Below, piece after piece: positions 1 through 64,000 of a stretch of 64,000 bases of DNA. The position numbers and the translations under genes are program-made. The notes beneath the pieces were generated by a model. It was not told where the DNA came from. It did no database searches and was given only the letters and a program-made list of their open reading frames with translations. Where the stretch lies: positions 434,001-498,000 of the forward strand of contig NKIN01000001.1 in the NCBI GenBank assembly GCA_002255905.1, in the 5' to 3' direction. The stretch's first letter is position 1. Every line of letters starts with the position of its first letter. Source of the DNA: Burkholderiales bacterium PBB1. Its GTDB lineage: Bacteria > Pseudomonadota > Gammaproteobacteria > Burkholderiales > Burkholderiaceae_C.

Positions 1-50
1 AGCACGGTCACCGGGATCGGCTTGCGTGCACTGCGTGGGGCGTCGGTCAC
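1..50 (-). CDS. CobW/P47K-family GTPase, N-terminal fragment (continues outside the window)
   Basis: A GTG start at 50-48 overlaps the TGA of the upstream gene in a GTGA arrangement. The 16 complete codons read VTDAPRSARKPIPVTV and the next partial codon fits Leu. Basic residues followed by K-P-I-P-V-T-V-L are how CobW/COG0523 GTPases usually begin just before their P-loop (TGFLGAGKTT in the family), but the P-loop itself lies off the window. COG0523 proteins act as GTP-dependent metal chaperones. Overlap with the carboxylase operon suggests a role in metallating that enzyme. This is an inference from 17 residues and context. Confidence 0.5.
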   Translation of the reverse strand, partial: MTDAPRSARKPIPVTV

Positions 51-892
51 TGTGCAGCGCCGTGCAGCAGGGCCAGGCGCTCGGCCACGCGCTCTGGAAT
101 GGCGTCGGCCGGTATCTCGCCGTAGCGCATGCCCGGCCACGGCGGCGCAGCGGCTTCGTCGCGCCAGAAGGCCGCACCCAGCCCACCAGCGGCGTTTGCG
201 ATGCCGCTGGCCTCGAGCGCCGTTGGCGGCCAGTGGCCCAGCAGCACCGCGTCGAACCCGCTCGTGCCTTGCAGTGCGCTGCCGGGCGGCGCCGCATCGA
301 GCTGCAGCGCCGTGCCCCAGCCGTAGTACCTGGCCGACTTCAGCAGCGGCTCTGCGGCTTCACGCTCGTCGTCCGACAGGCCCTCGGCTTCGTCGCATCG
401 CAACACCAGTGCCGCGAACTTGCGTTCGCTGTGGCTGCGCAGCACGGCCGTGAGCGCCGAGCCCACGTCGTCGAGGTCGTCGAAATCGAACGGCGGCTGG
501 CGCCCCGCGCGCCGCAGCACCTGCGAAGGCGAGGGCAGGGCCATCACCAGCATGGCTTGTGCGCCCACGCGGTGAAACAGTGCATCGAGTGCTTCCGCCA
601 CGAAGCGCTGCGGTGCCCCTTCGTCGCTCCACAGCGCCAGCGCATCGGCCAGCGAGGTGCTGGCAGCTGCCTGCCATGCGGGCGCTTGCAGCCAGGCATC
701 CAGCACCGGGATGGCCACCACATCGCTGCGCACCAGCCGCTGGGCCTGGCCCAGTGTGTCGGCATAACGGTGCGCGTTGGTGTGCCAGTCGGCCGGTTGA
801 CTGGCGAACACCTGGGCGGCGTAGCGCTCGAAGTCGAGCCACAACAGCGGGCGGTTCAAGCGCTGCCCGAACTCGGCAAACACCGAGCTCAC
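47..892 (-). CDS. Acetophenone-carboxylase-type epsilon subunit (Apc5-like)
   Basis: A 281-residue protein starting at GTG 892, which overlaps the TGA of the HyuB-like gene (GTGA). It has no motif I can name with certainty. It is rich in Ala, Leu and Trp and contains an acidic stretch FDFDDLDDVGSA. It is assigned by position: the characterised acetophenone carboxylase of Aromatoleum aromaticum has a core of two HyuA-like subunits, one HyuB-like subunit and one small subunit, plus a separable epsilon protein of about 34 kDa. The gene order here matches that set. The epsilon subunit is required for activity but is not part of the core complex. The start is fixed by the overlap; a longer frame upstream is a shadow of the HyuB gene. 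Confidence 0.65.
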   Translation of the reverse strand: MSSVFAEFGQRLNRPLLWLDFERYAAQVFASQPADWHTNAHRYADTLGQAQRLVRSDVVAIPVLDAWLQAPAWQAAASTSLADALALWSDEGAPQRFVAEALDALFHRVGAQAMLVMALPSPSQVLRRAGRQPPFDFDDLDDVGSALTAVLRSHSERKFAALVLRCDEAEGLSDDEREAAEPLLKSARYYGWGTALQLDAAPPGSALQGTSGFDAVLLGHWPPTALEASGIANAAGGLGAAFWRDEAAAPPWPGMRYGEIPADAIPERVAERLALLHGAAQ

Positions 893-3120
893 CGCCCGCG
901 CTCGGCCAGCAGCGCCTCCAGCTTGGCGATGCGCACGTCCTTCGGGTCCGGCATCATCACCCCGACGATGGCGTCTGACGGGCAGGTGTCGGTGGGTGAG
1001 CCGCGGTGGATCACGCGCGGGTCTTTCCACGAACCGTAGAACGGCAGGTGGGCGGGTGGCAGTGCGGTCTCCCATTGCTTGACGAATTCGGCGTAGGGCT
1101 TGCCCAGCCGCTTGCGCTTGGCCCGCTCGGCTGCGCGGGCCGCCTTCGTGGCCTCGAGGTCGGCCGCGTGGGTGGCCTCGTCGATCACCACGTGGTACAC
1201 CTGCTCGACGGTCCGCTTGCTGACCAGACCGTCGCGGTAGTCGTCGGCGACCATCGCCGGGGCGCGGTCCAGCACGTCGCCGTAGCCACCGCCGGTGCCC
1301 TGCGTCAGCATGTACAGCTCGCCGGTCTTGGCCCATTCGAGTTGCATGCCCATGTGGTGCGTGGTGTAGGTGGCGTTCTTGAACGGCTGCTCGTTCATGA
1401 TCTCCTCGATCGAGAAGCGCAACAGCTCGCGGCGGTCCTTCATCTCGTCGAAGATGTTCACGCCCTTGACCTTGCACAGCGGGAAGGTGCCGGCGCCATA
1501 GCCACCGAAGATGCCGTGCGTGCTCGGGAATTTCGAGCCGATCGAGCAGGTCATGAAACCCCAGGCGGCCGTGTCCTTGACGGTGGCGATCTGCTGGTAG
1601 CCGTGGCCCCCGCGGAACTTGCCGAAACCCTGGTTGTCGCGCATCACCCGGTTGGGCACGATCTTCATGATCGGCACTTCTTCCTCGATCAGCTCCTGTT
1701 CGCCGATGTCGGCCATCGGCGCGAAGATCGGCGCGATCGAGTGCTCGCCGTCGCGGGTGGCGCGTGCACCGCCGCCCATGCCGTTCAGGTCGGCACACAG
1801 GTTGCCGACCAGCTCCTGGTGCTGCGTGATGCCGCCATAGATGAAGGTGACGATCATGTTGTACCAACCCGAGACCACGTCGGTGGCCTTGAAGGTGGAC
1901 GAGTACAGCAGCTTCGGCACGGCCAGCTGGGTGATGGTGAAGCTCGGAAAGAAAGTCATCATGCTCTGCGCGTTGGGCGCATTGACCGAGCAGTTCAGTG
2001 ACGAGTTCTCGTCGGTCAGCACCGTCATCGCCTCGAACACCGCCTGGTTGCGTGGCAGGTCGGGCCACACGAAGGTCAGGAACTCCTGCGCCAGCATGCC
2101 CTTGCACGAGGCCAGGATGGTGTTGTTGGCGCGGTTGGTGAACTCGGGTGCGGAGCCGCGGAAGTCGAGGATCAGCTCGCCGTCGCGCTTGGTCATCTCC
2201 AGCCGCAGCCGCAGCAGCACGTTCTCGCGCAGCGTGCCGTCGGGGAACACGTTCTGCCGGATGGTGCCGTCAGGCCAGTCGCGCAGGCGGCGGCGCACTT
2301 CGTCGGCGGTGCTGGTGAGCGTGCGGCGCAGCGTGGCGCGCACAGCATCGATGCCGTACTCGGCTATTGCCTCCTTGATGCGCGACTCCATGCGCATGGC
2401 GGCATACAGCTTGGACTTCATGCCTTCGAGCTGCAGCTTGGGCTCGCGCACCGAGTTCTGCAGGAAGGTCATGATGTCCTTGCGGAAGGTGTAGTTCTCG
2501 CCGACCTTGATCGGCGGCATCTTCAGCCCTTCGTCGAAGGGCGATTCGGCCTTCGAGGGCATGCCGCCCGGCTCGGTGGCGCCGTTCTCGCCCTCGTGCA
2601 CCATCGCGCCGGTGAAGCACACCAGCTTGCCTTCGTGGAACACCGGCAGGATCAGGCTCTGGTCGGTGTTGTGGATGTTGCCGTAGCGCGCATCGTTGTG
2701 CAGGAAGATGTCACCCGGGCGCACGCCCACGGTGGGCTCCTTCACCCAGTACTTCAGGATGAATTTCACCGGGTGCTGGGTCAGCACCGAAAACAGCAGC
2801 ACGCCGCCGGCACTCGACAGCGCCAGGTCGCCCGCCGCAGTCCACACGCCCGAGATCAGGTCGCCCCATTTGGCGCCGGGCGCAGCACCCATCTGCTCGA
2901 CCATGTCGAACGATTCGTTGCAGGCCGTCTGCAATTTGTGGCGCACCAGGTTCATCTGGTCCGCGTCGTTGAACACGCTCAGCGCGTGGGCTTCTTCGGG
3001 GGTCTCGGCGGCCAGCTTGTGGTTGCCCATGATCTCGGGATCGGGCCCGAGGAAGAGCACGTTCTCGTCGAGGAATTTCTGCAGGACGGATTTTTCTTGG
3101 TCGTTCATCGTGGGGGTCAT
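889..3120 (-). CDS. Hydantoinase B / ketone carboxylase beta subunit (HyuB-like)
   Basis: A 743-residue HyuB-family protein. Typical blocks are GVRPGDIFLHNDARYGNIHNTD near residue 150, the FRGSAPEFTNRANN region near 320, and NQGFGKFRGGHGY followed by a Gly/Phe-rich catalytic-domain segment near 500. It corresponds to the beta subunit of acetophenone/acetone carboxylases, which carries the carboxylation site. The start is ATG 3120: GAGGAG lies about 8 bases upstream, and the preceding HyuA-like gene stops at 3131. Frames reaching further upstream are not needed. It overlaps the epsilon-like gene by 4 bases. Hydantoinase or 5-oxoprolinase activity is an alternative, but the five-gene context favours a ketone carboxylase. 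Confidence 0.85.
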   Translation of the reverse strand: MTPTMNDQEKSVLQKFLDENVLFLGPDPEIMGNHKLAAETPEEAHALSVFNDADQMNLVRHKLQTACNESFDMVEQMGAAPGAKWGDLISGVWTAAGDLALSSAGGVLLFSVLTQHPVKFILKYWVKEPTVGVRPGDIFLHNDARYGNIHNTDQSLILPVFHEGKLVCFTGAMVHEGENGATEPGGMPSKAESPFDEGLKMPPIKVGENYTFRKDIMTFLQNSVREPKLQLEGMKSKLYAAMRMESRIKEAIAEYGIDAVRATLRRTLTSTADEVRRRLRDWPDGTIRQNVFPDGTLRENVLLRLRLEMTKRDGELILDFRGSAPEFTNRANNTILASCKGMLAQEFLTFVWPDLPRNQAVFEAMTVLTDENSSLNCSVNAPNAQSMMTFFPSFTITQLAVPKLLYSSTFKATDVVSGWYNMIVTFIYGGITQHQELVGNLCADLNGMGGGARATRDGEHSIAPIFAPMADIGEQELIEEEVPIMKIVPNRVMRDNQGFGKFRGGHGYQQIATVKDTAAWGFMTCSIGSKFPSTHGIFGGYGAGTFPLCKVKGVNIFDEMKDRRELLRFSIEEIMNEQPFKNATYTTHHMGMQLEWAKTGELYMLTQGTGGGYGDVLDRAPAMVADDYRDGLVSKRTVEQVYHVVIDEATHAADLEATKAARAAERAKRKRLGKPYAEFVKQWETALPPAHLPFYGSWKDPRVIHRGSPTDTCPSDAIVGVMMPDPKDVRIAKLEALLAERGR

Positions 3121-3130
3121 TTGCGGCTCC

Positions 3131-5305
3131 TCATGCCACCAGGGCATCGGTGACGGGGTGGGCGGCTTTGCCGGCAGGGGCTGCGGTGTGCTCGAGCCAC
3201 GCGGCACCCGAGGTGCCCATCGTGAGCTGCCAGCCGGGTTCGACCAGGAAGCTGGTGCGCGGCGACTCGACCAGTGCCGGCCCCTGCAGCGTGGTGCCTT
3301 CGGCCAGCGTGTGCGCGTCGTAGATGCGGGTCATGACCGCACCGTCCACGCCCTGGAAGTGGCACTCGCGTTCGCCCCGTGGCGGCGGTGGCGCAACCCC
3401 TTTGCGGTCGCTGGGCTTGAGCTCCAGCCGGTCGTGCTGGACGAACGAGACGACGCGGATCACGTTGATGCGCACGCCGGCCTCCGGGGCCTGGCTGCCT
3501 TCGCCGAAGCGCTGCGCATAGTTGTGGCTGAACAGGTCGAGCAGTTCGATCACCTGCGTGGGCTTCTCCAGTCGGCGGAACGGGCTCACCACGGCCGTCT
3601 GGGCCAGCTGGTTGCCGTAGCGCAGGTCCAGCTCGACGCGCACCTTGATGTCAGCGTCCTGGGCCCCCTGGCGCCTGAGGTCCTCGCGGCCGCGCGCCTC
3701 CAGCGTGGCCACCGTGCTGTTGAACGACTCGAAGTCGTCCAGGATCTTGCGCTTGCCGGCGTCGAAGAGCATCTGGTAGACCGAGCTTTCGTGGATGTGC
3801 AGCTGGTCCATGTTGCCCGCGCCCAGTGCCGAGAACACGCAGCTGAACGGCGGGATCAGCACGCGGCTGATGCCGATCGCGCTGGAGAAGCCGCAGGCGT
3901 GCATCGGGCCGCCACCGCCGTAGGCGAGCAGCACGAAGTTCTTCGGGTTGTAGCCCTTGACTGCCACCTCCTTGAAGATGGCGGCTGCCATGTTGGCGTC
4001 GACCTTGCGCTTGATGGCCTTCGCGGCCTCGATCAGGCTCAGGCCCGAGGGCTTGCAGATGTGCTCCTCGATCGCGCGCTCGGCGCGTCGGCGGCTGAGC
4101 TCGATCGAGCCACCGGCGTAGTTCTTCTCGTCGAGGTAGCCGAGCACCAGGTTGGCGTCGGTGGTCGTGGGCAGCTTGCCGCCACGGCCGTAACAGGCGG
4201 GGCCCGGGTCGGAGCCTGCGCTCTGCGGGCCGACCTCGATGGCATTCCACATCCGGTCGAAACGCGCGATGGAGCCACCGCCTGCGCCCAGGGTGTGCAG
4301 GTAGGTCATCGGCGTGCTGACCAGCCAGCGCTCGATGATGGGGTTGAAGTCATAGAACTTCACACCGTCGGCGGTGACCAGCCCGATGTCGAAGCTGGTG
4401 CCACCCATGTCTGTTGCGATCAGGTTGGGCTGCTTGAACTCGCTCGACAGGTAGTTGGTGGCTTCCAGGCCAGCCACCGGACCCGAGTGGATGGTCTGCA
4501 GCGACGAGGTGGAATTCATCTGCGCCATGCCCGAGGTGTTGTGCACCAGCAGCATCGGCTTCTTGTAGCCGGCGCGTCGCAGCGCGATCTCCAGCGTCGA
4601 CATGCCGTGGTACATCTGGTCGTGCAGGAAGGCGTCGATGATCGAGGACATCGTTCGGGCGTACTCGCCCTTGCGGCCCGCCACGCGGTGCGACAGCACG
4701 ATGGGCATGGCGCCGAGCTGGTGCGTCGGGTACTCCGACAGGATGATGCGTTCGACGGCCTTCTCGTTCGCCGGGTTGAGCACCGAATTCACCAGGCACA
4801 CCACGAAGGCCTGCGCACCGGCGTCGACCAGCTTGCGGATCTGGGTGCGCACGTTGTCTTCGTCGATCGTGAGCAGGATGTCGCCCTTGTAGTCCACCCG
4901 TTCGTCGATGCCGACGATGCGTGACACCGGCACCAGCATCGGCGGCCGCGAGGCGCCGGGCAGGTCGGCCTGCTGCGCCTCGGACAAGCCGTCTCCGTAG
5001 CCCCGCGCCCGCATCAGCACCGCGGTCGACTCGAAGCCGGTGGTGGTCAGCAGCGCCACCTTCGGGCCCTTGCGCTGGATCAGCGCATTCGTGCCGAGCG
5101 TGGTGGCGTAGCGCACCGCATCGACGTTGGCCAGCACCTCGCCGATGTCCTTGCCGATGTCACGGCAGGCGCCTTCCAGCGCTTCCATGAACCCGGTGGC
5201 CAGGTTGTTGTGGGTCGTCAGAGCCTTCGACTCGACGTAGCGGCCGTCATAGGCCAGGAAGCAGTCGGTGAACGTGCCCCCGATGTCTACACTCACGCGC
5301 CTCAT
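3131..5305 (-). CDS. Hydantoinase A-like ATPase subunit of ketone carboxylase (second copy)
   Basis: A 724-residue HyuA-family ASKHA ATPase. The N-terminal phosphate-binding loop is VSVDIGGTFTDCF (residues 4-16), and a second nucleotide motif ATDMGGTSFDIGL lies near residue 290. In acetophenone carboxylase two such subunits are proposed to phosphorylate the ketone enolate and bicarbonate separately. The start ATG 5305 lies one base after the TGA of the small subunit (TGACATG). The ORF can extend to 5326, but that would overlap the upstream gene and lacks the family N-terminus. It is paralogous to the 5662-7593 gene but clearly diverged, as expected for alpha and alpha-prime subunits. Confidence 0.88.
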   Translation of the reverse strand: MRRVSVDIGGTFTDCFLAYDGRYVESKALTTHNNLATGFMEALEGACRDIGKDIGEVLANVDAVRYATTLGTNALIQRKGPKVALLTTTGFESTAVLMRARGYGDGLSEAQQADLPGASRPPMLVPVSRIVGIDERVDYKGDILLTIDEDNVRTQIRKLVDAGAQAFVVCLVNSVLNPANEKAVERIILSEYPTHQLGAMPIVLSHRVAGRKGEYARTMSSIIDAFLHDQMYHGMSTLEIALRRAGYKKPMLLVHNTSGMAQMNSTSSLQTIHSGPVAGLEATNYLSSEFKQPNLIATDMGGTSFDIGLVTADGVKFYDFNPIIERWLVSTPMTYLHTLGAGGGSIARFDRMWNAIEVGPQSAGSDPGPACYGRGGKLPTTTDANLVLGYLDEKNYAGGSIELSRRRAERAIEEHICKPSGLSLIEAAKAIKRKVDANMAAAIFKEVAVKGYNPKNFVLLAYGGGGPMHACGFSSAIGISRVLIPPFSCVFSALGAGNMDQLHIHESSVYQMLFDAGKRKILDDFESFNSTVATLEARGREDLRRQGAQDADIKVRVELDLRYGNQLAQTAVVSPFRRLEKPTQVIELLDLFSHNYAQRFGEGSQAPEAGVRINVIRVVSFVQHDRLELKPSDRKGVAPPPPRGERECHFQGVDGAVMTRIYDAHTLAEGTTLQGPALVESPRTSFLVEPGWQLTMGTSGAAWLEHTAAPAGKAAHPVTDALVA

Positions 5306-5306
5306 G

Positions 5307-5660
5307 TCACTGGCCCTCCTTGGCAAGGTGTCGTCTCTTCAGGCTGTCGATGTCGAGCTCGATGTCGTGCGTCAGCGGGTGGCCCGGCGGCAGGTACTCG
5401 TTTTCGATCTGCGTGCAGCAGCTGGGGCAGTAGAACTCGACGATGCGGCACCACGTCGGGTCGGGCGCATAGGTGAATTCGTACTTCTTCTCGTCGAGGA
5501 TGGGCGCGTGGATCTCGCGCGGATCGCGGTCATAGACCAGCAGGCCGGTCTTGTAGTTGTCGCGGGCCGCGGCGATGTCGTGCCCGCAGGCGCGGCAGTG
5601 CCAGCGTTCGGAGTGGAGGTCGATTTCCAGGTATTCGGTGATGGCGACTCGTGCAGTCAT
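5307..5660 (-). CDS. Small Cys-rich (zinc-binding) gamma subunit of ketone carboxylase
   Basis: A 117-residue protein with two CxxC pairs: WHCRACGH near residues 20-27 and FYCPSCCTQ near 80-88. This makes it a likely zinc-ribbon protein, as in the small gamma subunits of acetone and acetophenone carboxylases (about 15 kDa). It begins one base after the stop of the first HyuA-like gene and ends one base before the second, so the three genes are translationally coupled. The small subunit separates true ketone carboxylases from simple two-gene hydantoinases, so its presence is the best local argument for the annotation. Metal identity is inferred from the family. Confidence 0.8.
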   Translation of the reverse strand: MTARVAITEYLEIDLHSERWHCRACGHDIAAARDNYKTGLLVYDRDPREIHAPILDEKKYEFTYAPDPTWCRIVEFYCPSCCTQIENEYLPPGHPLTHDIELDIDSLKRRHLAKEGQ

Positions 5661-5661
5661 G

Positions 5662-7593
5662 TCAGGCCTCTTCGATGATCAGGTCGTGGTTGTCGGACAC
5701 GCGCAGCGACCAGCCGCGGTCCAGCAGGCAGGTGAGGTAGCTGCTGCGCAGCAGGGCGGGGCCGCTCGTGTGGTGTCCGGGCGCGAGGGCATCGAGTTCG
5801 ATCACCGGTGTGCGGTCGCCATCGCTGCTGCCGTACAGCACCTGCGCCGAACCGGAGACCGCCGCGGGCGTGTGGCGCGCTGCCCGGTCTTCGGCCAGCG
5901 TGAACGACGGCAGCTCGTACGACGCGGTCAGCACCAGCCGGGCATCGGCGCTGGGCTTCAAGGCCTGCAGCGCCGATTCATCGAGGGCGGTCTGCTCGAC
6001 CCCTGCAGCGGTGTCCCGCCACAGCGCGAAGTCGTAGCGACACTTCGCGGTGTCGACCCCCTCGCCGGACATGTCGTGCTGCGCTCTGGCGCGCATCTGC
6101 TCGCGCGCCGTGGCGATGTCGGCCACCGAGGCACCAGCCAGCGAGGTCTGGTACTGGTGCGCTAGTGACGAGAAGCCGATGCCGTAGGCGCTGAACACCG
6201 CGGCCATCTGCGGGACGATGATGCGGCGCACGCCGGCTTCGCGGGCGATGCCCGGGGCGATCATGGGTCCGCCGCCGCCGAAGGCCAGCAAGATGGCCTG
6301 GTCGGCGCTTTGTCCGGCCGCGGCCAGGGTCTTGACCAGCACGGCAGCCACTTCGGCCTCGAACGCGCGGATGGCCCGCTCGGTGGCGTCGGCCAGCGCG
6401 ATATTCAGCGGGCCGGCGATGTTGGCCTGGATGGCAATCGCCGCGCGCTCCTTGTCGAGCTTCAGTTCGCCGCCGAGGTACTTGTCGCCATCGATGACGC
6501 CGGCCAGCAGCAGCGCGTCGGTCAGCGTGGCATGGGTGCCGCCGCGCCCGAAGCACGCCGGGCCCGGCACCGAGCCCACGCTTTGCGGCCCGATCTTGAT
6601 CTGGCCGCCGTGCACGCTCATGACCGAGCTGCCCCCCAGGCCGAAGCTCTGCAGTTCGGGCATGGCAAACGAGGTGTTGCCGGCCTCGACATGCCCGTAG
6701 GCGTTGAGCTTCACCTGGCCGTTGACCACCACCGCCACGTCGGTGGTGGTGCCACCGATGTCCATCGCGATCAGGGTCGACGCGCCATACAGGCGCGCAT
6801 ACGCCAGCGCGCCTTCCAGTCCGCCCCGTGGGCCCGAGCCCCAGGTCTTGATGGCGGTGGTCTTGGCCACGCGCGCAGAGTTGCCGTCGTTGCGGTAGAT
6901 CAGCAGCGGACTGGCCAGGTGATGCTGCTTGCACACGTTCTCGGCGCCGTAGAGAAAGTGCTCCATGCCCGGGTGCAGGTAGGAATTGAGCAGTGCGGAG
7001 AACACCCGCCGCGCGTGGTCGTCGTCGCTGACCAGTTCGTGCGACAGCAGGAAGGGCACCGCGCCCAGCAGGTGGCGCGGATAGCGGTCGAGCAGTTCTT
7101 CCTTCACGCGCGCCTCGGCCTCGGCCGTGCGCAGCGCCACCACCAGGCGCTGCGCGCCCTTGGCCAGCAGGTCGTTGACCGCGGCGGTGAGCTCGGTGGA
7201 GTCGATGGGCACGCCCGGCTTCACCGTGATGCCGACCGGCGCGATCGGCACCATCGAGGCCCAGAGGCTGTCGCCCCGCATGGCCTCGATCAGGCCGTAG
7301 ACCGAGGCCTCTTCACCCTTCTCGACCAGCAGCGAGACGGGGGTGCCCTTGCGCTCGACGACCGCGTTGGTGCCCGACGTGGTGGAGTAGCGGATGTAGT
7401 CGATGTCGCGCACCAGGCGCGACAGATCGTCGCCGCCGTACAGCTCGCGCGATACGCGGGTGAGCGCCCCGACGAAACACTGTGTCAGGTCGTGCGGTGT
7501 GGTGGGCGACTTGGCGTGCAGCACCTGCGCGCCGGAATGGACGCACACGTCGGTGAACGTGCCGCCGTTGTCGATGTTCACGAGTAAACCCAT
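5662..7593 (-). CDS. Hydantoinase A-like ATPase subunit of ketone carboxylase (first gene of operon)
   Basis: A 643-residue HyuA-family ASKHA protein with LLVNIDNGGTFTDVCVH at the N-terminus (residues 3-19) and AMDIGGTTTDVAVV near residue 270. The start is ATG 7593, preceded by AAGGA about 8 bases upstream. The ORF extends to 7680 but this adds residues atypical of the family. As first gene of apc-type operons it corresponds to Apc1, proposed to activate one of the two substrates with ATP. It lies 175 bases downstream of a PAS-LuxR gene read in the same direction. The gap holds two clear inverted repeats, so expression is probably regulated here. Confidence 0.87.
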   Translation of the reverse strand: MGLLVNIDNGGTFTDVCVHSGAQVLHAKSPTTPHDLTQCFVGALTRVSRELYGGDDLSRLVRDIDYIRYSTTSGTNAVVERKGTPVSLLVEKGEEASVYGLIEAMRGDSLWASMVPIAPVGITVKPGVPIDSTELTAAVNDLLAKGAQRLVVALRTAEAEARVKEELLDRYPRHLLGAVPFLLSHELVSDDDHARRVFSALLNSYLHPGMEHFLYGAENVCKQHHLASPLLIYRNDGNSARVAKTTAIKTWGSGPRGGLEGALAYARLYGASTLIAMDIGGTTTDVAVVVNGQVKLNAYGHVEAGNTSFAMPELQSFGLGGSSVMSVHGGQIKIGPQSVGSVPGPACFGRGGTHATLTDALLLAGVIDGDKYLGGELKLDKERAAIAIQANIAGPLNIALADATERAIRAFEAEVAAVLVKTLAAAGQSADQAILLAFGGGGPMIAPGIAREAGVRRIIVPQMAAVFSAYGIGFSSLAHQYQTSLAGASVADIATAREQMRARAQHDMSGEGVDTAKCRYDFALWRDTAAGVEQTALDESALQALKPSADARLVLTASYELPSFTLAEDRAARHTPAAVSGSAQVLYGSSDGDRTPVIELDALAPGHHTSGPALLRSSYLTCLLDRGWSLRVSDNHDLIIEEA

Positions 7594-7626
7594 GGCTGGC
7601 TTCCTTGATGAGGGAGCGGCAAGCGT

Positions 7627-7656
7627 AGGGAGGTAGGAACACGAAAGCACCTCCCT
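7627..7656. promoter_or_regulatory. Inverted repeat upstream of the carboxylase operon
   Basis: AGGGAGGT at 7627-7634 and ACCTCCCT at 7649-7656 are exact reverse complements separated by 14 bases, ending 34 bases upstream of the first carboxylase start codon. It could be a dimeric operator or a 5'-UTR hairpin. A second imperfect repeat (GCGaCGGGT / ACCCGCGC, 7691-7718) lies further upstream. No regulator can be assigned from sequence alone. Confidence 0.45.
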
Positions 7657-7754
7657 GATGGGTAGCGTGCAGTGCAGCAAAACGGGTGCCGCGACGGGTA
7701 GATGGGAAAACCCGCGCTGGTAAACCCGAGCAGAAATGGGCCGGCGGCCGATTG

Positions 7755-7772
7755 CTGACGGACGTCGGTCAG
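7755..7772. promoter_or_regulatory. 18-bp near-perfect palindrome overlapping the PAS-LuxR stop codon
   Basis: CTGACGGACGTCGGTCAG is palindromic at 8 of 9 base pairs around a central GACGTC. It overlaps the regulator's stop codon (7769-7771) and lies about 160-180 bases upstream of the carboxylase operon start. The length resembles the 18-20 bp dyads bound by LuxR-type dimers. It could equally be a transcript-end hairpin of the regulator, but no T-tract follows. Confidence 0.35.
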
Positions 7773-8374
7773 TCCGGCAGCCCGGTGATGCGGCCCACCA
7801 GCGAGGTCACGTTGTGCACACCGTAGCGCTGGCGCAATTGCGCCCGCAGCTTCTCGACGGTGCGCGGGCTCACGCCGAGTTCTTCGGCACTTTGCTTGGC
7901 ACTCAGGCCGCGCTTGATGTCGGCCAGCACATCGCGCTGGCGTGGCGTCAGCTTGGCCACGTCGGCGCCTGCGGGCAGGGCCTCGAACACCCAGCTGGCG
8001 AGGCGAAACGGATCGGCCAGATCGAGCGCGCGGCCGTGTACCCGAAACCAGCGCAGGCCGCCGTCGCGCAGGCGCATCAGACGCTCGTCGTCGTAGCTGC
8101 CGCGCGAGGTCAGGTCCTGCAGTCCGCGCCCCCCGATGCGCTCGAAGTCTGCCGCGCTCGGGTACAGCGGTTCGAGGCTGCGACCGGTCAGATCCGCCAC
8201 CGAATAGCCGAACAAGGCCGCGAACGCGGGGTTGCACCACACGACGTGGCGGTGGGCGGACAGCAGCAGGCCCAGCGGGCACAGCTGGGCCGCGACATCG
8301 CTGGGGTGCTCGGCATCGTGCGCCGAGCCGCGGGAAACCCCGGATGTAGTTTTGCGACTGTCGGAAGCGCTCAT
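7769..8374 (-). CDS. PAS domain-LuxR family transcriptional regulator
   Basis: A 201-residue protein. A PAS-like sensor occupies roughly residues 25-125 (HRHVVWCNPAFAALFGYSVADLTGRSLEPLYP). A C-terminal LuxR/GerE helix-turn-helix follows (LTPRQRDVLADIKRGLSAKQSAEELGVSPRTVEKLRAQL, about 140-180). ATG 8374 is preferred over the in-frame TTG 8380. It lies between the carboxylase operon and the divergent thiolase-ligase genes, so it probably regulates the pathway. The PAS ligand is unknown; a substrate aromatic or ketone is possible. Confidence 0.85.
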   Translation of the reverse strand: MSASDSRKTTSGVSRGSAHDAEHPSDVAAQLCPLGLLLSAHRHVVWCNPAFAALFGYSVADLTGRSLEPLYPSAADFERIGGRGLQDLTSRGSYDDERLMRLRDGGLRWFRVHGRALDLADPFRLASWVFEALPAGADVAKLTPRQRDVLADIKRGLSAKQSAEELGVSPRTVEKLRAQLRQRYGVHNVTSLVGRITGLPD

Positions 8375-8442
8375 CGGCAACTACTCTAAGTCGAACACTC
8401 GGACGCTGACAACGGCCGGGTCACCCTGACCGAGGAGCCGCC

Positions 8443-9609
8443 ATGATCGATCTGATCGGATTTGCACACACGCCGTTCACCCGCGCACCGGGTGCCGACA
8501 TCGAAGCCCTGATGGCCCGGGTGGCCACCGAATCGATCGCTGATGCCGGGCTCGACGCGAGCGACATCGACGCGGTGGTGATCGGGCATTTCGGCCACGG
8601 CCTGATCGAGCAGGGCTTTGTCGCGGGGCTGAGTTCGGGCCTGGTGGCCGGGCTGCGTGGCAAGCCGTCGTTGCGCGTGGAAAGCGCCTGCGCCTCGGGC
8701 AGCGCCGCCGTGCACCAGGCCGCCATGCGCATCGCCGCCGGCCGGGCCAAGCGGGTGCTGGTGATCGGCGCCGAGGTGATGTCCTCGCTGCCCACGCGCG
8801 AGGTGGGCCAGGCCTTGCTGAAGGCCTCGTACGTCCAGGACGAGGCGCAGATCGAGGGCGGCTTTGCCGGCATGTTCGCGCGCATCGCCGGGCAGTACGC
8901 GCAACGCTTCGGCAACCCGCACGATGCGATGGCACGCATTGCCGTGAAGGCGCATGCCAACGGCGTCCACAACCCGTATGCGCAATACCGCAAGCCGCTG
9001 GAGCTGGCCGATTGCAGCGTGGCCAGCGACAAGAACCCTAGCGTGGTCGGCATGCTGCTGCGCAGCGACTGCTCGCCGATCTCCGACGGCGCGGCCGCCT
9101 TGGTGATGAGTGCGGCATCGGCCGTACCCGCCGGTGCGCCTCGCGTGCGGCTGCGGGCGATGGCCCAGGTCAACGACCTGATGCCGACTGTCGGGCGCGA
9201 CATGAGCGAGCTCTCCGGCGCGCGGCAGGTGTGGCAGCAGGTGCTGGCCGAGGGTGGTGTCACGCTCGATCAACTGGCCGGTGCCGAAGTGCACGACTGC
9301 TTCACCGTCGCCGAGCTGATGCTCTACGAAGCGATGGGCCTCACGCCTCCCGGCCGCGGACACATCGCGCTGGACGAAGGCTGGGTCGAGGCGGGCGGGC
9401 GGCTCGCGGTCAACCTGTCGGGCGGCCTCAAGTCGAAAGGCCACCCGGTGGGCGCCACCGGGGTGTCCATGCACGTGCTGGCGGCGTGGCTGCTGCTGGG
9501 GCGCTATCGCCCGGGCGCGCTGCGCGCCAACGCCGACATGGTGGGCGTGCTGAACATGGGCGGCGCGGCCGTCACCAATTTCGCGTCGCTGCTGGAACGC
9601 GTGCACTGA
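8443..9609 (+). CDS. SCP2-type beta-ketothiolase (acetyl-CoA acetyltransferase family)
   Basis: A 388-residue thiolase-superfamily protein of the lipid-transfer/SCP2 type. The nucleophilic Cys is in ESACASGSAAVH near residue 86, an HDCF motif lies near 285, and the GGLKSKGHPVGATG loop near 330. The usual second Cys of classical thiolases (CxGxG) is replaced by NMGGAA. In SCP2-type thiolases the Cys of HDCF takes that role. The start ATG follows a GAGGAG site. The neighbouring CoA ligase and ketone carboxylase suggest cleavage of a beta-ketoacyl-CoA to acetyl-CoA plus an acyl-CoA. For acetophenone this would be benzoylacetyl-CoA to benzoyl-CoA. Confidence 0.85.
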   Translation: MIDLIGFAHTPFTRAPGADIEALMARVATESIADAGLDASDIDAVVIGHFGHGLIEQGFVAGLSSGLVAGLRGKPSLRVESACASGSAAVHQAAMRIAAGRAKRVLVIGAEVMSSLPTREVGQALLKASYVQDEAQIEGGFAGMFARIAGQYAQRFGNPHDAMARIAVKAHANGVHNPYAQYRKPLELADCSVASDKNPSVVGMLLRSDCSPISDGAAALVMSAASAVPAGAPRVRLRAMAQVNDLMPTVGRDMSELSGARQVWQQVLAEGGVTLDQLAGAEVHDCFTVAELMLYEAMGLTPPGRGHIALDEGWVEAGGRLAVNLSGGLKSKGHPVGATGVSMHVLAAWLLLGRYRPGALRANADMVGVLNMGGAAVTNFASLLERVH

Positions 9610-9625
9610 GCCCCGGGGAGCCGAC

Positions 9626-11155
9626 GTGAACATCGCCCATGACTTGAAACGCACCGCGCAGCACGGCGGCTCGCTGGTGGCCATCGGCCACGGCACCGAG
9701 GTCTGGTGCAACTACCGTGAATTCGCCGCGATGGCCGCACGCGGCGCCACCTGGCTGGCGCAACAAGGGGTGCAGCCGGGCGCGCGCGTTGCGCTCTTCC
9801 TGCACAACCGGCCGGAGTACCTGCCCTTGCTGTGGTCGGTGTGGTGGGCGGGTGCCGTGGCCGTGCCCATCAATGCGAAGCTGCACCCCAAGGAGGCCGC
9901 CTGGATCGCGGCGCACAGCGGCAGCCGGTGCATCTTTGCCGATGACGACGACCGGCCAGCGCTGCAAGGCGCGCTGCTCGACGAGCGCCACGAGGCGCTG
10001 GTTGAAACCGGGTTCACCCACCTGGTCGATCACGCGCTGCCGGAGGCTCCGGTGGCCGAGCGGGCCGAGCACGACGCGGCGTGGCTGTTCTACACCAGCG
10101 GGACCACCGGTCGCCCGAAGGGTGTCGAGCTCGGCGCGCGGCAACTGCGCTGGCAGAGCATGGGCCTGTACGCGGCGGTGCAAGCGGTCGAGCCGGGCGA
10201 AGTGGCGCTGCATCCGGCGCCGCTGTCGCACGGGGGCGGCATGCTCCATCTGCCGTACGTGACCTACGGCGGCATCAACGTGGTGCCGAAGTCGCACGGC
10301 TTCGATGCCGACGAATGCCTGGCGCTGGCGGCCCACTGGCAGCGCGCCTCCTTCTTTGCGGCGCCCACCATGGTCAAGCGGTTGGTCCAGGCGGCGAAGT
10401 CCAGCGGCCGGCGGCCGCTGGGGCTCGCCACCATCTGCTACGGCGGCGGGCCGATGTACCTGGCCGATCTCGAGGAGGCACTGCAGGTCATCGGGCCGCA
10501 TTTCTCGCAGATCTACGGCCAGGGCGAATGCCCGATGACGATCACGGCGATGCCGCGCCACCTGATCAACCGCCTCTGCCAGCAGCGGCCGCAGGGCTGG
10601 CGCGAGCACCTCGCGTCGGTGGGCGTGGCCCAGGTGATGGTGGAGCTCAGCGTGCGCGACCCGCAGGGCCAGCCGGTGCCGGCGGGCGACACCGGTGAGG
10701 TCTGCGTGCGGGGTGATGTCGTCATGAACGGCTACTGGCAGCAGCCCGAGGCCACCGCGGCGGCGATCGTCGACGGCTGGCTGAAGACCGGCGACGTCGG
10801 TCGCCTGGACGAGCAAGGGTTTCTCACGCTGCTCGATCGCAGCAAGGACCTGATCATCAGTGGTGGCACCAACATCTACCCGCGTGAAGTCGAAGAGGCC
10901 CTGCTCATGCACGACGATGTGAGTGAAGCGGCGGTCATCGGCCGCCCGGACGCCGAGTGGGGCGAGCAGGTGGTGGCCTACGTCGTCGCACGATCCGGAC
11001 TCACCGAGGCCACGCTCGATGCGCACTGTCTGGACCACATCGCCCGCTTCAAGCGGCCCAAGCACTACCGCTTTGTCGCCGAGCTGCCCAAGAACCACTA
11101 CGGCAAGGTGCTGAAGACGACCCTGCGCGAGTGGGACGCGCAGCACGCCGCCTGA
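9626..11155 (+). CDS. AMP-dependent acyl-CoA ligase (candidate beta-keto acid CoA ligase)
   Basis: A 509-residue ANL-superfamily enzyme. The ATP-binding signature YTSGTTGRPKG lies near residue 157, the A8 hinge region LKTGDVGRLDEQGFLTLLDRSKD near 390-412, and the catalytic Lys in PKNHYGKVLKT near 490. It starts at GTG 9626 after a GGGGAG site, 16 bases after the thiolase stop. It activates a carboxylic acid to its CoA ester through an acyl-adenylate. In acetophenone degraders the analogous enzyme makes benzoylacetyl-CoA from the carboxylase product. That role is inferred from context here, because substrate specificity cannot be read from the sequence. Confidence 0.87.
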   Translation: MNIAHDLKRTAQHGGSLVAIGHGTEVWCNYREFAAMAARGATWLAQQGVQPGARVALFLHNRPEYLPLLWSVWWAGAVAVPINAKLHPKEAAWIAAHSGSRCIFADDDDRPALQGALLDERHEALVETGFTHLVDHALPEAPVAERAEHDAAWLFYTSGTTGRPKGVELGARQLRWQSMGLYAAVQAVEPGEVALHPAPLSHGGGMLHLPYVTYGGINVVPKSHGFDADECLALAAHWQRASFFAAPTMVKRLVQAAKSSGRRPLGLATICYGGGPMYLADLEEALQVIGPHFSQIYGQGECPMTITAMPRHLINRLCQQRPQGWREHLASVGVAQVMVELSVRDPQGQPVPAGDTGEVCVRGDVVMNGYWQQPEATAAAIVDGWLKTGDVGRLDEQGFLTLLDRSKDLIISGGTNIYPREVEEALLMHDDVSEAAVIGRPDAEWGEQVVAYVVARSGLTEATLDAHCLDHIARFKRPKHYRFVAELPKNHYGKVLKTTLREWDAQHAA

Positions 11156-11180
11156 GCGCCGGCTGCAGCCTGTCGATCGC

Positions 11181-14042
11181 ATGCGCAGCTCGTCCCGATT
11201 CGACCGGCCGCGGCTGATCGCCACCAAGTTCCGCGCGCCAGCAGGCACCAGCGGCCTGGTGGCCCGCGAAAGGCTGCTCGCGCGGCTGGAGTCCGAGCGC
11301 CATCGGCGGCTGACGCTGATCCACGGGCCGGCCGGCTTTGGCAAGACCACACTGTCGGTGCAGTGGCGCGAACGCCTGCAGCGCTCGGACGCCACCGTGG
11401 CGTGGCTGAGCATGTCGCGCGAGGACAACTCGATCGACCGCTTCCTGACCTACCTGGTCGAGGCCGTTCGTGTCGCCGATCCAGGCCTGAGCGTGGACGT
11501 CGCCGATCAGCTCGAAGCCCAGCCCGAACAGGCGGCCGCCATCGTCGTGACCGAGCTGATCAACACCTTCGAGCGCGCCGAGCGCGACTTCTACATCGTC
11601 GTCGACGACTGGCACCTGATCGTCGACCGCGAGGTGCGCGACACGATGGTGTCGCTGCTGGAGCACGCGCCGCGGCGCTTCCATCTGGTGATCACGAGCC
11701 GCGAGCGGCCCGCGCTGCCGCTGGCGACGCTGCGGGTGGCCGGAGAGCTGTGCGAGGTGACCGCGGCCGATCTGCGCTTCACCGTCGCCGAGTCACAGGC
11801 CTTTCTGTGTGAAGTGAACGCGCTGCGCCTCGACCCGGCGGCGGTGCAGTCGCTGTGGACCAGCACCGAGGGCTGGGTGGCGGCGCTGCAACTGGCCTCG
11901 CTGTCGCTGCGCCATGCGGTCGATGCCCAGGGATCGGCTGCCCGGCTGTCGAGCGGCCTGCTCGGCAGCGTGGACACCTCGTTCGGCGCCAACCACCGCG
12001 CCTTGGGGGAGTACCTGGCCGAGAACGTGCTGGACAGCCTGCTGCCCGACGTGCTCGATTTCCTGTTGGCAACGTCGATCCTCGATCGCTTGTGCGCCGG
12101 CCTTTGTGCCGCAGTGAGCGGCCTCGGCAGCAGCCAGTCGATGCTGGAACGGCTGGACGAGCAGGACCTGTTCATCCAGCCGCTCGACGAGCACCGCGAG
12201 TGGTATCGCTACCACCACCTCTTCGCTGCCCATCTGCAGCGCCGACTCGAGCGCCAGTCGCCCGAGCGCAAGGCCGAGCTGCACCGGGCGGCCAGCGCCT
12301 GGTTCAGTGCCAACGCGCACGTCGACGAGGCCGTGACCCATGCGCTGGCCGCCGGTGATACCGAGCGGGCCGTCGACGTGGTGGCGAATGCCGCCATGTG
12401 GCTGGTGCAGCACAGCGCCATGAGCACCTTGCGGGTGCTGGTGCTGCGCCTGCCGCCCGACCGGCTGGGCAGCCGGCCCGCCCTGCAACTGGCCATTGCC
12501 TGGGCGCACTGCCTGACGCACCGGCCGCAACAGGCGCGCGACGCCGTGGCCTCGCTGGTGGCCGAGCTGACATCCGCCGCCGCGGCCGACACGGCCGGGT
12601 CGCCTGCGGAGGGGGTTGCCGCCGATGAGACGACCGAGGCACTGGCCGAGGCGCGAGTCGTCGAGGCGTGCGTGCGGATCTACCAGGACGACATCGACGG
12701 GGTCGAAGCGCTCGTCAAGCCCTGCGTGGCGCCGTGCAGCCGTTTCCATCCGTGGGTGGTGGCCGTGGCCTCCAACGTGTACACCTACGTGCTGCTGCAG
12801 CGCAACAGCTACGACGACGCCATCACGCTGCAGGCGCAGGCGCTGCCGTACCACGAGCGGACGCAGGGGCCGTTCAGCGCGGTATACGGGCGCTGCTTCG
12901 CGGGCATGGCCGCGCGCGAACTGGGGCGCCTGGACGACGCCGCGTCGTACTTCCGCAGTGCGCATGAACTCGCCGCGACCGGTGTCGGCCTGCATTCGCA
13001 CGCCGCGCGGCTGGCCGAAGCGCTGCTGGGCGAGTTGCTGGTCGAGATGAATCAGCTCGACGAGGCGGCGCACCTGCTGGACGACAGCCGTGCCCTGGGC
13101 ATGGAAGGCGGGGTGGCCGATTTCTTCATCGCCCGCTATGTCGGCTCGAGCCGGCTGCTGGCGCACCGGCGCGATCCGGACGCCGCCACAGACGTCCTCG
13201 ACGAGGGCGAGCAGACCTTCAAGCAGCTGGGTTTCTGGCGTCTGGGTGGGGCCATCTTCGGCGAACGCATCCGGCACGCGCTGCTGAATGGCGATGTGGC
13301 GGCGGCCCGCCGGTGGCTCGAGCAATCCAATGGTCTCGTCACGCCGGCCGGCAGCACGCCTTCGAATCCCACACCGCACCTGCCGCGCGGCCACGAGCAC
13401 CTGGCCATGGCACAGTGCCGCGTCCTGCTGGCCAGCGGGCGACCGGCGCAGGCCGCGGCGGTGCTGCGGCCGGTACTGAACGCCGCCATCGAGGGGCGGC
13501 GCCTGCTGCTCGAGGTGCGGGCTCGCATCCTGATGTGCCTGGCCACCGACGGCGTCGGCCGGCTCGATCAGGCTGTGGAAATGGCCGCCAACACCTTGCG
13601 TGTCGGGCTCGATGTCGGGATGAGGCGCAGCTTTCTGGACGAAGGCGCCCGGTTCATCGAGATCACCGCGCTGGTTCAGGAGCGGGTCCTGAGCAACCAG
13701 ATTCCGCGCGCGCAGTGGAGCGCTGCGGCATTGGCCGGGCTGAGCGAGTTGAGCCTGCTGGGTCGGCGCGCCGATGCGACCGGCATCGCCACGGCGACCG
13801 AGCCCGGGTCTGCGGCCGCGCCGCCGTTTGCCAGCGCAGGCGCCTGTGCCTCGCTCAAGCAACGCGAAGCGGAGATCCTTCAATTGCTGGAGCGAGGGCT
13901 CTCCAACAAGGAAATCGCCAGGTGCCTGGACATCGGCGTCGACACCGTCAAGTGGTACCTGAAATCGATCTACGGGAAGCTGGGCGTTGCCAACCGCGCG
14001 CAGGCGGTGTTCGCCGCCCGAGGGGACGGGTCGCCGCACTGA
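11181..14042 (+). CDS. MalT/LAL-type ATP-dependent LuxR transcriptional activator
   Basis: A 953-residue large LuxR regulator. The Walker A motif GPAGFGKT is at residues 49-56, and a STAND-type NTPase domain with the Walker B-like IVVDDWHLI follows. A long helical TPR-like sensor region covers about 380-820, and a C-terminal LuxR helix-turn-helix covers about 890-945 (LKQREAEILQLLERGLSNKEIARCLDIG). MalT-type regulators are inducer- and ATP-dependent activators. It lies 25 bases downstream of the CoA ligase on the same strand, so it is probably the pathway's activator and may be part of its operon. Together with the PAS-LuxR gene this gives the locus two candidate regulators. Confidence 0.87.
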   Translation: MRSSSRFDRPRLIATKFRAPAGTSGLVARERLLARLESERHRRLTLIHGPAGFGKTTLSVQWRERLQRSDATVAWLSMSREDNSIDRFLTYLVEAVRVADPGLSVDVADQLEAQPEQAAAIVVTELINTFERAERDFYIVVDDWHLIVDREVRDTMVSLLEHAPRRFHLVITSRERPALPLATLRVAGELCEVTAADLRFTVAESQAFLCEVNALRLDPAAVQSLWTSTEGWVAALQLASLSLRHAVDAQGSAARLSSGLLGSVDTSFGANHRALGEYLAENVLDSLLPDVLDFLLATSILDRLCAGLCAAVSGLGSSQSMLERLDEQDLFIQPLDEHREWYRYHHLFAAHLQRRLERQSPERKAELHRAASAWFSANAHVDEAVTHALAAGDTERAVDVVANAAMWLVQHSAMSTLRVLVLRLPPDRLGSRPALQLAIAWAHCLTHRPQQARDAVASLVAELTSAAAADTAGSPAEGVAADETTEALAEARVVEACVRIYQDDIDGVEALVKPCVAPCSRFHPWVVAVASNVYTYVLLQRNSYDDAITLQAQALPYHERTQGPFSAVYGRCFAGMAARELGRLDDAASYFRSAHELAATGVGLHSHAARLAEALLGELLVEMNQLDEAAHLLDDSRALGMEGGVADFFIARYVGSSRLLAHRRDPDAATDVLDEGEQTFKQLGFWRLGGAIFGERIRHALLNGDVAAARRWLEQSNGLVTPAGSTPSNPTPHLPRGHEHLAMAQCRVLLASGRPAQAAAVLRPVLNAAIEGRRLLLEVRARILMCLATDGVGRLDQAVEMAANTLRVGLDVGMRRSFLDEGARFIEITALVQERVLSNQIPRAQWSAAALAGLSELSLLGRRADATGIATATEPGSAAAPPFASAGACASLKQREAEILQLLERGLSNKEIARCLDIGVDTVKWYLKSIYGKLGVANRAQAVFAARGDGSPH

Positions 14043-14125
14043 CCGAAGTCGTTGGCGCCGTCTCCTCGGATCAGCGCCGCATCGGGCTCAAACAGGCGCG
14101 CGGCGTTTGATGACCTTGTGCTGAT

Positions 14126-15268
14126 TCAGGCCCTCGGTTCGCCTTGGGCATTGACGGTCACGGTGTTGCCTGGCGGCTGGGTCATCTGCACCCGGTGCTC
14201 CTGGCCCCGGAAGTCGTAGGTCACGTCCCAGTAGGCGGGGCGTGGTGGCGCGCCCGTCTGGCGGCAGCGTTGCACGTTCTGCTCGGTCACCACCTGTTGC
14301 GCGTCGCCGTTGCGCCCCACCTGGCTGCCGACGGCAGCGCCGGCGACAACGCCCACGCCGGTGGCGATGTCCTTGCCTGTGCCTCCACCCACCTGGTGGC
14401 CGAGGATGCCGCCGATCACCGCACCGAGCAAGGCACCAGGTACGTTGACGCTGTTGCCGCGTTCCTGCACGGCCTGCTGGCGTTCGACCCAGCACCGCTG
14501 GCCCGTCTCTTCGACCACGGCGCGCACCGAGGTCACCTGGGCTTCGTACAGACGCTCGTTCTTGCGTCGGCTGTAGTCACGCGCAATCACCGGCAACGGC
14601 GCATAGCGCTCGTCGTCGACTTGTGCGGTGCGTGCCACGGTGCGTGCCGACGACACCCGGTCGTTCAAGCCCATGGCCGACAGCGACGGGTACTGGCCCG
14701 GACGCAGGACGACGCATCGGCCGCTGAAGCGCCGGTCTTCGCAGACCTCCCACCGATCGGACCGCTCGCCACGCACCACCACCGACGAGGCACGGTCGTT
14801 GAAGCCGCTGCGGCGCATGTTGGCGATGTCCGCATCCGCGGTGAACGTACGGCCACGAAAGCCCTCGTCTTCGTAGAACACCAGCTGGCTGACTTGCACC
14901 GGCGGTGGTGCCGGTGCGTAGCGGTCGTCGTCTACCCGCGCATTGCGATCGACGACGCGAGCCGATGAGACGCGGTCGTTGAGGCCCATTGCGGACAGCG
15001 ACGGGTACTTGCCCGGCCGCAGCACGACGCAACGGCCACTGAAGCGCCGGTCTTCGCAGACCTCCCATCGGGTCGACCGGTTTCCCTGCACCACGACCGA
15101 TGAGGCGCGGTCGTTGAAGCCGATCTGCTCGAAGTTGTTGACCGCGCGCTCGCTGGTGAAGGAGCGGCCCTGGAAGCCGTCGTTCTCGTAGAAGGTGACT
15201 TGCGCGACGGCCTGGGCCGCCATCGCCAGGCCACCGAGGGCCATTGCCATTGTCAAGATTTTGTTCAT
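14126..15268 (-). CDS. Exported double beta/gamma-crystallin protein with C-terminal glycine-zipper domain
   Basis: A 380-residue protein with a signal peptide (MNKILTMAMALGGLAMAAQAVAQ). Two tandem beta/gamma-crystallin domains cover about residues 25-115 and 130-220. Each has paired N-D-x-x-S-S calcium motifs (NDRASS, NDRVSS) and the same four Cys in CEDRRFSGRC-type blocks. The C-terminal part (about 270-340) is a Gly/Ala/Val-rich zipper (LLGAVIGGILGHQVGGG, GVVAGAAVGSQVG) of the outer-membrane 17-kDa antigen type. Family knowledge suggests a calcium-binding, stress-related envelope protein. An alternative ATG at 15280 adds four residues. It lies downstream of, and reads with, the glycosyltransferase. 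Confidence 0.8.
   Translation of the reverse strand: MNKILTMAMALGGLAMAAQAVAQVTFYENDGFQGRSFTSERAVNNFEQIGFNDRASSVVVQGNRSTRWEVCEDRRFSGRCVVLRPGKYPSLSAMGLNDRVSSARVVDRNARVDDDRYAPAPPPVQVSQLVFYEDEGFRGRTFTADADIANMRRSGFNDRASSVVVRGERSDRWEVCEDRRFSGRCVVLRPGQYPSLSAMGLNDRVSSARTVARTAQVDDERYAPLPVIARDYSRRKNERLYEAQVTSVRAVVEETGQRCWVERQQAVQERGNSVNVPGALLGAVIGGILGHQVGGGTGKDIATGVGVVAGAAVGSQVGRNGDAQQVVTEQNVQRCRQTGAPPRPAYWDVTYDFRGQEHRVQMTQPPGNTVTVNAQGEPRA
14575..15193 (-). repeat. Tandem duplication of the beta/gamma-crystallin unit
   Basis: Two units of about 300 bp, offset by exactly 315 bp (105 codons), begin at 15193 and 14878. The most conserved block, around 14671-14760 against 14986-15075, is nearly identical at DNA level, including third codon positions. 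This indicates a fairly recent or homogenised internal duplication. Confidence 0.75.
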
Positions 15269-15444
15269 CAGATGCACCATGTGTAGGCAATCAAAAAGGG
15301 GTCGCCGTGATTGCCAGCGACGTTGATACAGCCACGCCACTGTGGGCGCCGCGATGCCGAACGGCCATCGGACGGCGACGGGACCCAGGGGGTGGCTTGT
15401 CCTACGTGCGGTTTGGTGTGCTCGCAGCGCGCGGCCAGGTGCAG

Positions 15445-16692
15445 CTACTGTGGTGACACCGCCTCGATCAGTTCGGCGATGCGATCCGCCGCAGCGCTGT
15501 CATCGGCCATCAGCGCGGCGTGTCGCCTGCAGGCTGCTGACATCGATGCATCGTTGCGCAAGCGCTCCAGCGTCTGTGCCCAGTGCCGCACCGAACTGCG
15601 CGTCGTCAGCCGCAGCCCCACGCCGCACTTCACCAGTCGCGCGGCGTTGTCGAACTGGTCGTGCGCGAACGGCAACACGGCTTGCGGCAGGCCGGCGGCC
15701 AGCGCCTGTGCGGTGGTGCCGATGCCGCCGTGGTGCACCAAGGTCGCCAGCCGCGGCAGCAGCGCGTCGAACGGCGCATAGCTGACCGCGTGGGCGTGCG
15801 GCGGCAGCGGGTGGGGCAACTGGTCGGCATAGGGCGTGATCAGCAATGCGCGCTGGTTCAACGCGGCCGATGCCGCCAGTGCCCGTGCAAAGAAGGTGCG
15901 GCCTTGTGCCATGGCCGATCCGGGTGTGAAACCGATCGGTGCGGGGCCTGCGTTCAGGAAGTCGATCAGCGCAGGGGCCAGCGACTGGCCTGCCGTGCCC
16001 GACCACCTTGCAAAACCGGTGGTCACGGCTTGCGCGGGCCAGTCGGGCTGCTTCGGTGAAAACCAGTCGGGCCAGGCGCACACCACGCGGTCCGGGCTGT
16101 TGATCCATTGGCTGAGCACGCGGCGCACGGGCGGCAGGCCCAGGTCACGCCGGATGTGATCGAAGCCGGGGGCCACCACGCGGTCGATGAAACCACGCTC
16201 GACCGCCGCCTGGATCAGCCGCACCAGCATGGGCGGCCAGCCGCTCAGATCGCCCAGCCCCGGAAGCACGGCCGGCGCTTGCGCCGACCAGATGCACACC
16301 GGCGACAGGTGCACCATCACCGTCGGCAGCCCGTGGGTTTCCTGCGCCAGCCGCACCGGCATGGCCAGGGTGCTACCGACCAACACGGTGCGGCCCGGCT
16401 GTGTGCGAGAGATCAACAGACGGTGGGCCTCGACCATCCGTTGCGCAATCGCCTGCCACAGCACCGGAAAGCAGGTGCGCGGATTCCAAAGGTCCGGGTG
16501 GTGCACCACCTGCTCGAAATCGGCCTCGGTGCCGATCGACGTGCAGGTGAGGCCCGCGGCTTCGATGCGCGCGGCGAAATGCGGTGAGGTGAGCAGCTCC
16601 ACCTCGTGCCCGCGCCGTGCGAGTGCCTGCCCGATCGCGATGAACGGGTGCACGTCGCCAGCGCTGCCGACACACGAAATCAGGATGTGCAT
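15445..16692 (-). CDS. UGT/MGT-type glycosyltransferase (GT1 family)
   Basis: A 415-residue protein starting MHILISCVGSAGDVHPFIAIGQALARRGHEVELLT, the typical N-terminal Rossmann half of macrolide/UDP-glycosyltransferases. The C-terminal nucleotide-sugar site contains HHGGIGTTAQALAAGLPQAVLPFAHDQFDNAARL near 320-355 (an HGG...G..Q...D signature). It transfers a sugar from a nucleotide donor to a small or lipid acceptor, such as a sterol-like compound, rhamnolipid precursor or carotenoid. The acceptor cannot be read here. ATG 16692 is chosen; an upstream GTG/ATG extension (to 16716) does not fit the family. It is divergent from the radical SAM gene. Confidence 0.82.
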   Translation of the reverse strand: MHILISCVGSAGDVHPFIAIGQALARRGHEVELLTSPHFAARIEAAGLTCTSIGTEADFEQVVHHPDLWNPRTCFPVLWQAIAQRMVEAHRLLISRTQPGRTVLVGSTLAMPVRLAQETHGLPTVMVHLSPVCIWSAQAPAVLPGLGDLSGWPPMLVRLIQAAVERGFIDRVVAPGFDHIRRDLGLPPVRRVLSQWINSPDRVVCAWPDWFSPKQPDWPAQAVTTGFARWSGTAGQSLAPALIDFLNAGPAPIGFTPGSAMAQGRTFFARALAASAALNQRALLITPYADQLPHPLPPHAHAVSYAPFDALLPRLATLVHHGGIGTTAQALAAGLPQAVLPFAHDQFDNAARLVKCGVGLRLTTRSSVRHWAQTLERLRNDASMSAACRRHAALMADDSAAADRIAELIEAVSPQ

Positions 16693-16765
16693 GGCGCATT
16701 GTGTGCAGCCCGACAATCACCAGCTGGACATGGCACGACCTCACCCCGCCCGTTCATCGCCACCG

Positions 16766-17836
16766 ATGCAGATCGATCACCTTCGACACCGCCTGCGCGC
16801 CCATGGCGCCATGCCCTGCCATGAGCACCGGGTGCTGCGGCTGTGGTCGAACGCCTTGCCGCAAGGCAGTGGCAAGCGCAAGCCGCAGGACTTTCTGCCG
16901 CTGGGCGTGCGTGCCGAGCTGCCAGCGATCGAGGCCGATCTGCAGCGGCTCGCGCGCTTGCTGTCGGAGCACCCTGGTGACGATGGCTCGGCGCGGCTGT
17001 TGGTCGGCCTGCACGACGGGCAGACGGTCGAGGCGGTGCTGCTGCCGCGCGATGGCGTCTGCGTGTCCACCCAGGTGGGCTGCGCGGTCGGCTGCGTGTT
17101 CTGCATGACGGGGCAGGGCGGCTTGCTTCGCCAGCTGGGCAGCGCCGAGATCGTGGCGCAGGTGGCGCTGGCGCGCAGCCGCCGGCCAGTGAAGAAGGTC
17201 GTCTTCATGGGCATGGGCGAGCCGGCGCACAACCTCGACAACGTGATGGACGCGATCGAGCTGTTGGGCCATGAAGGCGGCATTGGGCACAAGAACCTGG
17301 TGTTCTCCACTGTCGGTGATCGGCGTGTGTTCGAGCGCCTGCCGCAAGGTGCGGTGAAGCCGGCATTGGCCTTGTCGCTGCACTCGACGAATGCAGAACG
17401 CCGCGCGCAGCTGCTGCCGCGTGCGCCCGCCATCGATCCCGACGAACTGGTCGAGCTCGGCGAGCGTTATGCCCAGGCCAGCGGCTACCCGGTGCAGGTG
17501 CAGTGGACGCTGCTGGCGGGCATCAACGATGGCGACGACGAACTCGATGGCCTCGTCCGCCTGCTGGCAGGCAAACGCGCCCTCCTGAACATGATCCCGT
17601 ACAACACCGTCGAGGGGCTCGACTTCCAGCGACCCAGCGCCGAACGCGCTCGCGAGATCGCACAGACGCTGCACCGCCGCGGCGTGCTGACCAAGCTGCG
17701 TCAGTCGGCCGGGCAGGACGTCGATGGCGGCTGCGGCCAGCTGAGGGCGCGCGCGTTACCTGCCACCGTGCCGGCCGACGTGCCACGCCCGATGGTGTGG
17801 CACGGTCGGACCCCTTCCCACCCTTCATCGCCATGA
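16766..17836 (+). CDS. RlmN-like radical SAM methyltransferase
   Basis: A 356-residue radical SAM protein of the RlmN/Cfr family. The iron-sulfur ligands are Cys106, Cys110 and Cys113 in VGCAVGCVFCMTG. FMGMGEPAHNLDNV follows, ALSLHSTNAERR lies in the middle, and the C-terminal catalytic Cys323 is in VDGGCGQL. All residues required for C2/C8 adenosine methylation are present. ATG 16730 is an alternative start 36 bases upstream. It has no housekeeping neighbours of the usual rlmN locus (ndk, pilF, ispG), so it may be a second, paralogous copy. That cannot be decided from this window. Confidence 0.82.
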   Translation: MQIDHLRHRLRAHGAMPCHEHRVLRLWSNALPQGSGKRKPQDFLPLGVRAELPAIEADLQRLARLLSEHPGDDGSARLLVGLHDGQTVEAVLLPRDGVCVSTQVGCAVGCVFCMTGQGGLLRQLGSAEIVAQVALARSRRPVKKVVFMGMGEPAHNLDNVMDAIELLGHEGGIGHKNLVFSTVGDRRVFERLPQGAVKPALALSLHSTNAERRAQLLPRAPAIDPDELVELGERYAQASGYPVQVQWTLLAGINDGDDELDGLVRLLAGKRALLNMIPYNTVEGLDFQRPSAERAREIAQTLHRRGVLTKLRQSAGQDVDGGCGQLRARALPATVPADVPRPMVWHGRTPSHPSSP

Positions 17837-17849
17837 GCAGAGCCGACCG

Positions 17850-18182
17850 ATGTACTGCGCCACCTTCATCTTCGACAAGAAGCAGTTCGACGACGAGTTC
17901 CACGCACTCGATGCGCTGATCGCCACCGCGGCGCGCGAGACCCCCGGCTTTCTCGGCGACGAGTCCTGGGCGGACCCCAACACCGGCCGCCTGTGCAATG
18001 TCTACTACTGGGCCGACGAAGCGGGTTTGCGGCAGTTGATGGAGCATCCGTCGCATCTGCAGGCCAAGGCTGGGCAGGCGAAGTGGCTCGACGGCTACCA
18101 GGTGATCGTCTCGAAGGTGCTGCGCAGCTACGGTGACGAGCGCATCAACCACCCCACGCGGCAGGCGGAATCGGCCGCATGA
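17850..18182 (+). CDS. Small dimeric alpha/beta-barrel (ABM-like) protein
   Basis: A 110-residue protein starting MYCATFIFDKKQFDDEFHALDALIATAARETPGFLGDESW, with an aromatic core and a compact ferredoxin-like pattern. This is typical of antibiotic-biosynthesis-monooxygenase-type or stress-response dimeric barrels. Function is unknown. It starts 13 bases after the radical SAM gene and overlaps bluB by 4 bases (ATGA), so the three genes are probably co-transcribed. Confidence 0.6.
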   Translation: MYCATFIFDKKQFDDEFHALDALIATAARETPGFLGDESWADPNTGRLCNVYYWADEAGLRQLMEHPSHLQAKAGQAKWLDGYQVIVSKVLRSYGDERINHPTRQAESAA

Positions 18183-18880
18183 CCACCGACCCTGGCATCC
18201 CCGGTTCCGGTGCATCGTTCACCGATGCCGACCGCGCTGCGTTCTACCGCGTGCTGGCGGCACGTCGCGACATGCGGCATTTCACGCCGGGGGCATCGGT
18301 CGACCCGGTGGTGCTGCACCGCATCCTGCAGGCTGCGCACCAGGCGCCTTCGGTCGGCCTGATGCAGCCCTGGCGCTTCGTGCGTGTGCTGGACGCTGAC
18401 TTGCGGGGGCGCATCGCGGAACTGGTGGAGAGCGAGCGCCTGGCCACGGCGGCCGCCCTGGGAGAGCGGGGCGGCGAGTTCCTGCAGTTGAAGGTCGAGG
18501 GCGTGCGCGAGTGCGCCGAGCTGATCGTGGCGGTGCTGGCACCCGACGACGGCACGGTCTTCGGCCGCCGCACCATGCCGCGTGACATGGCCTTGTGCTC
18601 GTTGGCCTGCGCGGTGCAGAACCTCTGGCTCGCCGCGCGCGCCGAGAACCTGGGCCTGGGCTGGGTGTCGATGTTCGACCCCACCGCGCTCGCCCGCGTG
18701 CTCGCGCTGCCACCCGATGCGCAACCGATGGCGCTGCTGTGCCTGGGCCCGGTGCCTGCCTTCTACGAAGCGCCGATGCTCGAGCAGACCGGCTGGCGCC
18801 AGGCGCGGCCGCTGACGGATTTCGTTCAGGTTGATACCGGCACGCACAGCGACACCGTGCCGCCCGCGGACCCCGCCTGA
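18179..18880 (+). CDS. bluB: 5,6-dimethylbenzimidazole synthase
   Basis: A 233-residue flavin-destructase-family protein. Diagnostic blocks are RRDMRHFTPG near residue 30, APSVGLMQPWRFV near 55-67, an aromatic/Gly region NLGLGWVSMFD near 160, and the C-terminal PVPAFYEAPMLEQTGWRQARPL. BluB uses oxygen to fragment reduced FMN into 5,6-dimethylbenzimidazole, the lower ligand of vitamin B12. No other cobalamin gene is in the window. It ends 18 bases from the convergent secretin gene, with no obvious terminator between them. Confidence 0.9.
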   Translation: MTTDPGIPGSGASFTDADRAAFYRVLAARRDMRHFTPGASVDPVVLHRILQAAHQAPSVGLMQPWRFVRVLDADLRGRIAELVESERLATAAALGERGGEFLQLKVEGVRECAELIVAVLAPDDGTVFGRRTMPRDMALCSLACAVQNLWLAARAENLGLGWVSMFDPTALARVLALPPDAQPMALLCLGPVPAFYEAPMLEQTGWRQARPLTDFVQVDTGTHSDTVPPADPA

Positions 18881-18898
18881 CCGGACCTGCTGGCCGAC

Positions 18899-20758
18899 TT
18901 ACTTGGCGGCCGCAGCGACCGTGGTGGCGGGCGGCGTGAACACCCCGGGTGTGGCCGCGACGGCGGCGTTGGTTGTCGATGCCGGCGTGGGTGCTGCGGC
19001 CACCGGGCCCTGACCCGTCACCGTGATCACCCGCCGTGGCGTGCCCGGTGTTTCGTCGAAGGTGCTGGCCGCCTGGTGGTTGGCCTGTTGCCAGTCATCG
19101 ACGTTGCGGATGATGGTCGGCTTGATCAGCACCACCAGTTCCTTCTTGCGGCTGCTGCTGTTGTTGTTGCCGAACAGTGTCTGCGTCACCCGGTTGCTTG
19201 AACTGCCTGGCAGGCCCGAGTTGTGGCCCACCGCCTCCACCTGCATCAGCCCGCCGATGGCCACGATGTTGCCGTCGGTCACGCGCACCACGGTGTCGGT
19301 CTCGTTGACGCTGCTCGAGGCCAGCGGCAGCTTGTAGCTGCCGATCGTGCCCAGGTCGATCTGCTTGGTGATCGCGGTGACGGCCGTCACCGAGGGGTGC
19401 ACATGCAAGGTGATGGTGTTGGCCTCGTCGATCTGCGGGGTCACGTCGAGCGCGATGCCGGAGAAGAACGGTGTCAACGTCAGTGTGGGCAGCGTGGTGG
19501 TGCCGTTGGTGTTGGAGTTGCCGGCGGTGATCGTGCCACCCGACACGTTGGTGACGAAGTACTCGTCGGTGCCCACCTTCAGCACCGCCTTCTGGTTGTT
19601 CAGCGTGGCCACGCGCGGGCTCGACAGGATCTGCACGTCGCCGTGCGTTTCCAGGAAGCCCAGCACCGCCTGGAAGCCGTTGCTCGCGATCGCCAGGCCC
19701 AGCGTGCCCGAGCCCGCGGTGGGCACCGACACGCTGTCCAGCAGCAGCGAGGCGGCCGCCTGAGGCAGCGTGGGCAGCCCGTTGCTGTTGGACACCAGCG
19801 CGTTGCTGCTGCCGCCACTGGTCTGGCCGATGGTGCGGGTGCGGCGCAGCAGCGACCAGTCGATGCCGCTCTGGTAGCCCTCGCGCAATTCGACCTCGAC
19901 GATCTTCGCCTCCAGCATCACCTGGCGCTCGAGGGCCAGCCGTGAGGCGCGCAGGTAGTTCTCGACCTGCCGCAGTTCTTCGGGCATCGCCCGCACGGCG
20001 ATGGTGCCCGATTGCGGGCTGGTGATCACGCTGCGCCCATTGCCCGCGCCGACGATGCTGCGCAGCGCGTCGGTGGTCTCGGCCCAGATGTCGGAGGCCG
20101 ACGTGGTCGAGACCTGGCTGCTGTCCAGCGTCTCGCCGCCCGGGGCGGGGGTCACGGTGCCGTTGGACGAGCCGGTCGGCCCGTTGGTCGGTGCGGCACC
20201 CGAGCTCACCCGTGTGTCGCTGCGACCCTGGCGCTTGGCCTGCAGGTAGTTGGCCATGAAGATGCGCGTCTGCATCGTGGCCGGGAAGACCGTGATGCGG
20301 CGTCCTTCGATCTTGAACTCGTAGCCGTACACATCGCGGATCGATTCCAGCGCTTCACGCACCGTCACGCCGCGCAGCGTCACCGACAGCGTGCCGCTGA
20401 CCTCGGGGTGCATCAGCATGCTGTAGCGGGTGTCGGTCACCATCGACAGGAACACATCGCGCGCCGATGCACCGCTCACGCTCAGGTCGAATCGAGGTTC
20501 GGGCGTGGCGTCGGCACGCGGTGCGGCGGGCGGCGGGGCGGTGTCGGGCGGCGCTTGCGGGGCGGCCGCAGCGGCTGCTGGGGCGGGCGCCGGGTTGCGG
20601 CTCGCCTGCAGTTCCGCCTGCACGCTCTCGCGAGCGTTCGGCGCCCTGACCACCGGCTGCAGGCCGCAACCTGGCACGGCGGCGATCACGCCCAGGGTCA
20701 GCAACAGCTTGGCAACACGGTGCGTGGATGCAGCGTGTGGAGCAGGTGTGGAGTTCAT
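18899..20758 (-). CDS. mshL: MSHA-type pilus secretin
   Basis: A 619-residue secretin lipoprotein. The N-terminal signal ends at a lipobox-like VPGC (about residue 29), followed by a Pro/Ala-rich linker. A secretin N0-like domain covers about 80-170 (DLSVSGASARDVFLSMVTDTRYSMLMHPEVSGTLSVTLRGVTVREALESI). The C-terminal secretin beta-barrel domain (about 280-540) contains VMLEAKIVEVELREGYQSGIDW and VTPQIDEANTITLHVHPSV. It forms the outer-membrane pore for the pilus. It is the last gene of the locus and overlaps mshK by ATGA. Confidence 0.9.
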   Translation of the reverse strand: MNSTPAPHAASTHRVAKLLLTLGVIAAVPGCGLQPVVRAPNARESVQAELQASRNPAPAPAAAAAAPQAPPDTAPPPAAPRADATPEPRFDLSVSGASARDVFLSMVTDTRYSMLMHPEVSGTLSVTLRGVTVREALESIRDVYGYEFKIEGRRITVFPATMQTRIFMANYLQAKRQGRSDTRVSSGAAPTNGPTGSSNGTVTPAPGGETLDSSQVSTTSASDIWAETTDALRSIVGAGNGRSVITSPQSGTIAVRAMPEELRQVENYLRASRLALERQVMLEAKIVEVELREGYQSGIDWSLLRRTRTIGQTSGGSSNALVSNSNGLPTLPQAAASLLLDSVSVPTAGSGTLGLAIASNGFQAVLGFLETHGDVQILSSPRVATLNNQKAVLKVGTDEYFVTNVSGGTITAGNSNTNGTTTLPTLTLTPFFSGIALDVTPQIDEANTITLHVHPSVTAVTAITKQIDLGTIGSYKLPLASSSVNETDTVVRVTDGNIVAIGGLMQVEAVGHNSGLPGSSSNRVTQTLFGNNNSSSRKKELVVLIKPTIIRNVDDWQQANHQAASTFDETPGTPRRVITVTGQGPVAAAPTPASTTNAAVAATPGVFTPPATTVAAAAK

Positions 20759-21219
20759 GGCGACTCGCCTCGTGTCGAAGTGTGAAAGGGTGGAACGGGT
20801 GTCTTGTTGCCGCTGCGTGCGATGGGTGCCGGTGGCTGCAGCGGGTTCAGGGTGTGCTTGACCACACCGCCATAGAAGGACAGTCGGGTGACGGTGTTGC
20901 CCTCGCGCACCCAGACCGCGGAGTCCGTGATCCGCTCGATGCGTGTGCCACCCAGGGCATCGCCGACACCAAGACGGCGGCGCCCATCGACCACGTAGCG
21001 CTTGCCGTCGACCGTCAGCAACTGCTGTGGCGCCGGTGGCGGCTCGGGTGTGGCGTCGATGACACCTTGGTTCATGGCGGGCCGGGCGATCGACAGCGGC
21101 GGCACCATCGGATCGCGCAGCGCGGGGGCGTTCTGGGCGACCGCGGGCAGCGCTGCGGCGGCGAGCCCCAGGGCGGCTGCCCAGGCCAACCCGTGCGGGC
21201 GCCTGCAAGGTGTGTTCAT
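20755..21219 (-). CDS. mshK: MshK/PilP-like pilus biogenesis protein
   Basis: A 154-residue protein with a signal peptide (about residues 1-28, ending AVAQ). RDPMVPP and a compact beta domain follow (LLTVDGKRYVVDGRRRLGVGDALGGTRIERITDSAVWVREGNTVTRLSFY), typical of the MshK/PilP/GspC class that links the inner-membrane alignment complex to the secretin. ATGA overlaps join it to both neighbours, mshJ upstream and mshL downstream. Confidence 0.75.
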   Translation of the reverse strand: MNTPCRRPHGLAWAAALGLAAAALPAVAQNAPALRDPMVPPLSIARPAMNQGVIDATPEPPPAPQQLLTVDGKRYVVDGRRRLGVGDALGGTRIERITDSAVWVREGNTVTRLSFYGGVVKHTLNPLQPPAPIARSGNKTPVPPFHTSTRGESP

Positions 21220-21851
21220 CGTGCATCTCCGGCGAGGAACAGGCGCACGGTCAGTTCCGGCGGCATCTGTTTGCTGTTGATTTCCATCGGACCCCAGCGC
21301 AGTTCGGGCAACGCGCGCTCCAGATCGGCCAGGTACTGCACCAGATCGAGGTAGCCGCCGCTGACGCCCAGGTCCACCGCTTGCCAGCGCAGCGCGGTCT
21401 CGCCGGCCTTGTCGGCCAACTTGTCGGTGGGGTGGTCGTTGCTGGTCACCAGGTGCGTCAGCGTCAGCCGCTCGTGTCGGCGCAGCACCTGGTCCATCAG
21501 GTCGGGCAGGCTGGCCAGGCGCTTGCCATCGCCGAGATGGCCGTGGATCTGGCTGTCCACCGCCTGCAACTCGGCGCGCGACTGCGCGATCCGGGCCAGC
21601 AGTTGACCGCGGGGGGAGTCCGGCTGCGAGGTCGAGCCGGCGTCGGCCAGCGTTTGCCGCAGCGTGGCGAGTTCCTTGGCCGCTGCCGCTTGCTCGGCCA
21701 TCAGCGTCTTGCGCTTGGCCACCGCGGGCGACCACACCAGTGTGTCGGCCAGGGCGACCATCACGAAGGCGACCGAGACGAACAGCATCACGCGCTCGCG
21801 CAAGCTCAGCGCATTGATGCGCGCCAGCTGCTTTTTCCAATCCATCGTCAT
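21216..21851 (-). CDS. mshJ: MshJ/PilO-like alignment protein
   Basis: A 211-residue protein with one N-terminal membrane segment (about 22-42, VMLFVSVAFVMVALADTLVW). A coiled-coil region (about 45-110) and a ferredoxin-like C-terminal domain (about 120-205) follow. This is the PilO/MshJ/GspM architecture. It pairs with the PilN-like protein in the inner-membrane alignment complex. ATG 21851 overlaps the stop of the upstream gene; ATG 21845 is also possible. Confidence 0.75.
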   Translation of the reverse strand: MTMDWKKQLARINALSLRERVMLFVSVAFVMVALADTLVWSPAVAKRKTLMAEQAAAAKELATLRQTLADAGSTSQPDSPRGQLLARIAQSRAELQAVDSQIHGHLGDGKRLASLPDLMDQVLRRHERLTLTHLVTSNDHPTDKLADKAGETALRWQAVDLGVSGGYLDLVQYLADLERALPELRWGPMEINSKQMPPELTVRLFLAGDAR

Positions 21852-22504
21852 CGCACGGCTCCTGAGGCGTCGGCCACGGTGCGCGTGGCGAGATCGGGCT
21901 TGCTGACCATCGTGAAGAGCCACGGATCCCGCGCGCCTGGCGTGGGCGTGCCAGTGGCGGTGTCGCGCTCGATCTTCAGCGCGGCCAATGGCTGGCCGGG
22001 CAGGATCGGGTCGGCGGCCAGCTGAGCCAGCCAGGGGCGCAGGCTTTCCGGCTCCAGGGTGCGGCCGTGCAGCTCGAGGCGGCTGTCGTCGATGTCGATC
22101 TGCGTGAGCCACACCGAGGTCGGCACCGTCTGCGCGACACGGCGCAGCAGCACCGAGCGGCGATGGTGGTCGTCGAGTCGGCCGCGGGTGAGTTCATCGA
22201 GCACGGCGCGCCGCTGCAGCAGCGCGGCCTCGGCCTGTGCCAACTGCTGTTCGAGCGCGCCGGCCTGACTGGCGCTGGAGGGCAGGCTGGCCAGGCTGGC
22301 CGACAGGCGCTGCTTTTCTTCGGTCTGGCTGGCCCGCAGCGCCGCCATGTCCTGCTGCAACTGGTGGGTGCGGAACTGTGTCCAGATGCTGGTGGCAACC
22401 ACGACCAAGGCCGTTGCCGCCAGGCCGGCAGCCACCACCTCGGCCCCGAATCGCTGCGGCGGCGCCTTGAGGGCGGTGCTGTAGAGGTTGATCTGTTGTG
22501 ACAT
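21848..22504 (-). CDS. PilN-like pilus assembly protein
   Basis: A 218-residue protein beginning MSQQINLYSTALKAPPQRF, which matches the conserved PilN N-terminus (xQxINLYxP) that docks into the PilM-like actin fold. A membrane segment at about 22-42 is followed by a long coiled coil (about 45-105) and a C-terminal domain (TSVWLTQIDIDDSRLELHGRTLEPESL). It bridges the cytoplasmic PilM/MshI-like protein and the PilO-like partner. Confidence 0.8.
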   Translation of the reverse strand: MSQQINLYSTALKAPPQRFGAEVVAAGLAATALVVVATSIWTQFRTHQLQQDMAALRASQTEEKQRLSASLASLPSSASQAGALEQQLAQAEAALLQRRAVLDELTRGRLDDHHRRSVLLRRVAQTVPTSVWLTQIDIDDSRLELHGRTLEPESLRPWLAQLAADPILPGQPLAALKIERDTATGTPTPGARDPWLFTMVSKPDLATRTVADASGAVR

Positions 22505-22511
22505 GGCGGCC

Positions 22512-23540
22512 TCAGTGGGATCGGGTGTCGTCGCGCAGCAGGCCACCCAGCAGCACCAGCGACAGGCGCTCGGGGGCTGAAGGAGCGGAAAACAGCGCGC
22601 TGCTGTCGAATGCCTCGACGGTGATCGACAGCGTGCGCATCAACAGGCCTTGCAGCGCTTCGGTGCGGTCGTCCGCCTGCACCCACAGTCGTTGTAGCGG
22701 CAGGTCGGGCCAGGAGCGCTCCCACGCGTCCAGCGAGCGCTGGACCTCGATGGCGAGCCGCGGCGTGTGGTCGGACTCCGGCACGCTGGCATCGTCGGGC
22801 TCGGCGCCGTAGTCGACGATGTCCACACCCTCGAGCTCCATCGACATCAGGCCGTGCGTCTTGGCCTGCGCTGCGGCGGCTGCGGGTGCTGGGGCTGGCA
22901 TGTCGCCGAGCGATTGCGCATTCCAGTCGAGACGGCGCGCATAGAACAGTTCGCCGTTGGCGCAGATGGTCAGCAGGCATTGATCGCCATGCACCATCAG
23001 CGCGGCACTGGCATCGGCACCGCGGCCATGTTGCTCGGCGAGTGCGCACTGCAGGTTGCGTTGCGCGAGTTCGGTGATGTCGAACACCGAGGGCTGCAAG
23101 CCGGCGGCTTCCATCCATCGGCCGAGCTCGACCACCTGCGCGTTGCGGGCGGCAGCCACGAACAGCTGTCGCTTGTGCTGCGCGCGTTGATCGCCAACAG
23201 CCAGCACGTCCAGCGTCAGCTCCTCGACCGGGATGTCGATCTTGTCCTTGATCTGCCAGCGCGCGGCGGCCTTCATCTCATCGGCAGGCACCGCGGGTGC
23301 GTCGATCTGCAACAGCTGGCAGTCGCCCAGGCCCAGCACCGTGATCACCTCGGCCCCCGGCAGGCCGAGCGTACGCACCCGCTTGGCCCATTGCTGGGGC
23401 GTGTCGGTGCCGCAGGGCTCGCTGCCGCTGCGAACGATCTGGCGCCCGGCCACTTCGACATAGCGGAATGCCCCGCTGTCGAGCGCAATGGCCAGTCGAC
23501 CGCTGGCGTGGACGGGTTTCTTGTTCCAGGGTAGTTTCAT
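22512..23540 (-). CDS. mshI: MshI/PilM-like actin-fold pilus protein
   Basis: A 342-residue cytoplasmic protein of the PilM/MshI type. It begins MKLPWNKKP...LAIALDSGAFRYVEVAG and carries the conserved VPADEMKAAARWQIKDKIDIPVEELTLDVLAV region near 80-115. It nucleates the PilM-PilN-PilO-like complex. It starts 2 bases after the stop of the mshQ-like gene and ends 7 bases before the PilN-like gene. Confidence 0.82.
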   Translation of the reverse strand: MKLPWNKKPVHASGRLAIALDSGAFRYVEVAGRQIVRSGSEPCGTDTPQQWAKRVRTLGLPGAEVITVLGLGDCQLLQIDAPAVPADEMKAAARWQIKDKIDIPVEELTLDVLAVGDQRAQHKRQLFVAAARNAQVVELGRWMEAAGLQPSVFDITELAQRNLQCALAEQHGRGADASAALMVHGDQCLLTICANGELFYARRLDWNAQSLGDMPAPAPAAAAAQAKTHGLMSMELEGVDIVDYGAEPDDASVPESDHTPRLAIEVQRSLDAWERSWPDLPLQRLWVQADDRTEALQGLLMRTLSITVEAFDSSALFSAPSAPERLSLVLLGGLLRDDTRSH

Positions 23541-23542
23541 GG

Positions 23543-26500
23543 TCAGTAGTTCTCCCGCCGATAGACCAGGTTTTGTTGGGTGCTTTGCTGCCCGAAGGTG
23601 GCGCGTGCGGAGGGGTCGTTGCCATAGGTGCTGCCGCACCAGGCCCCGCGCAGGTAAGCGAGGTTGGCTCCCGCAGAGGCGGCATCGCCCGTGGCAGGTG
23701 TCCACGGCTGCAGGCAAGACGCATCGGCCGCAGCGCTGCCGAGGCTGAGTGCCACGTCGTAGGTGCCGACGCGGCCAGCCGCGGGTGCCGCCAGCTTCAG
23801 CAGGCCGGTGCCGCCCGCCAGCGTGATCGCGCCCACGGCGGCGGTGTCTGCCGCGGTGATCGTGCGCATCAGGTTGCCGAAGTTGACGGCCGTGGTGGGC
23901 ACCGTGGTGCAGCTGTCCAGCGTGTTGGTGTCCCAGGTGCTGCCGCTCCAGTACTGCGCGGTGACGGGCAGTGGCAGCGCGCGATCGGCGGGCCCCACCG
24001 CACTCGACAGGCGCAGGCGGCCGAAGCGCAGCGGCACGCTGGCCACCGTGGCGCGGTCGTTGACGCCGCCCGACGCGCTGGCCATGTCGAAGGCCGACAT
24101 CGCCACGCCGTCGCTGTCGGTCGGCGCGATGCCGAAAGCCGCGTTGAACGGGCCATCGGGCGTCGTGGCCCGTGTCGCACTGGCGGTCACTGCAACGGCC
24201 TTGGCGATGCCGTTGCTCCAGCTGCCGGTGGCCGTGCCGAGCGACAGCCGATCGCTGGCCGCGCTGAAGGCAGTGGTGCCGCCGAGCCCGGCGATGTTCC
24301 AGTTGCTTGCCGTCGTCGGATCGAGCTTCGCGAACGCGCCAACGTAGTTGGCAGTCGTGGCGCCGGCCACGTTCTGCGCGGTCAGCGTGAAGACCAGGTT
24401 GAAGTTTTCGCCCAGGTGCGTGAAGGTCGATGCCGGTGCGCAGGTGAGCCCGCTGCGGTGTGTCACCGAGGGCGCGCTGAGGGAAAACTTCGCGGGGAAG
24501 AAACGGCCGACGTTGGCGCTGGCGGTGCCCGTGACGTTGCCCGCGCCGAGGTAGTTGCCGTCGGCGATCGATGCGCTCAAGGTGACGATGCCCACCTCGC
24601 TGTAGGCGAGTGTGTTGACTGTGGCCGAGCCGCTGGCAAAGGTGCCGCCGGCGATGCTGGCGTTCGACAGCGTCCCCGTGCTGCCCCCGGCAGGCAGCAC
24701 CAGCGTGGGTGTCAGCAGCACACCTTCTGCCGGTGACTCGCGGCCGAAGTTCGGTGTGGCCACACCCCCCGAGGTTTGCGCGGTGACGGTGGCCGTGAAC
24801 GACTCGCCCGCCTTGATGAATTTCGCGCCGGCTGCACCCGCCGCGGCTGGATTGGCCAGATTGGGTGCTGCCGTCTGCTTGAGGTTGCCGATCACCAGGT
24901 TGGCCGGCTTCACCACGAAGGCGTTCGAGCTGCCACTCAGGTTGCTCAGCAGCGAGCCGCTGGCACTCTTGCTGGCGTACAGCGTGACCTGCCCGACGTC
25001 GGCGTAGGTGAAGGTGAACGGCGCGTTCCCATTGCCATCGAAGGTCATCGCCACCGAGCTGTAGCCGGACACCGCGGTGTTCGGGTTGCCGGTGATGGCG
25101 GTGGAGGCGCCGCCGTTGACCGACATCAGGTTGCCTGCGGAACACGTCGTGGGGTTGTTGCACTGGTAGGCCCAGTTCACCGTGTTCGAGCCGCTCAGCG
25201 CACCGGTGCACGCGCCGGTGCTGGTGTTGGTCTGGACGGCGCGCAGGTAGTAGGTGCCCGAGGCCGTTCCCGCCGTCTGTGCGGGCAAGGTGGCCGCGCT
25301 GCCGGTGGTGCTGGCCGAGACGATGAAGCCGGCCGTGCTGAAGGTGGTCGAGCAGCTGTTGGCCACCGCGCACTTGACGCCATCCGGGCAGCACTGGCGC
25401 GGACTGGTGGCCGCCGTCGATTCGCCCGACAGCGTCACGCTGGCGACCGCACCCTGACCGGCCGCGGGATAGCTGAGCGTGGTGGTGGCCACGCCCTTGC
25501 TGTTGAAGGTGATCGTGGTGGCGCCCAGCGATGCGCCGGTGGTCGCGAGCGTGGCGGTGGCGCCGCTCAGCGAGGTCGATGGGTTGGTGCAGGGGCTGGT
25601 GGCGTTGCTGCAGGCCGTCACGGTCACCGTGCTCGGCAGGCACGAGATGCTGCTGGTGGGCAGCGACAGCTCGTAGTGGTCCGGCGTGGCGACCGCGCCG
25701 CTGCAGGCGGGAGGCATTTTGGAGTTCGAGTTGTTCACCACGCAGCTGTTGCTGCAGCTGGTGCCGCAGCACACGCTGTTGACCGACGACTGGTAGTCCA
25801 GCGTGATCGACGATGACGAGGTCGATGTCACGCAGCTCGACGCCACCGCGTTCTGCGCCACGGTGATCGTGCCGGCGCTGCTGATGGCGCCCGTCACCTT
25901 GGCGGCATAGCCCACGGCGACGCTGCCCGTGCTGCCGGTGATGCTGCCGGTGACCACCGAGTTCTGGTCCAGCTTGACGTTGCCGCCACCGGTGACAGCG
26001 CCCTTGACGGTGGCTGCGTAGCCGATGGCGATGCTGCCGGTCTTGCTGACCACGTCGCCCGCAACACTGCCGCTCTGGCCGACGGTGATCGCGCCGCTGC
26101 CGGTGGTGATCGAGCCGACCACGGTGGTTTGATAGTCCAGCGTGATGTCGCCGGTGGTGGTGGTGATCGATCCCCCGATCGTCACCTGGCCCTTCTTGTC
26201 GATCACCGAGCCTGCCGTGATGTTGGCGTTGACGACGGCCTTGTAGCCCAGCGTCACGGCACCGGTGACGACCAGCGTCAGGTCGCTGGCCGTGCCGCCT
26301 TCGTTGATCGTGCTGGTGTCGGTGGTCAGCGTGCCTTTGATGGTGATCGTGGCCGGCTTCTGTCCGTTGATCGTGAGGGTGTCGCCATAGGCCAGGGTCA
26401 CATCGCCGCAAACATAGTCGCCCTGCTTGCCGCTGCAGCCCGGGGGCATGTTGGCGCCAGGAAACTTGTAATCCACGGCCTGCGCTGCCATGGCGCACAG

Positions 26501-26560
26501 CACCAGCGCAGCGGAGCTGGCCAGGCGCAGCAGGGTGCGAAGGAGGGGTGGCGTGTTCAT
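23543..26560 (-). CDS. mshQ: MshQ-like pilus-locus adhesin with beta-helical repeat region
   Basis: A 1005-residue exported protein (signal peptide about 1-28, ending AAQA). Residues about 40-250 are repeats of about 19 residues (GSITTTTGDITLDYQTTVV, then GSITTGSGAITVGQSGSVA, and so on), suggesting a right-handed beta helix. Cys-rich Ser/Thr regions with an immunoglobulin-like pattern follow. The C-terminal part, with VGRFFPAKFSLS, FGRLRLSSAVGPADRALPLPVTAQYW and NLVYRRENY at the end, matches the MshQ/DUF6701 family found at the end of MSHA operons. It is probably displayed with or on the pilus. The ATG overlaps the mshP stop (ATGA). Confidence 0.8.
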   Translation of the reverse strand: MNTPPLLRTLLRLASSAALVLCAMAAQAVDYKFPGANMPPGCSGKQGDYVCGDVTLAYGDTLTINGQKPATITIKGTLTTDTSTINEGGTASDLTLVVTGAVTLGYKAVVNANITAGSVIDKKGQVTIGGSITTTTGDITLDYQTTVVGSITTGSGAITVGQSGSVAGDVVSKTGSIAIGYAATVKGAVTGGGNVKLDQNSVVTGSITGSTGSVAVGYAAKVTGAISSAGTITVAQNAVASSCVTSTSSSSITLDYQSSVNSVCCGTSCSNSCVVNNSNSKMPPACSGAVATPDHYELSLPTSSISCLPSTVTVTACSNATSPCTNPSTSLSGATATLATTGASLGATTITFNSKGVATTTLSYPAAGQGAVASVTLSGESTAATSPRQCCPDGVKCAVANSCSTTFSTAGFIVSASTTGSAATLPAQTAGTASGTYYLRAVQTNTSTGACTGALSGSNTVNWAYQCNNPTTCSAGNLMSVNGGASTAITGNPNTAVSGYSSVAMTFDGNGNAPFTFTYADVGQVTLYASKSASGSLLSNLSGSSNAFVVKPANLVIGNLKQTAAPNLANPAAAGAAGAKFIKAGESFTATVTAQTSGGVATPNFGRESPAEGVLLTPTLVLPAGGSTGTLSNASIAGGTFASGSATVNTLAYSEVGIVTLSASIADGNYLGAGNVTGTASANVGRFFPAKFSLSAPSVTHRSGLTCAPASTFTHLGENFNLVFTLTAQNVAGATTANYVGAFAKLDPTTASNWNIAGLGGTTAFSAASDRLSLGTATGSWSNGIAKAVAVTASATRATTPDGPFNAAFGIAPTDSDGVAMSAFDMASASGGVNDRATVASVPLRFGRLRLSSAVGPADRALPLPVTAQYWSGSTWDTNTLDSCTTVPTTAVNFGNLMRTITAADTAAVGAITLAGGTGLLKLAAPAAGRVGTYDVALSLGSAAADASCLQPWTPATGDAASAGANLAYLRGAWCGSTYGNDPSARATFGQQSTQQNLVYRRENY

Positions 26561-27024
26561 CGCATCACCGTCCACGCGAGCTGCCGCTCGACATAGGTGG
26601 TGCCCGGGCTGGCCGCGGTGTTCGGGCAGCTGCCGCTCGTCGGCGTGTTGCAGGCGTTGGCGGTCAGTTGGTAGAAGGCCAGCGTCGTGCTGCCGTCGGT
26701 GCCTGCAGTCCGGCTGCAGCTGACGGTGATGGTGTAGCTGCCGAGGCCTGCCGCGGTGAAGCTGGTGGTGCTGAAGCATCCAGGCGCTGCGGCTGGCGGG
26801 GCGGGGTTGCGCAGCACCTGGAACGCAGCCCATTCGAGCCCTGCGCGCGCCGCCTGCATCGCACGGGCCGACTCGACCTCGGCGGCCGAGCCCAGGTGCT
26901 GGCGCGTGCTGACGCTGGCGATCGCCGCGCCCAGCGCCGCCAGCACGACGACGATGAAGAGCACCGACACCATGGTGAAGCCGGCGGTGCGGCGCTCAGG
27001 GCTGGTTGTTGACGTAGACCGCAT
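26557..27024 (-). CDS. mshP: MshP-like minor pilin / agglutinin biogenesis protein
   Basis: A 155-residue protein with a prepilin-like leader and hydrophobic helix (AGFTMVSVLFIVVVLAALGAAIASVSTRQHLGS). The expected Glu5 of classical pilins is missing, as is common in MshP/PilX-type proteins. Several Cys lie in the C-terminal part. It overlaps mshO by 29 bases and mshQ by 4. Confidence 0.75.
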   Translation of the reverse strand: MRSTSTTSPERRTAGFTMVSVLFIVVVLAALGAAIASVSTRQHLGSAAEVESARAMQAARAGLEWAAFQVLRNPAPPAAAPGCFSTTSFTAAGLGSYTITVSCSRTAGTDGSTTLAFYQLTANACNTPTSGSCPNTAASPGTTYVERQLAWTVMR

Positions 27025-27853
27025 GCTGCAGGCTCACGCTTTCGGTGTGGGTGGAGGTGTTGCCCGACAGCGTGAGCTGCAGGTTGACGAGGGCCGCGCG
27101 CGCAGCCACCAACGTGCCTTCGACGCTGAAGCGGCAGGCGCTGACGCCGGTGGCCAGCACCGCACGGCTGCCGCTGGTGGGTGGATCGGGTTGCGCCGCG
27201 ATGAAGCCGTAGCCCTGGTAACGCGTCAGGGTGCCGGCACCCAGGTCGCAGCGGTAGGTGACGGGTGAGCCGACGGCGGTCACGCGGTAAGGAGGTGCGT
27301 AGTCTCCGACCGGCAGGCCGGCCAGCGAGCTCAGCTGGATGGTCGACGCCGATCCGGCCGCGTTGGCCGCGGTGCGTCGATTCGACTGCGCTTGCGCCGC
27401 GGCGCTGCTGTTGTCGGCATAGGCGTTCGAGCCGGTGACGTTCGGGCCCAGGTTGTAGAAGACCAGTTGCTGCGACGCGCCCAGATTCAGTGGCGGGCCG
27501 ACGATGTCGAAGCTGTTGTCCACCGTGCCGAAGTCCAGCCGGTCGCCGCTCTCGGTCGCATAACGCGCCGCGCCGGTGGTCGGGATCAATTCCATCCCCA
27601 GACCCGAGGCCGTCACCCGCACGCTGTTGGGCAGGGCGATGGCCAGGTCGCGGCCCATGCGGCGCAACGACAGATCGGCGGTGTCGACCAGACCTGCGCG
27701 TGCCGCGGCGGCCATGTAGCCCTGCACGGGTTGCACGATGAAGCGGCCCACCACCGCGAACAGCACGCCGGTGACGGCGATCACCATCACCACCTCGATG
27801 AGCGTGAAGCCGCGCCAGGCATGGCGGGAGAGGTGAGGCTCAGAGCGAGGCAT
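26996..27853 (-). CDS. mshO: MshO-like minor pilin
   Basis: A 285-residue prepilin-like protein with the class III signal WRGFTLIEVVMVIAVTGVLFAVVGRFIV (cleavage after Gly, Glu5 present). A PilW/MshO-like body follows (LSLRRMGRDLAIALPNSVRV near 55-75). ATG 27853 is preferred; an earlier start at 27880 would overlap mshD more deeply. Confidence 0.8.
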   Translation of the reverse strand: MPRSEPHLSRHAWRGFTLIEVVMVIAVTGVLFAVVGRFIVQPVQGYMAAAARAGLVDTADLSLRRMGRDLAIALPNSVRVTASGLGMELIPTTGAARYATESGDRLDFGTVDNSFDIVGPPLNLGASQQLVFYNLGPNVTGSNAYADNSSAAAQAQSNRRTAANAAGSASTIQLSSLAGLPVGDYAPPYRVTAVGSPVTYRCDLGAGTLTRYQGYGFIAAQPDPPTSGSRAVLATGVSACRFSVEGTLVAARAALVNLQLTLSGNTSTHTESVSLQHAVYVNNQP

Positions 27854-28421
27854 TGGGCGCGTACCGGGTTCGGTAGCCATCCAGCGTCAGCGTGCCGCCT
27901 CGGGGGTCGGTGACGGTCACGCTGATGCGCAGCACATCGCCGCTGGCGGAGGTCATCGTGTTCAAGGCTGCGGCCGTCACGGCCACGCTGGCCTGGTAGC
28001 CCGACAGGCCCGCCACCGCGGTGTTCGTGATGTCGACGATGCCTTTCATCGCGTAACCGCCGTAGTCGTTCACATGATCGAACTGCGGGGTGGTGTAGCG
28101 GCTTTCGCCGGCTTCCGGGCCGATCGACTCGGTGAGCTTGCAGTCGGCGGTGCTGGTGGCGGTGGCGACGTTCGGATCGTCGCCATCGCAGAAGGTGAAC
28201 GGCATCAGGCTGGCTTCTTCCAGCAACGCCTCGGCAATGGCCAGCGACTGACGACGCAACATCGGATCGGCGCTGGTGCCGGTCGATTGGATGAACACCG
28301 CCAGCACGCCGGCCAGCGCAGCGCTGACCACGGCGATGAAGATCACCAGCTCGATGAGCGACAGACCGCGCAGGCGGTCAAGGGGCGCTGGGTTCTGGCA
28401 GTGCGTGAACGACGGGCGCAT
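27840..28421 (-). CDS. mshD: MshD-like minor pilin
   Basis: A 193-residue prepilin-like protein with LRGLSLIELVIFIAVVSAALAGVLAVFIQS (Glu5 present, Gly/Leu processing site), then LAIAEALLEEASLMPFTFCDGDDP, characteristic of MshD. Ends 14 bases inside the following mshO start. Confidence 0.8.
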   Translation of the reverse strand: MRPSFTHCQNPAPLDRLRGLSLIELVIFIAVVSAALAGVLAVFIQSTGTSADPMLRRQSLAIAEALLEEASLMPFTFCDGDDPNVATATSTADCKLTESIGPEAGESRYTTPQFDHVNDYGGYAMKGIVDITNTAVAGLSGYQASVAVTAAALNTMTSASGDVLRISVTVTDPRGGTLTLDGYRTRYAPNASL

Positions 28422-28477
28422 CGGGGTCTCGGAGAAGTCCGAGTTCGATGCTAGGGATCTCCCTCAGCCGCTAAACG

Positions 28478-28939
28478 TCAAGGAACGGCGCGAAACAGGC
28501 CTGTTTCTGTCTCGATCTGAAAGGACATCGAGGTTTTGCCGTAGCTCACGGTGACTGGCATTGCGCCGCCGGTCGAGGTGATGGCGCTGCCCGTGTTGCC
28601 TGCGTTGAAGGTGACCGTGCGGGGGCCGGCTTCAGCCAGACAGGGCGAGGCGCTGACCGGGCAGGCGACCGCTGCAAGCGTGCCGCCCTTGGCATACGCA
28701 TAGCTTGCGCCGGTGCCCGTGAAGGTGGCGACGATGGGGCGGCGTTGGGTCAGTGCCAGTCGCTGCATCGCTGCGGTCTGTGCCTTCAGCTCGTCGGCGA
28801 AGGCCCGCAGTCGAAAAGTGGTCAGGTCGAGTGCCGGCAGCGCGAACACCGCCAGCACGCCAATGACGATGATGACCATCACCAACTCGACCAGCGTGAA
28901 GCCGCCAGCGTCTCGCGCAGAGGGATGGCGAGGGCGCAT
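28478..28939 (-). CDS. mshC: MshC-like minor pilin
   Basis: A 153-residue GspH/MshC-type pseudopilin with leader AGGFTLVELVMVIIVIGVLAVFALPALD. It has a short beta-rich body with one Cys pair (ACPVSASPC). ATG 28939 gives a 12-residue leader. An in-frame GTG at 28975 next to a GGGGAG stretch is an alternative start. Confidence 0.78.
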   Translation of the reverse strand: MRPRHPSARDAGGFTLVELVMVIIVIGVLAVFALPALDLTTFRLRAFADELKAQTAAMQRLALTQRRPIVATFTGTGASYAYAKGGTLAAVACPVSASPCLAEAGPRTVTFNAGNTGSAITSTGGAMPVTVSYGKTSMSFQIETETGLFRAVP

Positions 28940-28993
28940 GGCGGCGGTGGCAGAAGGAGAGGTGAGGCGGGGCACGGCTCCCCGTCAGGGGGC

Positions 28994-29410
28994 TCAGTTG
29001 ATGCCGAGTGCGGTGAAGGTCGCGACGACCTTGTCGCCGGAGTTCGGCACGAAGACCAGCGTGCAGTTGGTGGCGACACCTGCCTGCAGCTTGTTCTCCT
29101 CGATCACGTACTCGCCACCACTCCCTTTGGGAAGCGCCGTCGTGTACTCGCCTTCGGTGTAGGTCTGCAGACCCTTCGCCACGTCAGTGCAGGTGGCCAT
29201 CTGCACGCCCTTGGCGGGGTTCGCCGTGCGGGTGGCGAAGTTCACCGAGGCTGCCGAGCTCAGTGAGCCGGCCACGCCGTTGACGGCGGCCTGGTTGGCG
29301 TCGGACTTCAGGTCCAGGTACTTGGGAATGGCCACGGCAGACAACACGCCGAGGATGACGATGACCATGATCAATTCGATCAGGGTGAAGCCGGTTTGGC
29401 GCGAGCGCAT
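28994..29410 (-). CDS. mshA: MSHA-type major pilin
   Basis: A 138-residue type IV pilin with the short leader MRSRQTG, then FTLIELIMVIVILGVLSAVAIPKYLDLKSDANQAAVNGVAG (Phe1, Glu5), and a conserved C-terminal disulfide pair (TC at about 71 and NC at about 120). It is first in the pilin run, preceded by a GGAGAT ribosome site and a 138-base gap. It is the best candidate for the major subunit, although MshB and MshA cannot be separated by eye. Confidence 0.85.
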   Translation of the reverse strand: MRSRQTGFTLIELIMVIVILGVLSAVAIPKYLDLKSDANQAAVNGVAGSLSSAASVNFATRTANPAKGVQMATCTDVAKGLQTYTEGEYTTALPKGSGGEYVIEENKLQAGVATNCTLVFVPNSGDKVVATFTALGIN

Positions 29411-29548
29411 GGCAGATCTCCAGGTTGAATCAAGGTGGAACCGTTCAGACCGAGCCGACTGCCCGGGCACTTGGGTGGCGTATCGGACGGCCCGGACCAT
29501 TTCTTGAGGGCTGGATCAGGGTTTGCCTGGAAATATCCGGGCGCATGC

Positions 29549-30787
29549 TCAGCCGCCGCCACGGCCTTGCGCCGCCCCCCCCAGGTTCCACAGCGGCAGG
29601 AAGATGCCCAGTGCCAGCACCAGCACCATCGCCCCGATGACCGTCAGCAGCAGCGGCTCGATGCTGGCCGCCAGCCCCTTGATGGCGTAATCGGTTTCGC
29701 GCTCGTACATGTCGGCGACCTCGATCATCAGGCTGTCGAGGTCGCCGGTTTCCTCGCCGACGGCGATCATCTGCAGCACCACGGGCGTGAAGATGCCGGC
29801 GGCTGCGGCGCAGCGCGACACGCTCTCGCCGCGCTCGACGCCTTCGCGCATCTGCTCGATGCGCTGGGCGATGTAGGCGTTGTCGACCGTTTGCGCCACC
29901 ACCGACATCGCGCGGCTGATCGGCACGCCGCTGCGGCTGGCGATGGCGAAGCTGCGCGCAAAGCGCGACAGCGTGCCCTTCAGCACGATCGGGCCGGCGA
30001 TCGGCAGCTTCAGCTTGAACCCGTCCCACATCAGCCGGCCGGGCGCGGTGGCGAGCCACGCGCGCAGGCCCCACCACGTTCCGACGCCACCGGCCAGCAG
30101 CAGCGGCCAGGCGTCGACGGTGAATTTCGAGATCGCCATCAGCAGCCGGGTGACCGGCGGCAACTCGGCCTTGAACTGGGCGAAGACGGTGGCAAAGGTC
30201 GGGATCACGAACAGGTTGATCACCAGCATCGCGATGGCAATCGCCACCAGCACCATCGTCGGGTAGCGCAACGCCTGCTTGATGCGCGAGCGCACGTCGA
30301 GTTCGAATTCGATGTGCTTGGCCAACCGGTCGAAGACCTCGGTCAGCCGGCCGCTCATTTCACCGACGCGCACCATCGCGATGTAGAAGCCGTTGAAGGC
30401 GTCGGTGTGTCGCTTCATGGCGGTGCCGAGCTCGTGGCCCTGTTCCAGGTTCGCCCGCAGATCGGCCAGCATCGCGCCCAGCGACGGCTTGGCAGCCGAC
30501 GCCTGCAGGCTGGACAGCGCCCGCAGGATGGGCACCCCGGCGCGTTGCAGGGTGTGCATCTGGCGCGAGAAGATCAGCACGTCCTCGTCCTTGATCGGCG
30601 CATTGCCCAGGCTGGGCCACAGGCTGACATGCGCGCTGGCAGTGGCCGCCGGCTTCTCGGTCAGCGACACCACGATCGTTCCGTTGGCCTGCAGCACTGC
30701 GGCCGCGGCGCCTGCGTTCTCGGCTTCGATCTCGCCGCGCGACGCTTCGCCGCCCGGCTTGCGCCCTTGCCAGGTGAACGTGGTCAT
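29549..30787 (-). CDS. mshG: MshG/GspF-like inner-membrane platform protein
   Basis: A 412-residue polytopic protein with two repeated T2SSF domains (about 70-195 and 275-400): FSRQMHTLQRAGVPILRAL...L and FARSFAIASRSGVPISRAM. Membrane segments lie near 175-195, 220-240 and 375-405. It couples the ATPases to pilin insertion. It starts one base after the stop of the second ATPase. Confidence 0.88.
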   Translation of the reverse strand: MTTFTWQGRKPGGEASRGEIEAENAGAAAAVLQANGTIVVSLTEKPAATASAHVSLWPSLGNAPIKDEDVLIFSRQMHTLQRAGVPILRALSSLQASAAKPSLGAMLADLRANLEQGHELGTAMKRHTDAFNGFYIAMVRVGEMSGRLTEVFDRLAKHIEFELDVRSRIKQALRYPTMVLVAIAIAMLVINLFVIPTFATVFAQFKAELPPVTRLLMAISKFTVDAWPLLLAGGVGTWWGLRAWLATAPGRLMWDGFKLKLPIAGPIVLKGTLSRFARSFAIASRSGVPISRAMSVVAQTVDNAYIAQRIEQMREGVERGESVSRCAAAAGIFTPVVLQMIAVGEETGDLDSLMIEVADMYERETDYAIKGLAASIEPLLLTVIGAMVLVLALGIFLPLWNLGGAAQGRGGG

Positions 30788-30788
30788 C

Positions 30789-32600
30789 TCAATCGCATTC
30801 GGTGGCCAGGCGCATCGCCTCGGCGACCGAGGTGGTGCCGGCGCGCACCAGGCTCAGCGCGCGGTGGGCCATCGTGCGGCCTTGCATCTGCTCGCGGGCG
30901 AGCTTGGCAAATTCGACCGGGTCGGCACGGGTGGCGGCCTGTGCGAGCTGGATGTTCATTTCCAGCATCTCGTAGACGCCAATGCGGCCGGCGTAGCCGG
31001 AGCCATTGCAGGCGGCGCAACCGCGGCCACGCAGCGTGCGCTCGGCCGCCGCGCCTTCGCCGCCCATCGCCGTCAGCCAGCCGGCCTCCTGCGGGGTGGG
31101 AAAGTGCGGCTCCGAGCAGTTGGTGCAATTGGCGCGCACCAGACGCTGGGCGATCACGGCTTGCAGGGCGCTGGCCACCATGAAGGCGGGCGCGCCCATG
31201 TCGAGCAGCCGGAACGGGGCACTCAGCGCATCGCGGGTGTGCAGCGAGGACAGCACCAGGTGACCGGTGATGGCCGCGCGCAGGCCGATGTCGGCGGTTT
31301 CGGGGTCGCGGATTTCGCCGACCAGGATCACGTCCGGGTCCTGTCGCAGCGTCGCGCGCAGCACGCGGGCAAAGCTGAGTTCGATCTTGTCGTTGACCTG
31401 CACCTGCGTCAGGCCGGGCAGCCGGTATTCGATCGGGTCTTCGACGGTGATGACCTTCAGCCGCTCGGCGTCAATCTCGGCCAGCGCCGCGTACAGCGTG
31501 GTGGTCTTGCCGGCACCGGTCGGTCCCGTGACCAGCACCATGCCCGAGGTGCGGCCGAGGATCTCCTGGAAGCGGATCAGCAGGTCTTGTGGCATGCCGA
31601 TCTCGTCGAGCCGGCGCATGCCCTTGCCGTGGCCCAGCAAGCGCATCACCACCGACTCGCCGTGGTGTGACGGCATCGTCGAGATCCGCACATCGACACC
31701 GTTGTCGCGCACGCGCACGGTGAATCGGCCGTCCTGTGGCAGTCGTTTTTCGGAAATGTCGAGGCCGGCCATCAACTTCAGGCGCTGGGCCAGCGCGCCG
31801 GCGATGCGCTTGTCGGCCTGGGTCTGCGTCTGCAGCACGCCGTCGACGCGGCTGCGGATCACGAGCCCGCCATCTTGCGGCTCGATGTGGATGTCCGAGG
31901 CACCCATCTGCACCGCATCTTCGAACACGCTTTGCAGCAGCCGCACCACCGGGGCGCTTTCGGCGGCGGCACTGGCGTCCAGCGTGCTGGTGTCGGCGGC
32001 GGCACCGACGTCGATTTCGAGCGCCTTGGCCAGGCCGGTGATTTCATCGGTGCGACGGTAGTGGCGGTCGAGTGCGGGCACCAACTGGCTCTCGGGCACC
32101 ACCGCAATGCGCACCTGGCGCTTGAGCAGCCGGCTCACCTCGTCGTAGGCCACCAGGTCGAGCGGGTCGACGAAGCCGACCAGCAGGTGCTCGCCCTGGT
32201 CTTCGAGCACGATCACGCGCAGGCGGCGCGCGGGCGACTCGGACAGCAGCCGAACCGTCTCGCTTTTGAGCGTGTAGTTCTTGAGGTTGACCGCCGGCAC
32301 GCGCAACTGGCGCGCCAGGCCGTGGGCCACCGATTCTTCGGTGACGAAGCCGGCCTCGATCAGCAACCGGCCCAGCCGCTTGCCGGTGCCGCGCTGCATT
32401 TCGAGGGCCTTTTGCAGTTGCTCCTCGGTGATCAGCATCTGCTTGACCAGCACGTCGCCCAGGCGCAGCTTTTCGCGTCGCGCGGGAGCGGGCGCCGGCA
32501 TCGGCGCCGGGGTGGCAGCGGGCGTGGCGGCTGCAGCGATGGCCGAGGCGGTGAGGTCCTCGGTCGCGGCCCATTGCAGCGGGGTCAGCATGTCGGCCAT
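30789..32600 (-). CDS. mshE: MshE-like pilus assembly ATPase with one c-di-GMP-binding MshEN domain
   Basis: A 603-residue GspE-family ATPase. The N-terminal MshEN domain has two half-motifs (about 46-70 LRLGDVLVKQMLITEEQLQKALEMQ and 76-100 RLGRLLIEAGFVTEESVAHGLARQ). Walker A GPTGAGKTT lies near residue 355, Asp-box VITVEDPIEY near 390, Walker B-like DVILVGEIRDPETA near 420, and a tetra-Cys zinc site (CTNC, CAAC) in the C-terminal domain. MshEN binds cyclic di-GMP in characterised MshE. The first ten residues, MADMLTPLQW, are identical to those of the preceding ATPase. Confidence 0.88.
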   Translation of the reverse strand: MADMLTPLQWAATEDLTASAIAAAATPAATPAPMPAPAPARREKLRLGDVLVKQMLITEEQLQKALEMQRGTGKRLGRLLIEAGFVTEESVAHGLARQLRVPAVNLKNYTLKSETVRLLSESPARRLRVIVLEDQGEHLLVGFVDPLDLVAYDEVSRLLKRQVRIAVVPESQLVPALDRHYRRTDEITGLAKALEIDVGAAADTSTLDASAAAESAPVVRLLQSVFEDAVQMGASDIHIEPQDGGLVIRSRVDGVLQTQTQADKRIAGALAQRLKLMAGLDISEKRLPQDGRFTVRVRDNGVDVRISTMPSHHGESVVMRLLGHGKGMRRLDEIGMPQDLLIRFQEILGRTSGMVLVTGPTGAGKTTTLYAALAEIDAERLKVITVEDPIEYRLPGLTQVQVNDKIELSFARVLRATLRQDPDVILVGEIRDPETADIGLRAAITGHLVLSSLHTRDALSAPFRLLDMGAPAFMVASALQAVIAQRLVRANCTNCSEPHFPTPQEAGWLTAMGGEGAAAERTLRGRGCAACNGSGYAGRIGVYEMLEMNIQLAQAATRADPVEFAKLAREQMQGRTMAHRALSLVRAGTTSVAEAMRLATECD

Positions 32601-32601
32601 G
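32571..32601 (-). repeat. 31-bp exact repeat at the ATPase start codon, copy A
   Basis: This block covers the start codon and first ten codons (MADMLTPLQW) of the 603-residue ATPase. It is identical, including wobble positions and one base before the ATG, to 35266-35296 at the start of the neighbouring ATPase. Codon bodies diverge immediately after it. Confidence 0.9.
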
Positions 32602-32716
32602 GTCGTGCTCGGTGATGGATGCGGTTCAGCGGCCTGCGGTGCGGCGCCATGGCACAGGCGCGAGCGGCGCAGACCCTCGTGCATCCAATGATGGGCTGGG
32701 CTGTTTCGCGGCAAAG

Positions 32717-32748
32717 CCCGATATCCGCCGGGCAGAGCCGCCAGTTCC
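32717..32748 (-). promoter_or_regulatory. Conserved leader element GGAACT-N19-TATCGGG, copy A
   Basis: On the minus strand GGAACT (32748-32743) and TATCGGG (32723-32717) are separated by 19 bases, between the stop of the long ATPase (32779) and the start of the short one (32600). The same pair with the same spacing occurs upstream of the long ATPase at 35436-35467. The downstream half forms a short hairpin, CCCG...CGGG. Promoter (GGAAC is ECF-sigma-like) and RNA element are both possible. Confidence 0.4.
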
Positions 32749-32778
32749 TTCGATCGGCTGCCCTGGGGCGCCGGCGAC

Positions 32779-35295
32779 TCAGTGGTTGCTGGTCGCGTGC
32801 ACGTCCTCGATGGACGTGATGCCCGCCAGCACCTTGGCGATGCCGTCCTGACGCAGCGTGCGCATGCCTTCGCGCAGTGCCACCTGCTGCAGCGCCTCGG
32901 CACGTGCGCCGGTCTGCACCATGCGGCGCAGCTCGCGCGAGATGACCATCAGCTCATGCAAACCGGCACGGCCCTTGTAGCCACTGTGATCGCAGCGGTC
33001 GCATCCGGGGCTGTGGTACTTCAGCAGCTGGCCGTCGCTGCCATGCTGCTCGATCCATTCGGTGCGCAGCGTCTGCCGGTCGGGCGCACCCTCGGGGTCG
33101 CCGATGAAGGCGTGCAGGTAGTCGTCGAGCCACTCGTCGACCTCGGCCTCGGTGGCAGGCCGGCTCTGGCGGCAGGCGCCGCACAGGCGACGCACCAGCC
33201 GCTGCGCCAAAACGGCCAGCAGCGAATCAGCGAAGTTGAACGGGTCCATGCCCATGTCGAGCAGGCGGGTCACGGTTTCGGGCGCGCTGTTGGTGTGCAG
33301 CGTGCTCAGCACCAGGTGGCCGGTCAGCGAGGCCTCGACCGCCATGTGCGCGGTCTCCTCGTCGCGGATTTCGCCCACCATGATCACATCGGGGTCGGCG
33401 CGCAGGAAGGCACGCAGCGCCTTTGCAAACGTCCAGTCGATGCGCGGGTTCACCTGCACCTGGCGCAGGCCGGCCTGGGTGATCTCGACCGGGTCTTCGG
33501 CTGTCCAGATCTTGCGTTCGGGCACGTTGATCGAGGCCAGCGCCGAGTGCAGGGTGGTGGTCTTGCCCGAGCCGGTCGGGCCCACGCACAGCACCATGCC
33601 GTAGGGCCGGTTGATCGCCGTCTTCAGCTGCGCAAGGTTGCGCGGCGACATGCCGATCTGATCCAGCGGAATCGGCTTGGCCGAGGCCAGGATCCGCATC
33701 ACCACGTCTTCGAGGCCGTTGTTGGTCGGGATGGTGGCCACGCGCAGTTCGAGCTTGTGCTGGGCCGAGAAGCGGGCGAAATTGATCTTGCCGTCCTGCG
33801 GCTTGCGGCGCTCTGAGATGTCGAGGTCGCACATGATCTTGATACGCGCGATCAGCGACGAGCGGTAGTTCGGCGGCAGCTCGAGGTAGGTGTGCAGCAC
33901 CCCGTCCTTGCGGAAGCGGATGCGGATCTTCTCGCGCCCGGGGTAGCTCTCGATGTGGATGTCGGAGACGCCGTCCTTGTGCGCCTCGATGATCATGTTG
34001 TTGATCAGCCGCACCAGCGAGTTGTCGGATTGCTCGATGGGCCGGTCGTCGGCGGTGCTGGCCTCGTTCTCGCGCTCCAGCGTCTCCACCAGCTGGTCGG
34101 TGCCGATCAGCTCCGGGGGGAGCACGTTGTCGGGTTCGTCGCTGCGTGCCCGGGGCGCGTCCACCGCGCCGATCTGCTCGTAGACGGCGTGCGTGCGGGC
34201 CTCCATGGCGCGGCTTTGCGCCAGCACCGGCAACACCTTCATCTGGGCCGAGAACTCGACCTCTTCCGTGACCGCGCGGCGCCGCTCCGGGTCTTCGAGT
34301 GCGATGACGAGACGGCCGTCACGCACCAGCAGCGGCAACACCCGCAGCCGCGCCGCGATGGAGTACGGCAGTTTGCGCAGCGCCTGGGTGTCGACGGGGA
34401 ACGCGTCAACATCGACCAGCGGGTAGCCCATCTTGCGGGCCATCGCCACCTGCAGCTCAGGCCGGGTGATGACGCCGCTGCGCACCAGGATTTCGCCCAA
34501 CGGCACGCTGCGATCGACCTGTTGCTGCTGCAAGGCGGCCTGCAGCTCGGCCTCGGTGATCAGGGCCAGCGACAGCAGCGCCTCGCCGATGCGCACCAGC
34601 GGCATGCGCGACTGCTGATCCAGCGCGGTGAGCAGCTGCTCCGGTGTCACGATGTTGCGGCTGACCAGGATGTCGCCCAGCTTCTGCTGGCGCAGTTGCG
34701 TCTGTTCTGCAGCGGCCTGTTCAATCTGTTGCGGTGTGGCGAGCTGCTGCTCGATCAGCACCTCGCCGATGCGCGGGCCGATCTCGAACCCGCTGCAGGC
34801 TGCGGCCGGAACGAAGACGCGGGTGACCGACCCCGGCGGGCCGTCGGCTGCCGGGGGAAACAGGAAGATGCCGAATGGAGTGGCCACGTGCCCTTGCGAC
34901 AGGCCGCGCCACTCGCCGCCGGTGGTCCAGGTCAGGCAGAACGGCGTCGGTGCGGTGATCGGCGCCGGCGATGCGGCATCACTGTCATCCAGCGGCTGCG
35001 CCTGGATGGGCGTGGGCAGGGCCAGCGAGCGGAACTGGTCGAAACGCAGCTGAACGCCGCGACGCGACGGCGGCAGTTGCACCAGCGCGATGGCCTGATC
35101 CGGCTTCAGCAGCAGCAGCTGCCCGGGCATCAGCTTGTCGTTCAGACCGGTGATCTCGCAGGCGAGCGGGGCGGTCTGCGGGAGCGCCGGCGGGTAGACC
35201 GCGAACGGGGGTGTGGGCCAACAGAAACCGGACGGTGTGCTGCCATCGGGGCGCTCGTCGGTGCGCCATTGCAGCGGGGTCAGCATGTCGGCCAT
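32779..35295 (-). CDS. GspE-family pilus ATPase with four tandem MshEN half-motifs
   Basis: An 838-residue ATPase. Residues about 1-170 are a unique beta-rich region with no recognised match. Four MshEN-type half-motifs then begin at residues 175, 205, 235 and 265, an exact 30-residue period (RIGEVLIEQQLATPQQIEQA, KLGDILVSRNIVTPEQLLTA, RIGEALLSLALITEAELQAA, PLGEILVRSGVITRPELQVA). The GspE catalytic domain has Walker A GPTGSGKTT, AEDPVEI, DVIMVGEIRDEETA and a CGAC/CDRC zinc site. It is probably controlled by c-di-GMP like MshE. Start ATG 35295 has an N-terminus identical to the downstream ATPase. Confidence 0.88.
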   Translation of the reverse strand: MADMLTPLQWRTDERPDGSTPSGFCWPTPPFAVYPPALPQTAPLACEITGLNDKLMPGQLLLLKPDQAIALVQLPPSRRGVQLRFDQFRSLALPTPIQAQPLDDSDAASPAPITAPTPFCLTWTTGGEWRGLSQGHVATPFGIFLFPPAADGPPGSVTRVFVPAAACSGFEIGPRIGEVLIEQQLATPQQIEQAAAEQTQLRQQKLGDILVSRNIVTPEQLLTALDQQSRMPLVRIGEALLSLALITEAELQAALQQQQVDRSVPLGEILVRSGVITRPELQVAMARKMGYPLVDVDAFPVDTQALRKLPYSIAARLRVLPLLVRDGRLVIALEDPERRRAVTEEVEFSAQMKVLPVLAQSRAMEARTHAVYEQIGAVDAPRARSDEPDNVLPPELIGTDQLVETLERENEASTADDRPIEQSDNSLVRLINNMIIEAHKDGVSDIHIESYPGREKIRIRFRKDGVLHTYLELPPNYRSSLIARIKIMCDLDISERRKPQDGKINFARFSAQHKLELRVATIPTNNGLEDVVMRILASAKPIPLDQIGMSPRNLAQLKTAINRPYGMVLCVGPTGSGKTTTLHSALASINVPERKIWTAEDPVEITQAGLRQVQVNPRIDWTFAKALRAFLRADPDVIMVGEIRDEETAHMAVEASLTGHLVLSTLHTNSAPETVTRLLDMGMDPFNFADSLLAVLAQRLVRRLCGACRQSRPATEAEVDEWLDDYLHAFIGDPEGAPDRQTLRTEWIEQHGSDGQLLKYHSPGCDRCDHSGYKGRAGLHELMVISRELRRMVQTGARAEALQQVALREGMRTLRQDGIAKVLAGITSIEDVHATSNH

Positions 35296-35296
35296 G
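35266..35296 (-). repeat. 31-bp exact repeat at the ATPase start codon, copy B
   Basis: Identical to 32571-32601. Marks the start of the 838-residue ATPase and indicates a tandem duplication or a gene conversion limited to the translation start. Confidence 0.9.
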
Positions 35297-35435
35297 AGGT
35301 TCTCGAAAAGCGCGATCGGTTGCGGGGCATGCACACACGCAGGACTCGCGATCCGATGCTGCGCCACAGGGTGTGCGCAGCGATCGAACAGATGGCCTGC
35401 GCGGCAATGCTGCCCGTTCCGGGCGCTGGCGAAGA

Positions 35436-35467
35436 CCCGATAAGGCCGGGCCATCCCCCGCAGTTCC
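35436..35467 (-). promoter_or_regulatory. Conserved leader element GGAACT-N19-TATCGGG, copy B
   Basis: Minus-strand GGAACT (35467-35462) and TATCGGG (35442-35436), 19 bases apart, begin 23 bases after the tolA stop and lie about 140-170 bases upstream of the long ATPase. Flanking bases (CCCGG before TTATCGGG, TCTTCGCC after) also resemble copy A. Confidence 0.4.
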
Positions 35468-35489
35468 GAGCGTCGAAGCCCGGCGGAGA

Positions 35490-36365
35490 TCACTCGCGCA
35501 ACTGGTACTCGATGATCAACGCGGGCGGCACCTTGCCGTACTCGTCGCGTGGCAGCACCTCGGTGCGCTCGATGGCGCGCAGCACCGCGTCGTCCCATTC
35601 GCGCACGCCGCTGGCCTTGACGATGCGGCTGGACATGATGCGCCCATCGGGCGCCAGCCGGACATCGACCTCGACCTTCGGGTTGCCGGGAAGGGTGTCG
35701 GGGAACGACACGTTGGGGCGGATGCGGCCCTTGATGCGGCCGATGTAGCTGGCGCTGGGGCCGGCGTTCTGCAGGGCGCTGCCGGTGGCGTTGGCGTCGC
35801 CGGTGGCACCGGCCAGGCTGGCGATGCGCTGCATCTGCGCCTCGCGCGCCTTGGCCAGCGCCGCTTCCTGCTTCTTGGCCGCCAACGCGGCCTGGGCCTT
35901 GGCGGCTTCGTCCTTGCGCTTTTGCTCGGCAAGCTTGTCGGCCTTGGCCTGGTCTGCTTCTTCCTTGCGCTGCTTGGCGAGCTTGTCGGCGGCGGCTTGC
36001 TCGGCCAGTGCTTTCTTTCGCTTGTCTTCCAGGCGCTTGGCCTTCTCGATGGCGATCTGGGCGTCTGGCAGTGGCTCTTCCTTGACCACCGGCTTCACCG
36101 GCTCGGGTGTCGGCGCGGGTTTCACCGGTGGGGGCGGCGGCGGAGGTTCCGGCTCAGCAGCGCGTGGTGCGGCGATCTGCGGCACCGCGGCCCACAGCTC
36201 GGCTTCGACGCCCTCCGGTGGGCTGGCGCGCCAGCTCACGCCCAGCGACAGCGCCGCGATCAACAGCCCATGGGCCAGCAGGGCGAGCAGCAGGCCGCGA
36301 CCCAGCCCGGCCGGCCTGCGTGGCAGGAAGAGGTCGCGTTCCAGCGCCGCAGCGGCCATCAGCAT
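35490..36365 (-). CDS. tolA: TolA envelope-spanning protein
   Basis: A 291-residue protein with a single membrane helix (about 22-44, LGRGLLLALLAHGLLIAALSLGV). A Pro-rich stretch (about 75-95) and a long Ala/Lys/Glu helical domain (about 100-180) follow. The C-terminal TonB/TolA-like domain ends VRLAPDGRIMSSRIVKASGVREWDDAVLRAIERTEVLP. It links inner and outer membranes with TolQR during division. The start is 36365 or 36359 (both ATG). Shorter than E. coli TolA because the helical domain is shorter. Confidence 0.9.
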   Translation of the reverse strand: MLMAAAALERDLFLPRRPAGLGRGLLLALLAHGLLIAALSLGVSWRASPPEGVEAELWAAVPQIAAPRAAEPEPPPPPPPVKPAPTPEPVKPVVKEEPLPDAQIAIEKAKRLEDKRKKALAEQAAADKLAKQRKEEADQAKADKLAEQKRKDEAAKAQAALAAKKQEAALAKAREAQMQRIASLAGATGDANATGSALQNAGPSASYIGRIKGRIRPNVSFPDTLPGNPKVEVDVRLAPDGRIMSSRIVKASGVREWDDAVLRAIERTEVLPRDEYGKVPPALIIEYQLRE

Positions 36366-36381
36366 CGCCCCCGCGGTGCCT

Positions 36382-36810
36382 TCATGCGCCGCTCTTCACC
36401 GACAGGCCGACGCGCTGCACCCCCGACTTCTGCAGCCGGTTCATCACATCGACCACGGCCTGGTACTTGACCGACTGATCGGCCGAGATCACCACCGGTG
36501 TGTTCGCATCGCCTGCCTGCAGCTCGCGCACCCGCGCGGCCACCCGGTCGAGCGCGACGGGCTGGCCTTCGTCCTTGTTGTCGACGCGGATGCGCACCCG
36601 CTCGTCCTTGCCGACGATCAGCTCGACCACATGCTCGGGCCGCTGCTTGCTCTTGCCCACCGTGGGCAGATCGACCACCCCGGTGGTGATCAGCGGCGCG
36701 CTCACCATGAAGATGATCAGCAGCACCAGCATCACATCGATGAACGGGACCATGTTGATCTCGTTGATCGTGCGGCGCCGGCCTCCGCCGCGCTGGCTGA
36801 CGGCCGGCAT
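36382..36810 (-). CDS. tolR: TolR proton-motive-force-coupled Tol protein
   Basis: A 142-residue ExbD/TolR family protein. It begins with a basic cytoplasmic tail and NEINMVPFIDVMLVLLIIFMVSAP, where Asp in the membrane helix is the proton-linked residue. A periplasmic domain follows. Start ATG 36810 lies one base after the tolQ stop. Confidence 0.93.
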   Translation of the reverse strand: MPAVSQRGGGRRRTINEINMVPFIDVMLVLLIIFMVSAPLITTGVVDLPTVGKSKQRPEHVVELIVGKDERVRIRVDNKDEGQPVALDRVAARVRELQAGDANTPVVISADQSVKYQAVVDVMNRLQKSGVQRVGLSVKSGA

Positions 36811-36811
36811 G

Positions 36812-37534
36812 TCAGCGGCCTCCGGCCATCGCCGCGTTCGAGCTGGATGGCTGCGCCATGGGCTGGCCCAGGTTGCGCTGCAGGATGTTCGAGAACTCCT
36901 CGATGAAGGTCTCCAGCTGGATCGCGATGCGATCGATGTCGCGGGCGAAGCGGTTGTAGGCAATCACGGCCGGGATGGCGGCGAACAGGCCGATGGCGGT
37001 GGCAACCAGCGCCTCGGCGATGCCCGGCGCCACGGTGGCCAATGTCACCTGCGTGAGGTTGGCCAAGCCGATGAAGGCATGCATGATCCCCCACACCGTG
37101 CCGAACAGGCCCACGTACGGCGACACCGATCCGACCGAGGCCAGAAACGACAGGTTCGATTCGATCGTGTCGAGCTCGCGCTGGAAGCTCGCGCGCATCG
37201 CGCGGCGCGAGCCGTCGAGCAATGCGCCCGAGTCGGTGACGCGGCGCTCGCGCAGCTTCATGAATTCGCGCATGCCCGAGGCAAAGATGCGCTCCATCGG
37301 GGCCGACGACGTGCTGCGTTGCGTGGCCTCGTCGTAGAGGTCGTTCAGGTTCTTGCCGGCCCAGAAGTCGCGCTCGAAGACCTCGTTCTCGGCGCGCACC
37401 TTGCGCAGGCCGAACAGCTTGCCGAAGATGACCGTCCAGCTCGCCAGCGAAGTGATCAGCAGGCCGGCCATCACCAGCTGAACCACCAGGCTGGCGTGCA
37501 GGACGAGGCTGAAGATCGAGAGGTCTTGGTTCAT
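36812..37534 (-). CDS. tolQ: TolQ inner-membrane protein
   Basis: A 240-residue ExbB/TolQ family protein with membrane helices near 15-38, 135-160 and 170-195. The conserved VGSVSPYVGLFGTVWGIMHAF and TVAPGIAEALVATAIGLFAAIPAVIAYN are present. Forms the proton channel with TolR. ATG 37534 lies 13 bases after the ybgC stop. Confidence 0.94.
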   Translation of the reverse strand: MNQDLSIFSLVLHASLVVQLVMAGLLITSLASWTVIFGKLFGLRKVRAENEVFERDFWAGKNLNDLYDEATQRSTSSAPMERIFASGMREFMKLRERRVTDSGALLDGSRRAMRASFQRELDTIESNLSFLASVGSVSPYVGLFGTVWGIMHAFIGLANLTQVTLATVAPGIAEALVATAIGLFAAIPAVIAYNRFARDIDRIAIQLETFIEEFSNILQRNLGQPMAQPSSSNAAMAGGR

Positions 37535-37547
37535 GGAAAGGCGTTGG

Positions 37548-37958
37548 TTATGTCTGCGGAAGTGCCGCGGTGATGGCAGTCGGAATGCTGCGCGGCTGGA
37601 AGGTTCCGGCATCGACACACACGATGCGGATCGTGCCTTCGGTCAGCAGCTCGTCTCCGCGCCAGGCCTGCTGCGCGAGCGTCATCGACGCGCGCCGAAC
37701 CTCGGCAAGCTTCACCGTGATTCTGAGCAGGTCGTCGAGCCGGGCGGGGCGGCGGTAGCGCATGGAGGTGTCGCTGACGACGAACATCGCGCTGGCGTTC
37801 AGACGCAGCTGTTCCTGGCCATGGCCCAGTGCGCGCAGCCATTCGGTGCGGGCGCGCTCGAAGAACTTCAGGTAGTTGGCATAGAACACCACGCCGCCGG
37901 CGTCGGTGTCCTCCCAGTAGATGCGCAGCGTGAGCTCGAAGTCGGGCGAGTCGGTCAT
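37548..37958 (-). CDS. ybgC: YbgC-like acyl-CoA thioesterase
   Basis: A 136-residue hot-dog thioesterase with EDTDAGGVVFYANYLKFFERARTEWL (catalytic Asp at about residue 18) and the usual LRITVKLAEVRRASMTLAQQ strand. It is the standard first gene of tol operons. Its ATG overlaps the aminotransferase stop (ATGA). Confidence 0.92.
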   Translation of the reverse strand: MTDSPDFELTLRIYWEDTDAGGVVFYANYLKFFERARTEWLRALGHGQEQLRLNASAMFVVSDTSMRYRRPARLDDLLRITVKLAEVRRASMTLAQQAWRGDELLTEGTIRIVCVDAGTFQPRSIPTAITAALPQT

Positions 37959-39160
37959 GAGAGCAGTTGTTCGAATCGATGCACGGCCTGCTGCAGCTGC
38001 TCCATCGAGCTGGCATAGGACAGGCGCAGGTAGCGCTGAGGCTCATGGCGGCCGAAGTCGCGCCCGGGCGTCACACCCACCTGCGCGCGCTGCATCAGCT
38101 CGAAGGCGAAATCCCAGCTGCCACCGGGCAGGTGCGCGCTGTGCGCCGAGCAGTCTGCCCAGACGTAGAACGCGCCATCGGGCTCGACCGGCACCGTGAG
38201 GTCCAGCGCGTTCAGCGCCGGCACGAGGTAATCGCGGCGGGCACGAAACGCCAGCCGGCGCCGTTCGTACTCGGCCAGCGAATCGGGTTCGAAACAGGCC
38301 AGCGCCGCATGCTGAGCGATCGACGAGGGGCAGATGAACAGGTTCTGCGAGAGCTTCTCGATGGCCGGTACCAGGGCCTCGGGCACGACCAGCCAGCCGA
38401 GCCGCCAGCCGGTCATGCTGAAGTACTTCGAGAAGCTGTTGATCGAGATCACGTCGTCGCCATGGCGCAGCGCCGAATCGCTGAAGCGCTCGTCGTAGCT
38501 CAGGCCCAGGTAGATCTCGTCGACGATGGTGAAACCCTTGCGTTCGCGGACCACGTCGAGGATGCGGGCCATCTCGGCGGCGGGAATCGAGGTGCCGGTC
38601 GGGTTCGATGGCGAGGCGAGGAGCACCCCGCGGGTCTGCGGTCTCCAGGCCTGCTCGACGGCCTTGGCATTCAGCTGGAAGCGATCGGCGGCCGTTGTGG
38701 GAAGCAGCACGGCCACCCCATCGGCCGCGGCGACGAAATGCCGGTTGCAGGGATAGCCGGGGTCGGGCAGCAGCACTTCGTCACCGGGGTCGATCAAGGC
38801 CAGGCAGGCCAGCTGCAACGCGGCCGAGGCGCCGGCGGTGATGACGATGCGCTCAGGCGCAATGTCGAGCGCGAACCGCTGTGCATACCAGCCGCTGATG
38901 CGCTCGCGCAGCGGCATCAGCCCGCAGGCATCGGTGTACTGCGTGCTGCCCTCGCCGATGGCGCGCTGCGCTGCCTGCCGGACCAGCGGGGGCGCGGTGA
39001 AGTCCGGCTCGCCGAGGTTCAGAAAGATCATCGGCCGCCCCCCTTGGTTCGGGTCGCACAGCGGGCCACGCGCCAGGGCAGCCGCGGCCTTGGCGCATTC
39101 CATCACGTAGAACGGCTCGATGAAATTCAGACGGCGCGACAGGCGTGGCGACGACCTCAT
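37955..39160 (-). CDS. Class I/II PLP-dependent aminotransferase
   Basis: A 401-residue fold-type I aminotransferase. NLGEPDFTAPP lies near residue 48, ITAGASAALQLACLAL near 108, SPSNPTGTSIP near 180, the PLP Lys in SINSFSKYFSMTGWRLGW near 240, and Arg in RYLRLSYA near 385. Substrate unknown (aspartate, aromatic or alanine/valine-type). Coupled to ybgC by an ATGA overlap. The family does not fix which of several Met codons starts the protein. Confidence 0.85.
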   Translation of the reverse strand: MRSSPRLSRRLNFIEPFYVMECAKAAAALARGPLCDPNQGGRPMIFLNLGEPDFTAPPLVRQAAQRAIGEGSTQYTDACGLMPLRERISGWYAQRFALDIAPERIVITAGASAALQLACLALIDPGDEVLLPDPGYPCNRHFVAAADGVAVLLPTTAADRFQLNAKAVEQAWRPQTRGVLLASPSNPTGTSIPAAEMARILDVVRERKGFTIVDEIYLGLSYDERFSDSALRHGDDVISINSFSKYFSMTGWRLGWLVVPEALVPAIEKLSQNLFICPSSIAQHAALACFEPDSLAEYERRRLAFRARRDYLVPALNALDLTVPVEPDGAFYVWADCSAHSAHLPGGSWDFAFELMQRAQVGVTPGRDFGRHEPQRYLRLSYASSMEQLQQAVHRFEQLLS

Positions 39161-39176
39161 GTCGGGTGTTGTCGCT

Positions 39177-39692
39177 TCAGCGCCGGGCCGCGCGTGCCGC
39201 CTCGACTTCAGCGGGACGCAGGTCGGCCGCTGCCTTGTCGATCACGCCGTTGACGTATTTGTGGCCGTCGGTGCCGCCGAAGATCTTGGCCAGTTCGACC
39301 GCCTCGTTGATGACGACGCGGTACGGGATCTCGAGGCAGTGGATCAGCTCGTAGGCGCCGATCATCAGCACACCGTGCTCGATCGGCGACAGCTGGCTGG
39401 TCTTCCGATCGACATGGCGCGCCAAGGCTTGATCGATGGTGGCGGCTTCGTCGATGCAGCCGTGCAGCAGCATCTCGAAATGTGCCGGATCACAGCGATC
39501 GAACCCCTCGCGCTCACGAACATGCGCATCGATCACGCTGGCGCTCTCACCCGACAGCAGCCACTCGTACAGGCCCTGCAAGGCCAGTTCGCGCGAGCGG
39601 CGCCGGGTGGATTTCTGCGTGGCCTTCTTTGGTGCCGCGCGTCCGGCCGCTCGAGGTGCTGCGAGGTCAGGCTTCGGTTCGGCTTCGGTCAC
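39177..39692 (-). CDS. nusB: Transcription antitermination factor NusB
   Basis: A 171-residue NusB protein: [19 protein letters not shown] near residue 30, [52 protein letters not shown] near 105-155. A basic, Ala-rich N-terminal extension of about 25 residues precedes it. The start is GTG 39692, overlapping the ribH stop in GTGA. It promotes antitermination in rRNA operons with NusE/S10. Confidence 0.93.
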
Positions 39693-40159
39693 GAGAGGTC
39701 TTCCATCAGGCGTGCCATCTCGATGGCCACGCGGGCGGCGTCGCGCGCCTTGTCTTCGGCGCGCTCCCGGGCCTGGGCCTCGTTTTCGACCGTGAGGATC
39801 GCGTTGGCCACCGGCAACTGATGATCGAGCGAGACGCGGGTGACGCCCGCGCCGCTCTCGTTGGCCACCAACTCGAAGTGATAGGTTTCGCCGCGGATGA
39901 TGCAGCCGATGGCGATCAGCGCATCGAATTCGTCGCTGTCGGCCATGGCCATCAGCGCGACGGGAACTTCGAGCGCGCCGGGCACGGTGACGTGGTCGAT
40001 CAGTTCGGCATCGACGCCGAGGCGGCGCAGTTCGGCGATGCACACGGTGGCCATGCGCCGTGTGATGTCTGCGTTGAAGCGTGCCTGCACGATACCGATG
40101 CGCAGATCGCTGCCGTCGAGGTCGTCATCGGCAGGTTGGCCCTGGTCAGCGAGTTGCAT
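39689..40159 (-). CDS. ribH: 6,7-dimethyl-8-ribityllumazine synthase
   Basis: A 156-residue lumazine synthase with [29 protein letters not shown] near 60 and [45 protein letters not shown], including the catalytic His of the HFE-like block. It condenses dihydroxybutanone phosphate with the pyrimidine intermediate. 30 bases separate it from the ribB-type gene. Confidence 0.95.
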
Positions 40160-40189
40160 GGGTCACCTGCGTGGAGTGGATCGGGTTCA

Positions 40190-41296
40190 TCAGTGGTTGG
40201 CCGTTTCAGCGGCGACGAAGCCGGTGACTTCGAGTCCGTAGCCGACCATGCTGGGCATGCGGCGTGGGCTGCCCAGCAATTTCATTTTCGAGACGCCCAG
40301 CTCGCGCAGGATCTGTGCGCCGATGCCATAGGTGCGCAGATCCATCTGGGCGGGGGGGCGCACGCCGGCGTCGTCGTGGGGCGTCAGCTTGCCCAGCAGG
40401 GAGTTCGTTCCCTCGCCACAGTTCAGCAGCACCGCGACACCGCGTTCGCTGGCTTGCAGCATCGCCAGCGCGCGGGGCAGCGGCCACGAATGGGTACTGG
40501 GGCCGACGTCGAGCAGGTCCATCACCGACAGCGGCTCGTGCACCCGCACCAGCACTTCGTCGCGCGGCGTCCAGTGACCGTGCGACAGCGCCATGTGCAG
40601 GCCGCCGGTGCGGTCGAGGAACGAGGTGCATTGGAAACTGCCCTGCTCGGTGACCAGCACCCGCTGCCCGACGCGTTCGATCAGGGTCTCGTTGCGGCTG
40701 CGGTACTCGATCAGGTCGGCGATGGTGCCGATCTTCAGACCGTGCTGCTGGGCAAAGACTTCCAGATCGGGAAGGCGCGCCATCGTGCCGTCGTCGTTCA
40801 TGATCTCGCAGATCACCGCGGCGGGCGTCAGCCCGGCCATTGCCGACAGGTCGCAGCCGGCTTCGGTGTGACCCGCGCGCATCAGCACGCCACCATCCTG
40901 CGCCTGCAGCGGGAAGATGTGACCGGGTTGCACGAGGTCGCTGGGTTTGGCGTCGCGCGCCACCGCAGCCTGCACGGTACGCGCACGGTCGGCGGCAGAA
41001 ATGCCGGTGGTGACGCCCTCGGCGGCCTCGATCGACACGGTGAAGGCGGTGCCGTGCTTGGTACCGTTGCGGCTGGCCATCGGTGGCAGCTGCAAGCGCT
41101 CGCAGCGTTCGCGGGTCAGGGTGAGGCAGATCAGGCCACGCCCGAAGCGCGCCATGAAATTGACCGACTCGGCGGTCACGTGTTCGGCGGCCATGACCAG
41201 ATCGCCTTCGTTTTCTCGGTCTTCCTCATCAACGAGGATGACCATGCGGCCAGCGGCCAGCTCTGTCAGGAGCTCTGGAATCGGTGATATCGACAT
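40190..41296 (-). CDS. ribB: 3,4-dihydroxy-2-butanone-4-phosphate synthase with degenerate GTP cyclohydrolase II domain
   Basis: A 368-residue two-domain protein. The RibB domain (about 1-205) has intact acidic sites ([24 protein letters not shown]). The C-terminal domain (about 215-360) aligns with RibA, but the three zinc-binding Cys of the RibA motif (GDxxxSxxCxC) are absent; the region reads [20 protein letters not shown]. The second domain is therefore probably not a cyclohydrolase, as in other beta-proteobacterial RibB-X proteins, and a separate ribA is expected elsewhere. ATG 41296 is chosen over TTG 41299. Confidence 0.9.
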
Positions 41297-41357
41297 CAAG
41301 CAATTGTAGGTCGGGGGGCTCTGGCTCCCGAGCCCGAGCCAGCGCGCAACCCTGCGC

Positions 41358-42005
41358 TCAGGCGGGCCGGACGGCAGGCGCCACCGATTGCATGCGCTCG
41401 ACGTAGCGTGCGATCAGATCGACCTCCAGATTGACCGCGGCGCCGACGCTCAGGTGACCCAGTGCCGTGTTCTCGATCGTGTGCGGGATCAGGTTGATGC
41501 TGATCTCGCAGCCTGGTCCGTCTTTGGCGATGTGATCGACCACGCGGTTGACCGTCAGGCTCACGCCATTGACGGTGATCGAGCCCTTGTAGGCGAGGAA
41601 TTTCGCGAGCGCAGGCGGCACCTCGATGCGCAGGGTCCACGATTCGCCGATGGCTGCGAAATGGGTCACCTGGCCGACGCCATCGACGTGACCGCTGACC
41701 AGATGGCCACCCAGCCGGTCATTGGCGCGCAGCGCTTTTTCGAGGTTGACCGGGCCGGTCGTGGCGAGACCTGCGGTCTTGTCCAGGCTCTCGGCGGAGA
41801 CATCGACGGTAAAGATGTCGCGGGTGGCATCGAACGAGGTGACGGTCATGCAGGCGCCATTGATCGCGATGCTGTCACCCAGGCCCACATCGGCCAGGTA
41901 CTGTGGCGGCGTGGCAACCGTCAGCTGCTTGCCGTGGGATGCGTCGGTGCCGAGCGCGCGCACGTCGGAGATCCGGCCGACGCCGGTGATGATGCCGGTG
42001 AACAT
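41358..42005 (-). CDS. ribE: Riboflavin synthase alpha subunit
   Basis: A 215-residue protein with two lumazine-binding repeats. The first begins MFTGIITGVGRI, and the second contains HLVSGHVDGVGQV and SLTVNRV. Dismutates two ribityllumazines into riboflavin. It lies 12 bases after the ribD stop. Confidence 0.95.
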   Translation of the reverse strand: MFTGIITGVGRISDVRALGTDASHGKQLTVATPPQYLADVGLGDSIAINGACMTVTSFDATRDIFTVDVSAESLDKTAGLATTGPVNLEKALRANDRLGGHLVSGHVDGVGQVTHFAAIGESWTLRIEVPPALAKFLAYKGSITVNGVSLTVNRVVDHIAKDGPGCEISINLIPHTIENTALGHLSVGAAVNLEVDLIARYVERMQSVAPAVRPA

Positions 42006-42017
42006 CCGCCGATTGTC

Positions 42018-43151
42018 TCAGCCGCGGCGTTCGCCGGCTTGTGGCCGTGCCAGCACGCGCAGGTCGTCGCCGATGCGGTCCACTTGGACGAAGCGCAGCG
42101 CCACCGCGTCCGCCAGGCCCTCCAGCGGACCGAATGACGCGATGTCGAGACCAGTGCCCAGCAGCTTCGGAGCGATGTAGAGCAGGACCTCGTCGACCAG
42201 CCGCTCGCGCACGAACGATCCGTTGAGCTTGCGACCGGCTTCGACATGCAATTCGTTGACGCCGCGCACGGACAGATCGGCCAGCATCGCGGCCAGATCG
42301 ACCTTGTCGTTGGCGCCGGGAACCTGTGCCACCTCGATGCCGCGCGCGGCAAAAGCGGCGCGGCGCTCGTCCGTCGGGCGGGCGGTGTACACCAGCACCG
42401 GTCCGGGTGCATCGAAGATGCGTCCGTCGAGCGGCGCATCGAGCCGTGAATCGACCACCACCCGTAGGGGCTGCCGTGGCGTGGGCACCAACCGCACATC
42501 GAGCCGTGGGTTGTCGTCGAGCACGGTGCCCACGCCGGTCAGCACCGCGCTGGCGCGGCGCCGCCAGGCGTGGCCATCGGTGCGGGCCGCCTCGCCGGTG
42601 ATCCACTGGCTGACGCCGTTGGGCAGCGCGGTGCGTCCGTCGAGCGAAGCCGCAACCTTCAGCCGCACCCAGGGGCGACCACGCTCCATCCGGGAAAGGA
42701 AACCGATGTTGAGTTCTCGGGCGGCCTCTGCCCCCACGCCGCTGATCACCTCGATGCCGGCGGCTCGCAAGCGTGCCGCGCCTTGCCCCGCGACCAGTGG
42801 GTTCGGATCTTCGATCGCCATCACCACGCGGCCCACCCCCGCGTGCACCAGCGCATCGCAGCAAGGCGGTGTGCGACCGTGGTGGGCGCAGGGCTCGAGC
42901 GTGACGACGACGGTGGCGTCTCGCACCGAATGGCCGTGGTCTGCCGCATCGCGCAAGGCCATCACCTCGGCATGTGGGCCACCCGCCTGTTGGGTGTGGC
43001 CGCGGCCGATCAGCTGACCATCGGCCGACACGATGACGCAGCCGACACGCGGGTTCGGTTCGCAGAGCGCGATGGCTTGCTCTGCCAGTGCCAGCGCCTC
43101 GGCCATCCAACGCTCCCAGAGGTCGGCGGGATTTGCAGGAGTCGGGCTCAT
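42018..43151 (-). CDS. ribD: Bifunctional pyrimidine deaminase / reductase
   Basis: A 377-residue RibD. The N-terminal deaminase has zinc ligands HAEVMAL and PCAHHGRTPPC (about 60-95). The C-terminal reductase domain (about 160-370) has RPWVRLKVAASLDGRTA and LHVEAGRKLNGSF. ATG 43151 is preferred because it lies 16 bases after the PilV-like stop; an in-frame ATG at 43205 would overlap that gene. It catalyses the second and third steps of riboflavin synthesis. Confidence 0.93.
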   Translation of the reverse strand: MSPTPANPADLWERWMAEALALAEQAIALCEPNPRVGCVIVSADGQLIGRGHTQQAGGPHAEVMALRDAADHGHSVRDATVVVTLEPCAHHGRTPPCCDALVHAGVGRVVMAIEDPNPLVAGQGAARLRAAGIEVISGVGAEAARELNIGFLSRMERGRPWVRLKVAASLDGRTALPNGVSQWITGEAARTDGHAWRRRASAVLTGVGTVLDDNPRLDVRLVPTPRQPLRVVVDSRLDAPLDGRIFDAPGPVLVYTARPTDERRAAFAARGIEVAQVPGANDKVDLAAMLADLSVRGVNELHVEAGRKLNGSFVRERLVDEVLLYIAPKLLGTGLDIASFGPLEGLADAVALRFVQVDRIGDDLRVLARPQAGERRG

Positions 43152-43167
43152 TGGCGGCGGGGCGGTG

Positions 43168-44481
43168 TCAGGGTTGGTGTCGGGCGGTCGAGTACGCCGA
43201 GGCATCGGGTACGTCGGCAGGGTCGATTCTCGTGGCAGTGCTGCCTGGGCAGCTCTGATCGCCACGAATCACCAGGAAATTCTGCTGCTGCAAGGTCCGA
43301 TCGACGTCGCTGTAGGCTGCCGGATGCTCCTCGTTGCGCTCGATCGCGCCGCTGCGGTCGAGGTCGGTCGTGTAGCGGCAGACCTGGTGGTCTGCCGCCG
43401 TCGTGCCGATCGACCAGCCCAGTGGTACCAGCTGGCTGCGTCCAGACCAGCGCCCCGCCGAACCGCGCAACGGCACCACACACTGATAAGCGACGTAGCG
43501 TTCACCGAGCTCGGTCCATTCGGCGATACCCAGGCTGGCTGGCATCGCCGAATGGGGCACCGCCTCGCGGCGAATGCCGTCGGCAGTGCGGTACTGAACC
43601 GTCTTCAGCGCCTCGGTGCTGCACACCGGGGAGGCCGCATCGGCGGCACCGGTCAACGTCACTGACACGGCCACGTCGAGCGGAATGTCATCGGCCGCCT
43701 GCGGATTCGGTGGGCTGGCGTTCGAGTAGCGCACGGTGCCGCTGAGCCACAGGCCACGCAGCTCGCTGCAGCGGGTCAGATCGCGGGTGTCGAGCTGTGC
43801 CGTGGTCCGGTCGCTTGCCACCTCGGTGCAGCGATGCGTGACCTGGGCGCTCAGGGGGTCGAACACATAGGCGATGGTGCCTGCGGTGCCAGGCTTCAGC
43901 ACGCTGCGCCCGTCGCCGAGCTGCTTGGCGTTCACAGGGATGCCGGGCGGTCGCGCGTAGCCGCTGCCGGACGCGAGCAGGCTGGGCGCCACCGTCAGCG
44001 CGCCGGACAGCGTGGGGCTCTCGCCGGCAATCGCCGAGTTCAGCACCGTCTGTTGCATCCGGCCGTCGCGTGCGGACCAGGCCACGCTGACGGTGGCTGA
44101 TTTCAGGCGTGATGTGCTGCTGTCGTCGATCTGGCGTGTGAGATGGAACACCGTGTTCAGCGAGGCACCGTTCAATCGATCGACCGCGGCGGTGACGGTC
44201 TCGATGCGCTCGTAGGTGGTTACGCTCGGCGCAGTCGCATCGGTCTGCAATGACGCGAAGGATCGCAGCGACTCGATGTCTTCCTGGGCGATGCGCATCG
44301 CTTCGGAGCGCTGGCGCGACAGATCGGCATGGGCTTGCAGGTGCAACTGCAGTTTCCCCATCGACAGCACCCCGGCTGCAAGCACCAGAAAGGCCAGCAG
44401 GGCGTCGATCACAGTAACACCGCGCTGGAGACGAGCCCTGCAGCCTGGGCGCGCCCGCGACTCAGCGGTTGGCGTTGACAT
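43168..44481 (-). CDS. PilV-like minor pilin, unusually long
   Basis: A 437-residue protein with a prepilin leader and helix LQRGVTVIDALLAFLVLAAGVLSMGKLQLHLQAHADLSRQRSEAMRIAQEDIESLRSF, the standard PilV N-terminus with Asp in place of Glu5. The body of about 370 residues is much longer than typical PilV (about 150-200). It contains several Cys and ends with an EF-hand-like stretch DLDRSGAIERNEEH (about 385). Overlaps the PilX-like gene by one base (TGATG). Confidence 0.72.
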   Translation of the reverse strand: MSTPTAESRARPGCRARLQRGVTVIDALLAFLVLAAGVLSMGKLQLHLQAHADLSRQRSEAMRIAQEDIESLRSFASLQTDATAPSVTTYERIETVTAAVDRLNGASLNTVFHLTRQIDDSSTSRLKSATVSVAWSARDGRMQQTVLNSAIAGESPTLSGALTVAPSLLASGSGYARPPGIPVNAKQLGDGRSVLKPGTAGTIAYVFDPLSAQVTHRCTEVASDRTTAQLDTRDLTRCSELRGLWLSGTVRYSNASPPNPQAADDIPLDVAVSVTLTGAADAASPVCSTEALKTVQYRTADGIRREAVPHSAMPASLGIAEWTELGERYVAYQCVVPLRGSAGRWSGRSQLVPLGWSIGTTAADHQVCRYTTDLDRSGAIERNEEHPAAYSDVDRTLQQQNFLVIRGDQSCPGSTATRIDPADVPDASAYSTARHQP

Positions 44482-45788
44482 CAGAAGTCCCTCCAGCTGC
44501 CGGGCACGCGGGCGAAGCTGCCGGTGTGGCGTTGCAGCGCGCGCAATACCGCAGCGTCGTAATGCAGATCGGGTGCGCCGTTGCCGCGATAGCTGGTTGC
44601 CGATATCAGCGCACCACGCACCTGCGCCTGCGGGCTGCTGGCGTCTTCCCAGTGGATGTCGCTGGCGTACACCAACCCATGCACGGCCACATCGCCGCTC
44701 AGCGTCAGCGTGCCGCCGACCACCAGCACCACCGGTTGCGAGGCCGAGCCCAGCGTCAGCGGGCCTGCCAGCCGGGCATCGCCCGCGATCGAGACCATGC
44801 GGTTGGCTGCCATGCCGTCGATCGCTGCAGCCACCCGGGCGCCACACTCGGTGCGGCAATCCATCGCCTGCACCGCGGAGTGGGTGTTCCAGCCAGCAGG
44901 ATCGACCCCGAAATGGGTGGCGAAGAGGTGGTTGCCATCGATCGCGGCCAGCGCCGCGTCCTGGGCCGACACCGAGGCGCTCGCCACCCCGCCAGGCGCA
45001 GTGGACAAGCGCAGCGCCGAGCCGATCAGGTTGCCGCCGGTGCGCACGGTGAGGCCTCCTGATGTGACATCGGGGTTGTGCACACCCAGCGCAGCGGTGC
45101 CCACATCGACCGAGCCCTTGGCCGTCAAGGCGGCGCTCGGCACGACCCGCAGTCCGGGCAGCAGGCCGACCAACACCTGCAGCCGCGACGAGGCATCCGG
45201 ACGCCCTGCGGCGTCAGGCCGGCACGGGCCCTCGGCGCTGGAACAGCCCGTCGAGGTGATGCGGATCACGCCGGGCTGCGCCTCGGCGCTGAACTGCACG
45301 GTGAACGCGGGGTGCGGCAAGCCGTCATCCGGGGCTATTCCAGCAATCGACGCCAAGCCGCTCGACGGGCACTGACACGACCAGCCTGCGGCAGCGCGTA
45401 CGCAGGCGGGCTGCAGGGCGATCGCCGTGGTGCCTGAGGTCCAGCTCACCGGAGTCAACCGTCCGGTGTCGGGTTGGGATTGCAGGTATCGCTCACGAAA
45501 CGATGTGTGCGTGCTGTCTGCGCTCGGCAGGCACTGCCCGTCGATGCGTCGGGGCTGGTTCAGCTGGGCGATTGCCCAATCGATGCCGGCCTCTGCCGCT
45601 TCGAAGGCCTGCGCTGCGCGGTATTGGTTGGCCGACGCGCGCTGCTCGAACACCAATCCCCGGTTGGCGTAGGCGGCCACCAGGCACATCGCAAAAAAGA
45701 GCAGCAAGGTCACGGCCAGCGCTGCGGCGCCGCGCTGCCGATTCGCCGTGGGTCTGCCGAGAAGAGAGGGCTGCATGTCGTGCCTCAT
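44481..45788 (-). CDS. PilX-like minor pilin, unusually long
   Basis: A 435-residue protein with a PilX N-terminal segment (QRGAAALAVTLLLFFAMCLVAAYANRGLVFEQRASANQYRAAQAFEAAEAGIDWAIAQLN). A long C-terminal part resembles a beta-solenoid with alternating hydrophobic strands (VVLVVGGTLTLSGDVAVHGLVYASDIHW). PilX of Neisseria or Pseudomonas is under 200 residues, so this is an extended form seen mainly in betaproteobacteria. The ATG overlaps the PilW stop (ATGA). Confidence 0.68.
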   Translation of the reverse strand: MRHDMQPSLLGRPTANRQRGAAALAVTLLLFFAMCLVAAYANRGLVFEQRASANQYRAAQAFEAAEAGIDWAIAQLNQPRRIDGQCLPSADSTHTSFRERYLQSQPDTGRLTPVSWTSGTTAIALQPACVRAAAGWSCQCPSSGLASIAGIAPDDGLPHPAFTVQFSAEAQPGVIRITSTGCSSAEGPCRPDAAGRPDASSRLQVLVGLLPGLRVVPSAALTAKGSVDVGTAALGVHNPDVTSGGLTVRTGGNLIGSALRLSTAPGGVASASVSAQDAALAAIDGNHLFATHFGVDPAGWNTHSAVQAMDCRTECGARVAAAIDGMAANRMVSIAGDARLAGPLTLGSASQPVVLVVGGTLTLSGDVAVHGLVYASDIHWEDASSPQAQVRGALISATSYRGNGAPDLHYDAAVLRALQRHTGSFARVPGSWRDF

Positions 45789-46468
45789 GCCGGGCAATGG
45801 CCCGTGATCGTGTCGTTGCGCAATCGCACCGTGGAACGCACGCTGCGCTCGATCGTGGTTTCGCCCACACCCTGTGCGGTCAGCATCAGCATCAGGCTGC
45901 GCACATGCAGCTGCGGCGGGCAGTTCAGGTCTGCCGTGGGGCAGGGTGTGGTGCAAGAACCTGCCAGGCTGCGCAGCTGCTCGGTCGGTGTGATCTCGAA
46001 GCGGGTGACCCTCATCGTGGTGCTGTCCGTCATCGCCTGCCATGGGGAGGTGCCCAGCTGAAGCTCAAGGACGCCGTTGCGCAGGCGGTAACTGAACTGC
46101 TCGTTGCCATCGACCACGTCGTTTTCCACGGCATCGCGGGAATAGCGAAAGGCAACAGCGGAGCCTGATGTGGTCATGGTGGTGTACGGGTTGATCGCCG
46201 CGCTCGCGACGCCCGTCGGTGGCCACACCGCGTGATCGGCTGCACCCCAATAACTCACACGGCGCAGATCGCGGGCCATCAGATCGGTGGCTGCGCGCAA
46301 GTCCTGCATCAACCGGTTCTGCGCGATCAGTGTGCGGCTCTCGCGCAGTTGCATCTGCAGTGCCATCAGACTGGCACCGACGATGAACAGGCCGATCGTG
46401 ATGCCGATCAGCAGCTCGACCAGCGACACGCCAGCTTGCTGCCTGGCTGGTTCAGGCGCGCGCAGCAT
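45785..46468 (-). CDS. PilW-like minor pilin
   Basis: A 227-residue prepilin-like protein with QAGVSLVELLIGITIGLFIVGASLMALQMQLRESRTLIAQNRLMQDLRAATDLMARDLRRVSYWG, the standard PilW N-terminus with Glu5. It ends with a short beta region and a terminal Cys. It starts one base after the PilE-like gene. Confidence 0.82.
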   Translation of the reverse strand: MLRAPEPARQQAGVSLVELLIGITIGLFIVGASLMALQMQLRESRTLIAQNRLMQDLRAATDLMARDLRRVSYWGAADHAVWPPTGVASAAINPYTTMTTSGSAVAFRYSRDAVENDVVDGNEQFSYRLRNGVLELQLGTSPWQAMTDSTTMRVTRFEITPTEQLRSLAGSCTTPCPTADLNCPPQLHVRSLMLMLTAQGVGETTIERSVRSTVRLRNDTITGHCPA

Positions 46469-46469
46469 C

Positions 46470-46946
46470 TCACAGCCTCCAGCAGCGATCGTTCAGCGCC
46501 GCGCTGTTGTCGGTGGCCTCGGTGGCGCCAGAGGCGTAGCGGACGTTGAGCCCCTCGACGGTGAGCCGCAGGTGTCGGCAGCGCGTGTCTCGTTGCTGGC
46601 TGCCGGTGGCCGCGGCGTGCAGCACATAGCCGTCAGACGATGGATTCAATATTGCGATGTCGTAGTGCCGGGACGGCGGTGCACTGCCCATGCCGAGTTG
46701 CGACAGCTCGGCGTAGCTGGGGTGTTCAGACCGGAATCGCTCTTGCAGCAGTTGCACCTTCATCAGTGCGAGCAAGGCATCGGAGCGCCGTGTACTCGCC
46801 ATCGTGCTGCTGAAGGCGGGATAGGCCACCGACGACAGCACACCGATGACGGCGACGCAGATCATCAATTCGATCAAGGTGAAGCCGCGCGACGGGTGTC
46901 GTGACGGTGATGACGATGGCGGTGCGATCCGTGCAGGCTGTGACAT
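46470..46946 (-). CDS. PilE-like minor pilin
   Basis: A 158-residue prepilin with SRGFTLIELMICVAVIGVLSSVAYPAFSSTMASTRRSDALLALMKVQLLQERFRSEHPSYAEL and a C-terminal Cys pair near 119 and 155, typical of PilE-family minor pilins. ATG 46946 gives a leader of about 20 residues. It is a minor rather than a major pilin by context. Confidence 0.8.
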   Translation of the reverse strand: MSQPARIAPPSSSPSRHPSRGFTLIELMICVAVIGVLSSVAYPAFSSTMASTRRSDALLALMKVQLLQERFRSEHPSYAELSQLGMGSAPPSRHYDIAILNPSSDGYVLHAAATGSQQRDTRCRHLRLTVEGLNVRYASGATEATDNSAALNDRCWRL

Positions 46947-46971
46947 GGTGGCTTCCTCGGTGGGTGAAGGA

Positions 46972-47535
46972 TCAGCAGGCCCGGTAGCCCGGCAAGGTCG
47001 GGTTGCCGTTGGGTGTGCAGGTGCGCACGCGCCCCAGCACGTTGACGATGTGGTGGATCGAGCCGGCCGTCGTCGATACCACCCGCAGCGTGCCGGCGGG
47101 GGTGCTGGTGCCGTGAAGTGGATCAAACAGGATCGACGCGACGTTGGTTTGCACGCTGAGGCCGGTCGATGCGGGCACGCTCACCGTTCTCAGCTGCACC
47201 GCGTCGGCGGTGCAGACAGCGACAAGGGTGTGGGCGGTGCAGGCGCACTGGTTGCGCGCACCGCTGTGCAGCACGTAGCAGGTGCCTCCGGCGGGGCTGT
47301 AGATGCTCAGGCGCAGCGGCTCGTTGCGCCACACCGATGCACTGCGCGCGAATTGCACATCGGTGGCCAGTTGGGCCGCCAGGCCGCCCAGCCGCTGGCG
47401 CTCGATCAGACCGCTGAAACTGGGAGCGGCACTGCAGACCAGCACTGCCAGGATCGCCAGTGTGATGGCTGATTCCACCAGCGTGATACCGCGCTGCCGC
47501 TTCGTGGGTTGGGTGGTGCGGTGCAGTGAGTCCAT
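46972..47535 (-). CDS. FimT/GspH-type minor pilin
   Basis: A 187-residue pseudopilin: QRGITLVESAITLAILAVLVCSAAPSFSGLIERQRLGGLAAQLATDVQFARSASVWRNEPLRLSI is the FimT/GspH signature. A C-terminal disulfide region (TCTPNGNPTLPGYRAC) follows. First gene of a five-gene minor pilin operon. No PilY1-type tip protein follows. Confidence 0.8.
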   Translation of the reverse strand: MDSLHRTTQPTKRQRGITLVESAITLAILAVLVCSAAPSFSGLIERQRLGGLAAQLATDVQFARSASVWRNEPLRLSIYSPAGGTCYVLHSGARNQCACTAHTLVAVCTADAVQLRTVSVPASTGLSVQTNVASILFDPLHGTSTPAGTLRVVSTTAGSIHHIVNVLGRVRTCTPNGNPTLPGYRAC

Positions 47536-47658
47536 GGGCTCACTGTAGAAATCACGCCCGGGCTCTGCGACCCCTGGATGTGGGTTCGAGCCGTCCTCAC
47601 TGGAGGGCCCACACTCGGGGGTGAATGTTCTGGCGTTGGAGGTGCTGCGGACCTGCGA

Positions 47659-48102
47659 TCAGATGTCGCGGATCAGTTGCCGGAACTCGTCGACATCCTC
47701 GAAGCTGCGATAGACCGACGCGAAGCGCACATAGGCCACCTTGTCGATGCGCTTGAGCTCGCGCATCACCAGTTCACCCAAGCGCGTCGACGGCACTTCC
47801 TTGGCGCCGCTGTTGAGGATCTTTTCCTGCATGCGCTCGAGTGCGGCGTCGATCTGCTCGACGCTGACCGGCCGCTTGCGCAGTGCCAGCGTCATCGAGG
47901 CGCGCAGCTTCGACAGATCGAATTCGGCGCGCGTGCCGTCTTTCTTGACGACGGCGGGCAGGGCGATTTCGGCACGCTCGTAGGTGGTGAAGCGTTTGTC
48001 GCAGCTGTGGCAGCGACGACGACGGCGTACCACGTCGCCTTCGTCGGACTCACGCGTCTCGACGACCTGCGTGTCTTCGTGGCTGCAGTAGGGACAACGC
48101 AT
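47659..48102 (-). CDS. nrdR: NrdR transcriptional repressor
   Basis: A 147-residue protein with an N-terminal zinc ribbon ([14 protein letters not shown]) and an ATP-cone ([33 protein letters not shown]) that senses dATP/ATP to repress ribonucleotide reductase genes. Located 70 bases downstream of glyA, the usual betaproteobacterial order. Confidence 0.96.
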
Positions 48103-48172
48103 GTGAACAGGCCCGTCGCTGCGAGTTCAACAGGACGGGCCGAGAGCGATCAACACACCGAAGCGGCGCGCT

Positions 48173-49423
48173 TCAGCGGTACACCGGGAAATCGCGTGTC
48201 AACGCGGCCACCTTGCTGCGCACCGCGGCCAGGTTCGCCTCGTCGTGCGGGTTGTCCAGCACGTCGGCGATCAGGTGCGCGGTGATGCGCGTCTGCTCTT
48301 CCTTAAAGCCACGCGTGGTCAGCGCCGGCGTGCCCAGCCGGATGCCGCTGGTGACCATCGGCTTTTGCGGGTCGTTCGGGATGCCGTTCTTGTTGCAGGT
48401 CATGTGCGCGAGACCCAGCACCGCTTCGGCTTCCTTGCCAGTCAGATTCTTCGGCCGCAGATCGACCAGCATCACATGGCTTTCGGTGCGACCGCTGACG
48501 ATGCGCAGGCCGCGCGCGATCAGCGTCTCGGCCAGCACCTTGGCGTTCGTCACGACCTGCTGCTGATAGGCCTTGAACTCCGGCGACAGCGCCTCCTTGA
48601 AGGCCACCGCCTTGCCGGCGATCACGTGCATCAGCGGGCCGCCCTGCAGGCCCGGGAACACTGCGCTGTTGATCTTCTTGGCAATGTCCTCGTGGTTGGT
48701 CAGCACGATGCCGCCACGCGGGCCACGCAGACTCTTGTGGGTGGTCGACGTCACCACATCGGCGTGCGGCAGCGGGTTCGGATACACGCCAGCGGCGATC
48801 AAGCCGGCGTAGTGCGCCATGTCCACCATGAAGTGCGCGCCGATGGCCTTGGCGACCTTGGCAAAGCGCTCGAAGTCGATGCGCAGGGCGTAGGCCGATG
48901 CGCCGGCGATGATCAGCTTGGGCTTGTGTTCGTGCGCCAGGCGCTCCATCGCGTCGTAGTCGATCTCTTCCTGGGCGTTCAGGCCGTAGCTCACCACCTT
49001 GAACCACTTGCCGCTCATGTTCAGTGGCATGCCGTGCGTCAGGTGGCCACCTTCGGCTAGGCTCATGCCCATGATGGTGTCGCCGGGCTGCAGCAGCGCG
49101 AAGAACACCGCCTGGTTGGCCTGCGAGCCGGAATTGGGCTGCACGTTGGCGTAACCGGCACCGAACAGTTCTTTCAACCGGTCGATGGCGAGCTGCTCGG
49201 CGATGTCCACGAACTCGCAGCCGCCGTAATAGCGCTTGCCGGGATAGCCTTCGGCGTACTTGTTGGTCAGCTGGCTGCCTTGCGCCTGCATCACGGCAGG
49301 CGAGGTGTAGTTCTCGGAAGCGATCAGCTCGATGTGGTCTTCCTGGCGCTGGTTTTCGCGCTGCACGACCGACCACAGTTCAGGATCGATGTGGGCGAGG
49401 GTGGACTGGCTGCGGTCGAACAT
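48173..49423 (-). CDS. glyA: Serine hydroxymethyltransferase
   Basis: A 416-residue [18 protein letters not shown] lies near residue 36, [10 protein letters not shown] near 98, the PLP Lys in [19 protein letters not shown] near 228, and [19 protein letters not shown] near 358. Converts serine and tetrahydrofolate to glycine and methylene-THF. No glycine riboswitch is seen in the 123-base upstream gap. Confidence 0.97.
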
Positions 49424-49546
49424 GAAACGGTCCTCTGCGACGGGAATTCAGGGATCAGGGTGCGACGGAATATCGCACGAGCAACGAGCTTCAGTGGGTC
49501 GGCGGGCCATGGCGCGCCGGCACCGCACAGCCGTATTTTCTCGGGT

Positions 49547-50446
49547 TCAGTGCAACGAGGCCAGTTGCTCGTCGACTTTTCGCTCGGGAGTGTCGCTGAC
49601 GGGCGAGGCAGGTGCTTCAGTTTCCACGGCGGCATGCGGCACGGAACTGACCACGTTGGGGGCATTGACCGCCACCAGCTTGCCACTGGCGACGGCCAGC
49701 AGATGGGCTTGCTCGTTCAGCACCTTGGCGGCGTAGCCCCCATCATCGTCCAGGTTCGCAGCGCCCACGTACGAGCGAAGACCCGCCTCGACGCCACCCG
49801 CGCGGGTGATGCATTCCTTGAGCACCTGCACGCCGACGCGCAGGTTGGTGACCGGATCGAAAGCCGCAAAGTTGCCGCCGAAAGCCTCGTACTTGTCATC
49901 GTGCACGCGGGTCATCACCTGCATCAATCCCTGCGCACCGACGGAACTCTGGGCGAATGGGTTGAAGCTGGACTCGATCGCCATGATCGCCAGGATCAGT
50001 GTGGGGTCCAGCCCGACGCGGGCACCCACCTGCCAGGCCTCGGTGACCAGTCGGCTGACCGGCTCGGGCGCCACTTTGTAGCGTCGTGCCAGCCATTGCG
50101 CGACGGCCGCCTGCTGACGCGTCAGCTCTTTCGGATCGCTGGCGGTGGCGCGCGCGATCGCATCAGGCTCTTTCAGGTCACTGGCCAGTTGCTCGGCCGG
50201 ATCGGTGCGGGCCACCTGGCGGGCTTGCAGCCAACCCAATGCCTGCATTTCGACGGTGTGACGCAATTCGGAGTGGCCGGCCACGAAGATCACCAGTGCC
50301 ACGGCAATCAGGCCCAGCAAGGCCAGCGTGTTGTGGCTGACTTCCAGCAGGCCGTGCCCCACGTCTTGCAGGAACACGACGGTCGAGCGCACCGAGGCAC
50401 GACCCCAGTGCTGAACTGTCGACGAAAGCTTCTCAACGATGGACAT
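49547..50446 (-). CDS. Membrane-anchored lytic transglycosylase (SLT domain)
   Basis: A 299-residue protein with one N-terminal membrane segment (about 40-58, TLALLGLIAVALVIFVAGHS). A SLT goose-lysozyme domain follows at about 135-260, with catalytic Glu in MAIESSFNPFAQSSVGAQGLMQVM. It cleaves peptidoglycan glycosidic bonds; such proteins may remodel the wall or make space for envelope machines. The C-terminal tail of about 50 residues is low-complexity. It is divergent from ubiD. Confidence 0.85.
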   Translation of the reverse strand: MSIVEKLSSTVQHWGRASVRSTVVFLQDVGHGLLEVSHNTLALLGLIAVALVIFVAGHSELRHTVEMQALGWLQARQVARTDPAEQLASDLKEPDAIARATASDPKELTRQQAAVAQWLARRYKVAPEPVSRLVTEAWQVGARVGLDPTLILAIMAIESSFNPFAQSSVGAQGLMQVMTRVHDDKYEAFGGNFAAFDPVTNLRVGVQVLKECITRAGGVEAGLRSYVGAANLDDDGGYAAKVLNEQAHLLAVASGKLVAVNAPNVVSSVPHAAVETEAPASPVSDTPERKVDEQLASLH

Positions 50447-50704
50447 GTCTCACTTGCCTCTCGGCCCCACTCAGGCGCTGGCCTGCGGAGCTTCTTCGAG
50501 CGGCGCGCCGAACATAATCGGTCGCGCTGGCGGTTCGGGCCGGTTTTCATGACCGACTGAGCCCGCAACGAATTCGCTCGATGCCTTTCAGATGAATGAG
50601 TGCCGACTAGGGTTACTACCCATTAAGCACCGTTGGGCGGAATTCTAGAAAGCAAAAATATAACCAGTCAACCATTAGATAACGATCTCTAACTACGAAT
50701 AGAT
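50447..50704. promoter_or_regulatory. Divergent intergenic region with AT-rich island
   Basis: 258 bases between the transglycosylase and ubiD starts. From about 50590 to 50704 the sequence is roughly 60% A+T, in strong contrast to its surroundings. It contains TATAAC near 50652 and several TA-rich stretches that could serve as -10 elements in either direction. The ubiD ATG at 50705 has no clear Shine-Dalgarno sequence. I see no gene here. Confidence 0.5.
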
Positions 50705-52279
50705 ATGAAATATCGCGACCTCCGAGAGTTTTGCGCGGGCCTGGAGGCGGCTGGCGAACTCCGACGCGTCGCTGAGCCCCTGTCGGCGCGGCTTGAGATG
50801 ACAGCGCTCAGCGATCGGGTGCTGCGTGCCGGTGGTCCGGCGCTGTGGTTCGAGCGCCCCCTCGATTCGGGGGGGCGTTACAAAATTCCGGCCTTGACAA
50901 ACCTGTTCGGAACGACCAAGCGGGTCGCGATGGGCATGGGCGCAGCCGATGTCGGCGAGCTGCGCGACATTGGTCGTGTGCTCGCCAGCCTGAAGGAGCC
51001 CGAACCACCAAAGGGCCTGAAAGACACCGGCCGGCTGCTCCACCTGGTCAAGTCGCTGTGGGACATGAAGCCGACAACCGTGCGCCAAGCGGCCTGCCAG
51101 CAGGTGATCCTGGAAAGCGCAGATGTCGATCTGCTGGGTCTGCTGCCGGTGCAGACCTGTTGGCCGGGCGATGTGGGGCCGCTGATCACCTGGGGCTTGG
51201 TGGTCACGCGCGGACCGCAGGGAGGGGCAAATCCGCGTCGCCGCCAGAACCTGGGCATCTACCGCCAGCAGGTGATCGGTAAGCGCCAAGTGATCATGCG
51301 CTGGCTGGCGCATCGGGGCGGGGCGCTCGATTTCCGTGACTTCGCCCGTGCCAACCCTGGCCAGCCGTTTCCGATCGCCGTGGCCTTGGGTGCTGACCCG
51401 GCGACCATCCTGGGTGCCGTCACGCCAGTGCCTGACACGCTGGGCGAATACCAGTTCGCCGGCCTGCTGCGCGGCAGCCGCACCGAGGTGGTCGATTCGG
51501 GCGTTGGCGATGCGGGCGTGATGCTGCAGGTGCCGGCCAGTGCCGAGATCGTGCTCGAAGGCCACATCCCGGTCGCTGCGCCCGGCTACACCGGTCACAG
51601 CGAACATGGCATTCCGCTCAAAGAGGTTGGTGGCTATCTCTATGCGCTGGAAGGCCCGTTCGGCGACCACACCGGTTATTACAACGAGCAGGACTGGTTT
51701 CCGGTGTTCGAGGTCAGCCGCCTGACGCACCGGCGCGACCCGGTCTACCACTCCACCTACACCGGCAAGCCGCCTGACGAGCCGGCGATCCTGGGTGTGG
51801 CGCTGAACGAGGTGTTCGTGCCTATCCTGCAAAAGCAGTTTCCGGAGATCGTCGACTTCTACCTGCCGCCCGAAGGCTGCAGTTACCGGATGGCGATCAT
51901 CAGCATCAAGAAGGCTTACCCCGGTCACGCCAAGCGGCTGATGTTCGGCCTGTGGAGCTTCCTGCGGCAGTTCATGTACACCAAGTTCATCGTGGTGACC
52001 GACGACGACGTGGACATTCGCAACTGGCAGGACGTGATCTGGGCCATCACCACCCGCATGGATCCGGTGCGCGATGTGACGCTGGTCGAGAACACGCCGA
52101 TCGACTACCTCGACTTCGCTTCGCCGGTCAGCGGCCTGGGTGGCAAGATGGGCTTGGACGCCACGAACAAGTGGCCTGGCGAAACATCGCGCGAATGGGG
52201 CCGCACGATCGCGATGGATGCCGAGGTGGAAGACAAGGTGGCTGCGGTGTTCGACCAGATCATGCGTGCGCAACGCTGA
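50705..52279 (+). CDS. ubiD: UbiD-family decarboxylase (4-hydroxy-3-polyprenylbenzoate decarboxylase)
   Basis: A 524-residue UbiD enzyme beginning [26 protein letters not shown]. The family blocks include [24 protein letters not shown] near 160, QVGDA-like [25 protein letters not shown] near 265-290 with the active-site Glu, and the C-terminal [28 protein letters not shown]. Uses prenylated FMN to decarboxylate the ubiquinone precursor. No ubiX is adjacent. Slightly longer than the E. coli enzyme. Confidence 0.92.
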
Positions 52280-52313
52280 CCGAGGTGGGAATCTGAAACA
52301 GCGCTTGCACTTC

Positions 52314-52436
52314 ATGCGCAGCAGGCGTACTGTGATCATGCCTGCCAAGCAGGCCAACCCGTGGCGCAGTCACTGCGCCCAGGAGCAAAGGACTTTCACC
52401 CTCCGGCGCTCCGAATGGGTGGCGTCAGCCACCTGA
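52314..52436 (+). CDS. Candidate 40-residue small ORF between ubiD and its terminator
   Basis: An open frame beginning MRSRRTVIMPAKQANPWRSH and ending WVASAT, whose TGA (52434-52436) touches the terminator stem. An internal ATG at 52338 gives 32 residues. It is basic and has no recognised domain or strong ribosome site. It could be a real small protein or simply open GC-rich sequence. Confidence 0.25.
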   Translation: MRSRRTVIMPAKQANPWRSHCAQEQRTFTLRRSEWVASAT

Positions 52437-52473
52437 CCCCTCCCACCGTCAAGGTCGGGAGGGGTTCTTGTTT
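52436..52473 (+). terminator. Rho-independent terminator after ubiD
   Basis: The stem ACCCCTCCCACC (52436-52447) pairs with GGTcGGGAGGGGT (52453-52465, one bulged C). The loop has five bases and a T-rich TCTTGTTT tail follows. It separates ubiD from the SOS-controlled imuA promoter. Confidence 0.85.
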
Positions 52474-52508
52474 CTGGGGCAAGGGTCGAGTCTCATGGCT
52501 CATGTGTA

Positions 52509-52524
52509 CTGTACAAATAAACAG
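52509..52524 (+). promoter_or_regulatory. LexA (SOS) box upstream of imuA
   Basis: CTGTACAAATAAACAG fits the LexA consensus CTG-N10-CAG with an AT-rich centre. It ends 14 bases before the imuA start and directly abuts a TATATT (52525-52530) that can act as the -10 element. LexA binding would block transcription. This is the clearest regulatory site in the window. Confidence 0.9.
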
Positions 52525-52538
52525 TATATTGAGGTGCC

Positions 52539-53399
52539 ATGTCCTCCCCTCCTGCGCCACTTCCACTTGTCGCTGTCGGCAGATCTTCTGCATTCGACGC
52601 GATCCCTGAACGTCTGCGCCCGGTGCTGTGGCGTGGCGATCAGATGGAAAGCGCGGTCGACCGGGCCTGGCCCACGGGCTTTGGCGCGCTCGATGCGCAG
52701 CTGCCTGGCGGTGGCTGGCCGCACCGCGTCCTGACCGAACTGCTGCTGCCGCATCCTGGGGTCGGCGAGATCCGCCTGCTCGGTCCTGGCCTGACCGCCA
52801 TGCAGCAGCAAGGTCGCTTGGTGATGCTGTTCGATCCGCCGACCAAGCTGTCCGCACAGGCGTTGGCGCAGCTCGGTTTCGATGTGGCGCAATTGCTGGT
52901 CGTGCACACCCGTGCGCGGGTCATCCCTGGCTCCGACAGCCTGTGGGCTTTCGAGCAGGCCTTGAAGAGCGGCCATGTCGGTGCGGTGCTGGCCTGGTTG
53001 CCACCGCGCTTGCGCGCCGACCGGCTGCGCCGCTTGCAACTGGCGGCACAGGCGCACGACGGACCGGCCTTCGTGCTGCGGGAGTGGGGGGCCCAGCAGC
53101 GGCCTACCACTGCACCGCTGCGACTGGCGCTGCGCGCCAGCGGCGCCGACCGGCTGGAACTGAAGATACTGAAGCGGCGGGGGCCACCGCTGGCATCGCC
53201 GATCCTGCTGAACTTGCCACCGGTGTTGTCAGGGGCTTTGCGCGAGCAGGCCTGGGGACGTCAGCGCGACGCGGTGCAACCCGACCCGGGGTGCGTCGGG
53301 ACGCATGGCCGCGAATCTGGCACCGTGGGCAGCCCGGCCCGATCGAGCCGTGTCGATGCGGTGCCTCTGCCGGCCGCCACCTTCATCAGCCTGGTCTGA
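52539..53399 (+). CDS. imuA: ImuA, SOS mutagenesis cassette protein
   Basis: A 286-residue RecA/SulA-like protein. AWPTGFGALDAQLPGGGWPHRVLTELLLPHPGVGEIRLLGPGL (about 45-87) is the characteristic ImuA block, with no intact Walker A. In damage-inducible cassettes ImuA acts with ImuB and DnaE2 in error-prone translesion synthesis. ATG 52539 follows GAGG. Directly controlled by the LexA box upstream. Confidence 0.88.
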   Translation: MSSPPAPLPLVAVGRSSAFDAIPERLRPVLWRGDQMESAVDRAWPTGFGALDAQLPGGGWPHRVLTELLLPHPGVGEIRLLGPGLTAMQQQGRLVMLFDPPTKLSAQALAQLGFDVAQLLVVHTRARVIPGSDSLWAFEQALKSGHVGAVLAWLPPRLRADRLRRLQLAAQAHDGPAFVLREWGAQQRPTTAPLRLALRASGADRLELKILKRRGPPLASPILLNLPPVLSGALREQAWGRQRDAVQPDPGCVGTHGRESGTVGSPARSSRVDAVPLPAATFISLV

Positions 53400-53420
53400 T
53401 CTGGTCGCGCGGGGTGGGCC

Positions 53421-55013
53421 ATGTTGTGGATCGCGCTGCACCTGCCGCGCCTGTCGTTCGAATCATGGCTGGCCGTGCTGCCACCTGATCAACGCGCGCA
53501 GCCTGCTGCACTGATGGACTCCTGTGGGGTGCTGATGTGCAACCCCGCAGCACAGCGGCTGGGCGTGCGGCCAGGACAGCAGCGTGTGACTGCACTGGCG
53601 CTGGTGCCGCAACTGCTGCTGGGACGGATCGATGCGGCACGCGACCGGCAGATGATCACCCGCGCGGCACATGTGGCGCTGGCATTCACGCCTGCGGTCT
53701 GCTGGGCCGATCTTGCCAAGCCAGCCCCGGTTTTGGCCGCCGTGCTGTTGCAGGTGCAGGCCAGCCTGCGCTACTTTGGCGGCTTGGCTGCGTTGCTGCA
53801 GCGTCTGCGCACAGCGCTGGAGCCGCTGACCTGCACGGTTCAATTTGCCAGCGCACCCACGGCCAAAGGCGCGGCCGTACTGGCATGCTGTGCCTGCGAC
53901 GGCAGCGACGAGCTGCATGCGGCCGATCGGGTGCAGCTTGAAGGCCTGCTCGATGCAGCCCCGTTGTGGCTGATCGATGCGGGTCGCGCGCAGTGGGATG
54001 CGCTCGATCGCATGGGCCTGAGCACGTTCGGTGCATTGCGCCGCCTGCCGCGCCCGGCCTTGCGACACCGTTTCGGACCCGCCTTGCTCGACGAGATCGA
54101 CACGGTGCTGGGCGTCCGCTGCGAGCCCCCACCGGCCTGGATCACCTTGCCCGAGACCTTCGAGGCCCGCCTCGAGTTGCTGACCCGGGCTGACACCACT
54201 GCCATGTTGTTGCATGGTGCCCAGTGGCTGATCGAATCCTTGCTGGCCTGGGCGCGCGCGCAGCAGGCACGGGTGCGGCGCTGCACGCTGTACCTGCACC
54301 ACGAGCGGCATCGTCGGCAGGAGAGCGATGTACCGGTGGCCACCGAGCTGTCCATCGCGTTGGCCGAAGCGTCGTGCGATGCGACCCATCTGTCGTTGCT
54401 GCTGCGCGAGCGGCTGGCGCATCTCTCACTGCCCGCCCCCACGCTTGAACTGCGCCTGCATTGCGCCGACGTGGTCCGAGGCTCACCGTCCAGCGCAGAG
54501 CTGTTTGCTTCGGCGCGCGGCGAACGCGAAGGCCTGGTCCGCCTGATCGAACGTCTGCAGGCCCGCCTGGGGGAGGGGCAGGTGCAGCAATTGCGCCCGG
54601 TGGCCGATCACCGGCCCGAGCGCGATGCGGCGCTCCATGCGGTGTCGGTCGATGCTGTGGGGGCAACCGCAGGTCACACCAGACGACGATCGTCGCTTGC
54701 CCGGCCTGCGGCGCCTGAGCACGAGTGCAGTGTGGTTCGGGCAGTCACCGCGCCACGCCCGATCTGGCTGCTCGATGAGCCACTGCGTTTGCCCGAACGA
54801 CAATCACGGCCTTGGCTCGACGGGCAGCCGCTGCAGCTGTTGTGCGGCCCGGAGCGCATCGAGGTGGGCTGGTGGGATGCGCCACTGGCCGGGCGCGATT
54901 ACTTCATCGCGCAGACGCCGGATGGTGCGCTCGTGTGGCTGTACCGGGCGCGTCTGCCGTTGTCGGTGGCCGAGAGCGCGCAGGGCTGGTTTTTGCACGG
55001 CCGCTTCGGCTGA
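53421..55013 (+). CDS. imuB: ImuB, inactive Y-family polymerase homologue
   Basis: A 530-residue Y-family (UmuC/DinB-like) protein beginning LWIALHLPRLSFESW. The metal-binding Asp of active Y polymerases (IDMDAFF in DinB) is replaced by LHLPRL, and the second acidic pair is missing, so it should be catalytically dead as in all ImuB proteins. It serves as an adaptor to the beta clamp and DnaE2. 21 bases after imuA. No dnaE2 follows; greB comes next. Confidence 0.88.
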   Translation: MLWIALHLPRLSFESWLAVLPPDQRAQPAALMDSCGVLMCNPAAQRLGVRPGQQRVTALALVPQLLLGRIDAARDRQMITRAAHVALAFTPAVCWADLAKPAPVLAAVLLQVQASLRYFGGLAALLQRLRTALEPLTCTVQFASAPTAKGAAVLACCACDGSDELHAADRVQLEGLLDAAPLWLIDAGRAQWDALDRMGLSTFGALRRLPRPALRHRFGPALLDEIDTVLGVRCEPPPAWITLPETFEARLELLTRADTTAMLLHGAQWLIESLLAWARAQQARVRRCTLYLHHERHRRQESDVPVATELSIALAEASCDATHLSLLLRERLAHLSLPAPTLELRLHCADVVRGSPSSAELFASARGEREGLVRLIERLQARLGEGQVQQLRPVADHRPERDAALHAVSVDAVGATAGHTRRRSSLARPAAPEHECSVVRAVTAPRPIWLLDEPLRLPERQSRPWLDGQPLQLLCGPERIEVGWWDAPLAGRDYFIAQTPDGALVWLYRARLPLSVAESAQGWFLHGRFG

Positions 55014-55050
55014 GCCGCATCACTGAACTTCACGCCTTTGGACATCGCCC

Positions 55051-55617
55051 ATGAACAAAGCCTTCACCAAGGAATCCGACGACGCCGATGACGACGACAC
55101 CGACTCGTCCGCGCCAGCGATGCCGGCCGGTGTCAAGAACTACATCACCCCAGCCGGCTACGCCCGGCTGCGTGCCGAGTTGCTGAGCCTGCTCGATGAG
55201 GAGCGTCCCAAGGTGGTCGAGGTCGTGTCATGGGCCGCGAAGAATGGCGACCGCTCCGAGAACGGCGACTACCTCTACGGCAAGAAGCGGCTGCGCGAAA
55301 TCGACCGCCGCATCCGCTTCCTGACCAAGCGCCTGGACATTGCCGAGGTGGTCGATCCGTCAGTGCACCATGGTGCCGATCAGGTGTTCTTCGGTGCCAC
55401 GGTGCGCTACGGTCTTGCCCGGGACGAAGAGCGCACGATCACGATCAAGGGCGTCGACGAGTCCGACAGCGCTGCCGGTGAGATCAGCTGGATCGCTCCG
55501 ATGGCGCGCGCGCTGCTGGGTGCCCGCGTCGGCGATGAAGTCCGTGTGCAGACGCCGGCTGGTGTGGATCTGGTCGAGGTGCTGGCGGTGAGTTACCCGA
55601 GCCCTGGCGGCACTTGA
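55051..55617 (+). CDS. greB: Transcript cleavage factor GreB
   Basis: A 188-residue Gre factor. The YITPAGYARLRAELLSLLDEERPKVVEVVSWAAKNGDRSENGDYLYGKKRLREIDRRIRFLTKRL block (coiled coil with acidic tip) and the C-terminal FKBP-like domain are present. NGDYLYGKKRLREIDRRIRFL marks GreB rather than GreA. An acidic N-terminal extension of about 25 residues (DDADDDDTDSS) is extra. Rescues backtracked RNA polymerase. Convergent with spoT. Confidence 0.92.
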   Translation: MNKAFTKESDDADDDDTDSSAPAMPAGVKNYITPAGYARLRAELLSLLDEERPKVVEVVSWAAKNGDRSENGDYLYGKKRLREIDRRIRFLTKRLDIAEVVDPSVHHGADQVFFGATVRYGLARDEERTITIKGVDESDSAAGEISWIAPMARALLGARVGDEVRVQTPAGVDLVEVLAVSYPSPGGT

Positions 55618-55636
55618 ATATCGAACGCGGGCAGAC

Positions 55637-57913
55637 TCAGGGCTTGATGCGGCTGATGCGCAGCACCGCGGCCGATCGTTTCAGCGTGCGCATCACATCG
55701 GCCAGATGCAGCCGATCGCGCACCGCCAGCAGCAGCTTCAGCTCGGCCGTCTCTGCGGCGGCCTGATCGCCCATGTCGATGTGGGTGATGTCGGCTTCAG
55801 CCGCCGCCACGGCCGTGGCCACTTCAGCCAGCACGCCCTTGCCGTTCTTCAGCAGCAGGGCGATGCCGGTTTCGAAGGCGCGCGTGGGTTGCTCGGCCCA
55901 GTCCACGTTCAGCCCGTCCTCGCTGTCGCGCCCCAGCAAACGTTTGCCGACGGCGCAGTCAGCGGTGTGGATCTGCAGCCCCTCGCCGCGGCCCAGGTAG
56001 CCCAGGATCGAATCGCCCGGGATCGGTCGGCAGCAGGTGGCCAACTGGATCGATGCACCTTCACTGCCATCGATCAGCACCATGCCTTGCGACGGGGTGG
56101 CCTCGTCGGCGCTGTAGCGGCCCAGCGTCAATGTCACCGCATCGGGCCGCACCCCGTGCTCGGTCAGCAGGCGCGCCATGCGCTTGGCGACGATCGATGC
56201 GATCTTGCGACCGACGCCGATGTCGGTCAGCAATTCTTCACGGCCGCGGTTGCCGCTCCAGCGCAGCAGCGCGGCCCAGACAGATGGCAGCGCGCTGGGG
56301 CCATCGTCCTGCGGCATCGCCATGCCCTCGGCACGCAGTGCCTGTGCCAGCATCTTCGCACCGAGGTCCTGTGACTCCTCCTGCTCCATGGTCTTCAGGT
56401 GGTGCCGGATCTTCGAGCGGGCACGACCGGTGCGCACGAAGTTCAGCCATCCCGGGTTCGGCCGTGCGCCGGGCGCGATGACGATGTCGACGACGTCGCC
56501 GCTGCGCAGCTCGGTGCGCAATGCGACCGGCTCGCCGTTGACCTTGGCGGCCACGCAATGGTCACCGACATCGGAGTGGATCGCGTAGGCGAAATCGACT
56601 GGCGTGGCACCACGCGGCAAGGCCAGGATCTTCGACTTTGGCGTGAACACGTACACCGCGTCGGGGAACAGATCGATCTTGACATGCTCGAGGAACTCGC
56701 TCGCGTCGCGTGTTTCGTCCTGGATGTCGATCAGCGACTGCAGCCACATTGCACCCAAGCGCTGCGCTTCCTGCGCGTGTTGCGGTCCGTTGCCCTTGGC
56801 CTTGTACATCCAGTGCGCGGCAATGCCTTTTTCGGCCACGGCGTGCATGGGTTCTGTGCGGATCTGGAACTCGACTGCGGTGCCCAGCGGGCTGACCAGG
56901 GTGGTGTGCAGCGACTGGTAGCCGTTGGCTTTCGGGATGGCGATGTAGTCCTTGAAGCGCCCCGGCAGCGGCTTGTACAACTGGTGCAGCACACCGAGTG
57001 CGAGGTAGCACTCGGGCAGGGTGCTGACGACGATGCGAAAGCCGAAGATGTCGCTGACCTGGGCGAAGCTCAGGTGCTTGGAGCGCATCTTTCCGTAAAT
57101 CGAAAACAGCGTCTTTTCCCTGCCGTAGACCTGCACCTTCAGCTTGGCCTGGGAGAACGATTTTTCGACATCGCGCTGGATGCGTTCGACCAGGTCTCGC
57201 CGGTTGCCCCGCGCCTTGAACACCGCCTTCGACAAGGCGGTGTAGCGCCACGGCCGCAGGTACTGAAAGGACAACTCCTGCAGCTGACGATAGGTCTGGT
57301 TCAACCCCAGCCGGTGCGCGATGGGCGCATAGATGTCCAATGTTTCGCGGGCGATGCGCACTCGCTTGTCTGCTGCGACCGACTCCATCGTGCGCATGTT
57401 GTGCAGGCGGTCGGCGAGCTTGATCAGGATCACGCGCACATCGCGCGCCATCGCCAGCAGCATCTTGCGGAAGGACTCGGCCTGCGATTCCTCACGGGTC
57501 GAGAACTGCAGCTTGTCGAGCTTGGTCAGTCCGTCGACGAGTTCGGCCGTCGGCGCACCGAAGCGCTCGATCAACTCGGCCTTGGTGATGCCGCAGTCTT
57601 CCATCGCGTCGTGCATCAACGCGGCCATGATGGCCTGGGCGTCGAGTTTCCATTCGGCACACAGTCCGGCGACTGCGATCGGGTGCGTGATGTAAGGCTC
57701 ACCGCTCGCGCGGTACTGGCCCAGGTGCGCTTCATCGGCGAAGCGGTAGGCATCACGAACCCGGCGGATATCGGCCGCCTCCAGATAATCGAGTTTGCTG
57801 GTCAGCGCGTCGAACGATGCTGCGGCTGCATCGGTGGGCGCCGTTGCCGTGCTCGGACGACGCCGTACAGCGTTGATCGCCTCCTTGACGGTGTCGCCGA
57901 TCAGATTGCCCAT
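55637..57913 (-). CDS. spoT: Bifunctional (p)ppGpp synthetase/hydrolase
   Basis: A 758-residue SpoT/Rel protein. The N-terminal HD hydrolase domain (HPIAVAGLC, HDAMEDCG near 73-105) is intact. The synthetase domain (about 230-350) has KTLFSIYGKMRSKHLSFAQVSDIFGFRIVV, followed by TGS (about 400-470), a Cys/His zinc domain (ATCCRPIPGD near 620) and a C-terminal ACT domain. Both activities should be present. ATG 57913 follows AGGCGG. The gene order gmk-rpoZ-spoT is typical for proteobacteria. Confidence 0.95.
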   Translation of the reverse strand: MGNLIGDTVKEAINAVRRRPSTATAPTDAAAASFDALTSKLDYLEAADIRRVRDAYRFADEAHLGQYRASGEPYITHPIAVAGLCAEWKLDAQAIMAALMHDAMEDCGITKAELIERFGAPTAELVDGLTKLDKLQFSTREESQAESFRKMLLAMARDVRVILIKLADRLHNMRTMESVAADKRVRIARETLDIYAPIAHRLGLNQTYRQLQELSFQYLRPWRYTALSKAVFKARGNRRDLVERIQRDVEKSFSQAKLKVQVYGREKTLFSIYGKMRSKHLSFAQVSDIFGFRIVVSTLPECYLALGVLHQLYKPLPGRFKDYIAIPKANGYQSLHTTLVSPLGTAVEFQIRTEPMHAVAEKGIAAHWMYKAKGNGPQHAQEAQRLGAMWLQSLIDIQDETRDASEFLEHVKIDLFPDAVYVFTPKSKILALPRGATPVDFAYAIHSDVGDHCVAAKVNGEPVALRTELRSGDVVDIVIAPGARPNPGWLNFVRTGRARSKIRHHLKTMEQEESQDLGAKMLAQALRAEGMAMPQDDGPSALPSVWAALLRWSGNRGREELLTDIGVGRKIASIVAKRMARLLTEHGVRPDAVTLTLGRYSADEATPSQGMVLIDGSEGASIQLATCCRPIPGDSILGYLGRGEGLQIHTADCAVGKRLLGRDSEDGLNVDWAEQPTRAFETGIALLLKNGKGVLAEVATAVAAAEADITHIDMGDQAAAETAELKLLLAVRDRLHLADVMRTLKRSAAVLRISRIKP

Positions 57914-57980
57914 CCGCCTAATTTATCCCGTAATGAATGAGCGCGGCATCCGGCCGTCATCCAGAAGGGTGCCGGGCAAC

Positions 57981-58004
57981 AAAAAACGGCCCCTCAGGGC
58001 CGTT
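57981..58004 (-). terminator. Rho-independent terminator after rpoZ
   Basis: On the minus strand AACGGCCC-TGAG-GGGCCGTT is followed by an uninterrupted T-run (57986-57981). It lies 27 bases after rpoZ and upstream of spoT, so spoT needs its own promoter or depends on read-through. Confidence 0.9.
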
Positions 58005-58031
58005 CGATGTGGTGCATGGTGGTGCCGCCGT

Positions 58032-58235
58032 TCAGACCGGCACCTTGCGCAGCATCTCGATGCCGATCTCGCCTGCTGCGATCTCGCGCAATGCGGTCAC
58101 GCCGGGTTTGTTCTTGGTTTCGATCTTCGGGGCGTGACCTTGGCTCAGCATGCGGGCACGGTAGGTGGCCGCCAGCACCAGCTGGAATCGGTTGGGAATC
58201 TGAACGAGACAATCTTCCACGGTGATGCGGGCCAT
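58032..58235 (-). CDS. rpoZ: RNA polymerase omega subunit
   Basis: A 67-residue omega subunit: [30 protein letters not shown], the conserved core, then a short C-terminal part ending IEMLRKVPV. Promotes RNA polymerase assembly. 43 bases after gmk. Confidence 0.97.
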
Positions 58236-58278
58236 GCGGTGCTCCAGAAATGTGACGGTGGCAACCCCGACGCAAGGG

Positions 58279-58899
58279 TCAATCGAGGTTCAGTGCCTGA
58301 AATACGGCGGGCTTGTTCTTGGACAACACCGCGTAGCGCAGTCGTTGCGAATGAACGATGGTTTTCAGATCGAAAACCGCCGTTTCGAACAGGGCGTTGA
58401 TGATAACAAAGTCGAAATACCGGGCCTGGGCCACTTCATGCCGCGCGTTGATCAGGCGTTGCGCGATCACATCCGGATGATCTTCTCCGCGCCGATTCAG
58501 ACGCTGAGCCAACTCCTCCCAGCTGGGAGGCAGGATGAACACCAGCACCGTGTCAGGAAACAACTGCTTGATCTGCAGCGCACCTTGCCAGTCGATCTCG
58601 AGCACCACGTCATGGCCTTGCGAAATACGGTTGTCGACCGCGGCGTGAGAGGTGCCGTAGAGGTTGCCATGCACTTCGGCCCACTCGATGAATTCGCCGG
58701 CAGCGATCATCGTGCGGAACTCGGGCTCGCTGACAAAGTGATATTCGCGTCCTTCTTGTTCCTGACCGCGAGGCGGCCGCGTGGTGTGCGACACCGAGAC
58801 GCCCAGGCGGGAATCCATCTCCAGCAGCGCCTTGACGAGGCTGGATTTGCCCGCGCCGCTGGGCGCTGCGACCACGAAAAGGCTGCCGGCTTGCTGCAT
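58279..58899 (-). CDS. gmk: Guanylate kinase
   Basis: A 206-residue kinase with P-loop [17 protein letters not shown] near residue 10, [22 protein letters not shown] near 37 (GMP-binding) and [15 protein letters not shown] near 100. Converts GMP to GDP. ATG 58899 is chosen; an upstream GTG at 58908 would add three residues. Confidence 0.95.
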
Positions 58900-59059
58900 G
58901 GGAGTCACTCCAGAGGGCGCTTGCGCGCATCGGACACCGGTGAGGGCCCCGACATTGGCGCGCATTGCCACATATTCATCAATAAAAGGCGTCGGTGTCG
59001 GCGAAGGTGAGTGTGAGAATTCAAGCGGAGACACGGGGTTCTCGACGCTATATTTTCGG

Positions 59060-60469
59060 ATGACCATGACTTCGGACGCGCGGCCACCATTGCTGATTGT
59101 GGAGGATGACCTCTCACTTCAGAAACAGATCAAATGGTCGCTGGATCGGTTTGAGTCCGTCACCGCCGACGATCGCGTCAGCGCGATTGCGCAGTTCCGC
59201 CGCCATGCACCTGCGGTGGTGACGATGGACCTCGGCCTGCCGCCCAACCCCGATTCCGTCCAGGAGGGCTTCAAGCTGCTGGAGCAGATGATGGAGCTCA
59301 ACCCCGACGTCAAGGTGATCGTGCTGACGGGGCAGAACGATCAGGCCAACGCCCTGCGGGCCATAGACCTGGGTGCTTACGATTTCCTGCCCAAGCCCTT
59401 TGATCCTGACATGCTGGGGCTGATCATCGGCCGCGCGTTTCGGTTGTTCGATCTGCAAAGCGAGAACCGGCGCCTGCGCGACATGCAGCTTCCCGATCCG
59501 ACGGGCGGGCTCATCACGCGCGATCAGCAGATGCTGCGCATTGGTCGCACGGTCGAGAAGGTGGCGCCGAGCAACGCGACCGTGCTGCTGTTGGGCGAAA
59601 GCGGTACTGGCAAGGAGGTGCTGGCCAACGCGCTGCACCGGGCCTCGAAGCGCAGTGGCAAGTTCGTGGCCATCAATTGCGCGGCCATTCCCGAGAACTT
59701 GCTGGAAAGCGAACTGTTCGGTTACGAGAAGGGCGCTTTCACCGGTGCGGCGAAAACGACCGTCGGCCGCATCGAAACGGCGCATGGGGGCACCCTGATG
59801 CTCGATGAGATCGGAGACCTCCCGATGGCGCTGCAAGCCAAGCTACTGCGCTTTCTGCAGGAGCGCACTGTCGAGCGCATCGGTGGTCGGCAGGGCATTC
59901 CGGTCGATGTCCGCGTCGTGTGTGCGACGCACCAGGATCTGGGCGAGTTCATCAAGACGAATCGTTTCCGCCAGGACCTTTACTACAGGCTGGCCGAAAT
60001 CGTTGTCGAGATCCCGCCACTGCGCGCCCGGCAGGGCGATGCGGTGTTGCTGGCGCAGGCCTTTCTGCGGCGTTTCGCTCGCGAGCAAGGTCGCAGCGCG
60101 CTGAGCTTCACCGACGATGCGCTGTCTGCGATCGATGCCTACGGCTGGCCCGGGAACGTGCGAGAACTGCTCAATGCCATCAAGCGGGTGTCGATCATGG
60201 CCGAGGGCAACCGCGTGACCAGCGACGATCTCAACCTGCCTCGCTCCGTCGAGGCCGAGGCGGTAGCAGCGCCGGTGCTGGACCTGCGCACGGTGCGCGA
60301 TCAGGCCGAGCGCGGAGCGATCGTGATGGCGCTGGCGCGCGCCAATGGCAATATCGTCAAGGCTTCGGAACTTCTGGGCGTGACCCGCCCGACGCTGTAC
60401 GACCTGATGCGCCGGCTGGGCATTCAGTGGAAAGACGCTGACGCGCCATTGGTTGCCTCGACCGACTGA
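59060..60469 (+). CDS. prsR: PrsR-type sigma-54-dependent response regulator (PEP-CTERM/exosortase-associated)
   Basis: A 469-residue NtrC-family regulator. It has a receiver domain (phospho-Asp57 in TMDLGLP; Lys in PKPF near 112), then an AAA+ sigma-54 activation domain with Walker A GESGTGKE (179-186) and the GAFTGA loop ([10 protein letters not shown]), then a Fis-type helix-turn-helix ([28 protein letters not shown]). The receiver form, with long [16 protein letters not shown] spacing, matches the regulators linked to PEP-CTERM gene promoters. It starts at ATG 59060, preceded by TATATT (59049-59054), so it may have almost no leader. Its kinase partner is not in the window. Confidence 0.85.
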
Positions 60470-60489
60470 AGCGGTAGATCCGCAGCTAG

Positions 60490-61290
60490 CTATTTGCGCT
60501 CGTTGCGTGCTAGCAATCGCAGCACGTGTTCCACCGGAATGGCGTAGCTGATGCCCGACGGATGTGTCAGCGCAGACTCCCGTGTACCTTTCAGGGCCAC
60601 CATGTTGATCACTCCGACGACAGCGCCTGTCTCTGCATCGAACACCGGACCGCCGCTGTTGCCGGGATAGGCCGTCGCGTCAAGTTGAAGCAAGTCGAAT
60701 GCGCCGTCCTTCAGGGCCTTGATGGCGCGACTGTCGAGCTGCCGCGCGCTCGGGCTGGGCAGGGCCACCGTTGTGATCGCCGACACGATGCCACGGTGGG
60801 TGACGGGCGACAGACCCAGGTTGCTGCCCAGCGGGAATCCGATGAAAGCGACCATCTGCCCTTCGCGCGCAGCCTGCGCCGCGCCCAAGGTGAGCACCGG
60901 CAAGGCGCTTCCCTCGAAGCGAAGCAGGGCCAGGTCATGTGCTTTGTCGATCTCGATCACCTCTAGGCTTCGCATGCTGTCTTGTCCTGATGCGCCAGGC
61001 GTGTAGACGACCAGGCTGCCGGCATCTGCGTCATCTTTTGTGGCGCGCGCGATCACATGCGCATTGGTCACCAGCAGGTTGCCGTCGCCAACAATGAAAC
61101 CTGTGCCGCTGAAGCCGAAGCGGGGGCTCTGCGTTTCCTTGTAGAAGCCGACGGCCAACACCGATGGCTTGAACTTGGCGATCAGGCTCGGAAGCGTATC
61201 TGCTGCGCTCGACATGGACGGCGCCATCACGATGGCTAGGCCAACCAAGTATCTTGAAGCTGCCCCCTTCAATGCTGCAAGTGCTCTCAT
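60490..61290 (-). CDS. Exported trypsin-like serine protease (S1C type)
   Basis: A 266-residue protein with a signal peptide (MRALAALKGAASRYLVGLAIVMAPSMSSAA). The triad is His in LLVTNAHVIAR, Asp in IDKAHDLALLRF and Ser in ATAYPGNSGGPVFDAETGAV. No PDZ domain follows. ATG 61290 gives the signal peptide; the ORF extends upstream to 61434 without one. It is a probable envelope protein quality or maturation protease. Transcribed in the same direction as the HPr-rel-A genes, 326 bases downstream. Confidence 0.82.
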   Translation of the reverse strand: MRALAALKGAASRYLVGLAIVMAPSMSSAADTLPSLIAKFKPSVLAVGFYKETQSPRFGFSGTGFIVGDGNLLVTNAHVIARATKDDADAGSLVVYTPGASGQDSMRSLEVIEIDKAHDLALLRFEGSALPVLTLGAAQAAREGQMVAFIGFPLGSNLGLSPVTHRGIVSAITTVALPSPSARQLDSRAIKALKDGAFDLLQLDATAYPGNSGGPVFDAETGAVVGVINMVALKGTRESALTHPSGISYAIPVEHVLRLLARNERK

Positions 61291-61616
61291 ACCGTCCGCT
61301 CCACTGGTCGTGTCCCAGCGCATGGTGTAAGTCCACAGCCCGGAAAGAGCTGAGATGCTCAGTACTAGCGTGCCACTGTGGGCAGCCGAGTGGGCACAGT
61401 ATCGCTGAGAGTTTTGCAACCGCTCAAGCTGCATCTAGCGCCGGGTCACGTCGGCCGAAGCGGCCGAATCGATCCTGTTGTTCGTACACTTTGGCATCGG
61501 CAGTCCTCGGTTGTCACGGGCGTCAGATACCTATGACAGCCGGCTCAGCCATGAGGCTGCCGACCTACTGCTGATGAAATTTCCGGGCTAGCCTGAATCG
61601 CGCGGGGCGCGGACGC
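61291..61616. other. 326-base intergenic stretch with a short perfect hairpin
   Basis: Lies between the nucleotidyltransferase stop and the protease start. It contains TCGGCCG-AAG-CGGCCGA (61451-61467), a 7-bp inverted repeat with a 3-base loop and no T-tract. Part of the region (61291-61434) is an in-frame extension of the protease. No other gene is seen, and no convincing sigma-54 (-24/-12) site. Confidence 0.5.
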
Positions 61617-62696
61617 TCAGTCCGCGACGAAGAGCTTGTGCGACACGTGCCGGACAAGCAACGGCAATGGCATGCGCAACCAATGGCTGCGGACGAAGAT
61701 CGCGCCGTGCGCCAAGCGCGTCGAGCGCCCGAATGCCGAGGCGTGCGCAGGCCGCAGCGCATGGTCGAACAGCCAGGCACGCCAGCTGCGAGGCCAGGGG
61801 CTGGCGGCGCAGCGCGAGAGTTCGTCGCCCACGGGCTCTGGCACGGTGGTGTTGTAGACGCGCTGACACTGCTGCAACGCGTCCAGCACCGGCAGTCCGA
61901 GCTGCAGCTGCCGCGCCCGCTCGACCAACGCCCGCCAGAACCCAGGTTGGCGTGAAAAATCGCTGAGCAGGGCGTCGAGATCGAACAGGTCTCGCAAGCC
62001 TTTGTGGAACTCGCCAAAGAAGAGGTGACAGGCTGAATGGATGACCATGTCGGTCGGCGCCAGCACGCGGAAGAACGACCATTCGCCCACCAGCGCCGTC
62101 GACTGGGCAAACAAGTCCGCCGGGTCCGGGCGAATGCCCGAGGTGGGGGGCAGGATGGTGTGGTGCACGTCGAGCACGGTGCCCCGGTTCTTGTGCTCGA
62201 GCGGCGGTATCTCGTGCATCCACTCGCGGTAGTAGCGCTCGTCGTAGGCCGTGGTCAGGGCAGGAAACCATCCCGCCCAGTGCAGGCGCTCTTCGACCTG
62301 CGGCAGCGCTGCCTTGGGCACCATCAGGTCGATGTCGTTGAAGATGCGCCCCATGGCCGCTGGATGGGACATGGCCGCATACGCGGCTCCCTTGAGCAGC
62401 AGCACTGGCACGCCCAGCGGCTGCAGTGCCTCTTGCAAGCCGCGCAACTCATGGCGCACGGCTGATGCATGCCGCGTCGCGATGGTGCTGGCCAGCCCGA
62501 GGTGGCGCCGCGCCGCTTCGGGTGCCAGATCCAGGACCCCGCTGTCGCTGAGCCTGCTGTGCAACTGGGCCATCAACTCTGCAGCACGGCTTTGCCACAC
62601 CAGGCGTTCCCAATCGGTCTTGACGAAACCCCGGACACTCTCCGGGTGGCCAAGCGTGGCACTCAGCAGCGTCGGCTTGTCAGGCGCGCGCGTCAT
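61617..62696 (-). CDS. Nucleotidyltransferase-family protein of the HPr-rel-A cluster
   Basis: A 359-residue protein of the uncharacterised nucleotidyltransferase family (MNT/KNTase-like fold). It has LLLKGAAYA near residue 99 and GRIFNDIDLMVP, with the DxD metal-binding pair at 121-123. A helical C-terminal part of about 200 residues with HSACHLFF near 240 follows. Family members are found beside HprK-like kinases and PqqD-like chaperones, and in lasso-type peptide clusters. The substrate is unknown. Its ATG overlaps the kinase stop (ATGA). Confidence 0.75.
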   Translation of the reverse strand: MTRAPDKPTLLSATLGHPESVRGFVKTDWERLVWQSRAAELMAQLHSRLSDSGVLDLAPEAARRHLGLASTIATRHASAVRHELRGLQEALQPLGVPVLLLKGAAYAAMSHPAAMGRIFNDIDLMVPKAALPQVEERLHWAGWFPALTTAYDERYYREWMHEIPPLEHKNRGTVLDVHHTILPPTSGIRPDPADLFAQSTALVGEWSFFRVLAPTDMVIHSACHLFFGEFHKGLRDLFDLDALLSDFSRQPGFWRALVERARQLQLGLPVLDALQQCQRVYNTTVPEPVGDELSRCAASPWPRSWRAWLFDHALRPAHASAFGRSTRLAHGAIFVRSHWLRMPLPLLVRHVSHKLFVAD

Positions 62697-63610
62697 TCGA
62701 TCTCGCGCCACAGGCGATCGATCTCGGGTATGACCTGGTCGAAGGACGCATAGCTGATGCGGTGCGCGTGCACGCCTTCGACAAAACGGCATAGTGCATC
62801 GAAGCCCTCACCGGCCAACACCGATGCGTTGAAGGCGTGCCGGGTGAGTTCGAGCAGGGCGTGGGCGCGGCCCTCAGCGCGGCTGTCCAGTGCGGCGCCG
62901 GCCTCGTAACGCGGGAAGACCAGCATCGCCGGCCGGGCGCGCTGATCCATTGCCAGAACACTTGCACGCGGAGGCCGCATGTGGGCGACCGAGCCCTTGG
63001 CCGTGTCGCGGCAGACCTCGCTGAGCACGATGTCGGGTCCGAGGCCGCGCACCACGTCGATCGATGCGTTCTTCAAGCTGATGGGCCGCGCGATCGGGTG
63101 CACGGTCCCGTCGGCGAGCGACACCAGGGTCAGCTCATCCGACAGCAGGCGCCAGCCCCGATGCACAAGGGCCGCACACAGTGTGCTCTTGCCCGATCCT
63201 GGGTCGGCGGCCAGGACCAGGGCGCGCCCTCCGCGCTCGACCACGGCCGCGTGCAGCACCAGGCAGTCGTGGGCGTGCGACGAAATGACCCAGTTGAGGC
63301 CCCATTCGAGCATCGGCACGGCCTGGGCCAGCGGCAGGGGCTTGAAAGGGATGCGCCCGTCGCACAGCAACAGCGCCTGCGGTCGCAGATGGCGGCGCAT
63401 GGCGTTGGGTGCACGCACTGTGACCTCGAAGTCGACATAGGTGTCGGCTGGGTCTAGCACGGCGAAGTCGCGGTAGAGCTGGGTGATGCCAGCGGCGATC
63501 TGGGGCAGCCCAGACCGCAGACGGACATTGAAACTGCCGCAGCGCATCAAAAGCCCGGGGTCGTCGAGACGGGCATGCAGGGCGGCCGGGGCGAGATCTG
63601 CGACCCTCAA
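62693..63610 (-). CDS. HprK-related kinase A
   Basis: A 305-residue protein with the HPr kinase/phosphorylase fold but no HPr-binding context. Walker A ADPGSGKST lies at residues 135-143, an SDELTLV block near 163, and the C-terminal VSLKNASIDVVRG-like and DTAKGSVAHMRPP segments match the HprK-rel-A family. The start is TTG 63610, overlapping the PqqD-like stop in TTGA; no better start exists. Such kinases are proposed to phosphorylate a peptide or protein Ser. Coupled to both neighbours. Confidence 0.78.
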   Translation of the reverse strand: MRVADLAPAALHARLDDPGLLMRCGSFNVRLRSGLPQIAAGITQLYRDFAVLDPADTYVDFEVTVRAPNAMRRHLRPQALLLCDGRIPFKPLPLAQAVPMLEWGLNWVISSHAHDCLVLHAAVVERGGRALVLAADPGSGKSTLCAALVHRGWRLLSDELTLVSLADGTVHPIARPISLKNASIDVVRGLGPDIVLSEVCRDTAKGSVAHMRPPRASVLAMDQRARPAMLVFPRYEAGAALDSRAEGRAHALLELTRHAFNASVLAGEGFDALCRFVEGVHAHRISYASFDQVIPEIDRLWREIE

Positions 63611-63861
63611 GTGATGGGATCTAGGATCTTGAGATCCACCAGGCTCTGCCACTCGGACGCTGTGATGGCCGGGGTTTGATGCAACGAGCCTTGGGACGCG
63701 GCTGTCGGTGCCGCAGCGTCGAACCCGACCAGTGCCTGAAACCAAGCCGTGTCCAGCAAATGCGTCTCGCAGGTTTCAGGCACGTAGACCACGAGTCCGT
63801 CGTCGAAAGCCCGCCATTGCACGCCGGCTTTGATACGCAGACCGTGTAATGGCAGAACCAT
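63607..63861 (-). CDS. HPr-rel-A system PqqD-like peptide chaperone
   Basis: An 84-residue PqqD-like (RiPP recognition element) protein: WRAFDDGLVVYVPETCETHLLDTAWFQALVGFD, then a helical C-terminal part ending LVDLKILDPIT. PqqD-fold proteins bind leader peptides of ribosomal peptides and present them to modifying enzymes. Translationally coupled to the kinase by a TTGA overlap. It starts 12 bases after the stop of a small ORF that is the obvious candidate client. Confidence 0.78.
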   Translation of the reverse strand: MVLPLHGLRIKAGVQWRAFDDGLVVYVPETCETHLLDTAWFQALVGFDAAAPTAASQGSLHQTPAITASEWQSLVDLKILDPIT

Positions 63862-63873
63862 GCAGGCCGTCCG

Positions 63874-63984
63874 TCAGTGCTCGGGGCTGCCGTTGCACCA
63901 GAGGTCGGTGGTCCTCGAGTAGATGTCGACCTTTTGCACGAACTCTGTGAAAGCGGCCTTCTTGCCATTGGCGGAAGTCGCCAT
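63874..63984 (-). CDS. Candidate small peptide (possible substrate of the HPr-rel-A cluster)
   Basis: A 36-residue reading frame from ATG 63984 to TGA 63876-63874. The first 17 residues are MATSANGKKAAFTEFVQ, continuing KVDIYSRTTDLWCNGSPEH. The frame stays open upstream to the window edge, so it may be the C-terminus of a longer protein. It has mixed charge, one Cys and one Trp, and a Ser/Thr-rich core beside a kinase gene. The PqqD-like gene follows after 12 bases. No family is recognised. Confidence 0.4.
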   Translation of the reverse strand: MATSANGKKAAFTEFVQKVDIYSRTTDLWCNGSPEH

Positions 63985-64000
63985 CGTGGCTTTGTCGCAA

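Follow-up and report, generated by a model that had tools for sequence, protein, structure and literature searches.

The nearest published system to the locus described here is that of the linear polyphosphorylated peptides (LPPs) of Bacillota (PMC13381572). According to the available part of that paper, LppK phosphorylates Ser3 of the LPP core several times, a residue located just after the leader, and LppN had no activity in its host; LPP loci are found near capsule loci, and a role in biofilms is offered by the authors as a "tempting speculation" awaiting test. For lasso peptides, the accessible text of PMC9266682 reports that PadeK and PsmK phosphorylate a C-terminal serine, that PsmN adds a hexose to the phosphate, and that the kinases carry a His-Lys-Asp-Asp motif. 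No paper describing HPr-rel-A, TIGR04352, TIGR04353 or HprK-related kinase A was found in a literature search that left out all of bioRxiv and most subscription papers, and the same literature yielded none that joins three of the terms exosortase, PqqD, HprK, PEP-CTERM and nucleotidyltransferase. Among the matches listed, no work on RiPPs, RREs or kinases was tied to the twin-arginine pathway, and the RRE papers searched by term made no mention of HPr, kinase, exosortase or nucleotidyltransferase.

The locus analysed in this work gives the HPr-rel-A cassette, which is annotated but unexplained in many beta- and gammaproteobacterial genomes, a concrete client and candidate modification sites. 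It reaches the end of the window, by which we mean the whole stretch of 64,000 nucleotides under analysis (G000:C16:434001-498000 in the assembly; L002 positions equal window positions minus 59000), and has the following features:

61617 to 62696, minus strand: nucleotidyltransferase family protein, NTP_transf_5 (PF14907, 183.2 bits, cut-off 31.2)
62693 to 63610, minus strand: HprK-related kinase A, whose TTG start codon overlaps the stop of the RRE gene (TIGR04352, 361.6 bits, cut-off 200; invariant His, Lys, Asp and Glu)
63607 to 63861, minus strand: PqqD-like protein of 84 amino acids with a predicted RRE fold (TIGR04353, 15.7 bits, below the cut-off of 35; structural model and PDB matches)
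63874 to 63984, minus strand: ATG frame of 36 codons inside the 217-amino-acid ORF, equal to client codons 182-217 and no gene of its own
63874 to 64000, minus strand: 3' portion of the gene that encodes the 217-amino-acid client; this gene goes on past the window to L002:5527, window position 64527, as seen by extending the ORF in the assembly

The first-pass annotation of this DNA had the PqqD-like, kinase and nucleotidyltransferase genes overlapping by four bases each, and the minus-strand coordinates bear this out, with TTGA shared by the first two and ATGA by the last two. Of the 68 cassettes in which an RRE was recognised, 34 again show the four-base overlap of RRE gene and kinase gene, in the frame of the kinase. 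The client ORF starts 58 bases after a gene on the same strand for an EpsB glycosyltransferase of XrtA type (TIGR03013), the unit is flanked by the PrsK and PrsR genes (TIGR02916 and TIGR02915), and the distance from xrtA to the kinase gene is 16 kb. What we have found is likely the client of an annotated cassette and not a new peptide. Our best reading, to which we assign a probability of roughly 0.6, is that of an operon in an XrtA/exopolysaccharide region whose enzymes would phosphorylate a Tat-exported protein under the guidance of the RRE, and perhaps decorate it further.

The 217-amino-acid protein is a regular partner of the cassette, and it is probably what the cassette modifies. HprK_rel_A was above cut-off in 68 of 399 genomes drawn from one order, giving 69 cassettes (one genome, G363, has two), and a leader-bearing client ORF adjoins all 69. 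A profile grown from the 217-amino-acid protein found 65 of them at E<0.05 (58 at E<=1e-3), a second profile, for class II, found three, and one, a leader-bearing, Ser-rich ORF in L072, was found by eye. The earlier view of a tailoring cassette served by a gene directly upstream is sound in kind and mistaken as to what the client is. Of the 65 profile-found clients, 58 lie upstream of the kinase and the other seven downstream past the nucleotidyltransferase; the four clients found otherwise are all upstream. A client match was also present in 79 of 80 named loci, the best 80 of at least 334 relatives, with that of L203 lying downstream; the sole miss, L205, is a 3.8-kb contig ending 355 bases before the kinase match. 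These relatives include Massilia, Duganella, Rubrivivax, Noviherbaspirillum, Thiobacillus, Sulfuricella, Gallionella, Methylobacter, Thioalkalivibrio and Malonomonas. It must be taken into account that the named loci overlap the genome set, the 143 clients comprising 136 unique ones, and that L003-L032 and L111-L140 denote one and the same group of 30 systems.

Conversely, the profile of the long clients has matches in 55 of the 399 genomes, and the kinase is present in 51 of these, where G015, G063 and G303 match by the leader only and G067 by the domain in a 1597-residue ORF. The four kinase-less matches are partial, two being the downstream domain in ORFs of more than 1000 residues and two the leader only, in ORFs of 432 and 566 residues; this search found no full-length client in the 331 genomes without the kinase. 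The 17 kinase genomes without a long-profile match all carry short clients, which are of class II in 12, of class III in three and of another kind in two, these two classes having been defined by the analyst from alignments. One scan of viral contigs found no relative of the kinase there.

The small protein between client and kinase is short and divergent and matched no Pfam family, while all ten of the relatives' small proteins that were scanned exceed the TIGR04353 cut-off. In its structural model (mean pLDDT 79.9) the predicted fold is close to that of RREs, which are winged-helix domains: the 13 best PDB matches are RREs or RRE-carrying enzymes, headed by TbiB1 with a bound leader peptide, with a best E of 0.013 and none at or below 0.001. 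CteB and ThcOx, both enzymes that carry an RRE, are among these matches. An RRE is present in 68 of the 69 cassettes (it was not seen in L092), and in L091 the match lies inside the kinase's own frame, an apparent fusion. The PF14907 nucleotidyltransferase occurs in 69/69, and the kinase His, the Walker Lys, the Asp and the Glu that follows it are likewise invariant in 69/69. A kinase tree (quick search, SH-aLRT only, midpoint root) has one branch, with support of 99, that separates the kinases of classes II and III and of two odd clients from those of class I and L072; client-class labels on it need 4 changes against 19.9 in shuffles, L098 being a long branch. Such clustering of labels is also expected from shared ancestry alone.

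Modification of the client is something that we infer, and the client could instead be an ordinary exported protein, the cassette acting on another peptide or on an HPr-like regulator and the gene order reflecting shared regulation. The occurrence of the downstream domain in large ORFs that have neither leader nor serines would agree with this, as would an origin of the kinase and client agreement in common descent. We nevertheless consider this explanation doubtful, since a client adjoins every cassette examined, full-length clients are missing from the kinase-less genomes, and the cassette includes an RRE, a domain whose known role is leader binding.

The client itself has a recognisable layout. 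Its leader, RRRLGKLGAGGTAAVLSVASRSAVA, appears to be of Tat type, with the twin arginines, a hydrophobic position, a hydrophobic stretch and a small-residue site. RRx[FLIMV] is found in 125 of the 136 unique clients, the RR being partly by construction because clients were located by it, and none of the 66 clients handled in one leader analysis was without RR. In the long (class I) clients a start of about 15-35 residues precedes the twin arginines and the hydrophobic stretch up to the small-residue site; after the leader come a cysteine, a Ser-rich segment and then a domain with a PGYWKNH-like stretch. In an alignment of 35 long clients, chosen by the analyst and located by their RR, the only invariant columns are Met1, Arg25, Arg26, Ser57 and Ser61, and the two serines sit just after the leader. 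The motifs that describe this region were drawn up after the alignments had been seen, and they were counted in 120 long clients, with L032 (a truncated duplicate of L053) and the uncertain L091 excluded. The strict motif S-x3-S-[GA]-[NG]-x-S follows the leader in 71/120 against 0.4 expected from shuffling and the looser S-x3-S-[GANM] in 103/120 against 25.9, three of its 17 absences (L151, L214 and L216) being due to a misplaced leader; the bare S-x3-S, in 119/120 against 67 expected, is weak evidence.

Short clients have the same leader, and in 18 of 20 the last 40 residues contain [ST][ACS][WYFL]xS[FLIV], against 0.13 expected, a motif found in 0/120 long clients; the two misses, L078 and L080, have Ala at its first place. 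In two annotated plasmid records outside the set from which the patterns came, a Sphingomonas client ends in TCFLSVQNPRT, which matches the motif, and a Vibrio client has the leader and SGNAS but, as a point against the conserved serines, Thr where the first Ser would stand. In both records the client is called a hypothetical protein. Four large ORFs with the client's downstream domain match model positions 72-180 at most and have neither leader nor serines; the leader and the serines would therefore belong to the cassette-linked form.

Scans of the window's client protein gave no NCBIfam or Pfam family, and those of 35 clients gave single-member weak matches only. The AlphaFold2 model has a mean pLDDT of 67.7, with the first 60 residues at low confidence, and predicts a helical domain; a helix at 188-208, within the 36-residue tail, is also of low confidence (block pLDDT about 50-70), and the model had no PDB match at E<=0.001. 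PEP-CTERM proteins carry a C-terminal PEP motif, a transmembrane helix and a basic tail; judged by eye, the client is not one of them, as it ends in DLWCNGSPEH and has no C-terminal hydrophobic stretch.

Conserved residues just after a leader could also serve folding or anchoring, through a disulfide or a lipoprotein cysteine, with the true modification site elsewhere in the client. A Cys does lie at most six residues before S-x3-S in 111/120 long clients, and C73 is nearly invariant in the 35-row alignment. However, the distance of the Cys from the presumed cleavage site varies, judged by eye, which is not how a lipobox is built, and the invariant columns are the serines and not the Cys before them. 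We therefore regard a purely structural role as improbable.

The genomic setting links the cassette to XrtA. Among the 68 kinase genomes, 64 have XrtA above cut-off and in four it was not found at that level, as against its presence in 34 of the 331 others (Fisher p about 1e-43, overstated because the genomes are related). In 28 genomes that have kinase and XrtA on one contig (27 computed, and G167 added by hand), the distance between the two is at most 84 kb in 22 of them, about 104 kb in one and more than 600 kb in five. As to the proposed connection with PEP-CTERM biology, the window's cassette does lie in a PEP-CTERM/XrtA region. TatC is present in the genome of the window and in 64 of the 68 kinase genomes and was not found in four, which is merely permissive for Tat export.

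The same surveys bear on a lasso-peptide reading, in which cyclase and leader protease would be encoded at another place in the genome. The tailoring enzymes are those of the paeninodin and pseudomycoidin clusters (PMC9266682), and the genome of the window has PF00733 Asn-synthetase-family genes at distances of 19, 36 and 44 kb from the kinase. The B2 family PF13471, however, is absent from this genome and was found in one of the 68 cassette genomes, there on another contig, the clients are far longer than lasso precursors, and the nearest of the Asn-synthetase genes, 2.7 kb from xrtA, is presumably the amidotransferase of the XrtA locus. The missing B2 protein leads us to reject a lasso system, which we consider most improbable. 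The absence of B2 noted in the window thus extends to the whole genome, whereas that of a cyclase holds for the neighbourhood and not genome-wide.

The first-pass annotation had taken as client a 36-residue peptide encoded by the ATG frame whose stop is 12 bases ahead of the PqqD-like start. That frame does exist at that distance, but reading the assembly beyond position 64,000, a check proposed with the claim, leads without interruption into the 217-amino-acid ORF (L002:4874-5527), of which it forms residues 182-217; in place of a 36-residue peptide there is a longer protein that opens with a Tat-like leader, the small frame making up its C-terminal segment. The annotation had named, as grounds for giving up the peptide, that the frame be the tail of an unrelated larger gene, and half of this is so because the frame belongs to an ORF starting beyond the window end, a larger gene that is, on the other hand, the regular partner of the cassette. 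The whole ORF gave dN 0.05 and dS 0.15 (dN/dS 0.34) against L141, whose kinase is 96% identical, and dN 0.28 and dS 1.47 (dN/dS 0.19, with dS near saturation) against L142, at 77% identity; these are the two nearest named relatives, among the best 80 of at least 334. Against L141 the last 36 codons show 7 nonsynonymous and 1 synonymous differences and the first 181 codons 13 and 20, so that the tail changes faster than the rest, which speaks against a conserved peptide there, although the numbers are small. A separate small RiPP precursor with an internal start, modified by the cassette, is scarcely credible, for although the frame has an ATG, ends close to the RRE gene and has last residues (WCNGSPE-like) that are similar in the five closest homologues, it lies inside an ORF with homologues along its whole length, its ATG is kept in one of four close relatives (in L141, the nearest, and not in L142, L143 or L161), and by eye no Shine-Dalgarno-like stretch precedes it, as opposed to the GAGG before the ATG of the long ORF; as an independent peptide it is discarded. 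The serine of the final CNGSPEH is also an unlikely modification site, being Asp in two of the five closest homologues.

In the reading that we prefer, RRE-guided phosphorylation of an exported protein, the RRE would bind the twin-arginine leader of the client in the cytoplasm, in keeping with the leader binding for which RREs are known, and hand the client to the HprK-related kinase. The kinase would place at least one phosphate on conserved serines, which in long clients follow closely on the leader (Ser57/Ser61 here) and in short ones are represented by a C-terminal Ser, and the PF14907 enzyme would then attach a further group, a nucleotide or a sugar, to the phosphate; the phosphorylation or nucleotidylation that the annotation had suggested for its small peptide is in this way something we infer for the larger protein. 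The modified client, of about 135-260 residues, would leave by Tat, a signal peptidase would remove the leader, and the product may work in the extracellular matrix, the EPS genes of which surround the cassette. Tat carries folded proteins and would go well with an ATP-dependent modification made in the cytoplasm ahead of export. A more specific proposal is that, while still in the cell, Tat substrates receive on their conserved serines an adduct joined through phosphate, possibly a sugar-phosphate, from the RRE-guided kinase and the PF14907 enzyme. Each kinase clade would be paired with one kind of client, the site being leader-proximal or C-terminal, and the adduct would fix the protein to XrtA-linked exopolysaccharide, as a widespread system not yet described. 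We advance this only tentatively, its probability being slightly lowered by a kinase tree that has one supported branch and not two. If the preferred reading is true, RRE-guided phosphorylation reaches beyond small peptides to exported proteins of this length, and RiPP enzymes would be joined to Tat export and to the building of an exopolysaccharide/PEP-CTERM matrix. The XrtA link points the same way as the biofilm speculation of the LPP authors.

Compared with the HPr-rel-A system of NCBIfam, defined by a TIGR04352 kinase and a TIGR04353 PqqD-family chaperone, the window has the same kinase, a PqqD-like protein under the cut-off that its ten scanned relatives pass, and a client outside the NCBIfam and Pfam families. 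As in the LPP loci of PMC13381572, there are a discrete RRE, an HprK-like kinase and an NTP transferase with no adjacent cyclase (the nearest Asn-synthetase-family gene here is 19 kb away), precursors with a conserved N-terminus and a variable C-terminus, polysaccharide genes nearby and, in class I, candidate serines just after the leader, where LPP Ser3 is located. In contrast, the LPP leader is YxxPxVLxHQxIxFETxxS, a motif not met in the Tat-like leader of the client, LPP precursors have 35-200 residues against about 135-260 here, and LPP clusters bring a SipW-like signal peptidase of their own and an exporter of MsbA type; neither was seen to recur among those neighbours of our cassettes that were identified by family. 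The setting also differs, being that of XrtA/PEP-CTERM in mostly Pseudomonadota and not Bacillota, and the available text of the LPP paper makes no mention of Pseudomonadota, proteobacteri-, exosortase or twin-arginine. With the paeninodin and pseudomycoidin clusters of PMC9266682 the cassette shares an HprK-like kinase and an annotated nucleotidyltransferase for a Ser of an RRE-served precursor, and the C-terminal Ser site of lasso peptides resembles that of the short clients. It differs from them in that 67 of the 68 cassette genomes gave no match to the B2 protease, no cyclase adjoins the cassette in its own genome and there is no lasso-type precursor. The Glu of the invariant kinase residues here, His, Lys, Asp and Glu, may stand in the place of the second Asp of the lasso His-Lys-Asp-Asp motif. 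Both published types of site have a candidate counterpart here, leader-proximal in class I and a C-terminal Ser in the two other classes, and the two types go with separate kinase clades.

The gene for the nucleotidyltransferase is followed directly downstream by a gene that encodes a putative protease of the HtrA/DegP type:

60490..61434, minus strand: trypsin-fold protease gene, HtrA/DegP-like, with scores below the family cut-offs

Relatives of this protease, as grouped by loose clustering, are encoded no more than 2.8 kb from the kinase in 16 of the 69 cassettes, and it is possible that the enzyme is responsible for processing the client, the leader-bearing protein encoded beside the cassette.

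Judging from the reading frame, the RRE in one relative appears to be joined to the N-terminus of the kinase as a fusion:

L091 4162..5490: RRE and kinase in one frame of 442 aa, RRE profile match at residues 9-49

On a Vibrio plasmid, the RRE position of the cassette is occupied by a small ORF for which the NCBIfam scan returned no family matches:

L227 (Vibrio alfacsensis plasmid NZ_CP140104.1) 4215..4469: 84-aa ORF without annotation, between client and kinase

PF05402 has a single match in the PBB1 genome, located beyond the window:

Contig C16 (genome G000, locus L001) 241801-241956: PF05402 (PqqD) match within a long frame

By eye, this long frame carries an HEFGH motif and is adjoined by an HlyD-like frame.

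The client ORF of locus L072 stops shortly before the kinase frame; its product has a twin-arginine leader, after which come an Asn/Gly stretch and finally a low-complexity tail rich in Ser, a make-up that sets it apart from the remaining clients. In the long clients, the domain with the PGYWKNH-like stretch matched no family when these proteins were scanned against Pfam; it is also present in ORFs of more than 1000 aa (L221-L224), found in two genomes without the cassette and two that carry it.
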